Assembly (NCBI GenBank): GCA_016288155.1
Contig: JAEEYP010000036.1
Location: forward strand, 1-64,000
Source: Clostridiales bacterium
GTDB lineage: Bacteria > Bacillota > Clostridia > Oscillospirales > CAG-272
Direction: 5' to 3'
Length of the DNA: 64,000 nucleotides
Shown: positions 1 through 64,000 of the stretch, piece by piece
Layout: the number at the start of each line of letters is the position of its first letter
How positions within the stretch are numbered: the first letter of the stretch is position 1
Notes under the pieces: generated by a model
Databases searched by the model: none
What the model saw: only the letters and a program-made list of their open reading frames with translations
What the model was told of the DNA's origin: nothing
Translations under genes and position numbers: made by a program

Positions 1-129
<129 letters not shown>

Positions 130-159
130 TCTCCGGAACAAAATCAAACGGAAAAGCGT

Positions 160-381
160 CTGAGAAAAGAAAAGTAACGCAGATCCCCTGCCCGCAGCGA
201 GTGCGGGACGGTGGGAGCCGCACGGCAGGGTCTGCGCGAAGAACACTTTTCGAGCTGCAAGCTGAACGGGTGATCCCCCAGTAGGCGCGCCGTCCCGCCG
301 CGCGTCAGTCGGCTGAGCCTTGTCTGAGGCTGAATGAGAACAAATATAGGTGGCACCGCGAGCGCAGCACTCGCCCTATAG
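160..381 (+). promoter_or_regulatory. T-box leader, asparagine specifier (AAC), upstream of asnB
   Basis: T-box RNAs read the charging state of one tRNA. Stem I is closed by GAAAAG (164-169) and CTTTTC (246-251), with AGTA at 173-176. The specifier triplet is AAC at 242-244 followed by A, matching tRNA-Asn and the downstream asnB. The antiterminator is canonical: the UGGNACC bulge TGGCACC (351-357) is held by ATAGG (346-350) pairing with CCTAT (375-379) and by GCGAG pairing with CTCGC. No terminator hairpin with a U-run follows, and no clear promoter lies between the PII stop and the leader. Control may therefore act on translation or within a read-through transcript. Confidence 0.9.
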
Positions 382-414
382 AATGCTGAATCTGATTTGG
401 GAGGTCACGTGACC

Positions 415-1998
415 ATGTGTTCTATTATGGGATACTGCGGCGCCTGTGCCGATATCGAAAAATTCAAACAAGGATTTTCCCGCACCGTTTCCCGGGGCCC
501 TGACGACAGCCGGATCATCGATATCGGACGGGGCCTTCTCGGTTTTCACAGGCTTTCGATCATGGGGCTGACGCCGTCCGGCATGCAGCCCTTCTCCCTT
601 GGTGAGGACTTCGTCGTCTGCAACGGCGAGCTGTACGGCTTCGCGGCGCAGCGGGAAAAACTGAAGCAGAAGGGCTATACCTTCCAAAGCGACAGCGACT
701 GCGAGATCCTGCTCCCCATGTACCGCGAGTACGGCACGGACATGTTCGCCATGCTCGACGCCGAATTCGCCTGCGTGATCTACGACGGCGAGAAAGGCGA
801 GTACGTCGCGGCGCGCGATCCGATCGGGATCCGCCCGCTGTACTACGGCTATGACGACGGCGGCACGATCCTTTTCGCCAGCGAGGCGAAGAACCTCGTG
901 GGGCTGGCGAAGAAGATCCTGCCCTTCCCGCCCGGACATTACTACAAGGGCGGAGAGTTCATCCGTTACTGCGATATCGCGCGCGTCGACGCCGTCTGTC
1001 ACGACGACCGGGAGACGGCGTGCCGCCTCATCCGCGAGAAACTGATCGCCGGGGTGAAGAAGCGCCTCGTTTCCGACGCGAAGGTCGGTTTCCTCCTCTC
1101 CGGCGGGCTCGACTCCTCCCTCGTCTGCGCCATCGCGGCGCGGGAAAGCGAAGAGCCGATCCGTACCTTCGCCATCGGCATGAGCGAGGACGCCATCGAC
1201 CTCAAGTACGCGAAGCAGGTCGCCGATTTCATCGGTTCCGATCACACGGAGGTGTACATGACGCCGGAGGAAGTCATCTCTTCCCTCGAGCGCGTCATCG
1301 AGCTGCTCGGCACGTACGACATCACGACGATCCGCGCGAGCATGGGCATGTATCTCGTCTGCCGCGCGATCCACGAGAAGACGGACGTCCGCGTGATCCT
1401 CACCGGCGAGATCTCCGACGAGCTCTTCGGCTACAAATACACCGATTTCGCCCCGTCCGCCGAGGCGTTCCAGAAGGAAGCGGAGAAGCGGGTGCGCGAG
1501 CTCCACATGTACGACGTGCTCCGCGCGGACCGGTGCATCTCCGTCAACTCTCTCGAGGCGCGCGTCCCCTTCGGGGATCTGGATTTCGTCAGGTACGTGA
1601 TGAGCCTCGATCCGGAGATGAAGCTGAACCGGTACGGCAAGGGCAAGTACCTGCTCCGCCACGCTTTCGAGGGGCTCGGATACCTGCCGGACGGGATTTT
1701 GTGGCGCGAGAAGGCCGCCTTCTCGGACGCGGTCGGGCATTCGATGGTGGATTACCTGAAGGAATACGCCGAGGGGCAGTATTCCGATGAAGAATTCGAG
1801 TCGCGGCGCAAAAAGTATACGCACGCCGCGCCGTTCACGAAGGAGTCGCTTTTGTACCGGGAGATCTTCGAGAAGTATTACCCCGGTCAGTCGGAGATGA
1901 TCGCGGACTTCTGGATGCCCAACAAGGAATGGGAAGGCTGCAACGTGAACGATCCGTCCGCACGCGTGCTTGCCAACTACGGCGACAGCGGAAAATAA
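415..1998 (+). CDS. asnB: Asparagine synthase, glutamine-hydrolysing
   Basis: It makes asparagine from aspartate, ATP and glutamine. I chose ATG 415 because it gives MCSIMGYCG: the N-terminal glutaminase needs cysteine directly after the cleaved methionine (Cys2). GGGAGG at 399-404 lies ten bases upstream; an upstream TTG at 397 would bury this cysteine. The synthetase domain carries the PP-loop SGGLDSS at residues 229-235. Length is 527 residues, normal for the compact clostridial form. A 12-base perfect palindrome (403-414) covers the end of the ribosome site and abuts the start codon, so it could pair over the site. The Asn T-box just upstream explains its regulation. Confidence 0.95.
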   Translation: MCSIMGYCGACADIEKFKQGFSRTVSRGPDDSRIIDIGRGLLGFHRLSIMGLTPSGMQPFSLGEDFVVCNGELYGFAAQREKLKQKGYTFQSDSDCEILLPMYREYGTDMFAMLDAEFACVIYDGEKGEYVAARDPIGIRPLYYGYDDGGTILFASEAKNLVGLAKKILPFPPGHYYKGGEFIRYCDIARVDAVCHDDRETACRLIREKLIAGVKKRLVSDAKVGFLLSGGLDSSLVCAIAARESEEPIRTFAIGMSEDAIDLKYAKQVADFIGSDHTEVYMTPEEVISSLERVIELLGTYDITTIRASMGMYLVCRAIHEKTDVRVILTGEISDELFGYKYTDFAPSAEAFQKEAEKRVRELHMYDVLRADRCISVNSLEARVPFGDLDFVRYVMSLDPEMKLNRYGKGKYLLRHAFEGLGYLPDGILWREKAAFSDAVGHSMVDYLKEYAEGQYSDEEFESRRKKYTHAAPFTKESLLYREIFEKYYPGQSEMIADFWMPNKEWEGCNVNDPSARVLANYGDSGK

Positions 1999-2025
1999 AT
2001 ACGATTTCATTTTGGAGGGACAACG

Positions 2026-2754
<729 letters not shown>

Positions 2755-2755
2755 C

Positions 2756-4030
2756 ATGAAAAACAGTGCGATCGTCGGCATCAACTGGGGAGACGAAGGC
2801 AAAGGGCGGATGGTCGATCTGCTCACACAAAGCTACGACGTCGTCGTCCGCTATCAGGGCGGCGGGAACGCAGGACACACCGTCGTAAACGAAAAGGGGA
2901 AATTCGCGCTCCATCTGCTCCCCTCCGGTATTTTCCGCGAGGGCGTCGTCAATATCCTCGGCAGCGGCGTGGCGCTCGACCCCGAAAATCTCTGGATCGA
3001 GATCGAAAACGTAAGGGCGAAGGGCGTCCCCGTGACGCCGGAGAATCTGAAGATCAGCGACCGCGCGTCGCTGCTCCTTCCGTGGCACCGGGATCTGGAC
3101 GAGCTGGAGGAGAAGCGCCTCGCGGACAAGAAATACGGCTCCACCAAGCAGGGCATCGCGCCGTTCTACTCGGACAGGTCCCAGAAGAAGACGGTCCTCG
3201 CGGGCGAACTCCGCAATAAAACAGCGGTGCGGGAGCATCTCAGCGAGCTGATGGAATGGAAAAACCTGACGCTGACCGGAGTCTACGGCGCCGCGCCGTA
3301 CACGATGGAGCGGCTGGAGGAGTGGCTGAACGCGTACTGCGAGAAGATCCTTCCCTTCCTTTGTGACACCGGCGAGTATCTGCGCGAAGCGCAGCGCGAG
3401 GGCAAGCGGATCCTCATGGAAGCGCAGCTCGGCGCGCTCCGCGATCTCGACTGCGGCATCTATCCCTACACGACCTCCTCCAATACGACGGCGGCGTACG
3501 CCCCCATCGGCGCGGGACTGCCGTCGATGAAGCTGACGGACGTGATCGGCGTCGTCAAAGCGTACTCCACCTGCGTCGGCGAGGGCCCGTTCGTCTGCGA
3601 GATGTTCGGCGCGGAAGCGGAACGGCTCCGCGAGGCAGGCTCCGAATACGGCGCGAAGACCGGGCGCCCGCGGCGCGTCGGACCGCTCGATCTCGTCGCC
3701 ACGCGCTACGGCGTCGAGATGCAGGGCGCGACGGAGATCGCGCTGACGAAGCTCGACGTCCTCAGCTATATGGAAACGATCCCCGTCTGCGTCCGGTATC
3801 TCGTGGACGGGAAAGAAACGGACCGCTTCCCGTTCCCGACGGAGCTTGCGAACGCGAAGCCCGTCGTCGAATACTGGGAAGGCTGGGGATGCGACGTCTC
3901 CGGCGCGCGCCGGTGGGAGGATCTTCCCCGCGCCGCCCGGGAATACGTGCAGAAGATCGAGGATGCCGTCGGCTGTCCCGTCCGCTACGTTTCCGTCGGA
4001 CCGGAGCGCGACAGCATCATCGTAAGATAA
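2756..4030 (+). CDS. purA: Adenylosuccinate synthetase
   Basis: It condenses IMP and aspartate with GTP to adenylosuccinate, the first step from IMP to AMP. The N-terminus carries the family loop NWGDEGKG at residues 10-17, including the catalytic Asp13, and GGGNAGHT about 25 residues later. GKTGRPRRVGPLD near residue 305 fits the family too. At 424 residues it is full length. The start is one base from the purC stop, with GAGGAG at the end of purC serving as ribosome site. With purB nearby, both aspartate-dependent AMP steps are encoded here. Confidence 0.96.
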   Translation: MKNSAIVGINWGDEGKGRMVDLLTQSYDVVVRYQGGGNAGHTVVNEKGKFALHLLPSGIFREGVVNILGSGVALDPENLWIEIENVRAKGVPVTPENLKISDRASLLLPWHRDLDELEEKRLADKKYGSTKQGIAPFYSDRSQKKTVLAGELRNKTAVREHLSELMEWKNLTLTGVYGAAPYTMERLEEWLNAYCEKILPFLCDTGEYLREAQREGKRILMEAQLGALRDLDCGIYPYTTSSNTTAAYAPIGAGLPSMKLTDVIGVVKAYSTCVGEGPFVCEMFGAEAERLREAGSEYGAKTGRPRRVGPLDLVATRYGVEMQGATEIALTKLDVLSYMETIPVCVRYLVDGKETDRFPFPTELANAKPVVEYWEGWGCDVSGARRWEDLPRAAREYVQKIEDAVGCPVRYVSVGPERDSIIVR

Positions 4031-4055
4031 TTCAGAGTCATCGGAGGGAAAAGTT

Positions 4056-4781
4056 ATGTTCGACGCACGGAAGGTAAAGGACGAATGCGTACAGTGGATC
4101 CGGGATTTCTTCCGGGACAACGGACGGGGGTGCAACGTGGTCGTCGGAATCTCCGGCGGCAAGGACAGTTCCACCGTCGCCGCGCTCTGCGCCGAGGCGC
4201 TCGGAAAGGATCGCGTGATCGGCGTGCTCATGCCGAACGGCGTGCAGAGCGATATCGCCGCCGCCGAGCTCCTTGTCAGCCACCTCGGGATCCCGCATTA
4301 CGTCGTGAACATCAAGGACGCCGTGGACGGCGTGAAGAACGGCATCCCCTTCCCGCTCACAAAGCAGAGCACCGTCAATCTCCCGGCGAGGATCCGCATG
4401 GCGACGCTGTACGCCGTCTCCCAGAGCCACAACGGCAGAGTGGCGAACACCTGCAACCTCTCCGAAGACTGGGTCGGTTACTCGACGCGCTACGGCGACG
4501 CGGCGGGCGATTTCAGCCCCTGCTCCCACCTGACGGTGCAGGAGGTCAAGGCGGTCGCGCGCGTGCTGGGGCTGCCGGAGACGCTGGTGGAAAAGGTGCC
4601 GACCGACGGCCTGTCCGGAAAAACAGACGAGGAGAACCTCGGCTTCACCTATGAGGAACTGGACCGTTACATCCGCACCGGCGTGATCGACGATCCGGCG
4701 AAAAAGGAACGCATCGACCGGCTCCACGCCGCCAACCTCTTCAAGCTCCGGCTGATGCCGTCGTTCGATCCGAAACTGTAA
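4056..4781 (+). CDS. nadE: NAD synthetase, ammonia-dependent
   Basis: It amidates nicotinic acid adenine dinucleotide to NAD with ATP. The PP-loop SGGKDSS is at residues 33-39, and NTCNLSEDWVGY with a downstream GDFSP (residues ~128-152) matches the family. The protein has 241 residues and lacks the N-terminal nitrilase/glutaminase domain of glutamine-dependent NadE, so it should use free ammonia unless a partner supplies it. ATG 4056 follows GGAGGG. Its place among purine and amidotransferase genes suggests nitrogen-linked supply of nucleotide cofactors. The ammonia dependence is inferred from domain content. Confidence 0.94.
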   Translation: MFDARKVKDECVQWIRDFFRDNGRGCNVVVGISGGKDSSTVAALCAEALGKDRVIGVLMPNGVQSDIAAAELLVSHLGIPHYVVNIKDAVDGVKNGIPFPLTKQSTVNLPARIRMATLYAVSQSHNGRVANTCNLSEDWVGYSTRYGDAAGDFSPCSHLTVQEVKAVARVLGLPETLVEKVPTDGLSGKTDEENLGFTYEELDRYIRTGVIDDPAKKERIDRLHAANLFKLRLMPSFDPKL

Positions 4782-4822
4782 CGGCGCCCCCCGCACAATC
4801 ATCATTCAGGAGAATAGACGTC

Positions 4823-6238
4823 ATGACAAACCGCTACGAATCCCCGCTGTCCTCGCGGTACGCCTCGGACTATATGCTCGAGCTGTTCTCGGCGGATACG
4901 CGGTATCAGACCTGGCGCAGGCTCTGGACGGCGCTCGCCGAAGCGGAGCGCGCGCTCGGACTCCCGATCACCGAAGAACAGGTCGCCGAACTGAGAGAAC
5001 ACATCACGGATATCGACTACGACTGCGTCCGGCAGAGGGAAGCGGAGGTCCGCCACGACGTGATGGCGCACGTGTACGCCTACGGCAAGGCGGCGCCGGG
5101 TGCGGCGGGGATCATCCACCTCGGCGCGACGAGCTGCTACGTGACGGACAACGCGGACCTGATCCTTTACCGGGACGCGCTCACCTATCTGCGCGGGGAG
5201 CTGCTCTCCGTGATACGCAATCTCGCGGATTTCGCGGATCGCTACAAGGCGACGCCGACGCTCGGCTATACGCATTATCAGCCCGCCCAGCCCGTCACCG
5301 TCGGCAAGCGCGCGGCGCTCTGGATCCAGGATCTCCTGTCCGATCTGGAGGAGCTCGACTTCGTGCGCGGCTCTCTGCGCTTCCTCGGATGCCGCGGCAC
5401 GACGGGGACGGAAGCGAGCTTTCTCGATCTCTTCGGCGGCGACAGCGCCAAGATCGACGAGATGAACCGCATGCTCGCCGCGCAGTTCGGCTTCGAGAAA
5501 TGCTTCGCGGTCTGCGGCCAGACGTATCCGCGCAAGACGGACAGCCGGATCCTCGGCGCGCTCTCCGCCATCGCGCAGAGCTGCTGCCGCATGGCGAACG
5601 ATATCCGCCTCCTGCAGCACGACCGGCAGCTCGAGGAGCCGTTCGAGAAGGACCAGATCGGTTCCTCCGCCATGGCGTACAAGCGAAACCCCATGCGCTG
5701 CGAGCGCATCTGCTCCCTCTCCCGGTACCTGATGACGGACGCGATGAACGCGCCGCTGACGGCTTCCGTCCAGTGGCTCGAGCGGACGCTCGACGACTCG
5801 GCGAACCGGCGCATTTCCATGCCGGAGGGCTTCCTCTGCGCCGACGCGATCCTGCGCCTCGCGCAGAACGTGACGGACGGTCTGCGGGTCAACGAAAAGA
5901 TCATCGACCGGGAACTGCGGGAGTATCTTCCCTTCCTCGCCACGGAAAATCTGCTCATGGAGGCGGTCAAGCGCGGCGGCGACCGCCAGAAGCTCCATGA
6001 GATCATCCGCCGCTGCTCCATGGAGGCGACGGCAAAGATGAAGGACGGCGGGGAGTGCGATCTTCTCGCGCGCCTCGCCGCGCAAAAAGAATTCGGGCTC
6101 ACCGCCGACGACATGAACGGGATCCTCGATCCCGCGCTCTACGTCGGCCGCTGTCCGGAGCAGGTCGCGTCGTTCCTCTCCTCGATCGCGCCGCTTCTCG
6201 AAGGAGTCGGTGCCGGCTCCGCCGACATCCGGCTGTAA
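4823..6238 (+). CDS. purB: Adenylosuccinate lyase
   Basis: This fumarase-superfamily homotetramer removes fumarate from SAICAR and from adenylosuccinate, serving both the IMP and AMP branches. The superfamily signature appears as [11 protein letters not shown] at residues 280-290, with Ala in place of the common Pro. [15 protein letters not shown] near residue 98 and [14 protein letters not shown] near residue 146 are the other conserved regions. Its 471 residues match the longer clostridial/eukaryote-like form. The start follows AGGAG. purC, purA and purB in one cluster form a coherent set. Confidence 0.95.
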
Positions 6239-6249
6239 GGAGGCGCGTC

Positions 6250-7791
6250 ATGGATACGACGGAAAAGATCCTCGTACTGGATTTCGGCGGGCAGTACAAC
6301 CAGCTGATCGCCCGCCGCGTAAGGGAGCAGAGCGTGTACGCGGAGATCCGCCCCTACGACCGGATCACGCCGGAGGAGATGCGGCGGGAGGGATACCGCG
6401 GCATCATCTTCACGGGCGGACCGAACAGCGTCTACGATCCGGCATCCCCGCACTGCGATCCTGCAGTGCTCGGACTCGGGATCCCCGTACTCGGAATCTG
6501 CTACGGCGCGCAGCTCCTCGCGTATCTGGCGGGCGGCACCGTCGCCGCGGCGGAGCACGCGAGCGAATACGGAAAGACCGTGCTGCACGCGGAAAACAAC
6601 ACGCTGTTCGAGGGCGTGCCGCAGGAAAGCGTCTGCTGGATGAGCCACACGGACTCCGTCCGCGCCGTGCCGTCCGGCTTTACGGTGATCGCGCACACGG
6701 AGAAATGCCCGTGCGCGGCGCTGGCGGACGACGCGCGGCGGCTGTACGGCGTGCAGTTTCATCCGGAGGTGACGCATACCGTCTTCGGGAAACAGATACT
6801 GAAAAACTTCCTCTTCTCCGTCTGCGGCTGCACCGGGAACTGGAAAATGGAGGACTACGCCGCCCGCACCGTCGCGGCGTACCGGGAGCGGTACGCCGGG
6901 AAGAAGGTGCTCCTCGCGCTCTCCGGCGGCGTCGATTCCTCCGTCGCGGCGATGCTCCTCCACCGCGCGATCGGACGGGATCTCCGCTGCGTATTCGTGG
7001 ATCACGGTCTGCTCCGGAAGGGCGAGGGTGACCTCGTGGAGAAGACCTTCCGGGAGGAAGCGGACGTCAATCTGATCCGCGTGAACGCCGCGGACCGCTT
7101 CCTCACAAAGCTCGCCGGCGTCCGCGACCCGGAAACGAAGCGCCGCATCATCGGCGAGGAATTCATCCGCGTCTTCGAGGAAGAGGCGAAAAAGATCGGC
7201 CACGTCCACGCGCTCGCGCAGGGTACGATCTACCCGGACGTGATCGAGAGCGGAAAGGGTGACTCGGCGGTCATCAAGAGCCACCACAACGTCGGCGGAC
7301 TTCCGTCCGTCATTTCCTTTGACGAGATCGCGGAGCCGCTGCGGGAGCTCTTCAAGGACGAGGTACGGCGCGTGGGCGTGCTGCTCGGGCTTCCGGAGAA
7401 GCTCGTGCGGCGGCAGCCGTTCCCCGGGCCGGGGCTCGCCGTGCGGATCCTCGGCGAGATCACGCGGGAGAAGATCGGGATCCTGCAGGACGCCGACGCG
7501 ATCTTCCGCGAAGTGCTCGAGGAGGGCGCCGTCGATCCGCTCCCGGATCAGTATTTCGCCGTCCTGACGGAATCGCGCAGCGTCGGCGTCATGGGCGACG
7601 CGCGGACGTACGGCTACACCGTCGCGCTCCGCGCCGTCACAACGGACGATTTCATGACGGCGGAATGGGCGCGTCTGCCCTACGAGGTCCTTGAGGAGGC
7701 GAGCGGTCGGATCACGAACGAAGTCTCCGGCGTCTCGCGCGTCGTGTACGATATTTCCTCCAAGCCCCCGGCAACGGTGGAATGGGAATAA
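6250..7791 (+). CDS. guaA: GMP synthase, glutamine-hydrolysing
   Basis: It converts XMP to GMP with glutamine and ATP. The N-terminal class-I glutaminase has Cys84 in GICYGAQ and His171/Glu173 in FHPE. The ATP-pyrophosphatase domain has SGGVDSS at residues 225-231, and the C-terminal dimerisation domain ends in [11 protein letters not shown] 6250 gives 513 residues, the family size, and is preceded by AAGGAGG at 6238-6244; extending upstream would only read purB sequence. It starts 11 bases after purB. The 100-bp tandem repeats begin two bases after its stop. Confidence 0.97.
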
Positions 7792-7792
7792 A

Positions 7793-8013
7793 CGCCGAAG
7801 CGCCGCCTGCGGCGGATGCAGCGAGGCGTTTATTGCGCAGCGGTCGGGATTTGCAAGCGGCGGCGAAGCAAATCCCGGGTACCGCAAGAGAGCGCCGAAG
7901 CGCCGCCTGCGGCGGATGCAGCGAGGCGTTTATTGCGCAGCGGTCGGGATTTGCAAGCGGCAGCGAAGCAAATCCCGGGTACCGCAAGAGAGCGCCGAAG
8001 CGCCGCCTGCGGC
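7793..8013. repeat. 100-bp hairpin repeat, two tandem copies plus a truncated third
   Basis: Copy 1 (7793-7892) and copy 2 (7893-7992) differ at one base by my reading (G at 7862, A at 7962). A third copy follows for about 21 bases before diverging. Each unit contains a strong inverted repeat: CGGGATTTGC and GCAAATCCCG flank a 13-base loop, with a further GCGGT/ACCGC pair outside, and a small CGCCGC/GCGGCG hairpin at the left end. It lies inside the 254-base gap between guaA and pyrG, so the mRNA would carry consecutive hairpins. It resembles REP-type intergenic palindromes. I found no other copy in the window. Confidence 0.9.
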
Positions 8014-8033
8014 AGCCTTCAAGTCTGATATAA

Positions 8034-9653
<1,620 letters not shown>

Positions 9654-9657
9654 CGCC

Positions 9658-11073
9658 ATGAGCATCCACGAGGAATGCGGCGTATTCGGCGTCATCTCCA
9701 AAGAACCGACCGACGCGGCGAATATCGCCTACTGCGGGCTGTACGCCCTGCAGCACCGCGGTCAGGAAAGCTGCGGGATCATCGTCTGCGACGACGGTCT
9801 CTTCGCCGAGCACCGCGACGTCGGGCTCGTCGGCGAGGTGTTCACGCCGCCGGTGCTTGCCTCCTTCCCCCGCGGCACGATGGCCGTCGGACACACGCGC
9901 TACGGCACGACGGGCGCCTCGAACCGCGTCAACTGCCAGCCGATCGTCGTCAACCACCAGAAGGGGCGCATGGCGATCGCCCACAACGGCAATCTTTCCA
10001 ACGCCGCGCAGCTCCGCTCGGAGCTGGAGCTCGCCGGCGCGATCTTCCACACGACGAGCGACACGGAAACGATCGCCTATATCGTGACGCGGGAACGGCT
10101 GAAGGCGTCCTCCATCGAGGAAGCGCTCAGCCGCGCCATGGACACGCTGGAGGGCGCATATTCTCTCGTCCTCATGTCGCCGCAGAAGCTCCTCTGCGCA
10201 CGGGACCCGCACGGCTTCCGCCCGCTCTGCTACGGCAGGATGGAGGACGGGACGTATATCGTCGCCTCGGAGAGCTGCGCGATCCGCGCGGTCGGCGCCT
10301 CGTTCATCCGGGACGTGGAGCCGGGGGAGATCCTCGTCTTCACGCGGGACGGCGTCGTCTCCCGCCGGGAGCACTGCGGCACGGCGGAAAAGCGCCTGTG
10401 CGTTTTCGAGTACATCTACTTCGCCCGGCCGGACTCCGTCATCGACGGTGTCTCCGTCCACTCCGCGCGCGTCCGCGCGGGACGGGCGCTCGCCATGATC
10501 CATCCCGCAGCGGCGGACGTCGTGATCGGCGTGCCGGATTCCGGGCTCGACGCCGCGCTCGGCTACAGCCGCGAGTCCGGCATTCCCTACGGGATCGGAC
10601 TCATCAAGAACAAATACGTCGGCCGCACGTTCATCGCCCCGAACAATCGGCTCGATCAGGTCAAGCTCAAGCTCTCGGCTATCCGGGAGGTCGTGGACGG
10701 GAAGCGGATCGTTCTGATCGACGACTCCATCGTCCGCGGCACGACGAGCGGGCGGATCGTGGGACTGCTCCGCGAGGCGGGCGCGAAAGAGGTGCACATG
10801 CGCGTATCCGCGCCGCCCTTCCTCTGCCCCTGCTACTACGGCACGGACATCGACTCGAAGAGCAGCCTGATCGCCTGTCACCATACCGTCCCGGAGATCG
10901 CACGGATGATCGGGGCGGATTCGCTCGGGTATCTGCCCGTGGAACGCCTGCGGGATCTCGCCGGAAGCGAGGGCTTCTGCGACGCCTGCTTCAGCGGCTC
11001 CTACCCGACCGCCGTTCCCGCCGACACACGCCGGGACCGCTTCGAGCGGCGGCTTTCGGAGATCACACAATGA
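9658..11073 (+). CDS. purF: Amidophosphoribosyltransferase
   Basis: It makes phosphoribosylamine from PRPP and glutamine, the first committed purine step. The frame starts MSIHEECGVFG: removal of a short propeptide would expose Cys7 as the N-terminal nucleophile. The phosphoribosyltransferase PRPP loop is VLIDDSIVRGTTSG at about 352-365. Cysteines in CPCYYG and CDACFSG near the C-terminus match the [4Fe-4S] Bacillus-type enzyme. Length is 471 residues, and the start is four bases past the pyrG stop. In Bacillus this class is feedback-inhibited by AMP and GMP; that is not provable here. Confidence 0.96.
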   Translation: MSIHEECGVFGVISKEPTDAANIAYCGLYALQHRGQESCGIIVCDDGLFAEHRDVGLVGEVFTPPVLASFPRGTMAVGHTRYGTTGASNRVNCQPIVVNHQKGRMAIAHNGNLSNAAQLRSELELAGAIFHTTSDTETIAYIVTRERLKASSIEEALSRAMDTLEGAYSLVLMSPQKLLCARDPHGFRPLCYGRMEDGTYIVASESCAIRAVGASFIRDVEPGEILVFTRDGVVSRREHCGTAEKRLCVFEYIYFARPDSVIDGVSVHSARVRAGRALAMIHPAAADVVIGVPDSGLDAALGYSRESGIPYGIGLIKNKYVGRTFIAPNNRLDQVKLKLSAIREVVDGKRIVLIDDSIVRGTTSGRIVGLLREAGAKEVHMRVSAPPFLCPCYYGTDIDSKSSLIACHHTVPEIARMIGADSLGYLPVERLRDLAGSEGFCDACFSGSYPTAVPADTRRDRFERRLSEITQ

Positions 11074-11082
11074 GGAATACGC

Positions 11083-12165
11083 ATGAGACAAGAACCTGAC
11101 AGAAAGATCGTCCTGGAGGACGGGCAGGAATACCGCGGCTTCTCCTTCGGCGCAGACGGCGAGCGCGTGCTCGAGATCGTCTTCAATACTTCGATGGTCG
11201 GGTATCAGGAGATCCTCTCCGACCCATCCTATACGGATCAGGCCGTCGTGATGACGTACCCGCTCATCGGCAACTACGGCATGGCGGACGGCGATTACGA
11301 ATCGGCTCGTCCCGCCATCGGCGCGCTCATCGTGCGCGAATACTGTGACGAGCCCTCCAATTTCCGAAGCGTCGAAACGCTCGGCAGCGTGATGGAGCGG
11401 TATGGGATCCCCGGCGTATCGGGGATCGATACGCGGCGGCTCAACCGGTCGATCCGCGATTTCGGCAGCCGCAAAGCGCTCGTCACCGATATTTCGACGA
11501 CGCTTGAGGACGGGCTCGCCCGTCTGCGCGCCGCCTCCCTCCCGCACGACGCCGTATCGCGGGTGAGCTGTACCTCGATCCGCGAGGCGGGAGACGCGTC
11601 CGCCCGCTTTCACGTCGCGGCGATCGACTGCGGCATGAAGGAAAACATCGTCCGTTCGCTCGTGCGGCGCGGCTGCCGCGTGACCGTCGTGCCGTGGAAC
11701 ACGCCGGCAGAGGAGATCCTCTCTCTCCGCCCGGACGGCGTCTTTCTCTCGAACGGCCCCGGCGACCCGCAGGACGTCCCCGATACGATCCGCACCGTCC
11801 GCGCGCTGATCGGGCGCGTCCCGATCTTCGGCATCTGCCTCGGGCATCAGATCCTCTCGCTCGCCTGCGGCGCGTCGACGTACAAGCTCAAATTCGGTCA
11901 CCGCGGCGGGAACCATCCCGTCCGGGATCTCGAAACGGGGCGGATCGAGGTCACCTCCCAGAACCATTCCTACGCGGTGGACGCCGAGAGCGTCGCAAAG
12001 ACGCCGCTCTCCGTGACCCACGTGAATCTGCTCGACGGGACGGTGGAGGGCGTCCGCTGCGAGGCGGAACGCATCTTCAGCGTGCAGTATCATCCGGAGA
12101 GCGCGCCCGGTCCGCAGGACAGCGCGTATCTCTTCGACCGCTTTATCCGGAACATGGAGGGGTGA
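11083..12165 (+). CDS. carA: Carbamoyl-phosphate synthase, small (glutaminase) subunit
   Basis: It hydrolyses glutamine and channels ammonia to CarB for carbamoyl phosphate, the precursor of pyrimidines and arginine. The N-terminal CPSase_sm domain includes TSMVGYQEILSDPSY; the class-I glutaminase has Cys252 in GICLGHQ and His337/Glu339 in YHPES. 360 residues is normal. It starts nine bases after purF. carB follows eight bases after its stop, as expected for a two-subunit enzyme. No PyrR or arginine-operator site was evident. Confidence 0.97.
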   Translation: MRQEPDRKIVLEDGQEYRGFSFGADGERVLEIVFNTSMVGYQEILSDPSYTDQAVVMTYPLIGNYGMADGDYESARPAIGALIVREYCDEPSNFRSVETLGSVMERYGIPGVSGIDTRRLNRSIRDFGSRKALVTDISTTLEDGLARLRAASLPHDAVSRVSCTSIREAGDASARFHVAAIDCGMKENIVRSLVRRGCRVTVVPWNTPAEEILSLRPDGVFLSNGPGDPQDVPDTIRTVRALIGRVPIFGICLGHQILSLACGASTYKLKFGHRGGNHPVRDLETGRIEVTSQNHSYAVDAESVAKTPLSVTHVNLLDGTVEGVRCEAERIFSVQYHPESAPGPQDSAYLFDRFIRNMEG

Positions 12166-12173
12166 GTGGGATC

Positions 12174-15100
12174 ATGCCGAAAAGAACGGACATCAAAAAA
12201 GTGCTGGTGATCGGCTCCGGTCCCATCGTGATCGGACAGGCGGCGGAATTCGACTACGCCGGGACGCAGGCGTGCCTCGCTCTGAAAGAAGAGGGGTACG
12301 AGGTCATCCTGTGCAACTCCAATCCGGCGACGATCATGACGGACACCTCCGTCGCCGACAAGGTATACATGGAGCCGCTGACGCTCGAATACGTCGCCAA
12401 GATTATCCGCTACGAACGGCCGGACGCGATCCTTCCGGGGATCGGCGGACAGACCGGGCTGAATCTGGCGATGCAGCTCGAAAAGAAAAACATTCTCGCC
12501 GAATGCCGCGTGGAGCTCCTCGGGACGAAAAGCACGTCCATCGAACGCGCGGAGGACCGCGAGCAGTTCAAGCGCCTCTGCGAGGAGCTCGGCGAGCCGG
12601 TGCTTCCCTCGAAGACCGCCTCCTCCGTCGAGGAGGGGCTCGCCGTCGCCGAGGAGATCGGCTATCCCGTCGTTTTGCGCCCGGCGTTCACGCTCGGCGG
12701 GACGGGAGGCGGCTTTGCGGAAGGCCCGGACGAATGCGCCTTTCTCATGAAGAACGCGCTGAAGCTCTCCCCGGTGAGGCAGGTGCTCATCGAACGGAGC
12801 GTCCGCGGCTACAAAGAGATCGAATACGAGGTCATGCGCGACAAGAACGACTGTGCCATCGCGATCTGCAATATGGAAAACGTCGATCCCGTCGGGATCC
12901 ACACGGGCGACTCCATCGTCGTCTGCCCGTCGCAGACGCTCTCGAACAAGGAGTACCACATGCTCCGCGACAGCGCGCTGCGGATCATCCGGGCGCTGGA
13001 GATCGAGGGCGGCTGCAACGTGCAGTTCGCGCTCGATCCGCACTCGTTCCGGTATTACGTCATCGAGGTCAATCCGCGCGTTTCCCGCTCCTCCGCGCTC
13101 GCCTCCAAGGCGAGCGGCTATCCCATCGCCCGCGTATCGGCGAAGATCGGCGTCGGCATGACGCTCGACGAGATCCGGATCGCCAACACGCCGGCGGCGT
13201 TCGAGCCGTCGCTCGACTACGTCGTGACGAAGCTGCCCCGCTTCCCCTTCGACAAATTCGCCGACGCGAACAACACGCTCTCCACGCAGATGAAAGCGAC
13301 GGGCGAGGTGATGAGCATCGGCCGCACCTTTGAGGAAAGCCTGCTCAAGGGGATCCGTTCCCTCGAGATCGGCGCGTATCACCTGCGCCTGCCCAAATTC
13401 GACGACTGGGACCGTGAGAAGCTCCTCGACTACGTCCGCGTCGGCACGGACGACCGCATCTACGCGATCGGCGCGCTGCTCCGTCTCGGCTGCTCCGTCG
13501 GCGAGATCGCCGCGGCGAGCACCATCGACCGCTTCTTCATCCAGAAGCTGCTCCATATCGTCGAGGAAGAAGAGGTCCTGCGGACGCATCCGGGGGATCT
13601 CGCCGAGCTCGCCGCCGCGAAGAAGCGCGGCTTCTCCGATCGGGAGATCGCCCGGCTCTGGGGAATGAGGGAGACGGAGGTCTACCGCCTGCGGACGGAG
13701 AACGGCATCCTTCCCGTATACAAGATGATCGACACGTGCGCGTCGGAGTTCGAGAGCTACATCCCCTATTTCTACTCCACCTACGAGGAGGAAAACGAGT
13801 CCCGCGTCTCCGACAGAAAAAAGATCGTCGTCCTCGGCTCCGGTCCGATCCGGATCGGTCAGGGTGTGGAATTCGATTACTCCACCGTCCACGCCGTGCA
13901 GACGATCCGCAAGGCCGGATACGAAGCGATCATCATCAACAACAACCCGGAAACGGTGTCCACGGATTACACCTGCTCCGACAAGCTCTATTTCGAGCCG
14001 CTCTGCGCGGAGGACGTGATGAACATCCTCCTGCTCGAGAAGCCTGAGGGCGTGATCGTCACGCTCGGCGGGCAGACGGCGATCAATCTCGCCGAACCGC
14101 TGCGGGAACGCGGCGTGACGATCATCGGCACGGACTGCGACGCGATCGATCGCGCCGAAAACCGCGATTCCTTCGAGAAACTGCTGCTCTCGCTCGGGAT
14201 CCCGCAGCCGGAGGGACGCGCGGTCACCGGCCTTGAGGAAGGGATCCGGGCGGCGCGGGAGATCGGCTATCCCGTCCTCGTCCGCCCGAGCTTCGTCCTC
14301 GGCGGACGCGCCATGCAGATCGTCGCCAAGGAAGCCTCCATGTGGGACTATCTGAAGACGGCGGTCGCCATCGACGAGGACAAGCCGGTCCTCGTCGACA
14401 AGTACATCCGCGGCAAGGAAGTGGAGGTAGACGCCGTCTGCGACGGTACGCAGGTCTTCGTCCCCGGCATCATGGAGCTCGTGGAGCGGACGGGCGTCCA
14501 CTCCGGCGACTCCGTCAGCGTCTATCCCTCCTACAGCCTCTCCGACGCGGTGAAGCAGACGATCCTCGACGATACGGAAAAACTCGGTCTCGGCATCGGG
14601 ATCCGCGGACTCTTCAATATCCAGTTCATCGTGGATCCGTCGGAGAAGGTCTACATCATCGAGGTGAATCCCCGTTCGTCCCGGACGGTGCCCTTCCTCT
14701 CGAAAGCGACGGGATACAGTCTCGCGGACATCGGGACGCTGACGATGCTCGGCGTCTCCCTGAAGGAACAAGGGATCACCGAACGGTATCCGCGCGAGAA
14801 GAGCCGCTATTACGTCAAGGTACCGGCGTTCTCCTTCTCCAAACTGCGCGGCATGGACGCGTATCTGTCCCCGGAGATGAAATCGACCGGCGAGGCGATC
14901 GGCTACGACAGGAAACTCCACCGCGCGGCGTACAAAGCGCTCATCGCCTCCGGGCTCACGCTGCGCAACTACGGGACCGTCCTCGTCAGCGTCGCGGACG
15001 AGGATAAAGAAGAAACGGTCCCGCTGATCCGCCGCTTCTACAATATGGGCTTCAACATCGAGGCGACGACGCTGACGGGCGAGGTGCTCCGCGAACACGG

Positions 15101-15356
15101 GATCCGCACCCGGATCCGTCACAAGCCGAGCGAGGGGAGCGAGGAGGTGCTCGACTCCATCCGTGCCGGCTACACGAGCTACGTCATCAACACGAGGGCG
15201 ATCCTGTCCGGCATCCATTACGGAGACGGCGCGGCGATCCGCCGCTGCGCGGCGCAGAACAACATCACGACGCTGACCTCGCTCGATACGGTGCGGATGC
15301 TGCTCGACGTGCTGGAGGAGATGACGATCGGCGTCTCCACCATTGACGCGGAATGA
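12174..15356 (+). CDS. carB: Carbamoyl-phosphate synthase, large subunit
   Basis: It makes carbamoyl phosphate from bicarbonate, ammonia delivered by CarA, and two ATP. ATG 12174 gives MPKRTDIKKVLVIGSGP and 1060 residues, the normal size; a GAGGGG site precedes it, and reading further upstream would only overlap carA out of frame. Two homologous ATP-grasp halves are visible: GSGPIVIGQAAEFDYAGTQAC near the N-terminus and GSGPIRIGQGVEFDYS near residue 558. The C-terminal allosteric domain follows. With pyrG it gives the cluster pyrimidine as well as purine reach. Confidence 0.97.
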   Translation: MPKRTDIKKVLVIGSGPIVIGQAAEFDYAGTQACLALKEEGYEVILCNSNPATIMTDTSVADKVYMEPLTLEYVAKIIRYERPDAILPGIGGQTGLNLAMQLEKKNILAECRVELLGTKSTSIERAEDREQFKRLCEELGEPVLPSKTASSVEEGLAVAEEIGYPVVLRPAFTLGGTGGGFAEGPDECAFLMKNALKLSPVRQVLIERSVRGYKEIEYEVMRDKNDCAIAICNMENVDPVGIHTGDSIVVCPSQTLSNKEYHMLRDSALRIIRALEIEGGCNVQFALDPHSFRYYVIEVNPRVSRSSALASKASGYPIARVSAKIGVGMTLDEIRIANTPAAFEPSLDYVVTKLPRFPFDKFADANNTLSTQMKATGEVMSIGRTFEESLLKGIRSLEIGAYHLRLPKFDDWDREKLLDYVRVGTDDRIYAIGALLRLGCSVGEIAAASTIDRFFIQKLLHIVEEEEVLRTHPGDLAELAAAKKRGFSDREIARLWGMRETEVYRLRTENGILPVYKMIDTCASEFESYIPYFYSTYEEENESRVSDRKKIVVLGSGPIRIGQGVEFDYSTVHAVQTIRKAGYEAIIINNNPETVSTDYTCSDKLYFEPLCAEDVMNILLLEKPEGVIVTLGGQTAINLAEPLRERGVTIIGTDCDAIDRAENRDSFEKLLLSLGIPQPEGRAVTGLEEGIRAAREIGYPVLVRPSFVLGGRAMQIVAKEASMWDYLKTAVAIDEDKPVLVDKYIRGKEVEVDAVCDGTQVFVPGIMELVERTGVHSGDSVSVYPSYSLSDAVKQTILDDTEKLGLGIGIRGLFNIQFIVDPSEKVYIIEVNPRSSRTVPFLSKATGYSLADIGTLTMLGVSLKEQGITERYPREKSRYYVKVPAFSFSKLRGMDAYLSPEMKSTGEAIGYDRKLHRAAYKALIASGLTLRNYGTVLVSVADEDKEETVPLIRRFYNMGFNIEATTLTGEVLREHGIRTRIRHKPSEGSEEVLDSIRAGYTSYVINTRAILSGIHYGDGAAIRRCAAQNNITTLTSLDTVRMLLDVLEEMTIGVSTIDAE

Positions 15357-15381
15357 CCGAAAGGACCGAAAGGAGAGAACG

Positions 15382-16176
15382 ATGCGCTTTACGAAAATGC
15401 AGGGACTCGGCAATGATTATCTATACGTGTACGGCGAGGCGCCCGCCGACGTCGCCCCGCTCTGCGTTAAGCTGTCCGACCGCCATCTCGGCGCGGGCGC
15501 GGACGGGATGATCTTCATCTCCCCCTCCGCCTCCGCCGACTTCAGGATGCGGATCTTCAACGCGGACGGCAGCGAGGCCGCCATGTGCGGCAACGGGATC
15601 CGATGCGTCGGCAAATACGTCTATGACAAGGGATACACGGACAAAACGCAGCTGCGGATCGAGACGAACTCCGGTCCCCGCACGCTCCGTCTCCACGTGC
15701 TCGGCGATCGGGTGCGTTCCGTCACCGTCGATATGGGTACGGCGGAGGTCGGCGGGGAGAAGGAGCTTTCCGTTGACGGACAGACGGTCCGCGTCACGCC
15801 GGTCTCCGTCGGGAATCCGCACGCCGTCCTCTTCACAAAGGACGCGGAGGCGGCGCCGCTCACGACGCTCGGACCGCGTATCGAGCATCATCCCGCCTTT
15901 CCGGGCGGCGTCAACGTCGAATTCGTCGAAGTCCTCTCCCGCCGCGCGCTCCGCATGCGCGTCTGGGAACGCGGCAGCGGCGTGACGATGGCGTGCGGCA
16001 CGGGAGCCTGCGCATCGGCCGCCGCCGCCGTCGCCGGATCGCTGTGCGACCGCAGCGTCCCGCTCTCCGTCGCGCTCGACGGCGGCACGCTGGAGATCAC
16101 CGTCGGCGAGGACGGGCAGATCCAGATGACCGGTCCGGCGGAATTCGTATACGAAGGGGAGACTGTGTCATGCTGA
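15382..16176 (+). CDS. dapF: Diaminopimelate epimerase
   Basis: It interconverts LL- and meso-diaminopimelate for lysine and peptidoglycan, without a cofactor, using two cysteines. Both are visible: Cys69 in MCGNGIRC and Cys205 in ACGTGAC. ATG 15382 gives MRFTKMQGLGND, the standard N-terminus, behind AAAGGAG; an in-frame ATG at 15343 lies within the carB end and is less likely. Length is 264 residues. Its last seven bases overlap dapL, so the two enzymes, which share the LL-DAP intermediate, are translationally coupled. Confidence 0.96.
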   Translation: MRFTKMQGLGNDYLYVYGEAPADVAPLCVKLSDRHLGAGADGMIFISPSASADFRMRIFNADGSEAAMCGNGIRCVGKYVYDKGYTDKTQLRIETNSGPRTLRLHVLGDRVRSVTVDMGTAEVGGEKELSVDGQTVRVTPVSVGNPHAVLFTKDAEAAPLTTLGPRIEHHPAFPGGVNVEFVEVLSRRALRMRVWERGSGVTMACGTGACASAAAAVAGSLCDRSVPLSVALDGGTLEITVGEDGQIQMTGPAEFVYEGETVSC

Positions 16177-17357
16177 CTCCGAACCGCCATTACGCAGAAC
16201 TGAAGGATTCCTATCTCTTCTTTCACATCGCCCAGAAGGTGAAGGCGTATTCCGAAGCGCATCCGGGGACGCCGCTGTACCGCATGGGGATCGGCGACGT
16301 GTCGCTGCCGCTCTGCCCCGCCGTCATTGAAGCGCTGCACGGCGCCGTCGACGATCAGGCACGGAAGGACACCTTCCACGGATACATGCCGGAGTGCGGC
16401 GCGCCCTTTCTGCGGGAAGCGATCGCGGCGCACTACGCATCGCGCGGCGTCTCGCTCTCTTCGGACGAGATCTTCGTCTCCAGCGGCGCGAGCGACGAGC
16501 TCGGCGATATCCTCGATCTCTTCGACCGCGCAAGCGACGCGCTCGTGATCGAGCCCGCGTACCCCGCCTATGTCGACGCGAACGTCATGGCGGGACGGCG
16601 CATCCGCCGCCTCCCTGCCGGCCGTGAGAACGGCTTTCTGCCCGAGCCGACGGAGGCCGCCGCGGCGGACATTCTGTATATCTGCTCCCCGAACAACCCG
16701 ACCGGCGCGGTCTTCGACCGCGAAGGACTGAAAAAATGGATCGACTTTGCGAACGCGCACGGCTCCGTCATCCTCTTCGACGCCGCCTACGAAGCGTTCA
16801 TCGAACAGCCGCATCTCCCGCGCAGCATCTTCGAGCTGGAAGGCGCCGAGACGTGCGCCGTCGAGATCTGCTCCCTCTCCAAGACGGCAGGCTTCACCGG
16901 CACGCGGCTCGGCTACACCGTCATCCCGCACGCGCTTGAGCGGGACGGGATGAACCTGAACGAGATGTGGGTGCGGAACCGCACGACGAAGACGAACGGC
17001 GTCTCCTATATCCTCCAGCGCGGCGGCGCGGCCGTCTTCACCGAGGAAGGACAGCGGCAGATCCGGGAGAACATCGGCGTGTACAAATCGAACGCCCGGC
17101 TGCTCATGCGCGCGCTCGACGCGCTCGGCGTGTGGTACTGCGGCGGCGTGAACGCGCCGTACATCTGGATGGAATGCCCGAATGGTATGGACAGCTGGCG
17201 TTTCTTCGACTGGCTGCTCGAGGAAGCGCAGGTGATCGGGACGCCGGGCGCCGGCTTCGGCGCGTGCGGCGAGGGATACTTCCGTTTCTCCACCTTCGGC
17301 AGTCCCCAAGATACGAAAACCGCGGCACAACGGCTCGGGAATCTGCTTCATACCTGA
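16170..17357 (+). CDS. dapL: LL-diaminopimelate aminotransferase
   Basis: This PLP enzyme turns tetrahydrodipicolinate directly into LL-DAP with glutamate, bypassing the succinylase and acetylase branches. The PLP lysine is Lys238 in SLSKTAGFTGTRLGY; CSPNNPTG near residue 173 is the class-I aminotransferase motif. ATG 16170 gives 395 residues starting MLTPNRHYAELKDSYLF, as in DapL. It overlaps dapF by seven bases. DapL is found in many Clostridia, plants and Chlamydia. It is the last gene of the long cluster, followed by a strong terminator. Confidence 0.94.
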   Translation: MLTPNRHYAELKDSYLFFHIAQKVKAYSEAHPGTPLYRMGIGDVSLPLCPAVIEALHGAVDDQARKDTFHGYMPECGAPFLREAIAAHYASRGVSLSSDEIFVSSGASDELGDILDLFDRASDALVIEPAYPAYVDANVMAGRRIRRLPAGRENGFLPEPTEAAAADILYICSPNNPTGAVFDREGLKKWIDFANAHGSVILFDAAYEAFIEQPHLPRSIFELEGAETCAVEICSLSKTAGFTGTRLGYTVIPHALERDGMNLNEMWVRNRTTKTNGVSYILQRGGAAVFTEEGQRQIRENIGVYKSNARLLMRALDALGVWYCGGVNAPYIWMECPNGMDSWRFFDWLLEEAQVIGTPGAGFGACGEGYFRFSTFGSPQDTKTAAQRLGNLLHT

Positions 17358-17371
17358 CGCATCCGCTCAAA

Positions 17372-17414
17372 CGCGAGGGACAAGCGCCGATCGGCGCTTG
17401 TCCCTCGCGCTGTT
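17372..17414 (+). terminator. Perfect palindromic terminator after dapL
   Basis: A 19-base arm (17372-17390) is followed directly by its exact complement (17391-17409), a 38-base perfect palindrome, then CTGTTTT. It closes the purine/pyrimidine/lysine cluster. The T-run is short, but the stem is very GC-rich. Confidence 0.85.
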
Positions 17415-17472
17415 TTACGGAACGCGACCGCTTTTTGTCACCGGCGGTGGACGGACGCCCGTTATTTCGGAC

Positions 17473-17500
17473 TTGATTTTACGGCATAAAGTAGTATAAT
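17473..17500 (+). promoter_or_regulatory. Sigma-A promoter for the LRR lipoprotein gene
   Basis: The -35 TTGATT (17473-17478) and -10 TATAAT (17495-17500) are separated by 16 bases. The transcript would start about 40 bases before the gene. Confidence 0.75.
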
Positions 17501-17548
17501 ATAGACATAATACGGAATACATACCGGGAGCGGGAGGAAAGTGGAAAA

Positions 17549-18451
17549 ATGAACGGAATGAAGGATCATACAAAGCGCCCCAGAACGGTCCTTATGCTGC
17601 TGCTCGTTCTTTGGATCGCGGGCTCTTTCGTCGGATGCGGATGGCTCGGCGGCAAACAGAACGCAGGCGCGTCCGGGACCGTGCACGGCGGATACAACGA
17701 GCATGATTACGATGCACTCGCGGCGTTTCTGGAGCAAAAGGGCGACGACGGCGTCAAAAACGGAGAGAAGATCTGCCGAGACTACTCGGTGAACGATCCG
17801 TCCTCCTGGCAGGGCGTCGAATGGACGGATACCCCCGAAGGCAAGCGCGTATACCGGGCCGACGTAAGCGGCACGGAGGGCGATCTCGATCTTTCCGGAT
17901 GCACCGCGCTGACGATGCTGATCAGCGTCGGGGGTCTGAAGAGTCTGGATCTTTCCGGATGCACGTCGCTGACCGGCGTGGATTGTTCGAACAATCGGCT
18001 CACGTCCCTCACGCTCACCGGCTGCCGTGCGCTCGCCGCGCTCCACTGCGAATACAACGACCTCGCGATCCTCGATCTCACCGGGCTTTCGTCGCTTACG
18101 ACGCTGCGCTGCGAGTACAACCGGATCTCGTCGATCGATCTCACCGGCTGCTCCGCGCTCGAATATATGGATTGCAGAAAAAACGCCCTGACCGCCGTCG
18201 AGTTGTCCGACTGCCGGGCGCTCCGCTATTTGGACTGCGGGTACAACGCGTTCACGTCGCTGACGCTCGATCTGCCCGCACTCGCCGAACTCAGATGCGA
18301 AGAAAACATGCTCGCCGAACTCGACGTGAGCCGCTGCCCCGCGCTGGACGCGCTGACGTGCCGCGGGAACCGTCTGACCGTGATCGACGTATCCGCGTGC
18401 GGCAAGTCGATCCGGGTCGACTGCGACGAAGGCGTCACCGTATCCCGCTGA
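17549..18451 (+). CDS. Leucine-rich-repeat surface lipoprotein
   Basis: A basic N-terminus and hydrophobic stretch (residues 13-28) end in FVGC, so Cys30 is a likely lipid-anchored cysteine. After a variable region (30-110) come roughly eight repeats of about 21 residues with the pattern L-x-x-L-D-L-S-G-C-x-x-L-x-x-L-x-C-x-x-N to near the C-terminus. This is the LRR type common in clostridial surface proteins and internalin-like ligands. It is monocistronic: its own promoter lies upstream and the pepF promoter follows. A binding role at the cell surface is inferred from fold only; no enzymatic domain is visible. Confidence 0.85.
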   Translation: MNGMKDHTKRPRTVLMLLLVLWIAGSFVGCGWLGGKQNAGASGTVHGGYNEHDYDALAAFLEQKGDDGVKNGEKICRDYSVNDPSSWQGVEWTDTPEGKRVYRADVSGTEGDLDLSGCTALTMLISVGGLKSLDLSGCTSLTGVDCSNNRLTSLTLTGCRALAALHCEYNDLAILDLTGLSSLTTLRCEYNRISSIDLTGCSALEYMDCRKNALTAVELSDCRALRYLDCGYNAFTSLTLDLPALAELRCEENMLAELDVSRCPALDALTCRGNRLTVIDVSACGKSIRVDCDEGVTVSR

Positions 18452-18508
18452 TCCGCCGACGATGCACAGACGCGGGAACGGTTTAACAGATTGTTCACAT
18501 TATTCCCA

Positions 18509-18538
18509 TTGACAGGCGGCGGGGCGGCATGGTATCGT
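18509..18538 (+). promoter_or_regulatory. Sigma-A promoter for pepF
   Basis: The -35 TTGACA (18509-18514) and -10-like TATCGT (18533-18538) are 18 bases apart. The leader then carries a small hairpin, GCCTGCC (18554-18560) with GGCAGGC (18564-18570), before AGGAGG. Confidence 0.6.
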
Positions 18539-18598
18539 AATAATGGAAACATTGCCTGCCGCAGGCAGGCGCCCATCCTATCCGATCAGGAGGTTCTT

Positions 18599-20377
18599 AT
18601 GGCAAAAGACCGCAAGGACGTGCCGCAGCATCTGAAATGGCGCGTCGAGGACATCTTCGCTTCCCAGGACGAATGGGAGGCCACCTACAAAGCGCTGGAG
18701 AGCGCGCTCGATTTCTCCGCATTCGAGGGGAAGCTCCGCGATCCGGACACGCTGCTCGCCTTTCAGAAGAAACTCGAAGACGCCGGGCTGCGGCTCAGCC
18801 GCCTCTACATCTACGCCGCCATGCGCCATGATGAGGATACCCGCGACGACACCTTCAACGCCCTGCTTTCCCGGATCCGCACGCTGGCGATGCGGTTCTC
18901 CGTCAACACCTCCTTCGCGACGCCGGAGCTGACCGCGCTGCCCGCGAAGACGCTGCGCGCGTTCATCGCCGATCCGCGCTTCGCGGATTACGACTACATG
19001 CTGAAAACGATCCTGCGCAACAAGCCTCACGTCCTCTCCAAAGAGTGCGAGATGCTCCTCGCGCAGGAGGGCAAGGTACTCGGCGGCTTCCAGCAGATCT
19101 TCACGATGATCGACAACGCCGACTTTCCCTTCCCGACGATCCGCGTGGACGGAAAGGACGTCCGCCTGACGCACGGCACGTACGGTCTGCTCCTCCATTC
19201 CCCCGACCGCCGCGTCCGCCGCGCCGCCTTCCGGGCGTATTACAAGGCGTATATCGGGCTGAGCAACACGCTGACCGCCGCCTACGGCGGCAACGTGGAG
19301 AAGGACGTCTTCCTCGCCCGCGCCCGCGGCTACGAAAATGCGCTCGCCATGGCGATGGACGGCGAGGACGTGGACGTGCAGGTGTACAAAAACCTGCTCG
19401 ACGCCGTCTCCGACGGTCTGCCGCTCATGCACCGGTATTTCGCCGACCGCAAGAAGATCCTCGGCGTGCGCGAGCTGCACATGTACGACGTCTACACCTC
19501 CCTCGTCGAGGATGCGGAGATGAAGCTCGAGTATGAGGATGCGTTCCGCGTCGTGAAAAAAGGGCTCGCCCCGCTCGGCAAGGAATACCAGAAACTGCTC
19601 GACGAGGCGCACGAGGGCGGTTGGATCGACGTGGAGGAGACGGACGGCAAGCGCAGCGGCGCGTACAGCAACAGCGTCTACGGGCTGAAGCATCCGTACG
19701 TACTGCTCAACTACCAGAAGATGACGAGCGACGTCTTCACGATCGCGCACGAGCTCGGCCACGCCATGCACTCCTACTTCTCCGAGCGCTCGCAGCCGCA
19801 GGCGAAGGCGGATTACACGATCTTCGTCGCCGAGGTGGCCAGCACGGTGAACGAGGTGCTCCTCTTCCGTCATCTGCTCGCCGAAACGAAGGACGTCCGG
19901 CTCAAGAAGTATCTGCTCTCCTACTATATGGACATGCTCAAAGGGACGCTCTTCCGCCAGACGCAGTTCGCGGAATTCGAGTTCATCGCGCACGACATGG
20001 CGGAAAAGGGCGAACCGCTGACGAAGGAATCGCTCTGCCGCGTGTACGGGGAATTGAACCGCAAATATTACGGCCCCGCCGTCGTCTCCGACGAGGAGAT
20101 CAGCTACGAGTGGTCGCGGATCCCGCATTTCTACCGCAGCTTCTACGTCTACAAGTACGCGACGGGCATCATCTCCGCCGTCTCCATCGCCGAGCGGATC
20201 CTCACCGAAGGCGAGCGTGCCGTTCAGGATTATTTCCGCTTCCTCTCCTCCGGCGGAAGCAGCGATCCCGTTTCCCTGCTCCGTCTCGCCGGCGTCGATC
20301 TCATGAAAAAGGACGCGTTCACCGCCTGCATGAAATCCTTCGAGAACGCGCTGCGCGAATTCGAGTCGCTCGAATAA
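18599..20377 (+). CDS. pepF: Oligoendopeptidase F (M3B metallopeptidase)
   Basis: A cytoplasmic zinc peptidase that cuts short peptides. The catalytic HELGH is at residues 384-388, and the third zinc ligand is expected in EVASTVNE about 25 residues on. ATG 18599 is chosen because AGGAGG precedes it by five bases and MAKDRKDVPQHLKWRVEDIF matches known N-termini; frame upstream is non-coding leader. At 592 residues it is full length. It stands alone between its promoter and a bidirectional terminator. A second M3 peptidase lies at 44360-46120. Confidence 0.95.
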   Translation: MAKDRKDVPQHLKWRVEDIFASQDEWEATYKALESALDFSAFEGKLRDPDTLLAFQKKLEDAGLRLSRLYIYAAMRHDEDTRDDTFNALLSRIRTLAMRFSVNTSFATPELTALPAKTLRAFIADPRFADYDYMLKTILRNKPHVLSKECEMLLAQEGKVLGGFQQIFTMIDNADFPFPTIRVDGKDVRLTHGTYGLLLHSPDRRVRRAAFRAYYKAYIGLSNTLTAAYGGNVEKDVFLARARGYENALAMAMDGEDVDVQVYKNLLDAVSDGLPLMHRYFADRKKILGVRELHMYDVYTSLVEDAEMKLEYEDAFRVVKKGLAPLGKEYQKLLDEAHEGGWIDVEETDGKRSGAYSNSVYGLKHPYVLLNYQKMTSDVFTIAHELGHAMHSYFSERSQPQAKADYTIFVAEVASTVNEVLLFRHLLAETKDVRLKKYLLSYYMDMLKGTLFRQTQFAEFEFIAHDMAEKGEPLTKESLCRVYGELNRKYYGPAVVSDEEISYEWSRIPHFYRSFYVYKYATGIISAVSIAERILTEGERAVQDYFRFLSSGGSSDPVSLLRLAGVDLMKKDAFTACMKSFENALREFESLE

Positions 20378-20396
20378 ACGCCTGCCGAATAAAACG

Positions 20397-20427
20397 AACC
20401 GGGCTGCCCTTGTGGGGCAGCCCGGTT
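20397..20427. terminator. Bidirectional terminator between pepF and mscS
   Basis: Arms AACCGGGCTGCCC (20397-20409) and GGGCAGCCCGGTT (20415-20427) flank a five-base loop, with a T-rich stretch on each side (A-rich left, T-rich right). It serves two convergent genes. Confidence 0.85.
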
Positions 20428-20443
20428 TCCGTTTGAGAAAGAC

Positions 20444-21253
20444 TTATTTTTTGTCGATGAGATGGACGTCGAGCTGATTGAACGGGATCTCGATATGGAA
20501 CTGGTCGAACGCGCGCTTCACGTCCTCGATCAGTCCGAAATACGCGGGCCAGTAATCCGCGTTCAGCGTCCAGGCACGCAGCCGGAATTTCAGAGCGGAT
20601 TCGGCGTGCGCCACAAGAAGCACGTCCGGCGCGGGATCGTCGAGCACGAGCGCGTGATTCGCCGCGCAGGCGAGCAGTACCCGGCGCACCAGATCGATAT
20701 CCGATCCGTAGGCGACGGTGAACTCGAGCAGCAGCCGGCGCTTTTCCTCCCGCGAATGATTGATGACCGTCGCGTTCATGAGCGAGCCGTTCGGCAGGAT
20801 CACGTCGCTGTTCGCCAGCGTGACGATCGTCGTATAAAAGAGCCCGATCTCCTTGACCGTGCCGAGATGCCCACCGGTCTCGATGCATTCGCCGACCCGG
20901 AACGGGCGCATTATGATGATCATGATGCCCCCGGCAATGTTGGAAAGGCCGCCCTGCAGCGCGAGTCCGATCGCCAGTCCGGCGGAGCTGAGCACCGCGA
21001 TCACCGACGCCGTCGGGATGTTGAGCATCGCGCAGACCGTCACCGCCATGATGACGCGGACGCCCCACAGGATCAGATTGGAGACAAGATTGCGCACCGA
21101 CGGATCGAGCTCCGCGCCGCGCTTCGAGGCGGCGAACCGCTTTGAGAAGACGCGCGAGAGCTTCATGCCGAGGATGACGACCAAAACGATCCCGATTACG
21201 CGGAAGGCGATCTCGACGCCGATGGTGGTCAGATAGGAAAGGAATTCATCCAT
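20444..21253 (-). CDS. MscS-family small-conductance mechanosensitive channel
   Basis: It is predicted to open under membrane tension and release solutes on hypo-osmotic shock. The N-terminus has hydrophobic segments (residues ~7-30 and ~60-105); the pore-lining TM3 region GLALQGGLSNIAGGI runs straight into the beta domain with RPFRVGECIETGGHLGTV, both family hallmarks. ATG at 21253 gives MDEFLSYLTT and 269 residues, with AAAGGAG seven bases upstream; a TTG six codons earlier lies over the ribosome site. A consensus promoter sits at 21308-21336. It is a compact MscS/YkuT-like member without extra domains. Confidence 0.9.
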   Translation of the reverse strand: MDEFLSYLTTIGVEIAFRVIGIVLVVILGMKLSRVFSKRFAASKRGAELDPSVRNLVSNLILWGVRVIMAVTVCAMLNIPTASVIAVLSSAGLAIGLALQGGLSNIAGGIMIIIMRPFRVGECIETGGHLGTVKEIGLFYTTIVTLANSDVILPNGSLMNATVINHSREEKRRLLLEFTVAYGSDIDLVRRVLLACAANHALVLDDPAPDVLLVAHAESALKFRLRAWTLNADYWPAYFGLIEDVKRAFDQFHIEIPFNQLDVHLIDKK

Positions 21254-21307
21254 CCTCCGTCTCCTTTTCAAGCCGGATGCACGCGGCGTCCGGGATATGT
21301 ACGTACC

Positions 21308-21336
21308 ATTATAGCGGATCGACCCGCTCTTGTCAA
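21308..21336 (-). promoter_or_regulatory. Consensus promoter for the MscS gene
   Basis: Read on the minus strand, -35 TTGACA (21336-21331) and -10 TATAAT (21313-21308) are 17 bases apart, the ideal sigma-A spacing. Confidence 0.85.
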
Positions 21337-21349
21337 GATGCAGGACGCA

Positions 21350-24492
<3,143 letters not shown>

Positions 24493-24528
24493 CTATCCGC
24501 GCTCCGCGCGCGGTCTTCCCGCCATATC

Positions 24529-24561
24529 AAAACACCGCCGCTCCCGCGGGAGGCGGCGGTG
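24529..24561 (-). terminator. Terminator after the SLH/ricin/M23 gene
   Basis: On the minus strand a near-perfect hairpin spans 24561-24533 (CACCGCC and GGCGGTG outer arms around a CTCCCGCGGGAG-like core), followed by TTTT at 24532-24529. Confidence 0.8.
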
Positions 24562-24575
24562 GATCTCCGAGATCA

Positions 24576-26312
24576 TTACGGCACGTACACCCAAAGGAGA
24601 CCGTAGCCGATCAGGATATACGTACCCTTTGCCAGAAACAGCGCGTTCTGCACGAAGACGTCGCCGCTCCCCGTCAGCCCCATGGTGGAATTGTATTTGC
24701 CCCGGATGCAGGCGATGTGCACGTGCGCGCCGGTCGCGCCGCCCGCGACGCCCATATCGTAGAAATACTCGCCCTGCGCGATGATCTGCCCGACGAAGAG
24801 ATCGGAGACGTCGTTGTCGTGCATGAAGACCACCGTCATGTAATCGACGGTCCCGTCCGCGTACAGCACGGGCGCCGTGCTCTGGAGCCATACCGTGTTG
24901 CAGCGGTACCATCCGTCGTCGATACGGACGATCTCCCCCGTGAAGGGCGCGAAGATGGAACCCGTGGACGGCGAGATATCGAGCGCGTTCTGGTTCTGAT
25001 GAGAGAAATCGTCATAGGCGCCCTGCGTGACCGTCACGGTGTACGACGGGAACAGCGCGTATTCATACCCTGTCGGGGTCTCCGCCGCCGACGCATCCGC
25101 CGTAAACCGCCAGGTCTGTACGAGCCCCTCCGCACCGAGCGGAGCGAGCGTCACGGCGGCGCCGTTCCCCGTATCCAAAGCGGAGAGCGCCTTCGTCGGA
25201 TCGGCGGCGTACAGAAGCCGCCAGCAGCCGTCCGCGTCGCTGTACTGCGGGATGAACTCCGCCGCCCACCACGACTTCGAACCGAAGAGGCAGGCGCGGT
25301 CGAGGTAAAAGCCGATGCAGCGGTTGTATCCGCCGCTCGAAGCACTGGAGAAGAGACGGACGGTGCCCTTCTCCGTCCTATCGAGGCGGAACGCCTGCGT
25401 CACGTCGCCCGTATCCTCCCACACGGTGACCCATACGCCGTCGTAGTCCCGGTTCGCGCCGTCCACGGCGACGTTCAGACAGCGGCCGCTGTCCGGCGCC
25501 GTGATCCGGTACCTGCCTTCGCGCAGACGCATCTGCGTCGTATAGCCCTGCTGCGCGACGTAGGCGGCGGTCTTCTCCGCATCCTCCTCCCACAGAAGGA
25601 ACTGGGCGTCCTGATAGGAAATGAGACCGCGGCCGATGAGCTTGTGCGCATATACCGTCCCTGAGCCCGCGGCGCCCGTGTTGAGCGTGCGGAACATGAT
25701 CTTCACCGCGTCGCCGCGGTTCAGCTCCTTTTTGCTCGTCATGTACAGCCCCGCCTCCGCGCCGAGCTTCACGGCGTCGCCGGGCTGAAATGCACGCACG
25801 TTCTCACCGAGCAGATAAAACATGCATTTGAGGAAAAAGTCCGCGGAAACGGGATCGTTCGGGCGGAACTGTCCGCCTCCCTCGCCGAGAAAGCCCGTGC
25901 GCCAGAAATACGCGACGTACGGCGCGCCCCACGCGGGGACGTCCGAGAACGGATGCGCCGTGTCCTCCGCCTCCAGCGCCTCGCGTTCCGCGCCGAGCAT
26001 ACGGGCGGTCACAACGAGCGCGGCGAGCCGTGTCATCGGCTCGTCGAGCGCGAAATCCACAAAGCCGTTCACCGTGCCGACGCCGTTCATCAGTCCGAGA
26101 TAGTAAAGCCGCTCCGCGGCGGACTGCTGCGGGATCATCGCGTTCGCGCGCACCTCGTACCGTACGGTCTCGGGCGGCGCCGGGAACTGATCCTCCGTTT
26201 CCGTCCCCAATACGAGCGCCTGATCGTCGAACAGGGACGGCGCGGCGACGGACGGTACGGTCATAAGCAATGCCAGGACGGCGCAAAACAGCATCCGCAG
26301 CTGTATTCTCAT
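24576..26312 (-). CDS. Secreted SLH + ricin-type lectin + M23 peptidase-like protein
   Basis: ATG at 26312 follows AGGAGG by five bases and opens a signal peptide (residues 1-24, ending SVAA); an ATG 11 codons upstream has no ribosome site. Residues ~60-245 show S-layer-homology features (RLAALVVTARML, HPFSDVPAWGAPYVAYF, FRPNDPVSADFF). Residues ~275-430 resemble a ricin-type beta-trefoil (RYRITAPDSGRCLNVAV). The C-terminal ~130 residues look like an M23 peptidase with a final GAHVHI (the H-x-H motif) and an upstream HQNQNALDI. The latter has a longer H-to-D spacing than the usual H-x3-D, so activity is uncertain. Likely roles are wall-bound glycan recognition and peptidoglycan processing. 578 residues, monocistronic. 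Confidence 0.8.
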   Translation of the reverse strand: MRIQLRMLFCAVLALLMTVPSVAAPSLFDDQALVLGTETEDQFPAPPETVRYEVRANAMIPQQSAAERLYYLGLMNGVGTVNGFVDFALDEPMTRLAALVVTARMLGAEREALEAEDTAHPFSDVPAWGAPYVAYFWRTGFLGEGGGQFRPNDPVSADFFLKCMFYLLGENVRAFQPGDAVKLGAEAGLYMTSKKELNRGDAVKIMFRTLNTGAAGSGTVYAHKLIGRGLISYQDAQFLLWEEDAEKTAAYVAQQGYTTQMRLREGRYRITAPDSGRCLNVAVDGANRDYDGVWVTVWEDTGDVTQAFRLDRTEKGTVRLFSSASSGGYNRCIGFYLDRACLFGSKSWWAAEFIPQYSDADGCWRLLYAADPTKALSALDTGNGAAVTLAPLGAEGLVQTWRFTADASAAETPTGYEYALFPSYTVTVTQGAYDDFSHQNQNALDISPSTGSIFAPFTGEIVRIDDGWYRCNTVWLQSTAPVLYADGTVDYMTVVFMHDNDVSDLFVGQIIAQGEYFYDMGVAGGATGAHVHIACIRGKYNSTMGLTGSGDVFVQNALFLAKGTYILIGYGLLWVYVP

Positions 26313-26374
26313 GCCGACCTCCTGTCGTTCGTTCGTTTTTGTCATGATCCGTGTATACCGTTACATGCAGAGTT

Positions 26375-26403
26375 ATTATACACCTTTTTTTCCAAAAAAT
26401 CAA
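26375..26403 (-). promoter_or_regulatory. Promoter for the SLH/ricin/M23 gene
   Basis: Minus-strand -35 TTGATT (26403-26398) and -10 TATAAT (26380-26375) with a 17-base spacer lie about 60 bases upstream of the start. Confidence 0.8.
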
Positions 26404-26454
26404 TTCTTTTTCTTATTTACAGAAAATTTTGCGTCACTTTCGGCAAAATCGCCG

Positions 26455-26492
26455 AAAAACGAATCGGTCGGTTCCCGTCGAACCGACCGATT
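26455..26492 (-). terminator. Terminator after the cyclophilin gene
   Basis: Arms 26492-26480 and 26474-26462 are perfect 13-base complements around a five-base loop; the minus strand then reads TCG and TTTTT (to 26455). Confidence 0.85.
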
Positions 26493-26524
26493 TACACCGG
26501 GTTGTGATGGCAATTACGACCGTT

Positions 26525-27109
26525 TTACGCTTGCGGCACCGTGCGGATCGATTTGATGACCTGCGGCGTCAGCGGGCGGTCGCTCGCGTCCGTAGGAGTT
26601 TCGGCGATCGCGTCGACGACCTCCATCCCGCTCACGACGCGGCCGAACGCCGCGTACTGCCCGTCCAGAGAAGGTTTGTTCCTATGCATGATAAAAAACT
26701 GCGAGGTCGCGGAATCGTACGGTCTGCTTTTGCGCGCCATGGAGATCACGCCGCGTTCGTGTGAAAGATCGTTTTTCACACCGTTGGCGAGGAACTCGCC
26801 CTTGATCGTCTCCTGCGACGGATCGCCGAAGCCGGTGCCCGTCGGGTCCCCGCCCTGGATCATGAAGCCCTCGATGACCCGATGAAAGATAAGCCCGTCA
26901 TAGAAGCCGGAATCCGCCAGCTCCGTAAAGTGCGCCACCGTGATCGGCGCGACGTCCGGATACAGCTCCAGCCGGATCACGCCTCCGTTTTCCATTACGA
27001 TCTCCACCATGACCGTGTCCCCGTCGTTTCCGCCGTCCGCCGAACCGGAACATGCGGAAAGGGAGAGCAGCAGTATCGCCGCCAGGACGATCGTCCACGT
27101 TCTCTTCAT
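26525..27109 (-). CDS. Cyclophilin-type peptidyl-prolyl isomerase lipoprotein
   Basis: It is predicted to catalyse prolyl isomerisation of proteins outside the membrane. ATG 27109 gives MKRTW, a hydrophobic run and the lipobox LSAC with Cys20; the longer upstream frame reads promoter and leader. The catalytic core carries FHRVIEGFMIQGGDPTGTGFG (residues ~83-103, broken here only by description) and SQFFIMH, typical of bacterial cyclophilins. 194 residues. It has its own promoter (27164-27192) and terminator, and is divergent from the YtvI-like gene. Confidence 0.93.
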   Translation of the reverse strand: MKRTWTIVLAAILLLSLSACSGSADGGNDGDTVMVEIVMENGGVIRLELYPDVAPITVAHFTELADSGFYDGLIFHRVIEGFMIQGGDPTGTGFGDPSQETIKGEFLANGVKNDLSHERGVISMARKSRPYDSATSQFFIMHRNKPSLDGQYAAFGRVVSGMEVVDAIAETPTDASDRPLTPQVIKSIRTVPQA

Positions 27110-27163
27110 GCGGAAACGTCCTTTCTTTTCTTTCATTTGCCGACCGTGGGTCGACATGATATT

Positions 27164-27192
27164 ATTGTAGCAGACTCCGGCGGGCAAGTCAA
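27164..27192 (-). promoter_or_regulatory. Promoter for the cyclophilin gene
   Basis: Minus-strand -35 TTGACT (27192-27187) and -10 TACAAT (27169-27164) are 17 bases apart. Confidence 0.82.
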
Positions 27193-27270
27193 TGATTTTT
27201 CCGTTTCTTTGTTTGAATTCTCCGCCGCGCGCATATACTGCATCAGTCTTGTACAAGGGGGAACGATGCG

Positions 27271-28362
27271 TTGCGCACTGAAACGTGGATCCGTCTGGCG
27301 GCGATCGGCGTCGCCGTCCTCGCGGCGGCGCTCGTCGGCTACGCGGCGATCCGGGTCCTCACCGGGATCCTTTTGCCCTTTGCCGCGGCGGCGCTGACCG
27401 CCGCGATGCTCCGCCCCGCCGCGCTCCGCCTGCAAAAGCGGACGCGCCTGCCGGAGAAGGCGTGCGGCGCCGTGCTGATCGTCGCCGCGGCAATCCTCCT
27501 CTCCTGGCTCTGCCTGAGCGCCGGAAGACAGCTGTACGACGGTGCCGTCGCCGCCGCCGCGGAGCTGACGGCGGAGCTGGACGATCCCGGATCGCCGCTT
27601 GCCCGCTTCTTCCGCACCGATTCGCTCTTTCTCGCCTCCCCGCAGCGCGAGCGGCTCGCCGAGCTGCTCACGCAGATGCTGCGCGAGGCGGCGGCATCCG
27701 TCTCCTCCGCGCTGACTTCCCTCGCGGGCACGCTGCTCATGGAGCTCCCCCGCGCGCTGCTCGCCGCCGCCGTCGGGGTGATCGCGCTGTTCTATCTCCT
27801 TTTCGACTGGGCGCCGCTGACGGAACGGCTCGGCGCGCTGTTCGGCAGGGCGCGGATGCGCCGCATCCGGGCGGCGGCAGACGGCGTCCGGCGCACGCTC
27901 GGCGCCTGCCTGCGCGCGTATCTCCTCCTCCTCGCCGTCACCTTCGGCGAGCTGCTCGTCGGATTCCTTCTTCTGCGGGTCGCGCACCCGGCGCGCGCCG
28001 CCGCCTGGACGGCGCTCGTGGATTTTCTGCCCGTCCTCGGCGTGGGCACGGTGCTCGTGCCGTGGGCGCTGTTCTTGATCCTGACCGGCGAGATATGGCG
28101 CGGCGCGGGCATGGCGGCGCTCTTCCTCGTCATGTATCTGGTGCGGCAGTGGCTGGAGCCGCGCCTGCTCGGAACGACGCTCGGCATCCACCCGCTCTTC
28201 ACGCTGATCGCCGTATACGCCGGGCTGCGGCTGTGCGGCATCGGCGGCGCGCTCGTCGCCCCGCTGCTCCTCGCCGCGGGACGCGCGGCGTTCACCGGTC
28301 TCCAGTCGGCGCGCCGGGGCGCAGCGGCAGAAGCGAAGGCACAAGCGCGCACGGTCCCGTGA
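27271..28362 (+). CDS. AI-2E family permease, YtvI-like
   Basis: A 363-residue polytopic membrane protein with about eight hydrophobic segments. The C-terminal block DFLPVLGVGTVLVPWA, VRQWLEPRLLG and LGIHPLFTLIAVYAGL is the AI-2E family signature, and its detail and length resemble sporulation protein YtvI more than TqsA. The start is taken as TTG 27271 behind AAGGGGGAA; an ATG at 27266 is in another frame. A -10 TATACT at 27234-27239 with a poor -35 may drive it. If YtvI is right, the host may sporulate, but general AI-2E exporters cannot be excluded. Confidence 0.75.
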   Translation: MRTETWIRLAAIGVAVLAAALVGYAAIRVLTGILLPFAAAALTAAMLRPAALRLQKRTRLPEKACGAVLIVAAAILLSWLCLSAGRQLYDGAVAAAAELTAELDDPGSPLARFFRTDSLFLASPQRERLAELLTQMLREAAASVSSALTSLAGTLLMELPRALLAAAVGVIALFYLLFDWAPLTERLGALFGRARMRRIRAAADGVRRTLGACLRAYLLLLAVTFGELLVGFLLLRVAHPARAAAWTALVDFLPVLGVGTVLVPWALFLILTGEIWRGAGMAALFLVMYLVRQWLEPRLLGTTLGIHPLFTLIAVYAGLRLCGIGGALVAPLLLAAGRAAFTGLQSARRGAAAEAKAQARTVP

Positions 28363-28376
28363 CGGCGGCGCGCCTT

Positions 28377-28512
28377 TTGTCGGGATCCGTCGCCGCCGAA
28401 TATACTGTCTCTGTACGGATTCTTCTCCCGCCGTGACTAAAGCACGGCCGGGCGGAGCATACTATCCGTACAAAGGAAGTCAGGCGCGCCCCCGTCCCGC
28501 CGGGGGCGTGCC
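28377..28512 (+). promoter_or_regulatory. Promoter and structured leader of the mazF gene
   Basis: TTGTCG (28377-28382) and TATACT (28401-28406) are 18 bases apart, so transcription would begin near 28412. There GTACGGAT (28413-28420) pairs with ATCCGTAC (28464-28471), enclosing a second stem GCCGTG (28430-28435) / CACGGC (28443-28448). A further GC-rich hairpin (about 28484-28511) ends just before the GGAG ribosome site at 28517-28520. I recognise no known riboswitch; the last hairpin could instead terminate the upstream gene. Confidence 0.55.
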
Positions 28513-28530
28513 GAACGGAGTGTGATAGTC

Positions 28531-28896
28531 GTGAGTATCAAACGCGGAGACATCTATTATGCGGATCTCAGTCCCGTGGTCGGGAGCGAGCAGGGCGGGC
28601 TCCGCCCGGTGCTGATCGTACAGAACGACGTCGGGAACCGGTACAGCCCGACGGTGATCGCCGCCGCGATTACGAGCCGGGTCACCAAGACGAAACTCCC
28701 GACGCACATCGATATCCACGCGGATGAGGTCGGTCTGTCGCGCGATTCCGTGATCCTCCTCGAACAGATCCGCACGATCGACAAAAAGCGTCTGCGGGAA
28801 AAAATGGGGCATCTGGACGAGACGATGATGGGCGCCGTCAACGCCGCCATCGGCGTCAGCTTCGGGCTGGAGCCTCCCCGCCGGACGGAAAAATAA
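28531..28896 (+). CDS. ndoA: EndoA/MazF-type mRNA interferase toxin
   Basis: MazF toxins cut mRNA at short motifs. The protein is close to Bacillus Endo[21 protein letters not shown] at the N-terminus, [17 protein letters not shown] and [18 protein letters not shown] all match. GTG 28531 (ten bases after GGAG, giving MSIKRGD) is preferred to GTG 28522. 121 residues. The usual antitoxin gene (ndoAI/mazE) is not upstream: the 168 bases before it hold only hairpins, and the next gene downstream is convergent. The antitoxin may be encoded elsewhere. A terminator follows. Confidence 0.93.
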
Positions 28897-28898
28897 AG

Positions 28899-28938
28899 GC
28901 GGAGCCGCCGGGGATCTTCCCCGCGGCTCCGCTGTTTT
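28899..28938. terminator. Terminator between mazF and the dehydratase-like gene
   Basis: GCGGAGCCGCCGGGGA (28899-28914) pairs with TCCCCGCGGCTCCGC (28918-28932) with one bulge, then a T-run at 28934-28938. It lies between convergent genes. Confidence 0.82.
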
Positions 28939-30237
28939 TCATTTTTCCGTCTCGTCCGTCAGCGAGATCGGCTCCGACGGAGCCTCCTCGGCGCGGCGGG
29001 CGTTGGCGAGCATCAGCTTGATGCGGTTCTCCTGATTGATGCGCGTCGCGCCCGGATCGTAGTCGATCGCCACGATGTTCACGTCTCCGTTCTTCGACTT
29101 GAGCGGCTTCATCATCCCCTTGCCGAAGACGTGGTTCGGCAAACATCCGAACGGCTGCGTACAGACGATGTTCGGCACGCCCGCGTCGATCAGCTCCAGC
29201 ATCTCCGCCGGAAGGAGCCAGCCCTCGCCCATCTTCGCGCCGAGCCCGATATACTCCTCGGCGCGCTTGATCGCGTGGCGGAACGGCGTAGGCGGGTCGA
29301 AGGTGCTGTACTTCTTCACGATGCGGATCATTTCCTTCTGCTTGGCGATCAGTACGGCGAACGCGATGCGGTAGAGCAAATAGGACGCGAGCCCCGTATC
29401 GTACAGTGTATAGTCCATGATCCCGTCGTAGCAGCTGTACAGGCAGAAATCGAGCAGTCCGGGCATACGCGGTTCCGCGCCCTCGGAAACGAGAAAATCC
29501 TCGAGATGGTTGTTGCCGAGCGGGGAGAATTTCACGAAGATCTCCCCCACGATGCCGACCTTGACCTTCTTCTCCGCCGTTCGCGGGATCGCCTCGAAAT
29601 CGGCGAGGATCCGGCGGTAGTTGCGCCGCGCGGCGGCGGCGTTCATCCCCCGCCCGCGCCGCATATCGTCGGTCAGCCGCTCCGTCCATTCCACGGCGAG
29701 CCTCTCCGACGCGCCCGCCTCGGTCTCATAGGGACGGCACTGGTTGCGCAGCATCATGAGCAGATCGCCGTACAGCACGGCGTACGCCAGCCGCAGCACC
29801 ATCGGCGCGGTGAAATCGAGCCCCGGATTGTCCTTCAGCCCGGAGAAATTCAGAGAGATCACCGGCACGTAGCCGAAGCCCGCCTTGACGAGCGCCTTGC
29901 GGAGCAGATAGATGTAGTTGGAGGCGCGGCAGCCGCCGCCCGTCTGCGTCAGCATCAGCGCCGTTTTGTGCGTGTCGTATTTTCCGGACTGGAGCGCGTC
30001 GATGAACTGCCCGATGACGAGCAGCGCCGGATAACAGGTGTCGTTATGTACGTATTTCAGTCCGCACTCGACGATCTCGTGTCCCGTCGTTTCAAGCAGC
30101 TCGCACCGGTACCCGTACTGACCGAGGATGCGGCAGATCATCTTGAAGTGCATCGGGAGCATGTTCGGGACGAGGATCGTGTGAGTCGGGCGCATCTCCT
30201 TCGTGAATACGGCGCGTCCGTCGTTCTGTTCCATCAT
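28939..30237 (-). CDS. 2-hydroxyacyl-CoA dehydratase-like subunit
   Basis: 432 residues from the double ATG at 30237, behind GGGGAGGAG. It resembles the C-terminal part of the large clostridial 'acyl-CoA dehydratase activase-related' proteins: TILVPNMLPMHFKMICRILG, HNDTCYPALLVIGQF, TQTGGGCRASNYIYLLRKAL and CTQPFGCLPNHVFGKG, with conserved cysteines that could ligate an Fe-S cluster. The start overlaps the upstream activase stop by four bases (30234-30237), so synthesis is coupled. In many relatives both parts form one chain of about 1400 residues, from memory. The substrate is unknown; it need not be a true dehydratase. Confidence 0.8.
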   Translation of the reverse strand: MMEQNDGRAVFTKEMRPTHTILVPNMLPMHFKMICRILGQYGYRCELLETTGHEIVECGLKYVHNDTCYPALLVIGQFIDALQSGKYDTHKTALMLTQTGGGCRASNYIYLLRKALVKAGFGYVPVISLNFSGLKDNPGLDFTAPMVLRLAYAVLYGDLLMMLRNQCRPYETEAGASERLAVEWTERLTDDMRRGRGMNAAAARRNYRRILADFEAIPRTAEKKVKVGIVGEIFVKFSPLGNNHLEDFLVSEGAEPRMPGLLDFCLYSCYDGIMDYTLYDTGLASYLLYRIAFAVLIAKQKEMIRIVKKYSTFDPPTPFRHAIKRAEEYIGLGAKMGEGWLLPAEMLELIDAGVPNIVCTQPFGCLPNHVFGKGMMKPLKSKNGDVNIVAIDYDPGATRINQENRIKLMLANARRAEEAPSEPISLTDETEK

Positions 30238-33224
30238 TTCTCCTCCCCGCCGGCGGCCGCCGCGCGCTCCCGCATCTCCAGCGCGCCGAGCAGGCTGCGC
30301 AGGCGGATGGCGACCGCGCCGAGATTCGTGATCTCGTCGATCTTGATCTGCGTATACAGTTTTCCCTTCGCTTCGAGGATCCGCCGCACCTCGTCCGTCG
30401 TGATCGCGTCGATCCCGCAGCCGAACGAGACGAGCTGCACGAGCGACGTGTTCTCGTGCTCCGCGGCGTATTCCGCGGCGGCGTACAACCGCGAATGGTA
30501 CGTCCACTGATTGAGCACGCGCACGTCGTCCGGCACCGGCGCGTCCAGCGCGTCCTCCGTGAGGATGACGAAGCCGAGCGACGCGGCGAGACGGTCGATG
30601 CCGTGGCTGATTTCCGGGTCGACGTGGTACGGGCGTCCGACGAGCAGCATCGTGCGGCGGCCGTTCTCCCGCGCCCACGCGAGCGCCCGCGCGCCCTCTG
30701 CGCGGATGCGCGCCATGTGCTCCGCGTACGCGGCGAATCCCGCATCCACCGCCGCCCGCATCTCCCGCCGGGAGACGCGCACGGACAGCTTCTCCTCACA
30801 CATCGCGCAAAGCTGCCGCGTCAGGAGGGCGGGACTGTTGACGTCCAGATACGGATAAAGGAACTTCGCCGCCGACAGCGATTCCATGTTCGATACGAGG
30901 AGTTCCGAATAATACGCGACGAGCGGGCAGTTGTAGTGGTTCTGTCCGCGGTGTTCGTCTACGTTGTACGTCAGGCACGGATAAAACACGGCGTCCGCGC
31001 CGCTGTGCAGGAGCGTCTCGATGTGTCCGTGCATGATCTTGGCGGGGTAGCACGCCGTGTCGGAGGGGATGCTCCCCTGCCCCGCCAGATACGTGGCGCG
31101 CGTGGAAAAATCGCTCAGCAGCACACGGTATCCGAGGCGCGTAAAGAGCGTGATCCACAGCGGCGCGAGCTCGTACATACCGAGCGAGAGCGGGATCCCG
31201 ATCGTGCCGCGCACCGCCTCGGCGGCGCTCCCGCGCGCGCGCCATTCGTCGAGCAGCGCCCGCTTGAAGACGTGCATGTCCGGGACGGCGTCCGCCGCCG
31301 CCTTCTCCGCCCCCGTCATCGCGCCGCGCTCGCACTTGTTCCCGGAGATATAGCGCGCGCCGCCGGAGAAGGTATTGACGGTCAGGTGGCAGTGGTTCGT
31401 GCATTTCTGGCAGATGACGGAACGGGAGGTATGCGTAAAGGAAGCGAGCGCCTCCGGTCCGATCAGCGACGAGACGGCCGGCGCGCGATCGCGGACGTAC
31501 AGCGCCGCGCCGTATGCGCCCATCAGCCCCGCGACGGCGGGACGGACGACGTCGCGTCCGAGCTCCCGCTCGAAGCTGCGCAGGACCGCGTCGTTCTGGA
31601 AGGTGCCTCCCTGCACGACGATATGTTCGCCGAGTTCCGCGGCGGACGCGGCACGGATTACCTTGTAGACCGCGTTCTTCACGACGCTCATCGACAGTCC
31701 GGCGGAAATGTCCTCGACGGACGCGCCGTCCTTCTGCGCCTGCTTCACGGAAGAATTCATGAAGACCGTGCAGCGGGAGCCGAGATCGACGGGCCGGCGG
31801 GCGAACAGTCCGAGCCGGGCGAATTCCTCGATGGAATATCCCATCGCCCGTGCGAAGGTCTCGATGAAAGAGCCGCAGCCGGAGGAGCACGCCTCGTTGA
31901 GCATGATGGAGTCGATGGCGCCGCCGCGCACCTTGAAGCATTTGATGTCCTGCCCGCCGATGTCGAGGATGAAATCGACCTTGGGCTGGAAGAACCGCGC
32001 GGCGGTGAAATGGGCGACGGTCTCAACGAGCCCGCAGTCCATGGAGAACGCGTGGCGGATCAGCTCCTCGCCGTAGCCGGTCACGGCGCAGGCGCGGATG
32101 CGTATGCGGTCTCCGCAGAGCGCGTAGATCTCAGCAAGCTGCGCGCGGACGATCCCCACGGGATCGCCGCGGTTCGAATCGTAATACGTATAGAGCAGCG
32201 CGCCGTCCGTGTCGATGAGCACGAGCTTCGTCGTCGTGGAGCCGCAGTCCACGCCGAGGTACGCGTCGCCCTCCGCCTCCCCGATCGGGCGCGTCGGCAC
32301 GGACGCTTTCGCGTGCCGCGCGGCGAACGCCGCGTATTCCTCCTCGGAGGAGAAGAGCGGCGGCAGATGGGACAGCTCCGACGCGCCTTCCGACACCGCA
32401 TCCAGCCGGGCGAGCAGCCCGTCGAGCGTCATGTCCTCGAGCGCGCGGGCGGCGTACAGCGCCGCGCCGATGGCGACCGGATACAGCCCGTAGGACGGGA
32501 AGACCGCGTTCTCGTCGCTCAGTCCGAGCGTTTCCTTGAAGCGCTCGCGCAGTCCGCGGTCGTAGGTGAGCGGCCCGCCGAGGAACATGACCTTCCCCTC
32601 GATCCGCCTGCCCTGCGCCAGCCCGGTGATCGTCTGATTCACGACGGCCTGGTAGATGCTCGCCGCGATGTCGTCCTTCGACGCGCCCTGATTGAGCAGC
32701 GGCTGGACGTCGGACTTGGCGAACACGCCGCACCGCGACGCGATCGGATAGATCCGCGTATGGCGCAGCGACGCCTCGTCCAGCTCGTCCGGCGTCATGT
32801 CGAGCAGCGTCGCCATCTGGTCGATGAACGCGCCCGTGCCGCCGGCGCAGGTTCCGTTCATGCGCTCGTCCGTTCCGCCGCGCAAAAACAGGATCTTCGC
32901 GTCCTCCCCGCCGAGCTCGATGACGGCGGAGGTATCCGGCTCCAGCGCGCGTACCGTCTCTCCGGTAGCGAAGACCTCCTGCACGAACGGGATCCCGGCG
33001 CGCTCGGCAAGTCCGAGTCCGGCGGAACCGGAGACAGCCGCCGCGATCGGACCGGGACCGATGACGGCCGCCGCCTCGCGCAGCATCTCACACGCCTTGC
33101 GCCGGACGTAGGAAAAATGGCGTTCGTATTTTTTATAAAGGAGCTTGCCGCCGCGCAGTACGACGAGCTTGGCGGTCGTCGAGCCGATGTCGATGCCGAC
33201 CGCGGTGCGGATAGAATCGGGCAT
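30234..33224 (-). CDS. BadF/BcrA/HgdC-type activase, two ATPase domains plus DUF2229-like region
   Basis: 996 residues from ATG 33224, behind GGAGG. Two ASKHA ATPase domains are seen: GIDIGSTTAK at residues 10-19 and GVDCGSTTTK at 324-333. Each has its cysteine motif (GTCAGGTGAFID and ACSSGCGSFIE), where such activases bind a shared [4Fe-4S] cluster. From ~675 the DUF2229-like region begins (GIPLSLGMYELAP). Known relatives use ATP to inject one electron into a 2-hydroxyacyl-CoA dehydratase. The next gene is that partner type. The gene sits 30 bases after the GH78-like gene, so it probably shares its promoter. Confidence 0.88.
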   Translation of the reverse strand: MPDSIRTAVGIDIGSTTAKLVVLRGGKLLYKKYERHFSYVRRKACEMLREAAAVIGPGPIAAAVSGSAGLGLAERAGIPFVQEVFATGETVRALEPDTSAVIELGGEDAKILFLRGGTDERMNGTCAGGTGAFIDQMATLLDMTPDELDEASLRHTRIYPIASRCGVFAKSDVQPLLNQGASKDDIAASIYQAVVNQTITGLAQGRRIEGKVMFLGGPLTYDRGLRERFKETLGLSDENAVFPSYGLYPVAIGAALYAARALEDMTLDGLLARLDAVSEGASELSHLPPLFSSEEEYAAFAARHAKASVPTRPIGEAEGDAYLGVDCGSTTTKLVLIDTDGALLYTYYDSNRGDPVGIVRAQLAEIYALCGDRIRIRACAVTGYGEELIRHAFSMDCGLVETVAHFTAARFFQPKVDFILDIGGQDIKCFKVRGGAIDSIMLNEACSSGCGSFIETFARAMGYSIEEFARLGLFARRPVDLGSRCTVFMNSSVKQAQKDGASVEDISAGLSMSVVKNAVYKVIRAASAAELGEHIVVQGGTFQNDAVLRSFERELGRDVVRPAVAGLMGAYGAALYVRDRAPAVSSLIGPEALASFTHTSRSVICQKCTNHCHLTVNTFSGGARYISGNKCERGAMTGAEKAAADAVPDMHVFKRALLDEWRARGSAAEAVRGTIGIPLSLGMYELAPLWITLFTRLGYRVLLSDFSTRATYLAGQGSIPSDTACYPAKIMHGHIETLLHSGADAVFYPCLTYNVDEHRGQNHYNCPLVAYYSELLVSNMESLSAAKFLYPYLDVNSPALLTRQLCAMCEEKLSVRVSRREMRAAVDAGFAAYAEHMARIRAEGARALAWARENGRRTMLLVGRPYHVDPEISHGIDRLAASLGFVILTEDALDAPVPDDVRVLNQWTYHSRLYAAAEYAAEHENTSLVQLVSFGCGIDAITTDEVRRILEAKGKLYTQIKIDEITNLGAVAIRLRSLLGALEMRERAAAAGGEEK

Positions 33225-33254
33225 ACGTACCTCCGTGAGGGATGTGGACACTGA

Positions 33255-35180
33255 TTACTGCAGAAAGTCTTTCAGAACGGGATAGTAATAAGCGGGCATG
33301 GCGCTCCAGCCGTGGCAGAGGCTCCCCGCGCCGCCGAAGGCGTCGGCGCCGTCCTCCGTTTCCCAGAAGGAGGTCGCGTCCGCGTCGAGCATCCGCCCGT
33401 ACACGCGCTCGATGTCCGTCAGCACGTCCGGCGCGAAGCGCGTCCGGTCGGTCGTAAGGAGCGCGTCGTACACAAAGCATTTCATCGACAGCGTGACGGG
33501 GATCAGTCCGTTTTCCGTCCCGTCCCGCATCCGTGCCGCCAGCCGTTCGGCGATCGCCGCCGTCTCCTCCTCCGTCGGGACGCCCGCCAGGATCGCGAGC
33601 GCGTTCCCGAGTTCACTGTGATCGGTGAGCGCGTCCAGTGCGTCCGCAAAACACGGCGTGCCGTCCTCCGGGGCGAGGAACGCCGCGCGGACCGCACGCC
33701 GCATCCGCGCGATGCGTTCCGTCTGCGGCGCCAGAGGCATCCCCGTCAGCGCCGCGAGCTTTTCCATCGCCGCGCAGGCGCGGATGAAGAGACAGTTGAG
33801 CGGCAGATCCGGCGGCAATACTTCCGCCCGCCCGATCTTCCCGGCGAGCTTTTCGGACGACCATTCGTAGAAATTCCAATGATCCCTGCGGGAGAAGGGC
33901 GCGATGAGCCCGTCCCGCATCCGGTCGGCGAAGACGCCGAGCAGCGATGTCAGCGTCGGCCAGATCTCCCGCGCGAGCGACGGATCCCCCGCGTGTTCCG
34001 TATATTCGAGCACTGCCGTGAAGTAATGGAGCGAGAAGGACGGGATCGCCTGCTCCGCGCCGCACGGATACGTGATGGCGAGCAGACCGTCGTCGCGGCG
34101 GGAGCGGGACATCAGGTACAGGCACGCGCGCGCAAAGCGCGTCTCGCCGAAGGCGTAATACCCGGCGAGCATCTGATTGCGGCTGTCCATGACGTACAGC
34201 GCCTGCTCGCGCCACGGGCAGTCCTCGTAGTGCTCGTGCATGCAGAGCCGCAGCGTCCGCACGGAGACGTCGTAGATCGCCTGACGGCGCGGTGTGCCCG
34301 CGTCGAACGGCACGGTGCGCACCGGATACGGCGTCGGGCAAAGTCCCGCGCCGCGCAGCCGGATCGGTCTCTCGGCGAAGATCTCCAGATACCGTCCGCC
34401 GAAGCGGCGGAATTCCGCCCGGAAGCGATTCTCGCCCGGTGCGGCGGTGTATTCGGTATAAAACTTCCGTCCGCCGAGTATTCTGCGGACGCATCCGTCC
34501 TTGATATGCTCGCCGTAGGCGACCGTCAGCGTCTGCTTCTCCTCCGTCGTGAAGTCGAGATACAGGAACCCGACCTCCTCCCGTCCGAGATCGAGCAGGA
34601 AATGGACGCCGTTTTCATTCTTCAATATCCTGCCGAGGACCGGCGGCTCGAGCAAGAGCGGCAGGATCGGACGCTCGTGGAGGACGACCGCCCTCTCCGA
34701 CGCGATAGCGGGATGGAACGCCGTCCCCTCGGCACAAGCGTCGTAGTCATATCCGAAACCGAGCTGTCCGGAGATCTCCCGGCAGACGTGGCTGACGTAA
34801 TGCGGGTGCGGACGGCAGAGCGTTTCCTCGCCGGAAGCGGCGATCACCTCGTTGTCCCGTGCGATCTCATAAAAGAGCCCCGCCTCGCCGAGGATATACG
34901 TACTCGACCGTTCCGAGCCGTAGTACCACACGTCGACGGTCAGCTCGTTTTCGCCCTGCCGCAGATACCGCGTGATCTCCACGGTGTCTGCCACCTTATA
35001 GTACGGATAATCCGCGTACTGCCCGAAGGCGGCCAGCTCGCCGTTCACGTACGCGGCGTAGTTGGAATCCGCGGAGATGCGCAGATACGTCGCGCCGCCG
35101 CCCGCGCGAAACTTCTCGCAAAACTGCGCGTATTCGTCGCGCTGCGGAGCGGTATTTTCCCAGATCCATTTTCCCGTCAT
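33255..35180 (-). CDS. GH78-like alpha-L-rhamnosidase-family protein
   Basis: 641 residues, no signal peptide, so cytoplasmic. N-terminal beta-sandwich-like regions (DSNYAAYVNGELAAFGQY; FLLDLGREEVGFLYLDF) precede a six-hairpin domain with EDCPWREQALYVMDSRNQ at residues ~319-336, matching the GH78 region with acidic catalytic residues. It would release terminal rhamnose or a related sugar from imported oligosaccharides. ATG 35180 has only a weak site (GGGACGGGGG). It is first in an operon with the BadF-type genes, an unusual pairing. Family membership is fairly sure, substrate is not. Confidence 0.8.
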   Translation of the reverse strand: MTGKWIWENTAPQRDEYAQFCEKFRAGGGATYLRISADSNYAAYVNGELAAFGQYADYPYYKVADTVEITRYLRQGENELTVDVWYYGSERSSTYILGEAGLFYEIARDNEVIAASGEETLCRPHPHYVSHVCREISGQLGFGYDYDACAEGTAFHPAIASERAVVLHERPILPLLLEPPVLGRILKNENGVHFLLDLGREEVGFLYLDFTTEEKQTLTVAYGEHIKDGCVRRILGGRKFYTEYTAAPGENRFRAEFRRFGGRYLEIFAERPIRLRGAGLCPTPYPVRTVPFDAGTPRRQAIYDVSVRTLRLCMHEHYEDCPWREQALYVMDSRNQMLAGYYAFGETRFARACLYLMSRSRRDDGLLAITYPCGAEQAIPSFSLHYFTAVLEYTEHAGDPSLAREIWPTLTSLLGVFADRMRDGLIAPFSRRDHWNFYEWSSEKLAGKIGRAEVLPPDLPLNCLFIRACAAMEKLAALTGMPLAPQTERIARMRRAVRAAFLAPEDGTPCFADALDALTDHSELGNALAILAGVPTEEETAAIAERLAARMRDGTENGLIPVTLSMKCFVYDALLTTDRTRFAPDVLTDIERVYGRMLDADATSFWETEDGADAFGGAGSLCHGWSAMPAYYYPVLKDFLQ

Positions 35181-35227
35181 CGTTTTTTCCCCCGTCCCTT
35201 TCAGGCTGTGACGCCGATCATGTACAT

Positions 35228-35255
35228 ATTATATCTTATTTCGACGAAATGTCAA
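35228..35255 (-). promoter_or_regulatory. Promoter of the GH78/activase operon with palindrome in its spacer
   Basis: Minus-strand -35 TTGACA (35255-35250) and -10 TATAAT (35233-35228) are 16 bases apart. The spacer holds the perfect 13-base palindrome ATTTCG-A-CGAAAT (35238-35250), well placed for a repressor. The 145-base gap holds nothing else. Confidence 0.75.
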
Positions 35256-35325
35256 GCGATATCCGTTACTATTCCGCATCTGTCTAAAATTTGATGTTTT
35301 TCGGCATATGTAAAATAAAGATCTT

Positions 35326-35997
35326 TCACGTTCGTCCCGGACCGTCCCGCGCGGAGAGGTCATAGAGCGCCTCCGGGAAATCGGCCCAGCATCCCTCGCG
35401 CGGCGGCAGCGCCCGAAAAGAGACCGTCTCCCCGGTACGCGGATGCGGCAGCGTCAGCGCGCACGACCACAGCGCGAGCCCCCGCGCGTCCGGCGCGCGT
35501 CCGCCGTACTTTCCGTCCCCGACGAGCGGCATCCCCCGCGACGCAAACTGTACGCGGATCTGGTGCGTCCGCCCCGTATGCGGGCGGATCCGCACAAGCG
35601 ACCGCGCGCCGGACGTGCCGAGCGTGCGGTAAGAAAGCGACGCCGCGCGGACGCCGCGCCGCATCCGCGACGCGACGAAGGTCTTGTTGCGCGTCCGGTC
35701 GTGGTACAAAAGATCCTCCATCTCGCCCTCCGCCCCGGGCGTCCCGTTCACGACGGCGAGATATTCCTTCTCCATCCGCCGTGCGGCGACGGAGGCGGAG
35801 ACGGCGGCGGCGGACGCGGCGTCCTTTGCGAAGATCATGACGCCGGACGTATCTCTGTCCAACCGATGCACCGCATAAATCTCCCGCCCCTCCGCGCGCA
35901 GCCGCGCGGGCAGCTCATGCTCACAGTCCTCCCCCGCGTCCTTGACGCACGCGACAAGGCACTCGTCCTCGTACAGGATCCGTGTCGCCGATCCCAT
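35326..35997 (-). CDS. RluA-family pseudouridine synthase
   Basis: It isomerises uridine to pseudouridine in rRNA or tRNA. The catalytic motif HRLDRDTSG is at residues 44-52 with Asp47 as nucleophile; RPHTGRTHQIRVQFASRG (~138-155) is the second signature. At 223 residues it lacks the S4 domain of RluC/RluD, as do many short clostridial members. It lies between the GH78 operon promoter region and a terminator serving the tldE gene, so it likely has its own promoter. The RNA target cannot be told. Confidence 0.9.
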   Translation of the reverse strand: MGSATRILYEDECLVACVKDAGEDCEHELPARLRAEGREIYAVHRLDRDTSGVMIFAKDAASAAAVSASVAARRMEKEYLAVVNGTPGAEGEMEDLLYHDRTRNKTFVASRMRRGVRAASLSYRTLGTSGARSLVRIRPHTGRTHQIRVQFASRGMPLVGDGKYGGRAPDARGLALWSCALTLPHPRTGETVSFRALPPREGCWADFPEALYDLSARDGPGRT

Positions 35998-36011
35998 CCC
36001 AGCAGCCTCCT

Positions 36012-36038
36012 CGAAAAAGAGGAGCGGCCGCTCCTCTT
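36012..36038 (-). terminator. Terminator after tldE/pmbA
   Basis: A perfect 22-base palindrome (36038-36017, AAGAGGAGCGG / CCGCTCCTCTT) is followed on the minus strand by TTTTT, ending the ABC-TldD-TldE operon. Confidence 0.85.
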
Positions 36039-36076
36039 ATCGGATTTGTTCTTTCGCGCCCGGATATCGCCGTTCC

Positions 36077-37402
36077 TTATTCGCCCGCGATCGCACAGTT
36101 CTCGAACGCCACGCTCGGACAGGCGATCGTGCGGTATTCCCACTCCAGATCGGAGCCGACCGCGACGACCTTCTTCATCAGATCGAGGAAATTCCCCGCG
36201 GCGGTGATCAGCGCCGCGTTCCGGTCCCGTTTCCCGTTCTTCACCAGATAACCGAAGCACTGGAGCGAGAAATCCGTCGTCACGTGATTGAGTCCGGCGT
36301 GCAGCCCGGCGAACCGCGTGACGACGAGCCCGTCGCCCATATCCTCCATCAGTCCGGCGAGATCCCGATCCCCCGGCAGGATGCAGCAGTTCATCGGGCT
36401 GACGGACACCGTGCCCGCGTATCCGTTCTTGAAGCCGTTGCCGGTGGATGCCGTACCCATCCGCGCCGCGGACTTCGTATTGTGGAGCGCCTCCCGGAAG
36501 ACGCCGCGGTCCACGAGGATCTTTTTGCGCGTCGGGCATCCCTCGTCGTCGTAGGCGAAGACGCGGAGCGCATCCGTGTTGCGCGGATCGTCCGCGACCG
36601 TGATCTTGTCGGAGAAGATCGGCTCGCCGAGCTTGTCCTTCAGCGGAGAGATCCCCTTGCCGATCAGATCGCCGGAATACATGTCGGTCAGCGCGCCGAA
36701 AATCGCGGTCATGGCGCGCCGCTCGAAGATCACCGGATAATTCCCGGACGGGATCGGCGTGCCGCCCAGCTCGTCCAGCGCGTCGTCCAGCGCCTTGCGC
36801 GCGATATCCGCCGGATCAAGGCGGGAGAGATCCGGCACGACCTCCACGCGGAAGCCGTCCTTCACCTTTCCGTTCTCTTCGACCGCCACGCTCGCGTACA
36901 AAACCTGCGTCCGGTTCTCGTCCGCCACGCGGACGCCGTTCGTGTTCGTGATCTCGCGCCCGGTGACCGCGTCCTGCCATTCGATCTCCATCACCTGCTT
37001 CACGCGCGGGTCCGACGCGCGCAGGGCGCGCTCCGTCTCCGCCAGCACCGACAGGATCTGATCCGCCGGGGGAACGACCCATTCCGTCGCGCACTTCACG
37101 TCGTCCGCCGCCTCCGGCATGCGGAGCGTGTCCGGCTCCTTTGCCGCGACGATCTCCGCCTGCGCGGCGAGCAGATCGAGCGTCTCGTCGATCTTTGCGT
37201 CGTCGACCGTCTCCAGCGCGAGATTCGCGGTCTTCCCGCCGATGATCGCGCGCAGAGAATATCCCGTGACGTCGCTCGTCACAAAGGAATCCGTCTGCCC
37301 TTCGAACCACGTCACCTTGCGCTCGGCGCTCCGTCCCACGTAGATCTCGAGGCCGTCGAAGCCCCTCTCGCGCGCTCTGTCCAGCCACGCCTGCTTATTC
37401 AT
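36077..37402 (-). CDS. pmbA: TldE/PmbA metalloprotease subunit
   Basis: 441 residues. TldE forms a heterodimer with TldD that trims peptides, for example maturing microcin B17 and degrading CcdA in E. coli. Visible family regions are FEGQTDSFVTSDVTGYSLRAI (beta region, described in part), ANLALETVDDAKIDETLDLL, TASTGNGFKNG and the C-terminal GDGLVVTRFAGLHAGLNHVTTDFSLQ-type block. Like other TldE subunits it lacks the HExxxH zinc motif, which TldD supplies. Its ATG overlaps the stop of a tldD fragment by four bases. The intact tldD lies 543 bases upstream. Confidence 0.92.
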   Translation of the reverse strand: MNKQAWLDRARERGFDGLEIYVGRSAERKVTWFEGQTDSFVTSDVTGYSLRAIIGGKTANLALETVDDAKIDETLDLLAAQAEIVAAKEPDTLRMPEAADDVKCATEWVVPPADQILSVLAETERALRASDPRVKQVMEIEWQDAVTGREITNTNGVRVADENRTQVLYASVAVEENGKVKDGFRVEVVPDLSRLDPADIARKALDDALDELGGTPIPSGNYPVIFERRAMTAIFGALTDMYSGDLIGKGISPLKDKLGEPIFSDKITVADDPRNTDALRVFAYDDEGCPTRKKILVDRGVFREALHNTKSAARMGTASTGNGFKNGYAGTVSVSPMNCCILPGDRDLAGLMEDMGDGLVVTRFAGLHAGLNHVTTDFSLQCFGYLVKNGKRDRNAALITAAGNFLDLMKKVVAVGSDLEWEYRTIACPSVAFENCAIAGE

Positions 37403-37488
37403 TTGCCGTACCCCCCTGCCGTCGTAATGAAAGATACGCGAATGGCAGACCGTCCCACGCCGGTGGGGATGCTGCCGCTCGCCGAGCC
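37399..37488 (-). pseudogene. Remnant of a second tldD 3' end
   Basis: Read on the minus strand from 37488, 29 codons give GSASGSIPTGVG, AIRVS and FITTAGG-type sequence, ending in a TGA that overlaps the pmbA ATG. They match the last residues of intact TldD (GSASGSIPTDVG, AIRVS). By hand alignment the DNA has about 12 mismatches and one 3-base gap over some 92 bases. Upstream of 37488 the similarity stops abruptly. It is a decayed copy of the tldD-pmbA junction, where the stop/start overlap is probably ancestral. Confidence 0.82.
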
Positions 37489-37595
37489 GGTCTATCCCGA
37501 AGTCGATCCCGGATCACTCGTTTTTCCGTATGGTTTTTCCGGCTGTGCCCGCGTCGCCGTTCACTCTTCCTCTTTGACCGGAATACAGACCGGGT

Positions 37596-37891
37596 TCATG
37601 AACAAACACTAACGCCGAACACACATCCGCACACACACTGATAGAGGCGGGTGCTTCCCGTGTCATCCGTTCCGGTAAAGGTAACGGCCCCGTTTTCCTC
37701 ACTGCCGGGGCAACTCGGACATTTCTGGCCTTTGCCCGGGTCCCCCGGATCATAGTCCCAGTCCCTTATGCCGCTGCCACCTGAAGGAGCTTATCATCGT
37801 CGAGCGGCACACCGTTTGCAGTGTCTTTCCCCGTCTCTTCTTTGCCGGAGATCTCCACTCCCCGTATTTTCAGGATCCTGATCGATCTCAT
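37596..37891 (-). pseudogene. Frameshifted small peptide gene, RiPP-leader-like with cysteine-rich tail
   Basis: ATG 37891 behind AGGAG opens 41 codons ending in PLDDDKLLQVAAA and TAA (37768-37766). The next frame, from GGT at 37781 to TGA at 37596-37598, encodes GGSGIRDWDYDPG, CPSC and LYQCVCGCVFG. It has no start of its own, and TGA-TAA lies just upstream in its frame. Adding one more CAGGTGG (present once at the join) restores frame and gives LLQVAGGSG, a double-glycine leader site. The full product would be ~103 residues with six cysteines. The tail also resembles a zinc ribbon. Base composition is more AT-rich than in flanking genes. Function unknown; possible RiPP precursor or TldD/E substrate. 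Confidence 0.55.
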
Positions 37892-37945
37892 TTTGCTTCT
37901 CCTCTTATCAGCCGTACGATACACCCGACCGCGACGAAGCCCCGC

Positions 37946-39340
37946 TTATCCGTTTGCCGTACCCCCCACCGTGATGGAAGAGACGCGGATGGCGGGCTGT
38001 CCCACGTCGGTGGGGATGGAGCCGCTCGCCGAGCCGCACATGCCCTGCCCGCGCGCCAGATTGTCGCTCACTTTATCGATGTTCATGAGGATCTCCGCGC
38101 CGCTGCCGATGAGGGCGGCGCCCTTGACGGGCACGGTGATCTTCCCGTTCTCGATCAGATACCCCTCGAGGACGGAGAAGTTGAATTCTCCCGTCAGCGG
38201 ATTGACGGATCCGCCGCCCATCGACTTCGCGTACAGGCCGCGCTCGATCCCCTCGAAGAGGGACTCGAACGGATCCGTCCCCGCGCAGATGAATGTGTTC
38301 GACATGCGGGAGGTCGGCTCGAATTCATACGACTGGCGGCGGGAGGAGCCGGTCGGTTCCATGCCCATGCGCCGTCCGCCGAGCCGGTCGATCATATACG
38401 ATTTGAGGATGCCGTTCTCGATGAGGACGCGCCGCTTCTGCGGTGTCCCCTCGTCGTCCACGCTTTCGCTCCCCCACGCGCCGGGGATCGTGCCGTCGTC
38501 CACCGCGCTGACGCAGGGAGAAGCGATCCGCTGTCCGAGCTTGCCCGCGAAGACGCTCCGATTCTTCGAGACGGAGGTCGCTTCCAGCGAATGCCCGCAC
38601 GCCTCGTGGAAGATCACGCCGCCGAATCCGTTGTCGATGACGACCGGCATCCGCCCGGACGGGCAGTCCACGGCGGAAAGCATGACCACGGCGGCGCGCG
38701 CCGCCTCCGCGCCGAGCGACTCCGGCGTCTTTTCTTCCCAATATTCGAATCCGCGGCCCGCACCGGAGTTGCAGCTCCCGCTCTGGAAATTCCCGTTCTC
38801 GGCGGCGTAGGCGACGACGGACAGCCGGGTGCGGACGCGCACGTCCTCCGCCAGCCGCCCTTCCGTATTGGCGATCTGCACGCGCTGGCGCACGTTGAGC
38901 AGGGTCGCCTGCGTCTTGACGATGCGCGGATCGTATGCCTTTGCCGCGCGCTCGGCGCGCCGTGCGAGCTCCGTCCGCGCGGCAAGAGAGACCGCGTCGA
39001 AATCGATGCGCGCCGGATCGCCGTTCGCGGACGCCGTCCCGGTCAGCGCCGCGTCGGACGGAGTCTTGCCTTCCGTCCCGCCGAGCGCCCTCGTCAGATC
39101 GGTGATGATCGGCAGAAGATGCGCGTCGTCCGCGCCGTTCGAGTAGCCGTAGACGGTCTGCACGCCCTTGAAGAGGCGGATGCCGACGCCGGATTTGACG
39201 GTGCGGTTCACCCGATCGACCTCTTCGTTCAGGGACGCGATCGTCTCAGAGGTCTCTTCTTCCTCGTAAATCTCCGCGAGGTCCGCCTCCGACGCCATGC
39301 AGAGACCCAGATACCGCGCGAGTTCTTCTTTCTTCAGCAT
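37946..39340 (-). CDS. tldD: TldD metalloprotease catalytic subunit
   Basis: 464 residues from ATG 39340 (MLKKEELARYL), behind GGGGAG; longer upstream reading enters the DUF4340 gene in another frame. The zinc motif HEACGH is at residues 245-250 in GGVIFHEACGHSLEA. With TldE it should form the active protease, whose tunnel accepts unfolded peptides. It lies 29 bases after the DUF4340 gene, last in line behind a Gld-type ABC exporter. Downstream comes the peptide cassette, not pmbA. After its TAA, ACGGATAAGCGGG resembles the pmbA start ATGAATAAGCAGG, as if the original pmbA start had been left behind. Confidence 0.92.
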   Translation of the reverse strand: MLKKEELARYLGLCMASEADLAEIYEEEETSETIASLNEEVDRVNRTVKSGVGIRLFKGVQTVYGYSNGADDAHLLPIITDLTRALGGTEGKTPSDAALTGTASANGDPARIDFDAVSLAARTELARRAERAAKAYDPRIVKTQATLLNVRQRVQIANTEGRLAEDVRVRTRLSVVAYAAENGNFQSGSCNSGAGRGFEYWEEKTPESLGAEAARAAVVMLSAVDCPSGRMPVVIDNGFGGVIFHEACGHSLEATSVSKNRSVFAGKLGQRIASPCVSAVDDGTIPGAWGSESVDDEGTPQKRRVLIENGILKSYMIDRLGGRRMGMEPTGSSRRQSYEFEPTSRMSNTFICAGTDPFESLFEGIERGLYAKSMGGGSVNPLTGEFNFSVLEGYLIENGKITVPVKGAALIGSGAEILMNIDKVSDNLARGQGMCGSASGSIPTDVGQPAIRVSSITVGGTANG

Positions 39341-39369
39341 CGTTTTCTCCCCGTAACAGTGTGGTCGGC

Positions 39370-40887
39370 TCAATTCTTGCCGTAGGAATCGACGTCGAGA
39401 TCGTTCAGAACACGGCTCGCGTCCGACGCGATCTTCTCGATCAGATCGGTCTGCACGTAGAATTCCCCGCTGCCGTTGATCGTCATCAGGCTGCGCCGTC
39501 CGGTGCTCGAATAGGGATAGAACTTGTAGACCGTCTCGTCGCCGGAGAGGTTCTTGAAGGAAAACGTCAGGATGCAGTTGCTCTCGTCGGCGGTCAGCGC
39601 CGCGATCTCCTCCTCCGTCAGCGGGACGTAGTCGTAGATCTCGATGGACAACAGCGTCTTGTAGAGCTGGCGGAAATTGTACACCTCCGCGTTCGGGATC
39701 TCCTTGCCCGTGCTCGCCGAGACGTCCAGCGTCGCGTTTTCGTTCTCGTCGGTGCCGTGGTGGAGCGTGAAGGTCACGTCGGCGCCGGAGCCGCGGATCG
39801 TCATGGAGGAAACGGAGGTGATCCACTGCTGGAACGGATACTCGGCGATCCAGTCGATCAGCCCGTATTCAAGGTACTTGACGGAGGAGCGGTCGATCGT
39901 GATGATCTCATACGGGAAGAGATTGGACACGACGTAGTAGAAGTCCCCCGGCTGCAGTTCGCTGAACAGGAGCATGAAACGGACGCCGTTGTAGTCGAAG
40001 AGGATCGTGTGCGCCGGCTCGAGAAGCCCGTACTTCTCGTAATCCGCCTCCTCCGCGCCGAGCTTGACGACGGAGGTACCGGTCAGCGCCATGTAATCGT
40101 AAAGGATGTTCAGATACACGTCCGAGTTCGGGTAGTAGCTCGTCGGATACTGCATGATGTTCTCGACGAGCGCGTTCGGATTGTTCTGATCCTCCGGATC
40201 GACGATGGTGATCGAGCAGAGGACCTCGTCGCCGTGGATCACGGTGAAGTTGTCGATCAGGAAATAGTCGTTGCGGTCGATCCCCGCGAGCAGCACCGGC
40301 GTCAGGAGCGCCTCGATCGGCGCGAGGATCGTGTCCTCCAGCACCGTGTCGAGGACGTACACGGAGCGGCGTCCTTCGAGCATGCAGTAATAGCCGCCGC
40401 CCGTCAGAAGATCGTATCCGACGTCCACGGTATATTTTTCGCCCGTGATCGTCGTCAGCGTCCACTTCGCCTTCGGATGGTCGAGCCCGTACTCCTCCAG
40501 CTCCGCGTCCGTCGCGTTGTCCACGACCTTGACCTTCGAGAGCGTATAGCCCGTGCTCGTCACGAGATTGGAGAAGAGCGTCAGATCGTACGCCGTCCCC
40601 TCGAAGTCCCGGATCTGGAAGTCGCCGTTCGCGTCGCGGTAGAACTCATACGAGCCGTATTCGTTCTCGACGGCGATCGACTGCATCCCCTTCCGCTCGA
40701 TCTGCGGATACATCATATAGCGGTCGTTGATACCGACCACCTCGCCCGCGACCGTCTCGAGCGGCTCCGTCTCCGGAGCCTCCTCCACGGCGTTCACGAT
40801 CGGACGGATCACGGCGAAATACAGGATGAGAAGGACGACGAACACGCCGCCGAGGATCAGCGCCGTTTTTTTCAGCCGCGCGTTCAT
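39370..40887 (-). CDS. DUF4340 membrane-anchored protein
   Basis: 505 residues with one N-terminal membrane segment (~7-27) and an extracytoplasmic region. Repeated YGLDHPKAKWTLTT-type and DLTLFSNLVTS-type stretches fit DUF4340, which usually accompanies GldG-like proteins and ABC-2 exporters. Its start overlaps the GldG-like stop by four bases (40884-40887), so the two are coupled. It may form the outer part of the transporter complex; no enzymatic motif is visible. No function is established for the family as far as I know. Confidence 0.8.
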   Translation of the reverse strand: MNARLKKTALILGGVFVVLLILYFAVIRPIVNAVEEAPETEPLETVAGEVVGINDRYMMYPQIERKGMQSIAVENEYGSYEFYRDANGDFQIRDFEGTAYDLTLFSNLVTSTGYTLSKVKVVDNATDAELEEYGLDHPKAKWTLTTITGEKYTVDVGYDLLTGGGYYCMLEGRRSVYVLDTVLEDTILAPIEALLTPVLLAGIDRNDYFLIDNFTVIHGDEVLCSITIVDPEDQNNPNALVENIMQYPTSYYPNSDVYLNILYDYMALTGTSVVKLGAEEADYEKYGLLEPAHTILFDYNGVRFMLLFSELQPGDFYYVVSNLFPYEIITIDRSSVKYLEYGLIDWIAEYPFQQWITSVSSMTIRGSGADVTFTLHHGTDENENATLDVSASTGKEIPNAEVYNFRQLYKTLLSIEIYDYVPLTEEEIAALTADESNCILTFSFKNLSGDETVYKFYPYSSTGRRSLMTINGSGEFYVQTDLIEKIASDASRVLNDLDVDSYGKN

Positions 40888-42377
40888 GAGTTCTTTCTCC
40901 TTACCCAGATCACAAGACCGACGGCGGCGGACAAAAGCGGCAGCACCGTCACGATGGCGACGGACCAGTGATTGGACTGCGCGGTCGTGATGTCCAGCTT
41001 CGTCTTGTCAAAGACCTTGAAATCGATATCGGCGAGGATCTTGTCCCGGCCGGTCGCCCGCATGGCGGCAGAGAGGATATCGCTGTTCGCGTAAGCGTTG
41101 GACAGAAGGTAATTGCTGTTGGCGAAATTCGAGGAACCGCTGACGATGACGTAGGAGTAATAATACTCGTTGTTGATGATCCGCGTCTCGCACGAGAGCG
41201 TCATGAGATTGAAGGAGCCGCGGTCGACCGTTTCGTTGTTGCGCATCGCGCGGGAGGTATCGTAAGAGGTGATGACCGGCGACACGGAGCGTGAGCCGGA
41301 AAGATTGCCGCCCTCCTCCCAGAGGATCTCGATCGGCATCGTGTAGCGGGAGATCGTCTTCGGGAGCGTGGAGAGGTTATCCGTCAGATCCTTGTAGATG
41401 GAGCTGCCGAGCGTGTCCGCGTCGTACTGCGCGACCACGGAGAGCCCGTCCGTCGAGATGGAGTGCTCCGCGTCCACGATGTACGTGTCCGGCGTGAAGG
41501 CGACGCCCCACTCCTCGAGGAATTCGCTCAGATTCGTCAGACGCGCGGCGTGATCCGGATCGGCGAAGACGTACAGACAGCCGAAGTTGTCGAGGAAGCG
41601 GTCGAGCTTGGCGATCTCGTTCGCGCCCGCGTCGTCCGCCTCCGCTCCGATGAAGTCGTAGACGGGATCGTTTATAATGATGATGCGCGCGTCCTCGTCG
41701 ATCTCTTCCGCCGCCAGATTGATGACGCGCACCTCGAAGCCGTTGTCCGCGAAGAGCGTGGCGAGCGCGCCGGCGCCTTCGCCGAGATTCTCACCGTGCT
41801 CGCTCGTGAAGTACACGATGGGAAGCTCCGCGCTCGTGACCTGGAGGATGCCGGAGATCATCTTCTTCTCGCCCTGATACGCCCAGATCGTGCCGTCCTC
41901 GTTCTGTACGAAGAACGCCTGGAGCGCGAACACGCGGATCTCCGTCCCGGATTCGACGATGACGGAGGTCGTGTAGATGTTCGTCGCGCTCGTCGAGCGG
42001 AAGCGCTCGAAGAACGCGCGGTGCTTGACGATGTCCTTGCAGGTGACGTGGATGTTCGGGAACGCCGCCTCCAGCTGCATGGCGGTGTTGTAGACGTACT
42101 TTGCCCAGGTCCCGTTCGTGCCGTTCATCAGCGCGTCCGGCTCGCTGCAGAAGTAGATGTTCACCTCGTCGTCGATGTCGGAGAGGATCTCCTTCGCGGC
42201 GTCGGAAAGCGTGAAGACGGATTCCTTCGTCATGTCGATGTACCACAGGTACTTCGTCGCCAGCGCGGTGAAGATGATGTTGAAGATGATCACGACCGCG
42301 ATGAACGCGCAGGTGAAGGCGCCGGCCGCCGTGCCGTAGCGGAAACGCTTGGAGGAATAAAAGCTGTTTTTACTCAT
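40884..42377 (-). CDS. GldG-like ABC transporter auxiliary protein
   Basis: 497 residues. A hydrophobic segment near residues 18-42 and another close to the C-terminus (~472-492) flank a large external domain. MTKESVFTLSDAAKEIL and VNIYFCSEPD are typical of GldG / ABC_transp_aux proteins, first known from Flavobacterium gliding but widespread with ABC-2 exporters in Clostridia. It lies between permease and DUF4340 in a four-gene transporter operon (ATPase, permease, GldG-like, DUF4340). Cargo is unknown. Confidence 0.85.
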   Translation of the reverse strand: MSKNSFYSSKRFRYGTAAGAFTCAFIAVVIIFNIIFTALATKYLWYIDMTKESVFTLSDAAKEILSDIDDEVNIYFCSEPDALMNGTNGTWAKYVYNTAMQLEAAFPNIHVTCKDIVKHRAFFERFRSTSATNIYTTSVIVESGTEIRVFALQAFFVQNEDGTIWAYQGEKKMISGILQVTSAELPIVYFTSEHGENLGEGAGALATLFADNGFEVRVINLAAEEIDEDARIIIINDPVYDFIGAEADDAGANEIAKLDRFLDNFGCLYVFADPDHAARLTNLSEFLEEWGVAFTPDTYIVDAEHSISTDGLSVVAQYDADTLGSSIYKDLTDNLSTLPKTISRYTMPIEILWEEGGNLSGSRSVSPVITSYDTSRAMRNNETVDRGSFNLMTLSCETRIINNEYYYSYVIVSGSSNFANSNYLLSNAYANSDILSAAMRATGRDKILADIDFKVFDKTKLDITTAQSNHWSVAIVTVLPLLSAAVGLVIWVRRKNS

Positions 42378-42400
42378 CGCTCATTCTCCTTTCCGCGCTC

Positions 42401-43105
42401 TCACGACCAGCGTCTTTTCTCAAAGACGCGGACGGAAAGGAACAAGAACACGGCGCACACGGACACGTAGTATACGATCGCGCCGAAATCGAAGATGCCG
42501 TAGGTGAAGTTCGCATACCGGCTGTAGATGGAGATCCAGTTGAGCACGGAGCGGACGACGTAGGAATCGATCAGGCTGTTGACCATCGCCACGATGACGA
42601 GCGCGAGCAGGATCCCGATCGTGCCGAGCGCGGCGGTGAACTGATTCTCCGTCAGGCTGGACACGAAGATCCCGATGGCAATGAAGGTCATGCCGATGAG
42701 GAGCATCGCGATAAGCGACCCCCACACGCGCGCCCAGTTGACCTCGCCGTAGAGCGAGAGCGGATAGAAATACAGGCAGGAGAGGAGCAGGGTCGTTACG
42801 AACATCGTCAGAGCGGCGAGGAATTTCGCAAGGACGATGCCGGTCAGCGACACGGGCGCGGTCAGGAGCACCTGTTCCGTGCGCGTGCGGCGTTCCTCCG
42901 CGAACGTCTTCATCGTGAGGAGCGGGATCACGATGATATAGGCAAACATCAGGAACTGAAAGTATCCCGACACGTCCGTCGTCTGCGACTGGAGCGTCGA
43001 CAGCGAGAACAGGAAGCCGGAGGCGGCGAGGAACACCGCCATGAACACGTAGCCGATCGGCGTGGTGAAATAGGAATACACTTCCCGTTTATAAATGGCG
43101 AACAT
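42401..43105 (-). CDS. ABC-2 type transporter permease (GldF-like)
   Basis: 234 residues with about six membrane segments. AIYKREVYSYFTTPIGYVFMA at the N-terminus, PLLTMKTFAEERRTRTEQVLLTAPVS in the first cytosolic loop (given in part) and VLAKFLAAL are classic for ABC-2/GldF permeases. It starts 23 bases after the ATPase gene stop and ends 23 bases before the GldG-like gene. With a single ATPase and permease, the exporter would be a dimer of each. Confidence 0.9.
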   Translation of the reverse strand: MFAIYKREVYSYFTTPIGYVFMAVFLAASGFLFSLSTLQSQTTDVSGYFQFLMFAYIIVIPLLTMKTFAEERRTRTEQVLLTAPVSLTGIVLAKFLAALTMFVTTLLLSCLYFYPLSLYGEVNWARVWGSLIAMLLIGMTFIAIGIFVSSLTENQFTAALGTIGILLALVIVAMVNSLIDSYVVRSVLNWISIYSRYANFTYGIFDFGAIVYYVSVCAVFLFLSVRVFEKRRWS

Positions 43106-43128
43106 CGTATGTCATCCTTTCGTATCGC

Positions 43129-44109
43129 TCAGCGTCCCGCCCGGGCGGCTTTCGCGTCCCCGGGGCGCTTTTTATTCGCATCGGCGTCCATCAGTTTGAT
43201 GAACACGTCCTCCAGCGACATGCCGACCGCCTCGAGTCCGAGGATCGGCCAGCCGCGCTCGGAAAGCGCAAAGAAGAGCGGCTTGCGGATATCGACGCCC
43301 TGCTCGCTCTGGATGTGATACGTAAAGCTGTCGAGTTCTCTCTCCCCGACGGCGTCCGCGCGGACGACGCCCGGGATCTTCGAGAGCGCGGCGAGCACCT
43401 CGCGCTGCGGACCGCAGATCTTGACGCTGTACAGCCGATCCTCCTCGACGACGCGGTTGAGGTTTTCCGTCTTCTCGTCGGCGATGATCCGCCCCTGGTT
43501 GATGACGACGATCCGGTCGGCGACGGCCTGTACCTCCGGCAGGATATGGGAGGAGAGGATGACCGTGTGATCGGCGCCGAGATTCCGGACCAGATTGCGG
43601 ATCTCGATGATCTGCTTCGGGTCGAGGCCGACGGTCGGCTCGTCGAAGACGAGCACGGGCGGGTTGCCGATCAGCGACTGCGCGATGCCGACGCGCTGGC
43701 GGTATCCCTTGGAAAGATTCTTGATCATGCGCCCGCGCACGTCGGAGATCTTCGTGACCTCGCACACCTCTTTCAGATGCTTCTCCCGATTCAGCGTGCA
43801 GCGCTTCAGTTCATAGATGAAGCCGAGATACTCGTCCACCTTCATGTCCACGTACAAGGGCGGCTGCTCCGGCAGAAAGCCGATCAGACGCTTCGCCTCG
43901 TAGGGACTGTCCAGAACGTCGATCCCGCTCACGCGGACGGTGCCGGACGTGGAGGAAAGATACCCGGTCAGGATGTTCAAGGTCGTGCTCTTCCCGGCTC
44001 CGTTCGGACCGAGGAATCCGACGATCTCGCCGCGGTTGACGCGGAAGCTGATGTCGTCCACGGCGAACTTCGAGCCGTACCGTTTTACCAGATGCTCGAT
44101 TTCAATCAT
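43129..44109 (-). CDS. ABC transporter ATP-binding protein (GldA-like)
   Basis: 326 residues from ATG 44109 (MIEIEHLVKRYG); sequence upstream in frame is not conserved. Walker A GPNGAGKST is at 34-42, the signature LSKGYRQRVGIAQSLIGN and Walker B VLVFDEPTVGLDP follow near 135-165, and a C-terminal domain of ~100 residues is present as in GldA/NatA-like proteins. It is first in the operon ATPase-permease-GldG-DUF4340-tldD-cassette-pmbA. A -10-like TATACT lies at 44203-44198 without a convincing -35; the rest of the 250-base gap holds the terminator of the upstream gene. Confidence 0.92.
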   Translation of the reverse strand: MIEIEHLVKRYGSKFAVDDISFRVNRGEIVGFLGPNGAGKSTTLNILTGYLSSTSGTVRVSGIDVLDSPYEAKRLIGFLPEQPPLYVDMKVDEYLGFIYELKRCTLNREKHLKEVCEVTKISDVRGRMIKNLSKGYRQRVGIAQSLIGNPPVLVFDEPTVGLDPKQIIEIRNLVRNLGADHTVILSSHILPEVQAVADRIVVINQGRIIADEKTENLNRVVEEDRLYSVKICGPQREVLAALSKIPGVVRADAVGERELDSFTYHIQSEQGVDIRKPLFFALSERGWPILGLEAVGMSLEDVFIKLMDADANKKRPGDAKAARAGR

Positions 44110-44301
44110 AGCCTGCCACCTCACGATTTGATGCGGCGCCCGCGGAGATCCCGACACGGGACCGCCATCCGGCGCGCGCAGTTGGGTAAACATAATAAGT
44201 ATAGCACAGATTTATAAATAAATCTTGAACAATCCGCGCTTTCTCGTCCCGCTGCGCGATTTTCTGCGCCGCCCGGACCAAAAACGGCGGGAGAGCAAAA
44301 G

Positions 44302-44340
44302 CCGCGGCGCGGGAGGCGTGCGGCGCCTCCCGCGCCGCGG
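44302..44340 (-). terminator. Terminator after the second M3 peptidase
   Basis: Perfect 16-base arms (44340-44325 and 44317-44302) around a seven-base loop, then CTTTTG on the minus strand. Confidence 0.8.
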
Positions 44341-44359
44341 GAATGCGGGCGGACGATCG

Positions 44360-46120
44360 TCAGGGCTCCATCAGCCCGATCAGCGTGTCGATATCCTTCG
44401 CGGCCGTCTCCAGCCCCGTTCTCCAGAAGGCGGGATCCGTCAGATCGATGCCCGCCATCGCGGCGCATCCCTCGACGGTCGTCGTGGCGGTCGCGCGCAA
44501 AAGCGCCTTATAGGCGGGCACGAACGAAGCGCCCTCGGCGCAATAGCGCGCGTACAGCCCACGGGCGAACAGCCCGCCGAAGGCGTAGGGGAAGTTGTAG
44601 AAGCTGAGCCCGCCGCTGTAGTAGTGGCTCTTGCACGCCCACATATACGGGTGACGCACCGCCGGATCGAGGCCGTCGCCGTACGCCTCTTTTTGCGCTT
44701 CGAGCATCATCTCGCACAGCCGCTGCGCGTTCATGAACTCCTCCGGGCGGCGCGCGAAGACGGCGGACTCGAAGAGATACCGGGAATAGATGTCGCAGAT
44801 GATCTGGGTAAGATCGGACACCTGGCTCTCGAGGAGCGCGAGCTTCACGTCCGGGTCCGAAGCGAGCGAAAGCGCCGTATTCCCGACGAGCAGCTCGTTG
44901 AAGTTGGAGGCCGTCTCCGCGACGGGCATCGAGTATTCCTGATTGAGCGGCGCGTTCGGGAACACCTGCTGGTCGTGGAAGGCGTGCCCGAGCTCGTGCG
45001 CCAGCGTCATGACGTCGCTGAACGAGCCGTCGAAATTCGTCAGCACGCGGCTCTGTCCGATCGCGGGCATCCCGTGATCGAACGCGCCGCCGACCTTGCC
45101 CGGACGCGGGAAGAAGTCGATCCAGCGCTCGCCGAAAGCGCGCCGGACCATGTCGTGCAGCGCCGGATCGAAGCGTGCGAACACGTCGAGCAGATACCGC
45201 TCGGCGTCCTCGACGGTATACTTCGTATCGTTCTTCCCCATCGGAGCGAAAAGATCGTACCACGGCAGCCCGTCCGGATGGCCAAGCGCGCGTCCCTTCG
45301 CGCGCAGGTACCGCCGGAAAACGGGCATGTATTCCTTCATCGCGCAAAGGAGCGCGTCGAGCGTCTCCCGGCGCATCCGGGAGGCGTGCAGCGCCTGATC
45401 GAGCGGAGAGTCGAAGCCGCGCACGCTGCATTCCGTCAGCACCTGCTGCTTGATGCTGTTCAGGGAAAATGCGACGGCCTCGGCGATCGGCGCGTAGGAC
45501 GCGAGCTCCGCCTCATAGGCGTCGCGCCGCACGGCGGGATCCGGGTCGTAGGCGAGATTGCGCACGGCGGACAGCGGGATCTCCTCCCCGCGGTACGAGG
45601 CGCGGACGGTGCTCGTCAGCGTCTGCTGGAGTTTGCTCCACGCGGAGGCGCCGGAGAGATCGAGGCGCGCGAAAAGCGCCTCCTCCCCTTCGCTGAGCAG
45701 ATAGCGGCTGTCCTCCCGGATCTTTCCGAGAAGGAATCGGTATTCCGACAGCGCCGGATCCGCGTCGATCAGCGCGTCGAGATCCGCAAAGGAGGCGATG
45801 CGCCGACGGAATCCCGCGTCCGCGGCGGATACGGCGCTGAGCTTTTCCATGACGCGGTCGAGCATGCTCATCGCGTCCGTGTCTCCCGTATCGGCGGAGG
45901 TACGCAGCATGGCGTATCCGGCGAGCCGGGACACGAGCGTCGTGAGACGTTCCCCGTTCCGGATATAACACCGCACGGCGTCCCCGTGCGTCATCGAATC
46001 GGCGCGGGCGGCGTCCGCGCAGCACGCGCGCACCGCCTCGTCCAGCGCGGCGAGATCCGAGAGAAACGCCGGATCGTCAAAGCCGCGGTAAATGACGGAA
46101 AGATCCCATGTCCTGTCCAT
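44360..46120 (-). CDS. M3-family oligoendopeptidase
   Basis: 586 residues. The zinc site HELGH is at residues 375-379 in TLAHELGHAFHD, with the third ligand expected in MPVAETASNFNE. This is a PepF-type M3B peptidase but clearly distinct from the one at 18599-20377 (different N-terminus, MDRTWDLSVIYRGFD). It is cytoplasmic, with no signal peptide. ATG 46120 follows AGGAGGA. The prfC gene ends 40 bases upstream, so both may be on one transcript. It probably takes part in peptide turnover. Confidence 0.93.
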   Translation of the reverse strand: MDRTWDLSVIYRGFDDPAFLSDLAALDEAVRACCADAARADSMTHGDAVRCYIRNGERLTTLVSRLAGYAMLRTSADTGDTDAMSMLDRVMEKLSAVSAADAGFRRRIASFADLDALIDADPALSEYRFLLGKIREDSRYLLSEGEEALFARLDLSGASAWSKLQQTLTSTVRASYRGEEIPLSAVRNLAYDPDPAVRRDAYEAELASYAPIAEAVAFSLNSIKQQVLTECSVRGFDSPLDQALHASRMRRETLDALLCAMKEYMPVFRRYLRAKGRALGHPDGLPWYDLFAPMGKNDTKYTVEDAERYLLDVFARFDPALHDMVRRAFGERWIDFFPRPGKVGGAFDHGMPAIGQSRVLTNFDGSFSDVMTLAHELGHAFHDQQVFPNAPLNQEYSMPVAETASNFNELLVGNTALSLASDPDVKLALLESQVSDLTQIICDIYSRYLFESAVFARRPEEFMNAQRLCEMMLEAQKEAYGDGLDPAVRHPYMWACKSHYYSGGLSFYNFPYAFGGLFARGLYARYCAEGASFVPAYKALLRATATTTVEGCAAMAGIDLTDPAFWRTGLETAAKDIDTLIGLMEP

Positions 46121-46160
46121 TCTGTCCTCCTCTTTCAGCGCTCCTCCCCGCGGGAAAAGC

Positions 46161-47753
46161 TCATTCTTCCTGCTTCTCCCCGTATTCGAGGAGTTCCAGT
46201 CCCTCGTTGTGTTCCTTCGTATGCGCGACGTGCCATGCGGACGGGAACAGAAGATAGTTCCGCCCGCGGTAATCCTGTACCCACTTGACCTCGTACAGCT
46301 TCAGCGACGCCGGATCGACGCCGTCCGGCAGCCGCCGGATGAACTGGTACGGAAGATCGTAGCGGCGGTAGCCGACGCCGTACTCGCTCATCATGCGCGA
46401 TTCGAGCACGTCGAGCTGCAGCGTGCCGACGACGCCGACGATCACCCGCTCAAGACCGGAATCCGGCTCGTGGAAGATGCGGATCGCGCCCTCCTGCGCG
46501 ATCTGATCCATGCCCTTGGCGAACTGCTTGCGCTTCATCGAATCGATCTGCTCGATCTGCACGAAGATCTCCGGCGCGAAGGTCGGGATCCCCTCGAAGC
46601 GGATATGCATGGACGGGTCGCACACCGTATCCCCGATGGAGAAGATCCCCGGATCGAAGACGCCGATGATGTCGCCCGCGAACGCCTCCTCGATGCCGGA
46701 GCGCTCCTGCGCCATCATCTGCTGCGGCTGGGAGAGCTTGATGCTCCGTCCTCCCTGTACGTGCCAGTATTCCTCGCCGCGCGAAAAGCGCCCGGACACG
46801 ATGCGGAAGAACGCGATGCGGTCGCGGTGCGCGCGGTTCATGTTCGCCTGGATCTTGAAGACGAAGGCGGAAAAACGGTCGTCCGTCGGAGAGACGGCGT
46901 CGCCCTCCGCCTCGCGCGGCAGCGGCGGCGTGGTCATCCGGAGAAAGCTTTCGAGGAAGGTCTCGATGCCGAAATTGTTGAGCGCGGAGCCAAAAAAGAC
47001 GGGCGAGAGGCGACCGCTGCGCACGGCGTCCAGATCGAAATCGATCCCGGCGCCGTCGAGCAGCTCGATCTGCTCGGTAAGGGCCGCGCGCGCCTCCTCG
47101 CCGATCAGCGCGTCGAGTTTCTCCGTATCCGTAAGAGAACAGTCGACGGAGGACAGACGCTCGCGCCCGCGGTGCGCGTCGGCGTAGGAGAGGATCTTCT
47201 TCTGTTCGCGGTGGTAGACGCCGCGGAAGCGCTGACCGCAGCCGATCGGCCAGTCCACGGGATACGTGCCGATGCCGAATTCGCCCTCCAGCTCGTCCAT
47301 CAGATCGAACGGATCGCGCGCCTCGCGGTCCATCTTGTTGATGAAGGTGAAAATGGGGATGTGCCGCATCGCGCAGACCTTGAAAAGCTTGCGCGTCTGC
47401 GGCTCGATGCCCTTCGCCGCGTCGATGACCATGACGGCGCTGTCCGCCGCCATCAGCGTGCGGTAGGTGTCCTCCGAGAAGTCCTGATGCCCCGGCGTAT
47501 CGAGGATGTTGATGCAGAACCCCTCGTACTCGAACTGCATCGCGGAGGAGGTGATGGAGATCCCGCGCTTCTTTTCGATATCCATCCAGTCGGAGACGGC
47601 GTGCCTGTCCGACGCCTTCCCCTTGACGGAGCCGGCGGACTGGATGGCGCCGCCGTACAGAAGGAATTTCTCCGTCAGCGTTGTCTTGCCGGCGTCCGGG
47701 TGTGAAATGATCGCAAAGGTGCGCCGGCGGGCGATCTGTTCCTGACTTGTCAT
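46161..47753 (-). CDS. prfC: Peptide chain release factor 3
   Basis: A translational GTPase that recycles RF1/RF2. GTPase motifs are SHPDAGKTT near residue 22, DTPGHQDFSEDTYR and NKMDREARDPFDLM. ATG 47753 gives MTSQEQIARRRTFAII and 530 residues, matching E. coli RF3; the longer frame upstream runs through the promoter. The ribosome site is weak (GAAAGA). RF3 is patchy in Clostridia. A promoter sits at 47837-47865; the MATE gene is divergent. Confidence 0.95.
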   Translation of the reverse strand: MTSQEQIARRRTFAIISHPDAGKTTLTEKFLLYGGAIQSAGSVKGKASDRHAVSDWMDIEKKRGISITSSAMQFEYEGFCINILDTPGHQDFSEDTYRTLMAADSAVMVIDAAKGIEPQTRKLFKVCAMRHIPIFTFINKMDREARDPFDLMDELEGEFGIGTYPVDWPIGCGQRFRGVYHREQKKILSYADAHRGRERLSSVDCSLTDTEKLDALIGEEARAALTEQIELLDGAGIDFDLDAVRSGRLSPVFFGSALNNFGIETFLESFLRMTTPPLPREAEGDAVSPTDDRFSAFVFKIQANMNRAHRDRIAFFRIVSGRFSRGEEYWHVQGGRSIKLSQPQQMMAQERSGIEEAFAGDIIGVFDPGIFSIGDTVCDPSMHIRFEGIPTFAPEIFVQIEQIDSMKRKQFAKGMDQIAQEGAIRIFHEPDSGLERVIVGVVGTLQLDVLESRMMSEYGVGYRRYDLPYQFIRRLPDGVDPASLKLYEVKWVQDYRGRNYLLFPSAWHVAHTKEHNEGLELLEYGEKQEE

Positions 47754-47836
47754 ACTGTCTTTCGCTTCTCTTTTCCGTTCTGCGGCATTTGTTTTCCCGC
47801 GCCGACACCGGTCGGCGCTCTCCGCACACTGCGTAT

Positions 47837-47865
47837 ATTGTACCATATCCGGCGTCCGAATGCAA
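47837..47865 (-). promoter_or_regulatory. Promoter for prfC
   Basis: Minus-strand -35 TTGCAT (47865-47860) and -10 TACAAT (47842-47837), 17-base spacer. Confidence 0.78.
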
Positions 47866-47915
47866 GGCGCCGCCGCATTTTGCCTCGCCCGGAGCGGATT
47901 TTTTCGGTTTTCCGA

Positions 47916-47945
47916 TTGACAGCCGCCCCCGATCGGATTTATAAT
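47916..47945 (+). promoter_or_regulatory. Promoter for the MATE gene
   Basis: -35 TTGACA (47916-47921) and -10 TATAAT (47940-47945) with an 18-base spacer. Confidence 0.82.
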
Positions 47946-47977
47946 AAGGGACGAGAAAACCGTAAGCGAGGCGTTCC

Positions 47978-49351
47978 ATGCATCTGACGAAAGACCGGGA
48001 TTTTTACCGTACGTTCCTCCGCCTGTTCTCCATGATCGTGCTCCGGAACGTGATCGCCCTGAGCGTGAATCTGGCGGACAACATCATGATCGGAGCGTAC
48101 AGCGAGACGTCGCTCTCCGGCGTCGCCGCCGTCAATCAGCTCCAGTTCGTCTTCCAGCAGTTCGTCCTCGGCACGGGCGAGGCGCTCGTCACGCTCGGCA
48201 GCCAGTACTGGGGGCAGGGGCGCACCGGTCCGATCAAGCAGCTCGGACGCGCCGCGCTCCTCGTCGGCGCGGGCGGCGGCGTGCTCCTCTTTATTCTGAC
48301 CGGGATCTTCCCGCGGCAGATCGTCGGGATCTTCACGACGTCCGGGGAGATCGTCTCCGAGGGCGCCGTCTATCTCGGCACCGTCCGCTGGACGTATCTG
48401 CTCTTCGGCGTCAGCTCCGTCCTCCTCTCTATGCTCCGCTGCGTGGAGTCCGTCCGCATCTCCCTCTGGGTATCGCTCTCGACGCTCGTCATCAACTGTT
48501 CCATCAACTACGTCCTGATCGGCGGGCGCTTCGGCGCGCCGGCGCTCGGCGTGACGGGCGCGGCGATCGGGACGCTCGTCGCCCGCTCCGTGGAGCTGGT
48601 CGTGATCCTTCTCTATCTCGCCTTCATCGACCGCCGTCTCTGCGTGCGCCGCGCGGATATCGCGCACGCGGACCGCGATCTGATGGGCGACTATTTCCGC
48701 CACTGCCGCTTTTTCATCGTCGTAGCGCTCATGTTCGGCGTATCCACCGCCCTCCAGACGGTGATCCTCGGACATATGAGCGACAGCGCCATCGCGGCGA
48801 ACTCCATCGCCACGACGCTCTTTCAGGTACTCAAGGTCGCCTCAGTCGGCGCCGCCTCCGCCACCGCCATCATCGTCGGGAAGACGATCGGCGCGGGCGA
48901 TATGGACAAGCTGAAGGAATACGTCCGCACCTTCCAGTGGATCTTTCTGGGGATCGGGCTGTGCACGAGCGCCGCGCTGTTTTTACTCCGGATCCCGATC
49001 CTCAGCCTGTACGAGCTGAGCGCGGAGACGAAGACGATGGCGGAGCACTTCATCTGGGTTTTGTGCGTCACCTGCATCGGCACGGCGTACGAGATGCCCG
49101 TCATCACGGGGATCATCCGCGGCGGCGGGGACGCGCGCTTCGTCTTCGTCAACGACCTCGTGAGCATCTGGGGGATCGTTCTGCCGCTCTCTTTCCTCGC
49201 CGCGTTCGTCTTTCATTGGGACCCCGCCGTCGTCGTCTTCTGCCTGAACAGCGACCAGATCTTCAAATGCGCCGCGGCGGCGATCAAGGCGAACCGCTAC
49301 ACGTGGATCAAAAAACTGACGCGGGAAGAGGTGCCGTCAGAGGAGTCGTAG
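47978..49351 (+). CDS. MATE family efflux transporter
   Basis: 457 residues, about 12 membrane helices in two halves. ADNIMIGAYSETSLSGVAAVNQLQF near residue 26 and SQYWGQGRTGPIKQLGR are MATE features (sodium- or proton-driven drug/metabolite antiport). ATG 47978 lies ~30 bases from its own promoter. Downstream an inverted repeat GCGTGAAAC (49351-49359) / GTTTCACGC (49388-49396) followed by TTTTT may act as a weak terminator. The substrate cannot be predicted. Confidence 0.92.
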   Translation: MHLTKDRDFYRTFLRLFSMIVLRNVIALSVNLADNIMIGAYSETSLSGVAAVNQLQFVFQQFVLGTGEALVTLGSQYWGQGRTGPIKQLGRAALLVGAGGGVLLFILTGIFPRQIVGIFTTSGEIVSEGAVYLGTVRWTYLLFGVSSVLLSMLRCVESVRISLWVSLSTLVINCSINYVLIGGRFGAPALGVTGAAIGTLVARSVELVVILLYLAFIDRRLCVRRADIAHADRDLMGDYFRHCRFFIVVALMFGVSTALQTVILGHMSDSAIAANSIATTLFQVLKVASVGAASATAIIVGKTIGAGDMDKLKEYVRTFQWIFLGIGLCTSAALFLLRIPILSLYELSAETKTMAEHFIWVLCVTCIGTAYEMPVITGIIRGGGDARFVFVNDLVSIWGIVLPLSFLAAFVFHWDPAVVVFCLNSDQIFKCAAAAIKANRYTWIKKLTREEVPSEES

Positions 49352-49439
49352 CGTGAAACGGTGTCTGTTCTTACCGCTCCTTTTTCTGTTTCACGCCCAA
49401 ACTTTTTGAGCCGCCGATAACGGCGGCATGGAGGCCGAT

Positions 49440-49625
49440 ATGGGAAGCTTTGCAATGAACACGGCGCTGCTCGGCGTGGGTCTCGTGCTTCTGCTGCTCG
49501 GGATGATCCTGCGCGGCAAGATCCCGAATACGGCGGCGATGTGGCTGATCCTCATCGGCGCCATCGTATCCATGATCTTTTTCAACATGTCGCTCATCTC
49601 TTTCTTTGTGGAGACGACGGCGTGA
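49440..49625 (+). CDS. Small two-helix membrane protein
   Basis: 61 residues from ATG 49440, five bases after GGAGG (49430-49434); an in-frame ATG at 49428 overlaps that site. Two hydrophobic segments (about 8-24 and 31-55) are joined by the basic turn RGKIPNT, with a short acidic tail. It is not recognised. A hairpin GCCGCCG/CGGCGGC (49410-49427) sits just before the ribosome site, and a strong terminator follows. It may be co-transcribed with the MATE gene. Confidence 0.6.
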   Translation: MGSFAMNTALLGVGLVLLLLGMILRGKIPNTAAMWLILIGAIVSMIFFNMSLISFFVETTA

Positions 49626-49637
49626 GAGCAAAACAGA

Positions 49638-49667
49638 AACGCCGCCGGGCGAGTGCCCGGCGGCGTT
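49638..49667. terminator. Bidirectional terminator between small membrane gene and ileS
   Basis: Arms AACGCCGCCGGGC (49638-49650) and GCCCGGCGGCGTT (49655-49667) with loop GAGT and T-runs on both sides. Confidence 0.9.
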
Positions 49668-49680
49668 TTCTTTTTGCGTA

Positions 49681-52600
49681 TCAGATCTTCTCCACGGCGA
49701 TCGTCACGTTCTCGCCGTTGATGTTCCATTCCTTCCCCTCGCCTTCGGCGTCCCCGAACGAATCGGCGAGGACCGCGCGTCCGATCTCTTCTTTCGCGCG
49801 CGCGGCGATCCCCTCGATCTTCTCGCTGCCGCGGATCGTGACGCGGATGTGATCGGTGACGTTGAAATCGGCGTCACGGCGCATCGTCTGGATCTTCGAG
49901 ACGAGTTCGCGGACGTAGCCCTCCTCGATCAGCTCCTCCGTCAGGTTCGTGTTCAGTGCGACGGCGAGCCCGTGATCGGCGACGGTGAAGTACCCCGCCT
50001 TCTGCTGGACCTCGATGAGCAGATCGTCCTCCGTCAGCTCGACCGCCGTCCCGTCGATATCGAAGCGGAGCGCGCCGGTCTCCTTCAGCTCCTTCATGGC
50101 GGCGTTGCCGTCCAGCTCCGCGAGAAGCTGCCGGATCTTCCCGAGCTGCTTGCCGTACTTCGGGCCGACCGTCTTGAGCTGCGGCTTGAAGCTGTACGAG
50201 GACAGCGCGGAGATATCCTCCACGAAGGAGACAGTCTTGACGTTCAGTTCGTCCTCGATGATCGCGCGGTAGAACTCGTTCACCGCGCGGTCGGACTTCA
50301 CGACCATGTCGGAAAGCGGCTGGCGGTTCTTCAAATTCGCCCCGGCGCGGGCGGAGCGCCCGAGCACGACGACGTCAAGGACGAATTCCATGTCATCCTC
50401 CAGCTGCCGGTCGACGTACGCCTCGTCGCAGACGGGATAATCGCACAGATGCACGCTCTCCGGTGCCGACGGGTCGACGGTACGGACGAGGTTCTGGTAG
50501 ATGTCCTCCGCCATGAAGGGGATCATCGGCGCCGCCGCCTTGGCGATCGTGACGAGACAGGTGTGGAGCGTCATGAAGGCGGCGACCTTGTCCTCCTCCA
50601 TGCCTTTTCCCCAGAAGCGCTCGCGGCAGCGGCGGACGTACCAGTTGGACAGCTCGTCCACGAAGGTGGACAATGCCTTTGCCGCCTCCGGGATCCGGTA
50701 ATTCTCCAGATGCCCGTCCGTCTCGGCGACGGTCGTGTTCAGCCGGGAAAGGATGAAGCGGTCCATCACGCTGAGCGCGCAGTCCGCGAGGCGGTACTTC
50801 GTCGGATCGAACGAATCGATGTCGGCGTACAGCGTCCAGAAGGCGTAGGTGTTCTGCAGCGTGCCCATGAACTTCCGCTGTCCCTCGACGACGGCCTTGC
50901 CGTAGAAGCGGTTCGGCAGCCACGGGGCGGAGTTCGTATAGAAATACCAGCGGATCGCGTCCGCGCCGTAGGCGGCGAGCGCCTCGAACGGATCGACGGC
51001 GTTCCCCTTCGATTTGGACATCTTCTGCCCGTTCTCGTCCTGCACGTGTCCGAGCACGATGCAGTTGCGGAACGGCGCGCAGTCGAACAGGAGCGTGGAG
51101 ATCGCGAGCAGCGAGTAGAACCAGCCGCGCGTCTGGTCGACGGCCTCGGAGATGAAGTCCGCCGGGAACTGCGCGCGGAAGACGTCCTCGTTCTCGAACG
51201 GATAGTGATGCTGCGCGAAGGGCATGGAACCGGAGTCGAACCAGCAGTCGATGACCTCCGGCACGCGCGTCATCTCGCCGCCGCACTCCGGGCAGCGGAG
51301 CTTCACTCCGTCAATGAACGGGCGGTGCAGCTCGATGTCGTCCGGGCAGGAAATCGCCATCTCTTTGAGCTCGGCGATAGAACCGACGACGTGCCGGCAG
51401 CCGCACGGGCATTCCCAGATGTTCAGCGGCGTCCCCCAGTAGCGGTTGCGGGAAAGGCCCCAGTCCTGCACGTTCTCCAGCCAGTCGCCGAAGCGTCCCT
51501 TCCCGATCGACTCGGGGATCCAGTGGATCGTCCCGTTGTTGCGGATGAGCGCGTCGCGCACGGCGGTCATGCGGATGAACCAAGATTCGCGGGCGTAGTA
51601 GATGAGCGGCGTGTCACAGCGCCAGCAGAACGGATACTCGTGCTCGAAGCGCGGCGCGTCGAAGAGCAGTCCCCGCTCTTCGAGATCGGTCAGGATCTTC
51701 GGATCCGCCTTCTTGACGAAGAGCCCGCCGAAGGGTGTGTCGTCCGTCATGTTGCCCTTCGCGTCGACGAACTGCACGAACGGCAGATCGTACTTCCGTC
51801 CGACGTTCGCGTCGTCCGCGCCGAAGGCCGGCGCGATATGGACGACGCCCGTGCCGTCGGACATCGTGACGTAGTCGTCGCAGACGACGAAGAAGCCTTT
51901 CTTCTTCTGCTTCTCGCAGACGGGCACGGCGCCGCCGTACAGCGGCTCGTATTCTTTATACTCCAGATCCGTCCCGCGGTATTCCTCAAGGATCTCGTAC
52001 GCCGGCGCGTCGTCCGTCTTCAGGCGACCGAGCACCGTGTCCGCGAGCGCCTTCGCCAGATAATAGGTGTACCCGTCGGCGGCCTTCACCTTGACGTACG
52101 TCTCGCGCGGATTGACGCAGAGCGCGACGTTGGACGGCAGCGTCCACGGCGTCGTCGTCCACGCGAGGATCCACGCGTCCTCTCCCTTGACGCGGAAGCG
52201 GACGACGGCGGAACGCTCCTTGACCGTCTTGTAGCCCTGCGCGACCTCGTGGGTCGAGAGCGGCGTGCCGCAGCGCGGGCAGTACGGCACGATCTGGAAG
52301 CCCTTGTAGAGGAGCCCCTTCTCCCAGATCTTCTTCAGCGCCCACCACTCCGACTCGATATACTCGTTGTGATAGGTGACGTACGGATGCTCCATGTCCG
52401 CCCAGAAGCCGACGGTGTCGGAGAACTGCTCCCACATCCCCTTGTACTTCCAGACGCTCTCCTTGCACTTCTCGATGAACGGCTCCATGCCGTACTGCTC
52501 GATCTGCTCCTTGCCGTCCAGCCCGAGCGCCTTCTCGACCTCGAGCTCCACCGGCAGACCGTGCGTGTCCCAGCCGGCCTTGCGCGGCACGTCGTATCCC

Positions 52601-52824
52601 TTCATGCAGCGGTAGCGCGGGATCATATCCTTGATGACGCGGGTCAGCACGTGACCGATATGCGGCTTGCCGTTCGCCGTCGGCGGGCCGTCGTAGAAGG
52701 TATAGGAGGGACCGTCGGCGCGCAGCGCCAACGATTTTTCAAAAATGTGCTCCCGGTTCCAGAAGGCGAGCGTCTCCTTCTCACGGCTGACGAAATCGAG
52801 ATCCGTCGGTACTTTTCTGTACAT
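49681..52824 (-). CDS. ileS: Isoleucyl-tRNA synthetase
   Basis: 1047 residues from ATG 52824 (MYRKVPTDLDF) behind AAAGGAG; the frame is open further upstream but reads the T-box leader. The class-I motifs are HIGH at 55-58 and KMSKS at 601-605. The CP1 editing domain (WTTTPWTLPSNVALCVNP) lies near residue 240. Length and C-terminal layout fit the longer, eukaryote-like type-2 IleS, which is often mupirocin-tolerant (known for the type, not shown here). Regulated by the isoleucine T-box upstream. Confidence 0.96.
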   Translation of the reverse strand: MYRKVPTDLDFVSREKETLAFWNREHIFEKSLALRADGPSYTFYDGPPTANGKPHIGHVLTRVIKDMIPRYRCMKGYDVPRKAGWDTHGLPVELEVEKALGLDGKEQIEQYGMEPFIEKCKESVWKYKGMWEQFSDTVGFWADMEHPYVTYHNEYIESEWWALKKIWEKGLLYKGFQIVPYCPRCGTPLSTHEVAQGYKTVKERSAVVRFRVKGEDAWILAWTTTPWTLPSNVALCVNPRETYVKVKAADGYTYYLAKALADTVLGRLKTDDAPAYEILEEYRGTDLEYKEYEPLYGGAVPVCEKQKKKGFFVVCDDYVTMSDGTGVVHIAPAFGADDANVGRKYDLPFVQFVDAKGNMTDDTPFGGLFVKKADPKILTDLEERGLLFDAPRFEHEYPFCWRCDTPLIYYARESWFIRMTAVRDALIRNNGTIHWIPESIGKGRFGDWLENVQDWGLSRNRYWGTPLNIWECPCGCRHVVGSIAELKEMAISCPDDIELHRPFIDGVKLRCPECGGEMTRVPEVIDCWFDSGSMPFAQHHYPFENEDVFRAQFPADFISEAVDQTRGWFYSLLAISTLLFDCAPFRNCIVLGHVQDENGQKMSKSKGNAVDPFEALAAYGADAIRWYFYTNSAPWLPNRFYGKAVVEGQRKFMGTLQNTYAFWTLYADIDSFDPTKYRLADCALSVMDRFILSRLNTTVAETDGHLENYRIPEAAKALSTFVDELSNWYVRRCRERFWGKGMEEDKVAAFMTLHTCLVTIAKAAAPMIPFMAEDIYQNLVRTVDPSAPESVHLCDYPVCDEAYVDRQLEDDMEFVLDVVVLGRSARAGANLKNRQPLSDMVVKSDRAVNEFYRAIIEDELNVKTVSFVEDISALSSYSFKPQLKTVGPKYGKQLGKIRQLLAELDGNAAMKELKETGALRFDIDGTAVELTEDDLLIEVQQKAGYFTVADHGLAVALNTNLTEELIEEGYVRELVSKIQTMRRDADFNVTDHIRVTIRGSEKIEGIAARAKEEIGRAVLADSFGDAEGEGKEWNINGENVTIAVEKI

Positions 52825-52888
52825 GATGTCTCCTTTGCTGCAGTGCAGTATCTTCGTTTTTCCGCACGGACCGGAGGCGGCCGGAAAC

Positions 52889-53108
52889 AAAAAGCCCCGT
52901 CCGACAGGACGGGGCTTCGCCGCGTTGACCACCTGCATACGATCCATATGCGTCCGGGATAACGGTCGGACTCCGGCACAGGCTAAGCGTCGCCTCACCA
53001 TGGCAGCTCGGAAGTGATCTTCCGCGCGGGGAGACGCACCGGGCTCCCACCGTCCCCGGCTCGCTGTCCGCCGCATTCCGCGCGTACTCTCTTCGTCATC
53101 GCTTTTTC
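52889..53108 (-). promoter_or_regulatory. T-box leader, isoleucine specifier (ATC), upstream of ileS
   Basis: On the minus strand the leader starts with the GACGAAGAGAGTA-type stem-I base and shows ATC at 53018-53016 followed by A as specifier, matching isoleucine. The 15 bases at 53056-53042 (GGGACGGTGGGAGCC) are identical to 205-219 of the asnB leader. The antiterminator core is AGGTGGTCAACGCGG (52934-52920), where the usual ACC of UGGNACC reads CAA. A perfect terminator follows: AGCCCCGTCC / GGACGGGGCT (52916-52907 and 52902-52893) and TTTTT. This leader acts by transcription attenuation. Confidence 0.92.
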
Positions 53109-53114
53109 ATGAAG

Positions 53115-53143
53115 ATTGTAGCACAGATCGCGTCTTTTGTCAA
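53115..53143 (-). promoter_or_regulatory. Promoter of the ileS T-box transcript
   Basis: Minus-strand -35 TTGACA (53143-53138) and -10 TACAAT (53120-53115), spacer 17. Confidence 0.88.
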
Positions 53144-53200
53144 GAGGGATCGGCAAAACAACGCCCGATCCGGCAGGAAATCGCCACCCCGCGGCGCGCC

Positions 53201-53806
53201 TCACGCGGATCCGCCGCCCGCGTCGTACTTCGACGGGAACCGCTGCCGCTCGTACGGTATCTCATGCTCTGCGTAGTCTGCGTACTCCGCCAGAAGTTCC
53301 TCGCTGCATTCGCGGTTGTCGAAAAGCTCTGAGAGCAGCAGGCTGCCGTCATGCTGTCCGTACGCCATGAAGACGTACCGTTTTCCCACCTCCGGCAGGC
53401 CGGTGTCCGGGATCTCGGCGCCGCCCGGCACCTCGGCGATGACGAGCATCCGCGTCCCGTCCTTCTTCATCCCGCCGAGCTTTGAGCAAACGACCTCTCC
53501 CGTCAGCGTCCCCTTCAGGTTCTCCTCCACGCGGATCCGATACACGCTGTAACTGTCCTCGTGCTGTCTTCCCTTCTCCGGGAGGACGATCTTTTCGATC
53601 CCCGTCACCGTCCCGGCGAAGATATAATCGACCATCCCCGCGTAGGCGTACGGATCGCTGACGTCGGTCACCATAGTGAGATGCGCGAAATACTCCGTCT
53701 CCCCGTTCCAGGCGACTTCCGTCCGCCCGCAGGCGGACAGGGAGACGAGAAGCGCCGCTGCGGCCAGCAGCCGTGCTGTACGTTTCGTTGTTTTCTTCCC
53801 CGTCAT
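53201..53806 (-). CDS. Lipoprotein of a sigma/anti-sigma operon
   Basis: 201 residues with a signal peptide ending in LSAC, so Cys26 is the likely lipid anchor. The mature part has beta-rich stretches (YIFAGTVTGIEKIV, YSVYRIRVEENLKG, RYVFMAYGQ) resembling small OB-like clostridial lipoproteins of unknown role. Its start overlaps the anti-sigma-like stop by four bases (53803-53806). As third gene of an ECF sigma operon it may be a sensor or target of that system. The gap to the ileS promoter holds only a small inverted repeat (~53147-53172). Confidence 0.72.
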   Translation of the reverse strand: MTGKKTTKRTARLLAAAALLVSLSACGRTEVAWNGETEYFAHLTMVTDVSDPYAYAGMVDYIFAGTVTGIEKIVLPEKGRQHEDSYSVYRIRVEENLKGTLTGEVVCSKLGGMKKDGTRMLVIAEVPGGAEIPDTGLPEVGKRYVFMAYGQHDGSLLLSELFDNRECSEELLAEYADYAEHEIPYERQRFPSKYDAGGGSA

Positions 53807-54372
53807 TCGGGCACCTCCCCGCCGTCCGCAGGCGTCTCGCGCGGGATAACATATTCCGCCACACAGGAGAGATCCGCCTCCGGGTTCAGGATCACGTAAA
53901 AGCGCGTCGTCGTCTCCGCCTCGACCTCGTCGAGGAATCTCAGCGCGGCCGCCGTCCCCGTCGGCACGCCGATGATCTCATAGATCTCCGCGCGTGCGTG
54001 CTCCTCCGTCAGCCGTTCCCCCTGCGCGCCGAACCATCCGGCGCTGACGGTCACGTCCGCGATCTTCTCTCCGACCATCCCGTCCGCGATCACCCTGCCC
54101 GGCACATAGGATGAGAATTGTCCGGAATCGACGGTGTATTGATAGACCCGCACGGCGGCGAACTCATATTCCGCCGCGGGCGCGGAAAAGATCTTCTTCC
54201 GCACCGCCGGGACGGCAAGTACGACGCCGAGCACGAGCGCGAGCGCTGCGGCGGCCGTCCCCCATCGGAGCAAAAGCGATCTGCGGCGTCCCGCCGCGGG
54301 ATGAGCCGCGGCGCCTTCGATGAGCGCGTCGTCGATGCCGCCGACGGCGCGCGCCAGAATATCGTTCTTCAT
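53803..54372 (-). CDS. Membrane protein, probable anti-sigma factor
   Basis: 189 residues: a cytosolic stretch with GGIDDALIEGA (residues ~11-21), one membrane segment (~36-55) and an external domain of ~130 residues. This layout and the position immediately after an ECF sigma gene suggest a membrane-bound inhibitor. No zinc (ZAS) motif H-x3-C-x2-C is present, so it would be a non-canonical anti-sigma. It overlaps the sigma stop and the lipoprotein start by four bases each, giving strict coupling. Confidence 0.68.
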   Translation of the reverse strand: MKNDILARAVGGIDDALIEGAAAHPAAGRRRSLLLRWGTAAAALALVLGVVLAVPAVRKKIFSAPAAEYEFAAVRVYQYTVDSGQFSSYVPGRVIADGMVGEKIADVTVSAGWFGAQGERLTEEHARAEIYEIIGVPTGTAAALRFLDEVEAETTTRFYVILNPEADLSCVAEYVIPRETPADGGEVPE

Positions 54373-54926
54373 GTGAGAAACCCCTCTTTCTTCAAGTAGG
54401 CGGCGAGGTCGTCCCTCGTCCGCTTGAGCATCATGAGGACCTTGCTTTTCCCGAAGCCGTACCGGGCGCAGATACTCGGCACGGAGTCGCAGTACCAGTA
54501 CCTTCGGATAAAGACGTTCCTCTTCGTTTCGCCGACGGACCAGAGAAAGCGCGAGATCGCCCGCGAGAGCTCCTCCTCCTCGACCGCGTCCCCGACGGAG
54601 CCGTCCGCGACGAGCTCTTCCAGCTCGTCGAGCGGGCAGGTGTCCTCCGCCCGTATCCGCTTTTGGCGGGCGTTCCTTTTCCGGCGGTTGATCGCGGTCT
54701 CGCGCACGAGCTTGCCGAGATAGGTGCGGAGATTCTCCGGCTCATGCGGCGGGATGCTGTTCCACGCCGCGAGCAAAGCGTCGCTCAGGCATTCCTCGGC
54801 GTCCTGCCTGTTTCCGAGCACGTTGTCCGCAACGGAGAGGCAGTATGCGCCGTACCGCTGCTGCGCCTCGCGCACGGCGTCCTCGTCGCGCGCAAGGAAT
54901 TTCTCCACGATCGCACGGTCGTCCAC
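54369..54926 (-). CDS. ECF-type RNA polymerase sigma factor
   Basis: 185 residues from GTG 54926 behind AAAGGAG. Region 2 is visible as YCLSVADNVLGNRQDAEECLSDALLAAW-type sequence (residues ~28-55), and region 4 as RNVFIRRYWYCDSVPSICARYGFGKSKV (~136-163, in part). This is typical of the clostridial ECF group paired with single-pass membrane regulators. A palindrome GAAGGGACCCTTC (54955-54967) lies just upstream and could mark autoregulation. No reliable promoter was recognised. Confidence 0.9.
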   Translation of the reverse strand: MDDRAIVEKFLARDEDAVREAQQRYGAYCLSVADNVLGNRQDAEECLSDALLAAWNSIPPHEPENLRTYLGKLVRETAINRRKRNARQKRIRAEDTCPLDELEELVADGSVGDAVEEEELSRAISRFLWSVGETKRNVFIRRYWYCDSVPSICARYGFGKSKVLMMLKRTRDDLAAYLKKEGFLT

Positions 54927-55023
54927 GGCTTTCTCCTTTCCCGTTTTTTCTGCTGAAGGGACCCTTCACCCATATACCCAACGAAATCGCGCCGCGATCA
55001 CGTCTTTTCTCAAAATTCCTGCG

Positions 55024-55064
55024 AAAAAACGGACCTCCGCCCGAAGAATGACCTCGGACGGAGG
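55024..55064 (-). terminator. Terminator after the XRE regulator gene
   Basis: On the minus strand CCTCCGTCCGA (55064-55054) pairs with TCGGGCGGAGG (55044-55034), one G-U pair, then TCCG and TTTTTT to 55024. Confidence 0.82.
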
Positions 55065-55084
55065 CTCCGCCGCCGCGCGCGGCG

Positions 55085-55849
55085 TCATCTTTTTTTGTAC
55101 AACACGAGCTCCGGATCCGTCCCGCCTTCCCCGTAGGTGCAGATCAGGATGAAATCCATATTCGCCAAAACCCCGAAGCACCGTTCTCCGCCGAATTCCG
55201 ACTCGAGCTGGTTCCCGAGATACGTCGTCTTGTCATTGAGGAACTTCACGCGCATCCCGTTCGGGAGCGGGTACTCCAGGTTCACGTACTCGCCCACGAG
55301 CGCGTTCAGGCACGTGAGAGTCGGCATGCCCTCCACGTGCAGCGCGTTGATCTCCTCGATCAGCTGTTTCTTGAACGCCTCGAACTCTCCGCCGTCGCCG
55401 AGCTCCTTATACCGTTTCCAGTAATCGAGCTGGGGCAGCTTTTCCTTCATGTACGCGCGCGCCTCTTCCTCCGTGAAGCCGGCTTTCTCCATGTGCGGGA
55501 TGCAGACGCGGATCAGATCGTCCATGTCGCTGTACGTGTAGGTCCCGTCGGCGTAGCACCACTGGCAGTACTCCTCGTTGAGCGTACCGTCCTTTTCCCT
55601 TCCGAGGATCGCGTCCTCGAGCGGCATGCCGCAGCACTGGCAGACGAGCTGCCGGGGAGAGCCGAGCAGCGTGTTGATCGACACGCCGAAAAGCCCGGAC
55701 AACAGCTTCAGCGTCTCCGTGTTCGGCACCGTCTCCCCGTTCTCCCACCTCGACACCGCCTGCCGCGTCACGAATACCTTCTCCGCCAGCTCCTCCTGCG
55801 ACAGACCCTTCTTCGTCCTCAATTCATACAGTACGTCCTTCGTGTTCAT
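55085..55849 (-). CDS. XRE-family regulator with zinc-ribbon domain
   Basis: 254 residues from ATG 55849 (MNTKDVLYELRTKKG) behind GGAGG. Residues ~6-62 are a helix-turn-helix (SQEELAEKVFVTRQAVSRWENG). Next comes a putative zinc ribbon with CQCCGMP and CQWCY (residues ~70-98), then a helical linker and a C-terminal domain of ~80 residues (PNGMRVKFLNDKTTYLG, FILICTYGEGG) that may bind a ligand. Similar HTH plus zinc-ribbon fusions occur in Clostridia, roles unknown. Own promoter and terminator: monocistronic. Confidence 0.85.
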   Translation of the reverse strand: MNTKDVLYELRTKKGLSQEELAEKVFVTRQAVSRWENGETVPNTETLKLLSGLFGVSINTLLGSPRQLVCQCCGMPLEDAILGREKDGTLNEEYCQWCYADGTYTYSDMDDLIRVCIPHMEKAGFTEEEARAYMKEKLPQLDYWKRYKELGDGGEFEAFKKQLIEEINALHVEGMPTLTCLNALVGEYVNLEYPLPNGMRVKFLNDKTTYLGNQLESEFGGERCFGVLANMDFILICTYGEGGTDPELVLYKKR

Positions 55850-55885
55850 ACCGCCGCCTCCGATGTTTTTTATTACTGTACGTCC

Positions 55886-55914
55886 ATTGTACATCAAAAC
55901 CGCCCGCAATGCAA
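55886..55914 (-). promoter_or_regulatory. Promoter for the XRE regulator gene
   Basis: Minus-strand -35 TTGCAT (55914-55909) and -10 TACAAT (55891-55886), 17-base spacer. Confidence 0.8.
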
Positions 55915-55980
55915 GCAACCGGCTGTTGCTTTCCGAAAAAAGAGGGGATAGGAAGGTGATCTCCGGCGTCTCATAAAGCG

Positions 55981-56011
55981 AATGACGGAGGACCGCCCTC
56001 CGTCATTTTTT
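55981..56011. terminator. Hairpin after the UroD-like gene
   Basis: AATGACGGAGG (55981-55991) pairs with CCTCCGTCATT (55997-56007). The T-run (to 56011) is on the plus side although no plus gene ends here; on the minus side only a weak T-stretch follows. Confidence 0.6.
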
Positions 56012-56027
56012 CCTGTTCCCGCCGCGC

Positions 56028-57269
56028 TCACGGCTGCCAGTACCGCTCGACGCATTCCTTGGCGATCTGCACGTAGCGGCGGCCCCGCTCGGCGTCGCCG
56101 AAGATCGTCAGCACCTCTCTCTGCGCCATCTCGAACAGGCATCCGCTCGCCGCCTCGCAGACCGTCTTGAAATACTGCCGCAGCGCGTCCTCGTCGAGCG
56201 GTCCCGGATTCGTGACGAATTCCGCGCGCGGCTTGCTGTAATAGATCACGTTCGTCCCGCGCAGGTATTCGCCGATTAGCGGCTCGTTGTTGAAGGGAGA
56301 GACGGAGAGCTTGCGGAGCTTCTTCCATTTCGAGAGGTAGTCCGGCCAGATGGCGTCCACCCGCTCGCAGCATCCGTAGGAAAGCAGCCCCATGCGCGCG
56401 ACGAGCCGATCCTGATACGGATACACGAACTCGCCGAACACCTCCGGCGACACGGCGGTCGTCTCCTGCGATTCGAGGAAGCCCCAGCATTCCGTAGTCT
56501 TCGTCACGTGATCCGCCGGGAGCTCGTTTGTGAAGGCGAAGCTCTCCTGATTGAGCGGGGAGATCCCCACCGTGGGCAGAAGCAGTCCCTCCGCCTCGAG
56601 AAAATCGTAGTACCGTTCATACACCGAGGTCGCCATATCCATCACCCGGTGCAATATCTCCGGGCAGTCGTACATGGACAGATAATAATTCTCCATCCCC
56701 ATCAGGTGTACGAGCGGATTCGTGAGGGAGCCGGGCAGCGGGACCATGACCATCCTCGTCGGAAGGATGTCGCCGATGACGGATTCCACCCATTCCCGGT
56801 ACTCCCGCGTCTCCTCCCGGTCGACGCCGAAATAGCCGCCCTTCAGCTTTTCCCACTCTTCTTCGAGATCCTCGATCACCGGATCGATGTGGTAGCCGCT
56901 CGTGATCTTTCCGGGGATGCGGCTCGTCTTCGGAGAGATGCCGAACGGCGAAAGCCACGTCCGCCAGCGCACCGGAAAGGTGGCGTCGAGCGGCGTATCG
57001 TCGTCGAACAGCTCCCGACCGACCAGCGTGCTGAGCAGAGCCCCCTCGAGGGCGCGGGCATCCTTTGATTCGCACTGCAGGCGGGGCGCGACGACCTCGT
57101 GGGTGAAATTGCTGAACAGCAGCCGGACGGTGGGGGATTCACGCCTCCCCTCCTCCAGCGCCTTCCACTGCTTCAGGATCTCTTCGTTCCGGGGAGAGGC
57201 GGCGTATTCTCTCTGCTTATACGCCAGCTGACGCAGCCGTTCTCTGTCTTTTGCGGAAATCTGCTCCAC
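56028..57269 (-). CDS. Uroporphyrinogen-decarboxylase-like protein
   Basis: 413 residues from GTG 57269 behind AAGGAGGAG. The TIM-barrel UroD superfamily includes decarboxylases and corrinoid/CoM methyltransferases. Here MVMVPLPGSLTNPLVHLMGMENYYLSMYDCPE-type sequence (in part, ~185-215), SPLNQESFAFTNELP and a C-terminal GCLFEMAQREVLTIFGD fit the divergent branch found in sugar-catabolic operons of Clostridia, not true HemE. Third gene after an isomerase and a Gfo/Idh/MocA enzyme. A hairpin at 57288-57317 lies between it and the latter. A role in handling a modified sugar is inferred. Confidence 0.78.
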   Translation of the reverse strand: MEQISAKDRERLRQLAYKQREYAASPRNEEILKQWKALEEGRRESPTVRLLFSNFTHEVVAPRLQCESKDARALEGALLSTLVGRELFDDDTPLDATFPVRWRTWLSPFGISPKTSRIPGKITSGYHIDPVIEDLEEEWEKLKGGYFGVDREETREYREWVESVIGDILPTRMVMVPLPGSLTNPLVHLMGMENYYLSMYDCPEILHRVMDMATSVYERYYDFLEAEGLLLPTVGISPLNQESFAFTNELPADHVTKTTECWGFLESQETTAVSPEVFGEFVYPYQDRLVARMGLLSYGCCERVDAIWPDYLSKWKKLRKLSVSPFNNEPLIGEYLRGTNVIYYSKPRAEFVTNPGPLDEDALRQYFKTVCEAASGCLFEMAQREVLTIFGDAERGRRYVQIAKECVERYWQP

Positions 57270-57287
57270 TTTCTCCTCCTTGCCGAA

Positions 57288-57317
57288 AAGGACCGCCCGT
57301 AACCCGAGGAGGTCCTT
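57288..57317 (-). promoter_or_regulatory. Intra-operon hairpin before the UroD-like gene
   Basis: AAGGACC (57317-57311) and GGTCCTT (57294-57288) read on the minus strand as a stem followed by TTTTCGG. A leaky terminator or mRNA-end structure that could lower expression of the last gene. Confidence 0.5.
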
Positions 57318-57333
57318 CTCTGCTTTGCAGCGG

Positions 57334-58389
57334 TTATTCGAGTTCTACCTTCACCGGAAGCCCGGTCTTCATGGACTGATTGCAGGCAAGCGTGAAGCTG
57401 ACCGACTTGAAGGCGTCCGCGTAGGGAGAGCGGATCTTCGAGCCGTCGCCGGAGATCACCGCCTCGATGAACGTCCGGTCGCAGAGGATCCCCGCGTCGC
57501 CCTCCTGCCGATAGACTACGGCGTCGCCGGCCGCCGCCACGGCGCCGTCGCCCTTGACGACGAAGCCGCCGGCGTCCTTCGTCTCGGCGGGCTGCTCGCC
57601 GTACACCTTCAGCGTGCCGAGGATCTTCAGCTCCGCGCGCTTGTCGCGGGCGGAGAAAGTGACCTTCGAATCGAGGCAGTTGCCGCTCTTCGCGTAGCAG
57701 CCGGTGGAGATCACGCCGATGGCGCCGCTCTTGAACTTCACCGCCGTCGTGGACACGTCGTCCGTGTCGTAGCCGGGGCATTCCTCATCGGCGACGTACC
57801 CGCGCGCGCCGTAGGTGAAGACCTCCGTCGGCTCGCCGATCATATAGCGGATGATATCGAACTGATGGATCGTCTGCTCCACGATCTGTCCGCCGGAGAG
57901 ATCCTTTCTGCGCCACCAGTCCACGCCGGGGATACTGCCCATGCGGGACGCCTCCACGAAGACGATCCGGTTGTTCTCCACGAACGCCCTGTTCGGCTCC
58001 ACCAGATTCGAGTAGCGGCACTGGAAGCCGCTGGCGGTGATGAGCCCCTTCTTCGCCGCGGCGTCGCGGATCTTCCGCGCCAGATCGAGTTCGAGCGCGA
58101 GCGGCTTCTCCACAAAGAAGGGGATCCCCCGCTCGATGAGCGCGAATTCGATCTCCCCGTGGCAGTACGGCGGGATGCACACGAAGACCATATCCGGCTC
58201 CACCTCATCCAGCATCACTCTGTAGTCCGTATACGCCTTGCCGCTCTCCGCCTGTTTGCAGAAGCTGTCCGCCCGTTCCGGGATCAGATCGCAGAAGCCT
58301 GCGAGCTCCACGATGTCCGTAAACTGCAGAAAGTGTCCGAGATGGTATCCGCCGATGCCGCCGCATCCGATCACAGCCAGTTTTTTCAT
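57334..58389 (-). CDS. Gfo/Idh/MocA-family oxidoreductase
   Basis: 351 residues from ATG 58389 behind GGAGG. The N-terminal Rossmann motif is AVIGCGGIGGYH (residues 5-16), and FVEKPLALELDLARKI (~93) is the conserved E-K-P segment. The middle GSIPGVDWWRRKDLSGGQIVEQTIHQFDIIRYM-type region (in part) contains the H-x3-D-like catalytic area. It would oxidise or reduce a sugar, inositol or glycoside with NAD(P). It lies 52 bases after the isomerase gene in the same operon. Confidence 0.9.
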   Translation of the reverse strand: MKKLAVIGCGGIGGYHLGHFLQFTDIVELAGFCDLIPERADSFCKQAESGKAYTDYRVMLDEVEPDMVFVCIPPYCHGEIEFALIERGIPFFVEKPLALELDLARKIRDAAAKKGLITASGFQCRYSNLVEPNRAFVENNRIVFVEASRMGSIPGVDWWRRKDLSGGQIVEQTIHQFDIIRYMIGEPTEVFTYGARGYVADEECPGYDTDDVSTTAVKFKSGAIGVISTGCYAKSGNCLDSKVTFSARDKRAELKILGTLKVYGEQPAETKDAGGFVVKGDGAVAAAGDAVVYRQEGDAGILCDRTFIEAVISGDGSKIRSPYADAFKSVSFTLACNQSMKTGLPVKVELE

Positions 58390-58441
58390 AAAACGTTCCT
58401 CCGTTATGTATTTGATTTGAGAGGGATCCGAGATCCGGGGA

Positions 58442-59272
58442 TCAGTACGCGCAGATCGCGCCGATCTCTCCGGCGACCTTTTCGTAGTACGCCTCGTAGG
58501 TCATTTCCGCGTCCGACTTGAAGACCTCGCCGACCAGATACCCGTCGTATCCGGCGGCGCGCAGCGCGGGGATGATCGCCTTCCAGTCCGCGCTGCCGTG
58601 CGTGATATCCTCCCACGTCCCGCCGGAGTTCAGGCTCCCGTTCCGCTTGTAGTCCTTGACGTGCACCTTGCCGATCCGTCCCCCGAGCACCTCGATCCAG
58701 TATTCCGGCACGGAGAACGCGATCATATTGCCCACGTCGAGATACGCGCCGATCTTCGGCGAGCCGATCTCATCGATGAAGCGCACCATATCGTAGGGAG
58801 ACAGAAAGAACCCGTTCCACACGTTTTCCACCCCCACGAAGATGCCGAGCCGCTCGATCTCCTCCCGGTGCTCCTTCATGAAGGCGAGCGACGCGCGCCG
58901 CACGCTTTCCAGCGTGTGGACGCCGCCCATGCCGCTCGGCACGGTAAGGATGCCGTCCGCGCCGAGCGCCGCCGCCGCCTCGATCTGCTTGTACAGCAGC
59001 GCGGCGCCGTCCGGATGCCGTTCGCCGATCCCCATCTTCCCGCCCCACTGCGAGGTGGAGATGCTGCACACGGGCAGACCGTACTTTTGGGACAGCGCGC
59101 GGATCGCGCGGTATTCCGCGTCCGTCGTCGTCATCGTGAGCGCATGCGGAGAATGCCCTTCCCCGTCCACGTTCAGCTCAATGCCTTCAAAACCCGCGGC
59201 GGCGACCGCCGCGAAAGTCTCCTCCATCGTCAATGAGGACTCTACCGTCCATGCGTTCAATGCGCGTTTCAT
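58442..59272 (-). CDS. Sugar phosphate isomerase/epimerase (xylose-isomerase-like TIM barrel)
   Basis: 276 residues from ATG 59272, behind GGGGAGG; the longer open frame upstream crosses the promoter and is not coding. Motifs include GFEGIELNVDGEG, VGVENVWNGFF, GAYLDVGNM and KVHVKDYKRNG, giving the Glu/Asp/His metal ligands of the AP-endonuclease-2/IolE-like fold. First gene of the operon with the oxidoreductase and UroD-like protein, under a consensus promoter at 59363-59391. Likely an intracellular isomerase or epimerase of a keto-sugar; exact substrate unknown. Confidence 0.88.
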   Translation of the reverse strand: MKRALNAWTVESSLTMEETFAAVAAAGFEGIELNVDGEGHSPHALTMTTTDAEYRAIRALSQKYGLPVCSISTSQWGGKMGIGERHPDGAALLYKQIEAAAALGADGILTVPSGMGGVHTLESVRRASLAFMKEHREEIERLGIFVGVENVWNGFFLSPYDMVRFIDEIGSPKIGAYLDVGNMIAFSVPEYWIEVLGGRIGKVHVKDYKRNGSLNSGGTWEDITHGSADWKAIIPALRAAGYDGYLVGEVFKSDAEMTYEAYYEKVAGEIGAICAY

Positions 59273-59362
59273 AGTGCCTCCCCTGCGTATCGGATGTCCC
59301 GCGCGCCGCGGTCCGTCTTGCTCGGATCTTTTCCCGCTGTCCGGGAAACCGGTGACACATTC

Positions 59363-59391
59363 ATTATAACAGAGCGCCGCGCATTTGTCAA
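59363..59391 (-). promoter_or_regulatory. Consensus promoter of the isomerase operon
   Basis: Minus-strand -35 TTGACA (59391-59386) and -10 TATAAT (59368-59363), spacer 17. Confidence 0.88.
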
Positions 59392-59396
59392 CAGAG

Positions 59397-59448
59397 GTGA
59401 AAAAGGCTCCGGCACAAATACGCCGCCGTCTTTTTATCGATTTTTCAC
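59397..59448. promoter_or_regulatory. Inverted repeat between divergent promoters
   Basis: GTGAAAAA (59397-59404) and TTTTTCAC (59441-59448) are exact complements 36 bases apart, between the minus promoter (59363-59391) and the plus promoter (59471-59499). The layout fits one regulator controlling both operons. The 347-base gap holds nothing else recognisable. Confidence 0.45.
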
Positions 59449-59470
59449 AACGCCGAAACCTCATTTCGTC

Positions 59471-59499
59471 TTGACCTCCCGCGTTCTGGGGTGTATAAT
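59471..59499 (+). promoter_or_regulatory. Promoter of the heparinase-like gene
   Basis: -35 TTGACC (59471-59476) and -10 TATAAT (59494-59499), spacer 17. ATTTCGTC at 59463-59470, just before the -35, equals half of the palindrome in the GH78 promoter. Confidence 0.85.
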
Positions 59500-59619
59500 A
59501 ACAGAAGCAAGCCATCCCCTGCTTTTGCTTTCCCGGCAGGCCGATCCCCTCTTCGCGCGGAATACCGCCGTCGGCGCCGAAGGCGCGGCGGCACGTAACA
59601 AATCTGGGAGGTACGTCCA

Positions 59620-61890
59620 ATGCGTAACGTAAAGATCAACGAAGCGGAAACCATTTTCGAGCCGTACTGGGACAGCGGCGAGTCGTATCCGGGCCATCAC
59701 AAATACACCTGCCTGTCGCAGTACCGGGTCGGCCCGGCCGGCGCGGGCGAAGCGGAGGTCAGCTGGAACGCCGTGCGCGTCTCTCTGACCGCGCAGGAGG
59801 AAGAAAACCGTACTCCCCTCTGCATGGAGCGGGACTGCAAACTGCACGTCGCCGGGTACGACCGTCTCATCCTCTTCGCCTGCATCCCGCAGTCGGTGGA
59901 GTTCCGCCTCGTCTGCGTCGTCGACGGGCGGGAGCAGACGGTCCTGTCCTGCGCCGGGAAAGGCATACAGAGCGAGTATATGGGCGAGATCAGCGGCGAA
60001 TGGGTGACGGGACTCAGGCTGGAGTTCACCAACACCGCGTCGGAAGAGAGCGTCCTCGATCTGAGCTGGATGGGGCTGCAGAATTCAGAGAAAAAGGCGG
60101 CGCTCCTCGCCGAGGAAAGCCCCTATACGCCAGACTGGGAGGGCTGCTTCAGCGGAGAGCTCGAGATGAAGCCGCAGCTCGGCATCTTCTTTGACGAGAA
60201 GGGGCTGGAAGCCATCCGGGAGAAGGTGAAAACGCCGGGCTTCAAAGAAGCCATGGACCATCTGCGGGAACGCGCGCAGAACGGTCTGACGATCGAGCCC
60301 GAAAAATACGTGGGCGAATTCTGGAACAACGGGGACACCCGCTGGATCCGGGAGGACGACAGAAAAAAGCCGGAACTGAGCTCGATGATGTCCGATCTGG
60401 CGTTCGTCGGCATCGTGGACGAAAACCCGGACATGCTCAGAATGGCGTGCCGCATGGCGCTGTCCGCCGTGCACTGCAAGTATTTCTGCGAGAGCATCAT
60501 GGGCGTTTTCCCCGGCGCCACGTGGCATCACAGGGCGTTCTGGGAAGTAGCGATATGCCTCGGTCTGGTCCACGTGCTCGACTGGGCGGGGAGCCTGCTC
60601 AGCTGGCACGGGAAGAACATCATCCACGACGCGATGATCATGAAGGGTCTCCCGCGGATGGACGCGGACGTCAAGACCATGGACTACATCTGGAAGATGA
60701 ACCAGGGACCGGTATTCACCTCCGGCATCATCATCACGCTGCTCGCGCTGAGCCGACGTTTCCCGCGGTATATTCCCCGCATCGACGAGGCGGAGAGAGA
60801 TCTGCTCAGCATGTGGGATCAGTACGTGCTCTCCGACGGCGGCGCCGGAGAGGGGCCGATCTACTGGAGCTTCACGATGTACAGCATGAGCGACGCGCTG
60901 TATCTGCTGGCGCGGTATCACGGCATGAGCATCGCGGAGTATCTTCCGGCGTCCGTCCGGAAGAGCGCGCTGTACGGCGAAGCCTTGTTCACGGACAACG
61001 GGTACACGTACGAGCCGGTAAACGACGCGGGCGTGAACGGCGTGTATTCCAAGCAGGCCGTCAGGCTGCTGGCTGCCGCCGACGCCGGAAATATCTGGCG
61101 CAGCCTGAACGACCGTCTGCTCGACCAACCGGGCGGAAGGCTTTCGGACGTCATTTTCGGGGAACGGTACGGCGTGACGGCATCCAAAGCCGATCTGCGG
61201 GAATTCATCAGTCTCCCGGTCACGGGACACACGACGCTGAGACGGCAGACCGAGGACATGGGCACGGTGAGCCTGCACGCCGTCAGCGGGACCATCACCT
61301 TCGGGCACGCGCACGGCGACAAGGGCTCCTTCCTTCTGGAGGCGGACGAAACGCCGCTCCTCATCGACCGCGGATGCGGCTCGTACAGCGGCGCGGACAA
61401 CAATACGATCGAGAAGTCCGAGCGGCACAACGTCGTCACGGCGGTGAAGGACGGCATCCATCTGACGGAAGACGCGAAGGATCCGGCGTGCAGCGCGACG
61501 GTTCTGAGATCCGAATACGAAAACGGCGTGTTCACCTACGAAACGGACGTCACGGCGACCTGGAAGGGCGTGTTCGGCAAGAACGTCCGGCGGATCACTT
61601 CCGACGATCCGCACCGGTACGTCATCGAAGACGAACTGGAGATCTCACCGGAATACGAGGTCTGCTTCGTACTCAACACGTACGGACAGATCACCGAGAC
61701 CGACGGGGGCTTCGTCATCGAGGACGGCGGCAAGAAACTGGCGGTCATCCCCCGAAACTGGCGTCCGGACAAAGTCGAGGCCGGTCCGTACGGGCGGGAC
61801 GGGAGAGGCGTCGCGGTCAACAGACTGTGCCTGTATCGGGGCGGCGCGGAACGCTACCGGCTGACGACGGAGTTGATCCTTTCAAAGTAA
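59620..61890 (+). CDS. Heparinase II/III-like polysaccharide lyase
   Basis: 756 residues from ATG 59620 behind GGGAGG. No signal peptide is visible, so it acts inside the cell on imported oligosaccharides or by unusual export. A beta-domain (1-165) precedes an alpha-toroid with DWAGSLLSW and FTSGIIITLLALSRRFPRY-type helices. The C-terminal beta region carries GHAHGDKGSFLLEADETPLL and DRGCGSYSG, the Hepar_II_III signature with the conserved His and the metal region. It likely removes uronic acid residues by beta-elimination. Divergent from the isomerase operon. Confidence 0.85.
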   Translation: MRNVKINEAETIFEPYWDSGESYPGHHKYTCLSQYRVGPAGAGEAEVSWNAVRVSLTAQEEENRTPLCMERDCKLHVAGYDRLILFACIPQSVEFRLVCVVDGREQTVLSCAGKGIQSEYMGEISGEWVTGLRLEFTNTASEESVLDLSWMGLQNSEKKAALLAEESPYTPDWEGCFSGELEMKPQLGIFFDEKGLEAIREKVKTPGFKEAMDHLRERAQNGLTIEPEKYVGEFWNNGDTRWIREDDRKKPELSSMMSDLAFVGIVDENPDMLRMACRMALSAVHCKYFCESIMGVFPGATWHHRAFWEVAICLGLVHVLDWAGSLLSWHGKNIIHDAMIMKGLPRMDADVKTMDYIWKMNQGPVFTSGIIITLLALSRRFPRYIPRIDEAERDLLSMWDQYVLSDGGAGEGPIYWSFTMYSMSDALYLLARYHGMSIAEYLPASVRKSALYGEALFTDNGYTYEPVNDAGVNGVYSKQAVRLLAAADAGNIWRSLNDRLLDQPGGRLSDVIFGERYGVTASKADLREFISLPVTGHTTLRRQTEDMGTVSLHAVSGTITFGHAHGDKGSFLLEADETPLLIDRGCGSYSGADNNTIEKSERHNVVTAVKDGIHLTEDAKDPACSATVLRSEYENGVFTYETDVTATWKGVFGKNVRRITSDDPHRYVIEDELEISPEYEVCFVLNTYGQITETDGGFVIEDGGKKLAVIPRNWRPDKVEAGPYGRDGRGVAVNRLCLYRGGAERYRLTTELILSK

Positions 61891-61903
61891 AGCAAAACGA
61901 AAG

Positions 61904-61936
61904 AAAAAGCAGACTGATCGTCAGTCTGCTTTTTTT
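61904..61936. terminator. Bidirectional terminator after the heparinase-like gene
   Basis: AAAAAGCAGACTGA (61904-61917) pairs perfectly with TCAGTCTGCTTTTT (61921-61934), T-run to 61936. Confidence 0.9.
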
Positions 61937-61974
61937 CGGCGTTTCCCGTGCACGGACCGCCGTCCCGCTTCCCG

Positions 61975-63231
61975 TCATTTCATGCCCGGCGTCAGATCCA
62001 CCTTCGCAAGTTCCTCCCGGACGGCTTCATACACGCTTTCATCCACCTCGGGCGTTCCCGATTTGTTCGTGGGAAGTCTGTACGGCTCCGGCGTCCGCGG
62101 ATCGGTGGCGTACAGATCGCCCCGATACCGCTCCCGCACGGACGGATCCCTCATATCCGGAACGGGATACGGCTTCCCTCCTTCAAGAACGGAACGGTAT
62201 CCGAGCAGACCCGGCAGCGCCATGTCCAGCGCCCGGTACACGTCGATCGAATACTCTTCCCCGATCGGATCGCCGAGGATCTTCGCGACGAAGTATCCGA
62301 ACGCGGTGGCGTCGCTGTTCGAGTACGGTCCGAGCTCGAGCGGCGGGCGATACCGGAACGTCGGAGCACCAGCCCTCTCCGAGCGGACGTCGTAGTCGAA
62401 TCCCTCCGTATGCCGGAAGACCGTGATGACGTCCGGGACGGCCTCGATGGTACCGCGGTCCCCGAACATACGGTAGGAGGCGATATACGGATGGCGGAAT
62501 CCGTTCGTATTCAGGCTGTGCGCCATGCCGCCGTTTGACAGCTCCATGCTGAGTACGGCGCCGCCGCCGCATCTCGCGCCCTTTTCCGCCATATGAGAAA
62601 GGCGCGGCGCCTCGAGACCGCTGACCCGGACGGGCCGCAGCCCCGTCGAGAACAGGATGGGACCGATGCTGTGCGTACAGTAGAAGGAGGACGGGACGTA
62701 GTTGCGCCAGTGATCCCGCTTCCCGCGCGTCAAAAGATGCCATTTCGGGGAGCAGTCGTTGCAGAAGGTCGCCTCAAGGCATACGGCCTCGCCGATCTCC
62801 CCCGCCTCGTAGTGCCGCCGCATGGCGAACGTGCTGTCGAAATAGCAGTAATTCTCGCCGTAGGCGTACACCTTGCCGCTCTTCTCTACCGCGTCGCAGA
62901 GACGGCAGGCCTCGTCCAGCGTCTGCACCGGCTGTACCTCGCTGTACACGTGTATGCCCCGCTCCAGCGCCCGGATGGCGTACGGAGCGTGCTCGTTCGC
63001 GTAGTTGGCGATGATCACGGCGTCGATCCCCGCGTCCAGAAGCTCGTCGAAGCTCTCGCAGCAGAGGACGGACAGCCCGTTCTCCCGAAAGAACCGCCGA
63101 CTCTTCTCCAGCAGATCCGGATAGGATTCGCAGACGGCGGCGATCTCGGCAAATTCGTACCCCGGCAGGATGCGCATGGCAAAATCCATGCCGCGGCTCG
63201 CTCCGAGAATGCCGATCCTGAGTTTGTTCAT
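61975..63231 (-). CDS. Gfo/Idh/MocA-family oxidoreductase
   Basis: 418 residues from ATG 63231 (MNKLRIGILGASRG) with GGAGG about ten bases upstream. The Rossmann motif GILGASRGMDFAMRI opens the protein; EVQPVQTLDEACRLCDAV near residue 92 replaces the usual EKP with EVQP, so the normal catalytic Lys may be absent at that spot. The YCHSIGPILFSTG-like block (~205) supplies the family His. The start overlaps the stop of the AraC gene by four bases, so both are made together. A sugar dehydrogenase controlled by that regulator is likely. Confidence 0.88.
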   Translation of the reverse strand: MNKLRIGILGASRGMDFAMRILPGYEFAEIAAVCESYPDLLEKSRRFFRENGLSVLCCESFDELLDAGIDAVIIANYANEHAPYAIRALERGIHVYSEVQPVQTLDEACRLCDAVEKSGKVYAYGENYCYFDSTFAMRRHYEAGEIGEAVCLEATFCNDCSPKWHLLTRGKRDHWRNYVPSSFYCTHSIGPILFSTGLRPVRVSGLEAPRLSHMAEKGARCGGGAVLSMELSNGGMAHSLNTNGFRHPYIASYRMFGDRGTIEAVPDVITVFRHTEGFDYDVRSERAGAPTFRYRPPLELGPYSNSDATAFGYFVAKILGDPIGEEYSIDVYRALDMALPGLLGYRSVLEGGKPYPVPDMRDPSVRERYRGDLYATDPRTPEPYRLPTNKSGTPEVDESVYEAVREELAKVDLTPGMK

Positions 63232-64000
63232 ACGTTGTCTTCCTCCGTTTTTTTCAGCGCGCGGCGCGTTTGTTTTTCGCGGTATGCCTGCGGGGAGAGG
63301 GAATACGTCCGCCGAAAGCATTTCGAGAAATAGAGCGGATCAGAAAAGCCGGAACCGTATGCGATCTCCGCCACGGTGATCGACGGAGAGGTCGTTTCCA
63401 GAACGGCCGCGGCGTGCCTCAATCGGGTCTGGCGCAGATACTGCACGGGCGTCATGCCGCATTGCTCCCGAAAAACGTTTCGTATATGGGCAGACGAATA
63501 CGGGAATTTCTTCAGGCTGTCCGAGATCCGGTAGGCGGGATCGGTGAAGTGCTCAAGAATGGAATTCTTCATCCGCTCCACCTGAGGATCGGCGGCGGGC
63601 GCACGGCACAACTGGATCAGGACGTCGTACACGCAGGTCATGAGATGATCGATCTGACAGCCGGAGGCGCCGGGATCCTTCGCATAAACGCGGAACACCA
63701 TTTGGAACAGATGGAGAAGATCCGTCCCCGTATCCCGGAAAACGATGCATCCGCCGTCCTCGGAACGCGCCGCGCCCGCCTGACCCAGTTCCTGCGGGAA
63801 ACGGAGTTCCTGAACGCATATATTTTCAAAAACGCCTTCGCCGGCGGATCCGTGTTCCAGAAGAGGAGGGACGCAGATGACGGTGCCCTCCCGGAAGGGG
63901 ATCGTCTTTTCCCCATTCGTGCCGAACCGCAGTACTCCCGCATTTTTCGTATAGTACAGCACTTCCCAGCATGGGTGGCAGTGCAGGCGGAAAAAACGGA
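63228..64000 (-). CDS. AraC-family transcriptional regulator (5' end outside window)
   Basis: The frame is open to the right edge: residues LHCHPCWEVLYYTKNAG fit a cupin N-terminal sensor domain, so the true start lies beyond 64000, and the GTG at 63962 is internal. The C-terminal two-helix-turn-helix DNA-binding domain is complete (IRNVFREQCGMTPVQYLRQ, VAEIAYGSGFSDPLYFSKCFRR). AraC regulators commonly sense sugars. It is coupled to the oxidoreductase downstream and is a candidate controller of the 56-64 kb island. Confidence 0.92.
   Translation of the reverse strand, partial: RFFRLHCHPCWEVLYYTKNAGVLRFGTNGEKTIPFREGTVICVPPLLEHGSAGEGVFENICVQELRFPQELGQAGAARSEDGGCIVFRDTGTDLLHLFQMVFRVYAKDPGASGCQIDHLMTCVYDVLIQLCRAPAADPQVERMKNSILEHFTDPAYRISDSLKKFPYSSAHIRNVFREQCGMTPVQYLRQTRLRHAAAVLETTSPSITVAEIAYGSGFSDPLYFSKCFRRTYSLSPQAYREKQTRRALKKTEEDNV

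Follow-up and report, generated by a model that had tools for sequence, protein, structure and literature searches.

In the Clostridiales genome examined here, an insert separates tldD from tldE (pmbA). We judge, with a probability of roughly 0.6, that this insert carries a frameshifted gene for a double-glycine (GG) leader peptide with a zinc-ribbon-like core, an orphan that entered the junction by a lineage-specific event. The window, that is, the whole stretch of DNA analysed, covers 64,000 nt of contig JAEEYP010000036.1, and the features that bear on this reading are collected in Table 1. The GC content of the insert is ~55% vs ~65% in the flanking tldD and tldE. The tldD product matches Pfam PmbA_TldD domains 1-3 (1.6e-70) and, under the model's cut-off, NCBIfam TldD PRK10735 (1.4e-100); tldE was assigned by Pfam and NCBIfam searches. 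A promoter scan of the locus found none, a terminator scan gave one terminator-like site on the opposite strand, about the number expected by chance, and an Rfam search of the locus gave no match.

Table 1. Features of the tldD-tldE region of the window, and one peptide gene of a related genome
Feature	Position	Strand	Description
GldA-like ATPase, GldF-like permease, ABC_transp_aux protein, DUF4340 protein	39370..44193	-	
tldD	37946..39340	-	Intact, 464 aa; copy 1 of the duplicated segment makes up its final ~100 bp
Junction copy 1 (tldD-tail/tldE-start)	37941..38036	-	Working tldD end; former tldE ATG now ACG
Insert	37500..37940	-	About 440-450 bp
Ribosome-binding site	37899..37903	-	AGGAG, 7 nt upstream of the ATG at 37891
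Leader-like ORF	37766..37891	-	41 aa, ends PLDDDKLLQVAAA and stop
Join of the two frames	37776..37784	-	Frame lost where GG would come after LLQV; single CAGGTGG
Cys-rich frame	37596..37784	-	No start; GGSG...CPSC...CVCGCVF..., zinc-ribbon-like
Junction copy 2 (tldD-tail/tldE-start)	37390..37489	-	Decayed, with indels; tldE ribosome-binding site and ATG kept
tldE/pmbA	36077..37402	-	Intact, 441 aa
GG-leader Cys-pair peptide, related genome G389, contig C86	L277, G389:C86:6500-7900		

The insert is bounded by two copies of the tldD-tail/tldE-start segment, 82-89% identical with gaps, and copy 2 is frameshifted as tldD. The junction alignment contains 4 states that are common to both copies and absent from the outgroups, together with 12 private changes in copy 2 and 6 in copy 1. 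The shared states and the excess of private changes in copy 2 suggest, as the simplest history, that within this lineage the segment was duplicated and the insert gained, and that copy 2 then decayed. No terminal inverted repeats were seen bounding the insert, and there was no recombinase among its ORFs. When the insert DNA was searched in 192 genomes, no relatives were found: apart from the junction repeat, the matches were short and attributable to chance; those in rsmH (L068) and in a gene of the same genome (L076) were inspected and judged to be chance. The initial annotation of this region had missed the duplicated tldD-tail/tldE-start around the insert.

The junction is empty in relatives. 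The usual tldD-tldE gap there ranges from -8 to about 30 nt, that is, overlap or near touch, compared with 543 nt in the window, and it is at most 103 nt in 120 of 124 relatives. A comparable GG/Cys peptide gene was present at none of the 124 junctions. The four loci with long gaps (L048, L178, L205, and L209) were examined and have no GG/Cys peptide; the gap at L048 looks like a misassignment. The nearest genus by tldD is g42, whose tldD is 89-93% identical to that of the window over the last 150 residues. In six g42 genomes (seven loci with L150), the tldE ATG overlaps the tldD stop by 8 nt and the insert is absent; the rumen genome RUG10688 likewise has its tldE start 8 nt ahead of the tldD stop. 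The insertion of ~450 bp is best read from these alignments as lineage-specific, seen in this genome alone among those compared.

Translation from the ATG at 37891 gives the 41-aa leader-like product MRSIRILKIRGVEISGKEETGKDTANGVPLDDDKLLQVAAA, and we confirmed the coordinates and frames that the initial annotation had given for this ORF and its AGGAG site. The motif PLDDDKLLQV, which it had placed at the very end of the 41 codons, is present but lies further in, with LLQV at codons 35-38, followed by AAA and the stop. The cysteine-rich continuation with CPSC and CVCGC was found as described, in another frame and with no start upstream; its translation, SGGSGIRDWDYDPGDPGKGQKCPSCPGSEENGAVTFTGTDDTGSTRLYQCVCGCVFGVSVCS, has six Cys and a GG at the beginning, which falls at the join. 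As sequenced, the leader ORF ends in VAAA without a GG, and a GG-leader pattern appears only if the two frames are joined. The GG would then stand in register behind the hydrophobic residues L(-12), L(-7), and V(-4), with a short acidic stretch ahead of it. The earlier description as a RiPP-leader-like precursor is supported as to anatomy, which would be that of a GG leader broken at the join and has intact analogues in related genomes, but that leader and core were once one protein is what we infer. The loss of one CAGGTGG, which had been offered as the cause of the shift, is compatible with the single copy of this 7-nt unit at the join, but other indels of the same phase would fit equally well.

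It is also conceivable, though we think it unlikely, that living cells carry an unbroken peptide gene and that the frameshift arose as an error of metagenome assembly or strain mixture at a short CAGGTGG tandem repeat. The genome was assembled as 116 contigs, and the Cys frame runs for 59 codons without a stop, Cys pairs included, whereas copy 2 next to it has accumulated its private changes and several indels. Short reads, however, normally resolve a 7-nt tandem repeat, and searches turned up neither a second copy nor a second assembly. We infer that the frameshift is genuine. The open Cys frame beside the decayed copy 2 suggests that the peptide ORF was under selection until recently.

We simulated 20,000 inserts with the dinucleotide make-up of the real one. 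Of these, 5.7% contained an SD together with an ORF of 35 aa or longer, 0.17% the Cys pattern, and none the GG-leader-like motif, and a scan of 2.42 Mb (both strands, partly redundant) found the leader-like ORF end at this site only; all these figures overstate the surprise, because the motifs were defined after the site had been seen. The GC content of the leader frame by codon position, 0.61/0.39/0.63, is coding-like. In the Cys core frame, no coding GC3 signature was seen. The lack of a codon signature in the core, the lack of any sequence homologue, and the negative profile test of the core described below would all suit a chance origin, in which an insert that codes for nothing happens to contain a short ORF and a Cys-rich frame that look like a GG-leader peptide. 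Such an accident is nevertheless quite improbable in our estimate, given the simulation, the unique site, the codon composition of the leader frame, and the fact that the SD, the leader motif, the GG, and the two Cys pairs stand in the correct order and spacing.

The resemblance of the Cys core to zinc ribbons lies under the usual thresholds. Against the Pfam TFIIS ribbon (PF01096) it scored 10.7 bits (E 0.51) vs a cut-off of 21, and a PDB search gave four matches with E 0.1-1.1, all of them zinc ribbons of RNA polymerase (RPB9/RPA12). It departs from a TFIIS-type zinc ribbon in its second pair, CVC/CGC, as well as in the profile score. A structure model of the core consisted of low-confidence beta strands (pLDDT 57), too poor for a fold search. 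Neither leader nor core matched over the cut-off in Pfam, NCBIfam, or PHROGs, nor did the core in PDB, and the leader had no NCBIfam match at E 10, TIGR03798 and TIGR03793 included. Sequence homologues of the leader and core were not found in this and related genomes, nor were those of the core in phages and plasmids (tblastn), in viral contigs, or in a genome collection of 84,980 species. Weak matches of the core in related genomes were read out and proved to be chance or unrelated zinc ribbons.

A C39-peptidase ABC exporter, as expected for GG-leader precursors, is encoded in the same genome. Contig C82 (L116, G000:C82:12000-31999) carries a complete NHLM-type cassette with a TIGR03796 exporter (942 bits, cut-off 853; Pfam Peptidase_C39, 1.4e-33), a TIGR03797 transporter (729 bits, cut-off 709), a radical SAM/SPASM protein, and three tandem precursors of the form ...LPDE.L..VAGG, which end in LPDELLESVAGG, LPDEILDAVAGG, and LPDEMLDTVAGG. 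The core of one of these precursors is made of repeated GIGDNST/GIGENST units. The C39 peptidases of PCAT exporters recognise GG (or GA/GS) with hydrophobic residues at -4, -7, and -12 (PMC10885120). If joined to the core, the leader of the window would share these three hydrophobic positions, the GG, and the acidic stretch with PCAT or NHLP-Nif11 precursors (TIGR03793/TIGR03796/TIGR03797/TIGR03798; Haft 2010, PMC2887384), and a cassette of that type is present in the same genome. On the other hand, the leader is not as long as the Nif11-type leaders of the C82 cassette and does not resemble them, and the window gene is an orphan in an unrelated operon, with its frame broken at the join.

The tldD of the window and the NHLM exporter are both common to genus g42. 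TIGR03796 was over the cut-off in 6/6 g42 genomes, but in 0/4 of those searched from the genus to which the window belongs; where tldD was looked for in that genus, there was either a distant paralogue or no tldD at all. Either horizontal transfer or binning may have contributed to this sharing with g42 rather than with the window's own genus.

The position of the peptide gene beside tldD and tldE had led the initial annotation to suggest an undescribed, tldD/pmbA-linked peptide family whose members are substrates of TldD/E. The precedent is microcin B17, whose leader is trimmed by TldD/E (PMC5810440) and whose precursor, McbA, is likewise encoded by a small leader-core peptide gene in a genome with TldD/E. 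The McbA leader, however, does not belong to the GG/C39 type. TldD/E acts on modified, not on unmodified, McbA, and the RiPP substrates of TldD/E are usually encoded elsewhere in the genome (PMC5810440, PMC10885120), whereas the window peptide gene adjoins tldD and tldE. No heterocyclisation genes were recognised near the window peptide gene, and the operon genes examined included no recognisable azole or other modifying enzymes. A family of this kind is also at odds with the 124 tldD-tldE junctions, where no homologue near tldD/pmbA was found, an outcome that the initial annotation itself had named as refuting the idea. The ABC exporter that had been reported in the operon is instead a GldA/GldF-like module with ABC_transp_aux and DUF4340 proteins, not a C39-type peptide exporter; the C39 exporter is on the other contig. 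It is C39 peptidases that read GG leaders, and since the genome has a separate machine dedicated to the export and cleavage of GG-leader peptides, nothing ties the peptide to TldD/E. We therefore consider processing by TldD/E very improbable, and the adjacency is best read as the accident of one insertion.

Intact GG-leader peptides with Cys-pair (CxxC...CxxC) cores were found in related genomes, all of them away from tldD, on contigs G122 C32, G181 C117, G652 C10, G102 C46, G389 C63, and G389 C86; G102 and G389 belong to genus g42. In detail, G102 C46 (L268, G102:C46:65800-70000) carries three such peptides in tandem, the peptide on G389 C63 (L294) adjoins NHLM exporter genes, and the tandem peptides on G122 C32 (L118, G122:C32:2000-19559) lie next to genes that look like an NHLM-type cassette. 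Four of the five relatives' cores that were scanned matched zinc-ribbon models under the cut-off, and the fifth gave no match. Short GG-leader peptides with tiny acidic, Cys-less cores also occur scattered singly in genus g42, for example at L269 (G102:C49) and L272 (G102:C126), with the sequences GLLDNVPPVDEKPYDPDDKNRY and EDPFEDIPRIEPEPIDEELRKDG.

In the window as in these relatives, the GG is followed by CPxC and then by another Cys pair, preceded by an aromatic residue, and RDW shortly after the GG is common to the window and some of the relatives' peptides. The relatives, however, have CxxC as the second pair where the window has CVC, and their leaders are longer. The cores are alike in architecture, without significant sequence similarity. 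A profile of nine relatives' cores, built with the window excluded, placed the window core at rank 12 of the 1,243 window frames, with 4.8 bits; in pairwise comparison with the relatives, its scores stayed within the range of shuffles (best 2.6%). Independent HMMs of core and leader were negative against all window frames, and we therefore do not claim homology of the window core to those of the relatives. Another profile (A1) contained the window sequence; its match to the window holds by construction and was not used as evidence.

In the reading that we prefer, an insertion into the tldD-tldE junction would have brought in a small gene for a peptide with a double-glycine leader and a Cys-rich, zinc-ribbon-like core. 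The event would have duplicated about 100 bp of the junction, so that the end of tldD was preserved and tldE retained both its ribosome-binding site and its start. A frameshift would then split the peptide gene precisely at the leader/core join, leaving the 41-aa leader fragment as the only possible product. The intact peptide would presumably have left the cell through a C39-peptidase ABC exporter of the PCAT/NHLM type, encoded elsewhere in the genome, with cleavage after the GG by that exporter and not by TldD/E. Of the elements of this reading, the insertion, its duplicated flanks, the two frames, the lack of an insert at the junction in relatives, and the exporter cassette were directly observed.

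The locus itself, one broken orphan gene in one genome, is of little importance, and serves as a caution against inferring what a gene does from its place beside tldD/tldE. In the relatives, the intact GG-leader peptides with cores that resemble zinc ribbons, some of them beside an NHLM exporter, are an unusual cargo; in the literature searched, no report joins 'zinc ribbon' with 'Nif11' or describes such cargo. As a tentative proposal, which we hold to be possible rather than probable, these peptides may form an undescribed class of NHLM/PCAT cargo among the gut and rumen Clostridia of this order, of which the window gene would be a horizontally spread, recently broken orphan member.
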